DNA of 7,681 nucleotides from CBDUXZ01 sp965371325 [NCBI: uncultured bacterium] (GTDB taxonomy: Bacteria; JAUYMQ01), in assembly GCA_965371325.1 (NCBI GenBank), contig CBDUXZ010000082.1, positions 1-7,681 of the forward strand, written 5' to 3'. Each line of letters starts with the position of its first letter. Positions within the stretch are counted from its first letter, which is position 1. This document shows, piece after piece, positions 1 to 7,681 of this stretch. The notes below the pieces were generated by a model that was not told the DNA's origin, made no database searches, and saw only the letters and a program-made list of their open reading frames with translations. The position numbers were made by a program, and so were the translations under genes.

Positions 1-695
1 CGAAGGAATCCCGGGTTGGACTGATTGAGTCGGCCGATGGCGGGACTCTCTTTCTCGACGAGATAGGCGATCTGCCGCCTTCCACCCAGGTGAAGCTCCT
101 GCGCGTGCTCCAGGAGCGCGAGATCACGCGGCTCGGCGGGAACCGCCCCATCCGCGTCGATGCCCGCATCATCTCGGCCACAAACAAGAATCTCGAGAAG
201 CTCCGCGATGAAGGTTCGTTCCGCGAAGACCTCTACTATCGCCTCACCGCGTTTTCGCTCTACCTGCCGCGGCTTCGATCGCGGGGAGATGATATTCAGC
301 TTCTAGCCGACTATTTTCTCGCGCAGTTTGCTGAAACCGACAAGAAGAACATTTTGGGGTTTTCCCCCGAGGCGGCAGAAGTGCTGATGGCCTACAGCTG
401 GCCCGGAAACGTGCGGGAGCTGGCAAACGAAGTTCATGGCGCCGTCGCCCGCGCCGAGCCGGAGGGCTTGATCGAGCCGAAGCATTTTTCCGCTAATTTG
501 CAGGACCTGGGCGATCTCATGCTCCTTGCCTCCCACAGGTCGGGCGCACTCAGCGAGGTCCTTGCCCGGGTGGAGCAGTACATCATTAAGGACAAGCTTC
601 AGCAGCACGGGGGCAACCGTACGGCCACGGCGAAGAGCCTCGGGATTTCGCGCGTAACCCTCCATCAGAAGATGTCCAAATACGGTATTGTGTAG
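1..695 (+). CDS. sigma54-dependent transcriptional activator (NtrC family), 3' part
   Basis: Partial gene: codons are in frame from base 3 and the start lies left of the window. The 230 visible residues are the second half of a sigma54 AAA+ activator, which uses ATP hydrolysis to open promoters held by sigma54 RNA polymerase. Seen directly: Walker B GGTLFLDEIG (visible residues 13-22), FREDLYYRL with the arginine-finger region (about 73-81), sensor II WPGNVREL (133-140), and a C-terminal Fis-type helix-turn-helix from GGNRTATAKSLGISRVTLHQ (about 203) to the end. The opening residues, R-V-G-L-I-E-S-A-D-G-G, are what normally follows the sigma54-contacting GAFTGA loop, so that loop should lie just outside the window. 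The N-terminal sensory domain is also outside, so the signal and gene name cannot be given. A sigma54-type promoter and paired dyads downstream suggest that it controls the next genes. Confidence 0.95.
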   Translation, partial: KESRVGLIESADGGTLFLDEIGDLPPSTQVKLLRVLQEREITRLGGNRPIRVDARIISATNKNLEKLRDEGSFREDLYYRLTAFSLYLPRLRSRGDDIQLLADYFLAQFAETDKKNILGFSPEAAEVLMAYSWPGNVRELANEVHGAVARAEPEGLIEPKHFSANLQDLGDLMLLASHRSGALSEVLARVEQYIIKDKLQQHGGNRTATAKSLGISRVTLHQKMSKYGIV

Positions 696-716
696 ACATT
701 CCAGCCACCATCGGGG

Positions 717-734
717 CGTAAGCATTTCCTTACA
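717..734. promoter_or_regulatory. dyad copy 1, possible activator-binding site
   Basis: GTAAG (718-722) and CTTAC (729-733) form an inverted repeat around a 6 bp centre, CATTTC. The 18 bp block matches the block at 831-848 at 13 of 18 positions, including the outer GTAA and TTACA bases and the TTTC in the centre. It lies 22 bp after the activator stop codon and about 225 bp upstream of the predicted sigma54 start. Two copies with the same spacing suggest one protein binding both. The adjacent bEBP is the natural candidate, by inference only. Confidence 0.5.
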
Positions 735-751
735 CCCTACCTGTCACATTC

Positions 752-770
752 CTGACCGCTCAGCGGTCAG
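752..770. promoter_or_regulatory. 19 bp perfect palindrome (operator or weak terminator)
   Basis: CTGACCGCT and AGCGGTCAG are exact reverse complements around one central C. As RNA this is an 8 bp stem with a 3 nt loop. It lies 57 bp after the activator stop, so it could help end that transcript, but no T run follows directly (the next bases are TCGATAATAG; a T run only comes near 796). A GATAAT hexamer at 773-778 lies just downstream, so the palindrome could also overlap a promoter and act as an operator. The sequence does not decide between these. Confidence 0.45.
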
Positions 771-830
771 TCGATAATAGCCCGAATATATAGCGTTTTT
801 TAGCTTAGAGATGCCTCCGAGGAATTAAAC

Positions 831-848
831 TGTAAATTTTTCTTTACA
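831..848. promoter_or_regulatory. dyad copy 2, likely upstream activator site for the sigma54 promoter
   Basis: TGTAAA and TTTACA are a perfect 6 bp inverted repeat around TTTTTC, in AT-rich DNA that contrasts with the GC-rich surroundings. The centre is about 111 bp upstream of the start predicted for the sigma54 promoter, in the usual range for NtrC-type enhancer sites (roughly 80-150 bp). It resembles the dyad at 717-734. Use by the neighbouring activator is inferred. Confidence 0.55.
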
Positions 849-923
849 ATTTGGATGGTTCCCCGCCAGCACCTCCACCCAGCATCTCCCTTCCAGCCGG
901 GCTTTAACCCGAACCAGGTCCTC

Positions 924-940
924 TTGGCACGATCCTTGAA
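924..940 (+). promoter_or_regulatory. sigma54 (-24/-12) promoter
   Basis: TTGGCACGATCCTTGAA matches the consensus TGGCACG-N4-TTGC closely. The -24 GG is at 926-927, and exactly 10 bp separate it from the -12 element at 938-939. The only departure is GA instead of GC at -12. Transcription would start near 951, giving a leader of about 340 nt before the first RHH gene. The activator gene and a dyad at the usual enhancer distance lie directly upstream, which supports the call. The -12 mismatch may weaken the promoter. Confidence 0.75.
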
Positions 941-1205
941 GTGACCTGAAAGTGGAGATGGTAATCCCGAAACCGGAGGAAAAGAAGCGACGACAAGGCC
1001 CGGGGGTTTCTACAGGGAGCCAGGGCGAGATAAAGAAATGTGGCAGGCATCCAGGGAGCGCCTTTTGGCGGACAGGGGCGCCGCGGATGCCGCCCGGGAG
1101 GAAGCAAAGACTCAGGCTTCCCCGCCCTGGCCCCCTCAAGACCCCGTCGGCGTTTCACCCCCGGCGCAGGGGAACGACGGAAAGCCCACATCTCCAACCC
1201 GACAA

Positions 1206-1240
1206 CGGGCCGGCGGTGAACCTGGTTCACCGCCGGCCCG
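1206..1240 (+). ncRNA. perfect 16 bp hairpin in the long leader
   Basis: CGGGCCGGCGGTGAAC (1206-1221) pairs without a mismatch with GTTCACCGCCGGCCCG (1225-1240) around a CTG loop. It lies 49 bp before the first RHH start codon, inside the leader expected from the sigma54 promoter. No T run follows (TGCGTATCC), so it is not a standard intrinsic terminator. It could protect the 3' end of a short leader RNA, limit read-through, or affect translation of the next gene. No known RNA family is recognised. Confidence 0.5.
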
Positions 1241-1289
1241 TGCGTATCCGGCCCCTCGGGCCTGCATGACCCCTGGGCGGAGGGAGATC

Positions 1290-1493
1290 ATGGCCAAGAG
1301 GCGAACCATCCGGTTCACCGTGGCTGAACAAGATTTTCAGACGCTCCTTATGCTCGCCCGCACGGAGAGAATGAACATCGAAGATCTCTTTCGTGACTCG
1401 ATCCCCGAGGTTATCACCAAGTACAGTCTACTGGTTCGACGGACCAGGGGAAATACACGCTTCAGGGACGCGGATCAACGAGAGTCGGAGTGA
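1290..1493 (+). CDS. small ribbon-helix-helix-like protein, copy 1
   Basis: A 67-residue product. The start at 1290 is chosen because GGAGGGAG (1279-1286) stands just before the ATG and the RHH-like core starts directly after it. The frame stays open upstream to at least 1038, but that extension is Pro/Gly-rich and runs through the leader hairpin. An in-frame ATG at 1266 has no ribosome site. The core shows a short basic strand, RTIRFTV (about 5-11), then two predicted helices, EQDFQTLLMLARTERM and IEDLFRDSIPEVITKY, and a charged tail. This is the RHH pattern of Arc/CopG-type DNA-binding dimers, but it rests on pattern only and no family name is secure. The next gene is a paralogue (14 identities in 47 ungapped positions). 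I see no adjacent toxin gene. It is probably co-transcribed from the sigma54 promoter and could be an autoregulator. Confidence 0.8.
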   Translation: MAKRRTIRFTVAEQDFQTLLMLARTERMNIEDLFRDSIPEVITKYSLLVRRTRGNTRFRDADQRESE

Positions 1494-1570
1494 GCTGTGC
1501 CCGGGGATTCACTGCCCAATGACGCGGACAAAGGAATATCACCAGGTCACCGCCGTGTGGGAGGTTACCG

Positions 1571-1828
1571 ATGAAAGACAAGAGGAACACTACATCCGAA
1601 GCCCGCGACGACCGGGAGAGAGAACAGGCCCACATTGTCCGGTTTCGCCTGACTGATCCTGATTACCGGATCCTCGTCGGGCTGGCCCGTTACCATGGCA
1701 CCACAATCGCCAGGCTGATCAACGGCGCTCTACCGCTCATCATCGAGAAATACCGTGTTCTTCGGGCGCTCCATGTGCCCCCCGATGCACGTGTGGCCTG
1801 GCGCCGTTCCTCCGCCCGGCGTTTCTAG
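1571..1828 (+). CDS. small ribbon-helix-helix-like protein, copy 2
   Basis: An 85-residue product with a good ribosome site, GGGAGG at 1559-1564, six bases before the ATG. It lies 77 bp after the first RHH gene with no clear promoter between, so it is probably in the same transcript. A highly charged N-terminus (residues 1-19) precedes the core: strand HIVRFRL (about 21-27), helix 1 DPDYRILVGLARYHG, helix 2 IARLINGALPLIIEKY. It aligns without gaps to copy 1, sharing R-F, D, L-A-R, I, L, P, I and K-Y. The C-terminus is Arg-rich, ending RRSSARRF. DNA binding is inferred from the fold pattern. The pair could form homo- or heterodimers. The partner or target is unknown, although the AAA ATPase gene follows 120 bp later. 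Confidence 0.8.
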   Translation: MKDKRNTTSEARDDREREQAHIVRFRLTDPDYRILVGLARYHGTTIARLINGALPLIIEKYRVLRALHVPPDARVAWRRSSARRF

Positions 1829-1948
1829 TACCCGGCCCGTCGGAGAGGGAGCAGAGAGAGCGCCGCCTTAAAGTTCCGTCATCAGCCTGCCGATGCGCCG
1901 GATGTAAGGATCCAGTAGTTCCTCGGGATCCATAACCGAAGGCGCGCC

Positions 1949-3481
1949 ATGAATCCCGGTCCCCGGACCATCGGCTTCCGCAACGAACTCAAGCGGTTGA
2001 TCGCCGCGAAGTGCACCATCATCCAGCTCGAAACCTATGAGGAGGAACGCGCCGAACGGCTCCTTGCTGAGGTTGCCGCGAGCCTGTTCGCACGCCCCGT
2101 TCCCATCATGCGGTGGACCTGTACGGAGGGACTTACCGGGCCCGAAGGCCTGATGCCCGAGACCCGCGAGCCGCAAGCCGTGCTCGACTACATCCTCTGC
2201 AACGATGAAGCGGCGATCTTCATTCTCGAGGACTTTCATCCCTACCTCGATGGCAGCCCTCACCTCGTGAGGCGGCTTCGCGATCTGGCGAGGCGCTGCG
2301 CGACGAACTACGTGACCGTTGTCCTCGTGGGCCCCAGCGCGCAGCTTCCCGAAGATCTCCACCGAGACGTCACAGCCCTGGACGTACCTCTCCCGGACGA
2401 GAAAGAGATAGGGGTGATGCTTGACCGTGTGCTGAAGGAAACATCGAGAAACGCCTCGATGGCCGATGACCTTTCGCCCGAGCAGAGAATTTTGATCTCC
2501 CGGGCGGCGCTCGGACTGACCGAGCGTCAGGCCGCGGAGGCGTTCCGGAAGGTGTTCGCGAGCAAAAGCGGCCCGGATGACAGCCTGGCGCGGATGGTGA
2601 TCCAGGAGAAGCGTCAGCTCGTCCGGAAAGCCATCGCGCTTGACTTCATCGAAGAGTATCCAACGCTGGATGAGGTGGGAGGCCTCGACAACTTCAAAGC
2701 GTGGCTCGAGAAACGACGCCTGGTCCTCGGCGAGGGCGCCCGGCAGGCGAACATTGCCCCGCCGAAGGGCGTGCTTCTTACCGGTGTGTCGGGTTGTGGA
2801 AAGAGTTTTTGTGCCAAAGCGATCGCAAGCTTCTGGCAGCTCCCGCTCATGCGCTTCAACATGGGAGATCTCTACACTTCGACCTCGGGAATCTCGCCCG
2901 AGGAGGCGATGCGTCAGACCATTCGGGTCGCTGAGACTGTGGCTCCCTGCGTCCTGTGGATTGACGAGATCGAAGCCGGCGTTTCCATCAATACGCAGAA
3001 GGCCGGACAGGGCTCCGCCTCACGCGTTTTCGCCAGCTTCCTGAACTGGATGCAGGAGAAGCGCGCTTTCGTTTTCGTGGCAGCCACGGCGAACGTGATC
3101 GAACTCCTCCCTCCGGAGATCTTGCGCAAGGGGCGGTTCGACGAGATCTTCTTCGTCGGTCTCCCCGGTCAAGAGGAAAGGTTGGAGATCTTTCGCATCC
3201 ACCTCGCCAAGGCAGGACAGGATCCCGCAAAGTTCGATCTGGCTGCGCTCGCTAAAACGTCGAACGGCTTCAACGGGGCCGAAATCGAGCAGGTTGTCAC
3301 GGGCGCCCTTGTCGAAGCGTTCAACGCGCAGCGGCCTCTCGGCCAGAACGATCTCGTGGTCAGCACCGGCACGCTGGTTCCCCTCTCGGTCACCATGCGC
3401 GAGGAGATCGGCAGAATGGAGCGCTGGGCGCACTCCCGGGCCACCATGGCTTCCGCACCGAAGGGGACGGGGAGTAGATAA
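1949..3481 (+). CDS. AAA family ATPase, Ycf46-like
   Basis: A 510-residue cytoplasmic ATPase. The start is fixed because an in-frame stop lies at 1916 and the ATG at 1949 is the first start after it; its ribosome site is weak (GAAGG). The N-terminal half (1-200) resembles the degenerate first ATPase domain of Ycf46-type proteins: RNELKRLIAAKCTIIQLETY near the start and FILEDFHPYLD (91-101) in place of Walker B, but no P-loop. The C-terminal AAA domain is complete: EVGGLDNFKAWLEKRR, Walker A GVSGCGKS (279-286), Walker B VLWIDEIE (335-342), sensor 1 ATANV with N382, and arginine-finger motif RKGRFDE (393-399). Ycf46 proteins are known from cyanobacteria, plastids and other bacteria, with no firmly agreed substrate. 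Here it follows two RHH genes by 120 bp and may share their sigma54-controlled transcript. A remodelling role on a protein-DNA complex would be inference only. Confidence 0.92.
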   Translation: MNPGPRTIGFRNELKRLIAAKCTIIQLETYEEERAERLLAEVAASLFARPVPIMRWTCTEGLTGPEGLMPETREPQAVLDYILCNDEAAIFILEDFHPYLDGSPHLVRRLRDLARRCATNYVTVVLVGPSAQLPEDLHRDVTALDVPLPDEKEIGVMLDRVLKETSRNASMADDLSPEQRILISRAALGLTERQAAEAFRKVFASKSGPDDSLARMVIQEKRQLVRKAIALDFIEEYPTLDEVGGLDNFKAWLEKRRLVLGEGARQANIAPPKGVLLTGVSGCGKSFCAKAIASFWQLPLMRFNMGDLYTSTSGISPEEAMRQTIRVAETVAPCVLWIDEIEAGVSINTQKAGQGSASRVFASFLNWMQEKRAFVFVAATANVIELLPPEILRKGRFDEIFFVGLPGQEERLEIFRIHLAKAGQDPAKFDLAALAKTSNGFNGAEIEQVVTGALVEAFNAQRPLGQNDLVVSTGTLVPLSVTMREEIGRMERWAHSRATMASAPKGTGSR

Positions 3482-3742
3482 CGTTCTCTGTGCTGTTGGT
3501 CGCGTAGTCTGCACCGTCCCATCGCATCCATCCTTGCGCGTTCATTCTTCTCAGAAGCTCCCGTCTCGGATGGACATTGCTTCGGTACTTTCCCCTGAGG
3601 GTTTTGCGACGATTTCGTGGTGAGCGCCGGGAGCGTCCCGGCGGCACCAATTCTGCGGATTGAATGCCGACCCAAAGATGTGGCGATACCGTGACGCGAA
3701 GGAGAGGTTCACGGGGCGGGAGGGGGGCTGAAGATGCGACGA
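3482..3742. other. 261 bp gap between convergent genes
   Basis: No gene is supported here. It lies after the AAA ATPase (plus) and the basic-tail protein (minus), so terminators are expected. The best structure is CGCCGGGA-GCG-TCCCGGCG (3625-3643), an 8 bp perfect stem with a 3 nt loop but no T run. TCCATCC (around 3530) and GGATGGA (around 3579) could pair over a longer loop. A G-rich patch at 3713-3727 has three G runs. None is a clear terminator. Confidence 0.4.
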
Positions 3743-4357
3743 TCAGGCCAGGCGCATAACCTTGAAAACGGTGTCCTGCTCTCTGACCCGATCTTCGACG
3801 TGCAGGCCGATCACGTCGCCGCGGCGGGCGATCTCGATCGGAGCATGCTCAATCTGCATCGAAGTCACGTACTGCCGCAGGTTGGTCGTATGCCCCTTGA
3901 TGCGGATCAGATCGCCTATGGCGAGGGGTTCCGCCGTAATCTCAATCGCCGCGGCCTTGGGAATGGGAAAGAAGTGCATGATCTTTCCGACCTCAACGAG
4001 CGTCTCTTTGGTCCCGACGGGAGGGGCGGGCCGCGGCGGGGGGCCAGCCGACGCCTTCGATGGGGGCGTAACGGGCTTCGGGGCCACCTTGGAGCGGGCC
4101 GTCTTCCGCTTCGTCGCGCGTTTTGTGACGCGCTTTTTCGCGGGCTTCGTCGCGCGTTTGACCTTCCTCTTGGTTGCCCGCTTCTTTGTCCGTGTCCCGC
4201 CCGGCCGCGCCCGTTTCGTCTTGCCGGTGGAGCGAGCTCTCTTCCGCTTCGTCGCGCGTTTTGTGACACGCTTTTTCGCGGGCTTCGTCGCGCGTTTGAC
4301 CTTCCTCTTTATCGACTGCTTCCTTCCCCCACTTGCCCTCTGCTTTCTCGCAGCCAT
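3743..4357 (-). CDS. basic-tail protein with C-terminal EF-Tu domain-2-like beta-barrel
   Basis: A 204-residue cytoplasmic protein. The ATG at 4357 has a good ribosome site, AAGGAGAGG, just upstream. Residues 1-90 are almost entirely Lys, Arg, Ala and Thr, like histone-H1-like or AlgP-like bacterial tails, and contain a 23-residue unit twice (17-39 and 63-85). A Pro-rich linker follows (91-115). Residues 123-203 form a small barrel: VGKIMHFFPIPKAAAIEI, then GDLIRIKGHTTN, SMQIEH and GDVIGLHVEDRVREQD. This matches the stand-alone 'translation elongation factor-like' proteins related to EF-Tu/IF-2 domain 2; there is no GTPase domain. The tail should bind nucleic acid non-specifically, perhaps rRNA or DNA, which is inference. 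It is divergent from the ABC-class ATPase gene. A TTGAAA-N16-GATAAT promoter would give a leader of about 160 nt. The plus-strand open frames here are shadows caused by the repetitive, GC-rich tail. Confidence 0.88.
   Translation of the reverse strand: MAARKQRASGGRKQSIKRKVKRATKPAKKRVTKRATKRKRARSTGKTKRARPGGTRTKKRATKRKVKRATKPAKKRVTKRATKRKTARSKVAPKPVTPPSKASAGPPPRPAPPVGTKETLVEVGKIMHFFPIPKAAAIEITAEPLAIGDLIRIKGHTTNLRQYVTSMQIEHAPIEIARRGDVIGLHVEDRVREQDTVFKVMRLA
4102..4171 (-). repeat. 70 bp direct repeat, copy B
   Basis: It is identical to 4240-4309 except for one base (4130 G against 4268 A on the plus strand). The offset is 138 bp, exactly 46 codons, so reading frame is kept. It encodes residues 63-85 of the basic-tail protein. 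Inside each copy the block CTTCGTCGCGCGTTT occurs twice, so the unit itself arose by shorter duplication. The near-identity at DNA level points to recent duplication or gene conversion and to likely length variation between strains. Confidence 0.9.
4240..4309 (-). repeat. 70 bp direct repeat, copy A
   Basis: Partner of 4102-4171, encoding residues 17-39 of the basic-tail protein. The single difference, in GTGACACGC against GTGACGCGC, is silent (Val-codon third position on the minus strand), so both copies give the same peptide. Confidence 0.9.
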
Positions 4358-4526
4358 GACGCCTCTCCTTCAGATCCGGCGCCCCCGTCGCGAAGGGGCA
4401 CCGGGATATCGGAACAATCTGGGAATGCTGGCGCGCGGCACCGGGCCAGGTGAATCGCGGCGAGACCGCGCACCCTCCTCCTGCCGGATGGGCCTATTGC
4501 CGACGAAGCCGGTGGATTACTGCGCT

Positions 4527-4554
4527 ATTATCCACTCGGAAGCCGGGTTTTCAA
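4527..4554 (-). promoter_or_regulatory. sigma70-type promoter for the basic-tail protein gene
   Basis: Read on the minus strand, TTGAAA (4554-4549) and GATAAT (4532-4527) are each 5 of 6 to consensus with a 16 bp spacer. The start would be near 4520, leaving a leader of about 160 nt. That length leaves room for leader-level control, but I recognise no known element there. Confidence 0.5.
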
Positions 4555-4569
4555 TTGAATCGTTGCCCG

Positions 4570-4581
4570 CTCGTGCACGAG
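4570..4581. promoter_or_regulatory. 12 bp palindrome between the divergent promoters
   Basis: CTCGTGCACGAG is fully self-complementary. It ends 8 bp before the plus-strand -35 and lies 15 bp upstream of the minus-strand -35, so a bound dimer could affect both. GCATTTTTT follows, so a weak terminator is another reading, but no plus-strand transcript is expected upstream. Confidence 0.4.
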
Positions 4582-4588
4582 GCATTTT

Positions 4589-4617
4589 TTGACAGGCCCC
4601 CGGCGGAGGGGTAGGTT
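4589..4617 (+). promoter_or_regulatory. sigma70-type promoter for the ABC-class ATPase gene
   Basis: A perfect -35, TTGACA (4589-4594), is followed after exactly 17 bp by TAGGTT (4612-4617), which is only 3 of 6 to the -10 consensus. The start would be near 4624, about 50 nt before the ATG at 4676. The poor -10 suggests a weak or activator-dependent promoter. Confidence 0.45.
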
Positions 4618-4675
4618 CGCGCCGGGTGAGGGCTGTTCGACCCCGCCCGCTGTCCTCCGTTTTCCTGGATAGAGC

Positions 4676-6385
4676 ATGGATCGCCTCAGAGCAACACTCA
4701 AGCGAATAGATGGGCGGGGATACAAGGCCTACCAGGATATTGTGGGCCACTACCGCGGGTCCTCCTTCAAGCTCCTCATCGATCACGTGCAGCCCGATCC
4801 CTTCGCGCGTCCCACGGGGCTGCGCATCCAGATCCAGACGCGGGTCGCCCAATTCCCCCCGGATCTCCATGATACCCCCTCACGCAGCACGGCTCTCGCC
4901 GATCTCCTCGCGCGACGGTTTTCGCGAGCCCTCGACGACGGGAAGGGAGAGGGTGACGGCGGGGGGTTCCGGGTTTGCGCAGGTAAGCAGACCGTGATCC
5001 CCCGCACAGCGGTTCTCATCGAGCATGGAAGCCTGGAGGCGCGTCTGACACTGAGCCTTCCGGCCAGAGGGCGCCGCACTCTGGGAAGAGAGGCTACCGC
5101 GCTGCTCTGCAGCAGGCTTCCGAAGGCAGTCGAGGAGTCGCTCCTCATGGGGGCATATCCGGCGGAGGAGCTGGAAGCCTGGGTCCGGGCAAATAACAAT
5201 CAGCAGGCCCTTCGCGGCGCCCTGGAAGGACTCGGGCTCGTTGCGTTCGTTGCAAACGGATCGATCCTGCCGCGTCGGAGCGGCATTGACGACCGGCCCC
5301 TCGGGGAGAACGCCGTCCCGTTCGAATCACCCCCCTCCCTCGAAGTAGAAATCTCTCTTCCGGAAGGGCGATCCGTCCGGGGCATGGGCATACGCCGTGG
5401 CGTTACGCTCATCGTCGGGGGAGGCTATCACGGAAAGTCGACCCTCCTCTCGGGCATCGCCCGCGGCGTGTACGATCATATTCCAGGCGACGGGCGTGAG
5501 CTGGTCGTCACCGTGCCGGAGGCGATCAAGGTCCGGGCGGAGAGCGGACGGAGCGTGGCGGGCATTGACCTTCGCCCATTCCTCGGCGAGCTTCCCGGGG
5601 GGCGCAGCACAGCGGACTTCAGCACACAGAACGCCAGCGGTTCCACGAGCCAGGCGGCCGCTATCATCGAATCACTCCAGATGAACGCCCGGTTGCTCCT
5701 TCTCGACGAGGACACCTGCGCCACGAATTTCATGGTGCGCGACGCGCGCATGCAGGCCCTCGTCCCGAACAAGCTGGAGCCCATCACCCCCTTCATCGAC
5801 AAGGTTCGCTCTCTCTTCGACGGACGGGGCGTGAGCAGTATCCTGGTCATGGGAGGGGCCGGCGACTACCTCGATGTCGCAGACTGCGTAATTCTGATGG
5901 ACAACTACCGGGCCGTGGATGTGACGCATCGGGCCCGTCTGATCGCGCGCAGCCACCCCACCGGGCGCGAATCTCCCGGCAAGGGGCCCTTCGGCGAGGT
6001 TACGGCCCGGCTTCCCGATCCGGCGAGCCTGCGCGCGTCGAAAGGGCACCGGGAGGTGCGCATAGATGTACGAGGTCCCCACACGCTGATGTACGGGCGG
6101 GAATCCCTCGATCTCACGGCATTGGAACAGATCGAAGAGGAGGCGCAAACACGGGCCATCGGATGGGCGATTCATCTCATGGCGTCGAAGCATCTGCGCG
6201 CTTCAGTCTCCTTGCGCCGGGCGGTCGAAGCGGCCGTGGACGAAGTTCGACGGCGGGGCCTGGATGCCCTCACACCATTCCCCGTGGGCGATCTCGCCCT
6301 CCCGCGAGCGCTTGAAATTGCCTCGGCGGTGAATCGCATTCGCAATCTCCGGATCAAACGCCCGGCGCCCGCGGAAGAGTCCTGA
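4676..6385 (+). CDS. predicted ATPase of the ABC class (COG3044-type)
   Basis: A 569-residue cytoplasmic protein that looks complete for its family. The ATG at 4676 has a weak ribosome site (GGAT, 6 bp away), and the family's N-terminal motif starts within a few residues of it. Seen in order: IDGRGYKAYQ (about 12-21), HVQPDPFARPTGLRI, LPARGRRTLGREA, Walker A GGGYHGKST (248-256), the family signature NASGSTSQAA (319-328) in the place of the ABC signature, Walker B LLLLDEDTCATNF (D344, E345) and MGGAGDYLDVADCV where other ABC proteins have the H-loop. There are no membrane segments, so it is not a transporter. Proteins of this class are widespread and poorly understood; the trypanosome member MRB1590 is linked to RNA editing and suggests RNA binding. 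The divergent neighbour with an EF-Tu-like barrel and basic tail fits an RNA or translation link, by inference. Confidence 0.93.
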   Translation: MDRLRATLKRIDGRGYKAYQDIVGHYRGSSFKLLIDHVQPDPFARPTGLRIQIQTRVAQFPPDLHDTPSRSTALADLLARRFSRALDDGKGEGDGGGFRVCAGKQTVIPRTAVLIEHGSLEARLTLSLPARGRRTLGREATALLCSRLPKAVEESLLMGAYPAEELEAWVRANNNQQALRGALEGLGLVAFVANGSILPRRSGIDDRPLGENAVPFESPPSLEVEISLPEGRSVRGMGIRRGVTLIVGGGYHGKSTLLSGIARGVYDHIPGDGRELVVTVPEAIKVRAESGRSVAGIDLRPFLGELPGGRSTADFSTQNASGSTSQAAAIIESLQMNARLLLLDEDTCATNFMVRDARMQALVPNKLEPITPFIDKVRSLFDGRGVSSILVMGGAGDYLDVADCVILMDNYRAVDVTHRARLIARSHPTGRESPGKGPFGEVTARLPDPASLRASKGHREVRIDVRGPHTLMYGRESLDLTALEQIEEEAQTRAIGWAIHLMASKHLRASVSLRRAVEAAVDEVRRRGLDALTPFPVGDLALPRALEIASAVNRIRNLRIKRPAPAEES

Positions 6386-6391
6386 AAAGAC

Positions 6392-6419
6392 GAAGCCCCC
6401 GCCGGAAGACGGGGGCTTC
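6392..6419. terminator. bidirectional hairpin between convergent genes
   Basis: GAAGCCCCCG (6392-6401) and CGGGGGCTTC (6410-6419) form a perfect 10 bp stem with an 8 nt loop. It lies 6 bp after the plus-strand stop and 25 bp after the minus-strand stop at 6445. Read on the minus strand it is followed by GTCTTTTC, a modest T run; on the plus strand only TCGC follows. It probably ends both transcripts, more clearly the minus-strand one. Confidence 0.8.
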
Positions 6420-6444
6420 TCGCAAAATTATCTGCCCATTTACT

Positions 6445-6996
6445 TCAGCGAACGTTCACGCCCACGAATACGAACTGCTTGTCCACGGGCGCCGCCGCCA
6501 GCTTGGCCGCCAGCTTTTCCTTCTCGAACTCCGCCACCAGGCAAGCCTGGAGCGCAGCCTGCGCATTCTCCAGTTTGTCTTCGGATCGGAAGGTGAGTGA
6601 CCCGTAGTCATAGCCAATTTTCACATTCCCAAAGTAGGTGGCCCGGCCCGCGCCCACATCAACAACAGGCTGATTGAGGAAAGCCTCCCGCTTCTCCTTG
6701 TTCTTCTCTTTCTTGTTCTCCACCACATCGAGCTTGATCTTGCCGGCGTCCACTTCGCCGGCCACATAGCCGTTCTTGCACATCTTGAACTTTTTCTTCT
6801 TCTTCTCGTTATCTCCCACGACGACGATGAGCTTGCCTTCGCCGCTCCAGGAGTCACCCATTACCTTGTCATTGAGCCGGCCAAAGATTATTCCCTTTTC
6901 TCCCGCAACCGCTGGCAGCGGCGAGAAGGCCACCGTCGATCCGAAAGCCACCAGGCATATAATCAGAGCCAATGAAGTCCATCCCGGAAATTTCAC
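6445..6996 (-). CDS. exported Lys-rich protein of unknown function
   Basis: A 183-residue product starting with GTG at 6996; GGAGG lies 11 bases upstream, a little far but acceptable. The N-terminus is a Sec signal peptide: MKF, a hydrophobic core LALIICLVAFG (9-19), and a likely cleavage site AVA|GE after residue 31. The Cys at 14 does not make a proper lipobox (L-I-I-C). The mature part is predicted mostly beta: IIFGRLND, KLIVVVGDN, a run of five Lys (EKKKKKFK), YVAGEVDAGKIKLDVVE, a Lys/Glu-rich loop, and VDVGAGRATYFGNVKIGYDYG, then an Ala/Glu/Lys-rich helix. The two G-rich strand pairs recall small secreted beta-sandwich domains, but I recognise no family. It is convergent with the ABC-class ATPase gene and has its own promoter, so no functional link is implied. 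Confidence 0.82.
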   Translation of the reverse strand: MKFPGWTSLALIICLVAFGSTVAFSPLPAVAGEKGIIFGRLNDKVMGDSWSGEGKLIVVVGDNEKKKKKFKMCKNGYVAGEVDAGKIKLDVVENKKEKNKEKREAFLNQPVVDVGAGRATYFGNVKIGYDYGSLTFRSEDKLENAQAALQACLVAEFEKEKLAAKLAAAPVDKQFVFVGVNVR

Positions 6997-7079
6997 CTGT
7001 TCTATCCTCCGTTCGTGAATATGGGTCTTTCCTTGAGATTCGGAAAGATGCGCGATCCGAGTGAGCCTGACCGGCCCCT

Positions 7080-7108
7080 ATAGTTACTTGGAGCCCGTAA
7101 AGTGTCAA
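7080..7108 (-). promoter_or_regulatory. sigma70-type promoter for the exported protein gene
   Basis: On the minus strand a perfect -35, TTGACA (7108-7103), is followed after 17 bp by AACTAT (7085-7080), 3 of 6 to consensus. An overlapping TATAGG has a 20 bp spacer, which is too long. The start would be near 7073 and the leader about 77 nt. Confidence 0.5.
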
Positions 7109-7214
7109 TCGCAGGCCTCGAAGGGGCTTCGAGAGAGCTGAAGGCGCCGGGGTCGAGGAGCATGACGGGGGCGTCCCTCACCTATTCATCGTGAAGTGCG
7201 AACCGGCCGGATGT

Positions 7215-7268
7215 GCAACCTCGCTCGGCGTCTTCCCCGAGCGGAGAGCCTTCGGGGAGGCTGGTTGC
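7215..7268 (-). ncRNA. possible three-way-junction RNA structure in the hydratase 3' region
   Basis: GCAACC (7215-7220) pairs with GGTTGC (7263-7268). Inside this closing stem are two perfect hairpins, GCTCGG/CCGAGC (7223-7242) and AGCCT/AGGCT (7247-7262). All three stems are exact, with few unpaired bases between them. It lies 27-80 bp after the hydratase stop on the minus strand. It could be a processed 3' end, a terminator-like element without a T run, or chance in GC-rich DNA. On the minus strand CCGGCAACCAGCCT resembles part of the SAM-I riboswitch core, but the rest of that riboswitch is absent. Confidence 0.3.
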
Positions 7269-7295
7269 CGGCTGCATAGTGAGAGGGCTGGATCC

Positions 7296-7681
7296 CTATT
7301 TTCCACGGAATCTGGAATAATCTACCGGGCGCTTCTCCACGAAGGCGATCTTCCCCTCCGCGGCTTCTTCCGTGCCGTAGAAGAGGGAAAGGGCCTGGAA
7401 TCCGAGTTTCCCGATTCCCGCGATGGCCTCCGTGTCGGCATTCATCGACGATTTCACCATCGCGAGCGCCGTGGGACTTTTATCCAGAAGCTCGCGGCAC
7501 CAGAGGGCCACCTCCTCTTCGAGCGTCTCGTGAGGGACGACGCGGTTCACCAGGCCCATCTCGAGCGCTTGCCGGGCCGTGTACTGACGGCAAAGCATCC
7601 AGATTTCACGCGCCCTCTTCTCCCCCACAACGCGCGCCAGATACGCGGTGCCATAACCCGGATCAACGCTCCCCACACGGG
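7296..7681 (-). CDS. enoyl-CoA hydratase/isomerase family protein, MenB/BadI-like, 3' part
   Basis: Partial: the start lies beyond the right edge; 128 residues to the TAG at 7296-7298 are visible. These are the C-terminal half of a crotonase-fold CoA enzyme. Key blocks are RVGSVDPGYGTAYLARVVGE at the visible N-end, the helix KRAREIW, YTARQALEMGLVNRVVP, LLDKSPTALAMVKSSMNADT and the end YGTEEAAEGKIAFVEKRPVDY. The pattern, including the SxDxGYG Asp region and the final EKRxPD-like tail, is that of 1,4-dihydroxy-2-naphthoyl-CoA synthase (MenB) and its relative BadI, the ring-opening hydrolase of anaerobic benzoate breakdown. From memory, S-V-D-P-G-Y-G is closer to BadI and S-F-D-G-G-Y-G to MenB, so the subgroup is open. 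The oxyanion-hole half is not visible. Confidence 0.9.
   Translation of the reverse strand, partial: RVGSVDPGYGTAYLARVVGEKRAREIWMLCRQYTARQALEMGLVNRVVPHETLEEEVALWCRELLDKSPTALAMVKSSMNADTEAIAGIGKLGFQALSLFYGTEEAAEGKIAFVEKRPVDYSRFRGK

What the first reader, a model, noticed from the sequence alone, without database searches (positions are those of the whole stretch)
696..3481. sigma54-controlled cluster: activator, paired dyads, promoter, two RHH proteins and a Ycf46-like AAA ATPase
The order activator, enhancer-like dyads, -24/-12 promoter, RHH, RHH, AAA ATPase suggests one switchable module. The promoter spacing is exact and the second dyad sits about 111 bp upstream of the predicted start. I know of no described system that couples twin RHH proteins with a Ycf46-type ATPase under sigma54. 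Coupling and function are inferred.
Basis: partly seen in the sequence, partly recalled or inferred. Interest (0 to 1): 0.6.

Follow-up and report, generated by a model that had tools for sequence, protein, structure and literature searches.

The report
Sigma54-switched structured RNA with twin repressors
Next to a two-component regulator gene lies a sigma54-type promoter that should switch on a folded RNA together with two small, probably DNA-binding proteins; the neighbouring ATPase gene, thought to be part of the set, is probably just a neighbour.

Summary
The listed features are present: an NtrC-type activator end (3-695), a -24/-12 site (924-940), dyads and two small RHH-like genes. One close relative (L001/L070, a Deltaproteobacteria MAG) shows what travels together: histidine kinase, NtrC-type response regulator, the same promoter (18 of 19 bases kept), RHH1, RHH2. 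There the AAA ATPase (79% identical) lies about 4 kb on, behind two other genes, and RHH1/RHH2 were not detected in the 66 other AAA loci (54 of which hold at least 1 kb upstream), so the AAA gene is probably not part of the module. Folded separately, the two copies agree in 37 pairs (45%) at 58% identity, against 0-18% in 19 control windows; alignment z is -8.1. A strong hairpin (1205-1241) follows. No Rfam model reached its threshold, and of 386 sampled genomes only the relative's has it. Most likely this is a dedicated two-component/sigma54 switch for a structured RNA leader (or processed sRNA) plus an RHH pair, laid out like CbrAB-crcZ but with no detected homology to that RNA. Two sequences support the RNA; its function is inferred.

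The parts
3..695 (+). C-terminal part of an NtrC-type response regulator (the start lies outside the window); the full-length relative has receiver, sigma54-activation and Fis-type HTH domains
   Evidence: full relative L070 2819-4204; 79% identical over 229 residues
717..734 (.). upstream site A, CGTAAGCATTTCCTTACA (GTAA-N8-TTAC core), candidate binding site of the response regulator
   Evidence: matching site in L001 808-825 is TGTTAGGAATTCCTTACA
753..769 (.). dyad TGACCGCTCAGCGGTCA inside the best-conserved block of the intergenic region (749-778, 28 of 30 bases kept); role unexplained
   Evidence: the pattern TGACCGNNNNNCGGTCA occurs at only this one place in G001
831..848 (.). upstream site B, TGTAAATTTTTCTTTACA, same geometry as site A; only partly kept in L001 (TGTATCGATCCCTTTACG)
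924..940 (+). -24/-12 (sigma54-type) promoter TTGGCACGATCCTTGAA; predicted start about 951
   Evidence: 18 of 19 bases (924-942) kept, while 852-922 just upstream keeps 22 of 71
953..1196 (+). conserved structured RNA domain closed by a long-range 5'-3' helix (953-960 with 1189-1196)
1205..1241 (+). strong hairpin (-36.6 kcal/mol) with no U run after it; stem kept in L001 (-30.2 kcal/mol) while the loop changed in sequence and length
1279..1283 (+). GGAGG ribosome-binding site of RHH1, kept in L001
1290..1493 (+). RHH1, 67 aa, ribbon-helix-helix-like protein
1571..1828 (+). RHH2, 85 aa, apparent paralogue of RHH1 (30% identical in alignment A2)

Best explanation
This is a dedicated, probably single-target signalling cassette. 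A PAS-domain histidine kinase phosphorylates the NtrC-type response regulator (seen complete in the relative; only the regulator's end lies in the window). The regulator binds the paired GTAA-N8-TTAC sites about 110 and 225 bp upstream of the start and activates the sigma54 promoter at 924-940. The transcript begins with a folded RNA domain of about 245 nt closed by its own ends, then a strong hairpin, then the genes of two ribbon-helix-helix proteins. The RNA is most likely the leader of the RHH1-RHH2 message, either gating its expression or being cut off and kept as a stable RNA. The RHH pair would act downstream as DNA-binding regulators. Shown by comparison of two genomes: gene order, promoter and RNA structure are conserved. 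Inferred: phosphorelay, site binding, start point, the RNA's job, RHH targets. The AAA ATPase is a neighbour, not a part.
For: Gene order kinase-regulator-promoter-RHH1-RHH2 in L070/L001. Promoter 18 of 19 bases kept against 22 of 71 in 852-922. rpoN is present in the relative's genome G001, and TTGGCACRNNNNTTG is enriched there (11 matches, 1 for the reversed control). Of those 11 places only this one has the paired upstream sites within 300 bases, and the site A pattern with one mismatch occurs at only one other place, with no well-spaced sigma54 site found near it. RNA: alignment fold z -8.1, 0 of 200 column shuffles as good, against z -1.8 to +0.8 in 11 control windows; separately predicted folds share 37 pairs (45%) at 58% identity, against 0-18% in 19 overlapping control windows at 56-83% identity; 8 of 62 pairs change on both sides and stay paired, 1 of 500 shuffles as high, slid versions 0-1. 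Gaps of 1, 2, 2, 2, 3, 3 and 4 bases argue against coding. No sigma70-like match in 600-3600 (0.6 expected by chance).
Against: Only two sequences carry the RNA. The structure tested was derived from those same two sequences. The antisense strand also scores, though less: alignment z -4.3, 13% shared pairs and shuffle z -3.1 (window) and -1.6 (L001), and the model matches it weakly (17.8 bits). In the column-shuffle test the count of double changes alone was not unusual (8; shuffles mean 5.4, maximum 10). The -12 element is GA rather than GC; 9 of the 11 sites in G001 read TTGC. Site B is poorly kept in L001 (12 of 18 bases symmetric in the window, 8 of 18 in L001). The RHH call has no sequence-family support and weak fold matches. 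No sigma70 match is weak evidence, since the scan uses one consensus with spacers of 16-18. No transcript data.
Confidence: 0.58

Rival explanations
1. The RNA is a separate small RNA gene, as in CbrB-crcZ or LuxO-Qrr: transcription from the sigma54 promoter ends at the 1205-1241 hairpin, and RHH1-RHH2 are made from another promoter or by read-through.
For: A strong conserved hairpin directly after the folded domain, with a changed loop; the RNA begins within a few bases of the predicted start and closes on itself; crcZ lies downstream of cbrAB and is driven by sigmaN and CbrB (PMC8871633, passages).
Against: No U run follows the hairpin in either genome (sequence); no sigma70-like match before RHH1 (one consensus only); Hfq and CsrA, partners of known sRNAs of this layout, were not found in the relative's genome (its completeness is not given).
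Confidence: 0.3
2. The first reader's module: activator, promoter, RHH1, RHH2 and AAA ATPase form one sigma54 operon.
For: Same strand and order in the window, with 120 bp between RHH2 and the AAA gene.
Against: In L001 two ORFs separate RHH2 from the AAA gene; RHH1/RHH2 not detected in 66 other AAA loci, 54 of them with at least 1 kb upstream; conservation drops to 29 of 120 bases in 1829-1948; neighbours of the AAA gene vary: the commonest shared neighbour families were in 12 of 67 loci.
Confidence: 0.1
3. The intergenic region is ordinary GC-rich sequence; its folding reflects base composition, and the conservation reflects a short divergence time.
For: G+C 64-67%; 48 of 62 pairs never vary, most of them G-C; the antisense strand also scores.
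Against: Nearby non-coding stretches keep only 31% (852-922) and 24% (1829-1948) while 953-1196 keeps 59%; controls at similar or higher identity do not share folds; dinucleotide-preserving shuffles give z -4.0 and -3.2 for the core, -3.6 and -5.1 for the whole leader.
Confidence: 0.07

Closest known systems
CbrA-CbrB-crcZ of Pseudomonas (PMC8871633, passages seen)
   Same: Kinase gene, then NtrC-type regulator gene, then directly downstream a sigma54-dependent RNA gene switched on by that regulator.
   Different: crcZ works through Hfq/Crc; here no Hfq or CsrA was found in the relative, the RNA is GC-rich and highly folded, two RHH-like genes follow it, and no Rfam model reached its gathering score. 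CbrB sites are described there as non-palindromic subsites; here the candidates are GTAA-N8-TTAC dyads.
LuxO-Qrr and GlrR-GlmY sigma54 sRNA systems (recalled, not from a call)
   Same: An NtrC-family regulator drives a small RNA from a sigma54 promoter.
   Different: As recalled, those RNAs act with Hfq or RapZ and are not followed by an RHH gene pair; the Rfam searches showed no relation.
PrsK-PrsR PEP-CTERM regulators (TIGR02915; PMC1569441, passages seen) and AtoC
   Same: The two best-scoring named families for the complete regulator; PrsR is tied to sigma54 sites upstream of PEP-CTERM genes.
   Different: The regulator scores 428.5 bits, under the TIGR02915 cut-off of 502.6, and 440.4 under AtoC's 714; the adjacent target here is an RNA/RHH unit.
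CopG/Arc/AmrZ-type ribbon-helix-helix proteins
   Same: Extended start then two helices; fold matches include AtaR, CopG, Arc, ParD, AmrZ, MatP.
   Different: No Pfam or NCBIfam hit; a proline kept in all four copies in the second-helix region; tandem paralogues.

Membership tests
NtrC-type two-component sigma54 activator | Receiver, sigma54-activation and Fis-type HTH domains | tested here: met
   Complete in the relative L070 (PF00072, PF00158, PF02954); the window holds the last two only
NtrC-type two-component sigma54 activator | Partner histidine kinase beside it | tested here: met
   L070 758-2728 has PAS, HisKA and HATPase domains; in the window this lies off the left end and was not seen
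sigma54 promoter | TGGCAC-N5-TTGCW with exact spacing (consensus recalled) | tested here: inconclusive
   TGGCAC and spacing met and conserved, -12 reads TTGAA
CbrAB-crcZ type cassette | sigma54-driven RNA directly downstream of the regulator gene | tested here: inconclusive
   Conserved sigma54-type site and conserved RNA structure in that place; transcription itself not testable here
CbrAB-crcZ type cassette | RNA is CrcZ-like and works through Hfq/Crc | tested here: not met
   No Rfam match at gathering score; no Hfq match in the relative's genome, whose completeness is not given
ribbon-helix-helix | Sequence-family match | tested here: not met
   0 hits for both proteins in Pfam (E up to 1) and NCBIfam (E up to 0.1)
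ribbon-helix-helix | Fold | tested here: inconclusive
   Foldseek lists consist mostly of RHH entries, best E 0.37 and 0.74; models pLDDT 77 and 73 from 4-row alignments
Intrinsic terminator after the RNA | Hairpin followed by a U run | tested here: not met
   Strong hairpin, no U run; not listed by the terminator scan
Ycf46-type AAA ATPase | AAA domain with Ycf46-family relatives | tested here: inconclusive
   AAA domain met; relatives in cyanobacteria and many others; no library here named Ycf46

The most novel reading that the evidence does not exclude
A new class of large structured bacterial RNA, made only when a dedicated two-component system fires sigma54, works as a regulatory RNA in its own right within a single-target module, perhaps partnered or read by the twin RHH proteins encoded on the same transcript.
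Probability: 0.3. Interest if true: 0.68.

Novelty: new variant of a known kind. Interest (0 to 1): 0.52.

Why it matters
Kinase-regulator-sigma54-RNA cassettes such as CbrAB-crcZ control broad physiology in pseudomonads. Another RNA in the same layout, without detected homology to crcZ, in a sparsely sampled lineage with no detected Hfq or CsrA, would suggest that the layout arose more than once and would offer a new folded RNA family to study. It also corrects the reading that joined an AAA ATPase to the module.

Tried and rejected
Coupling of the AAA ATPase to the RHH pair: rejected from L001 gene order and from 66 other loci, 54 of them with at least 1 kb upstream. A coding leader (the ORF 1038-1493 would extend RHH1): rejected, since in L001 that frame is open for only 74 codons and most of the leader's gaps are not multiples of three. 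An anti-Shine-Dalgarno switch in which the 3' strand of the closing helix pairs with the RHH1 start: not distinguished from chance (rank 56-77 of 296 in the window, 43-69 of 290 in L001). The 753-769 dyad as a widespread operator: one place only in the relative's 4.1 Mb. CsrA or Hfq titration: neither found in G001. PEP-CTERM regulation: the regulator scores under the TIGR02915 cut-off. Searches that found no further copy: RHH1 in viral contigs, three DNA blocks in viral contigs, 700-1830 in plasmids, RHH1 in 78 genomes, RHH1/2 in 386 and the RNA in 386, the last three hitting only G001. The genome searches score a capped number of candidates per genome and one search used stricter filters, so weak copies could be missed. 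The complete regulator in 78 genomes at E up to 1e-120 hit G001 and one other, G028, at 46% identity, not followed further. The phylum search covered G001 alone. Mended rows: the RHH2 codon-position row was out of register by one residue and was redone; the upstream side of the three minus-strand sites was the wrong one and was redone for all 11; my note says 13 control windows, the right number is 11.
Full report
What is in the window. The ORF list and family scans show the end of a sigma54 activator (3-695), two small ORFs (1290-1493, 1571-1828), an AAA ATPase (1949-3481), a lysine-rich protein on the minus strand (3743-4357), an ABC-class ATPase with PF09818 (4676-6385), a short protein on the minus strand (6445-6996) and the end of a MenB/BadI-like protein of the enoyl-CoA hydratase family (7296-7679). 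No whole genome is held for the window.

The promoter and the upstream sites. TGGCACGATCCTTGAA at 925-940 is the only such match in the window and none is expected. GTAA-N8-TTAC occurs twice, at 718-733 and 832-847, against 0.01 expected. A third dyad, TGACCGCTCAGCGGTCA, lies between them at 753-769. The scan for sigma70-type promoters found none in 600-3600, where 0.6 are expected by chance.

The relative. A search of genome contigs with the AAA protein gave 67 loci. Only in L001, from a MAG named Deltaproteobacteria bacterium C24_metabat.bin.90, were the activator at high identity (79%), RHH1 (65% over 55 residues) and RHH2 (53% over 83) found. The whole contig (L070) shows a PAS-type histidine kinase gene and then the complete regulator with receiver domain, upstream of the promoter. 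The regulator is closest to the AtoC and PEP-CTERM regulator models but scores under both cut-offs.

The AAA gene is probably not part of it. In L001 a minus-strand ORF (1931-3460) and a plus-strand ORF (3527-5905) stand between RHH2 and the AAA gene. tblastn over the 67 loci and profile searches over these and 3 viral loci found RHH1/RHH2 only in L001; the best other profile scores were E 0.21 and 0.34. Of the 66 other loci, 54 hold at least 1 kb upstream of the AAA gene, so 12 say little. Four of them (L004, L010, L011, L021) hold an NtrC-type regulator at 37-42% identity, downstream of the AAA gene on the other strand. The commonest shared neighbour families of the AAA gene were in 12 of 67 loci. 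On plasmids 1617 records match the AAA protein; the 15 listed are 35-41% identical. In viral contigs 3 loci match it.

Conservation between promoter and RHH1. In the alignment of window and L001, 852-922 keeps 22 of 71 bases and 1829-1948 keeps 29 of 120, while the -24/-12 site (924-942) keeps 18 of 19, the block 749-778 28 of 30, 720-739 (site A) 14 of 20, 829-851 (site B) 15 of 23, 953-1196 145 of 244 and the hairpin 28 of 37. So the leader is kept about as well as the RHH coding regions (119 of 204, 149 of 258).

The leader is a folded RNA. Each leader folds better than dinucleotide shuffles (z -3.6 window; z -5.1 L001; 0 of 100 as good each). Both form a long-range helix closing the domain from its first bases (953-960 with 1189-1196 in the window), then the hairpin. 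The consensus fold has 87 pairs with none broken, 9 with changes on both sides. Against column shuffles the core has z -8.1 with 0 of 200 as good; 11 control windows (4 activator, 5 AAA, 1 upstream, 1 RHH1; 100 shuffles each) lie between -1.8 and +0.8; the antisense strand of the core has -4.3; the number of double changes in the core (8) was not unusual among the shuffles (mean 5.4, maximum 10). As a test that does not use the consensus, each sequence was folded alone: 37 pairs agree (45%), 6 of them changed on both sides; 19 overlapping control windows agree in 0-18%, the antisense strand in 13%. Core shuffle z is -4.0 and -3.2, antisense -3.1 and -1.6. On the named structure 8 of 62 pairs covary, 1 of 500 shuffles as high, slid versions 0 or 1; 48 of 62 pairs never vary. 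The hairpin stem is kept although its loop changed in sequence and length, which suits an RNA hairpin better than a fixed-spacing protein site. Neither genome has a U run after it.

Known RNA families. No Rfam family reached its gathering score in the window (E up to 1) or in either leader (E up to 10); the weak hits there look like chance, for example CC3664 with 21.3 bits where 60 are needed. A covariance model R1 found only G001, the relative's genome, in 386 sampled genomes (stricter filters, at most 5 candidates scored per genome in the rows shown). A search of 386 genomes found RHH1/RHH2 only in G001. The phylum search for G001 covered that one genome, so its lineage appears isolated in the held set.

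A dedicated switch. The relative has rpoN. Of its 11 TTGGCACRNNNNTTG matches (1 in the reversed control), only the one at this locus has the paired upstream sites within 300 bases; 9 of the 11 continue as TTGC, this one and one other as TTGA. The site A pattern with one mismatch occurs at one other place, with no well-spaced sigma54 site found in the 3 kb around it, and the 753-769 dyad pattern at no other place. This suggests one target, within the limits of pattern searches.

The RHH proteins. No sequence family matches, and a profile against PDB sequences gave 9 weak hits, led by lumazine synthase at E 0.04, none named as RHH. AlphaFold models (pLDDT 77 and 73, four-row alignments) give helices after an extended start, and the Foldseek lists consist mostly of RHH proteins (AtaR, CopASO, CopG, Arc, ParD, AmrZ, MatP) at weak E-values, with some unrelated entries. 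Codon-position counts show selection on the proteins.

Mechanism and rivals. I take the RNA to be the leader of the RHH message because the ribosome-binding site and RHH genes follow with no other promoter seen and no terminator U run. A separate sRNA is the main rival, by analogy to crcZ, which lies downstream of cbrAB and is driven by sigmaN and CbrB (PMC8871633, passages). Hfq and CsrA were not found in the relative, so titration of those proteins is less likely.

Print search. Five phrases for sigma54/RpoN-dependent sRNA gave one paper (listing). A search for ribbon-helix-helix, sigma54, structured RNA and response regulator, three of four, gave 18 papers, 12 listed, none describing this arrangement by title or start of abstract. 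A Ycf46 and AAA search gave 10 papers, 8 listed, none on this arrangement by title or start of abstract. PMC1569441 and PMC3333781 were seen as passages. These searches cover open-licence PMC papers only.

Noticed in passing
window 3743-4357 (minus): A histone-H1-like lysine/arginine-rich protein that holds one block of about 23 residues twice (seen by eye in the translation) before a less basic C-terminal part.
   Followed up: no
window 749-778: The best-conserved block of the intergenic region (28 of 30) combines a 17-bp dyad with a GATAAT just after it; it may be an operator over a second promoter or the end of the regulator message. Role unexplained.
   Followed up: partly
window 4676-6385: Full-length ABC-class ATPase with PF20446, PF09818 and MRB1590_C domains; that MRB1590 belongs to a trypanosome RNA-editing complex is recalled.
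   Followed up: no
L075 1501-1515 (G001:C70): The same sigma54 core TTGGCACGTTCCTTG lies between an ORF that looks by eye like a histidine kinase and one that looks like a regulator-kinase, suggesting sigma54 control of another signalling gene in this lineage.
   Followed up: partly
G001 (genome of L001): No Hfq and no CsrA match in this 4.1 Mb genome of unstated completeness, and it was the only genome covered by the search of its phylum.
   Followed up: partly
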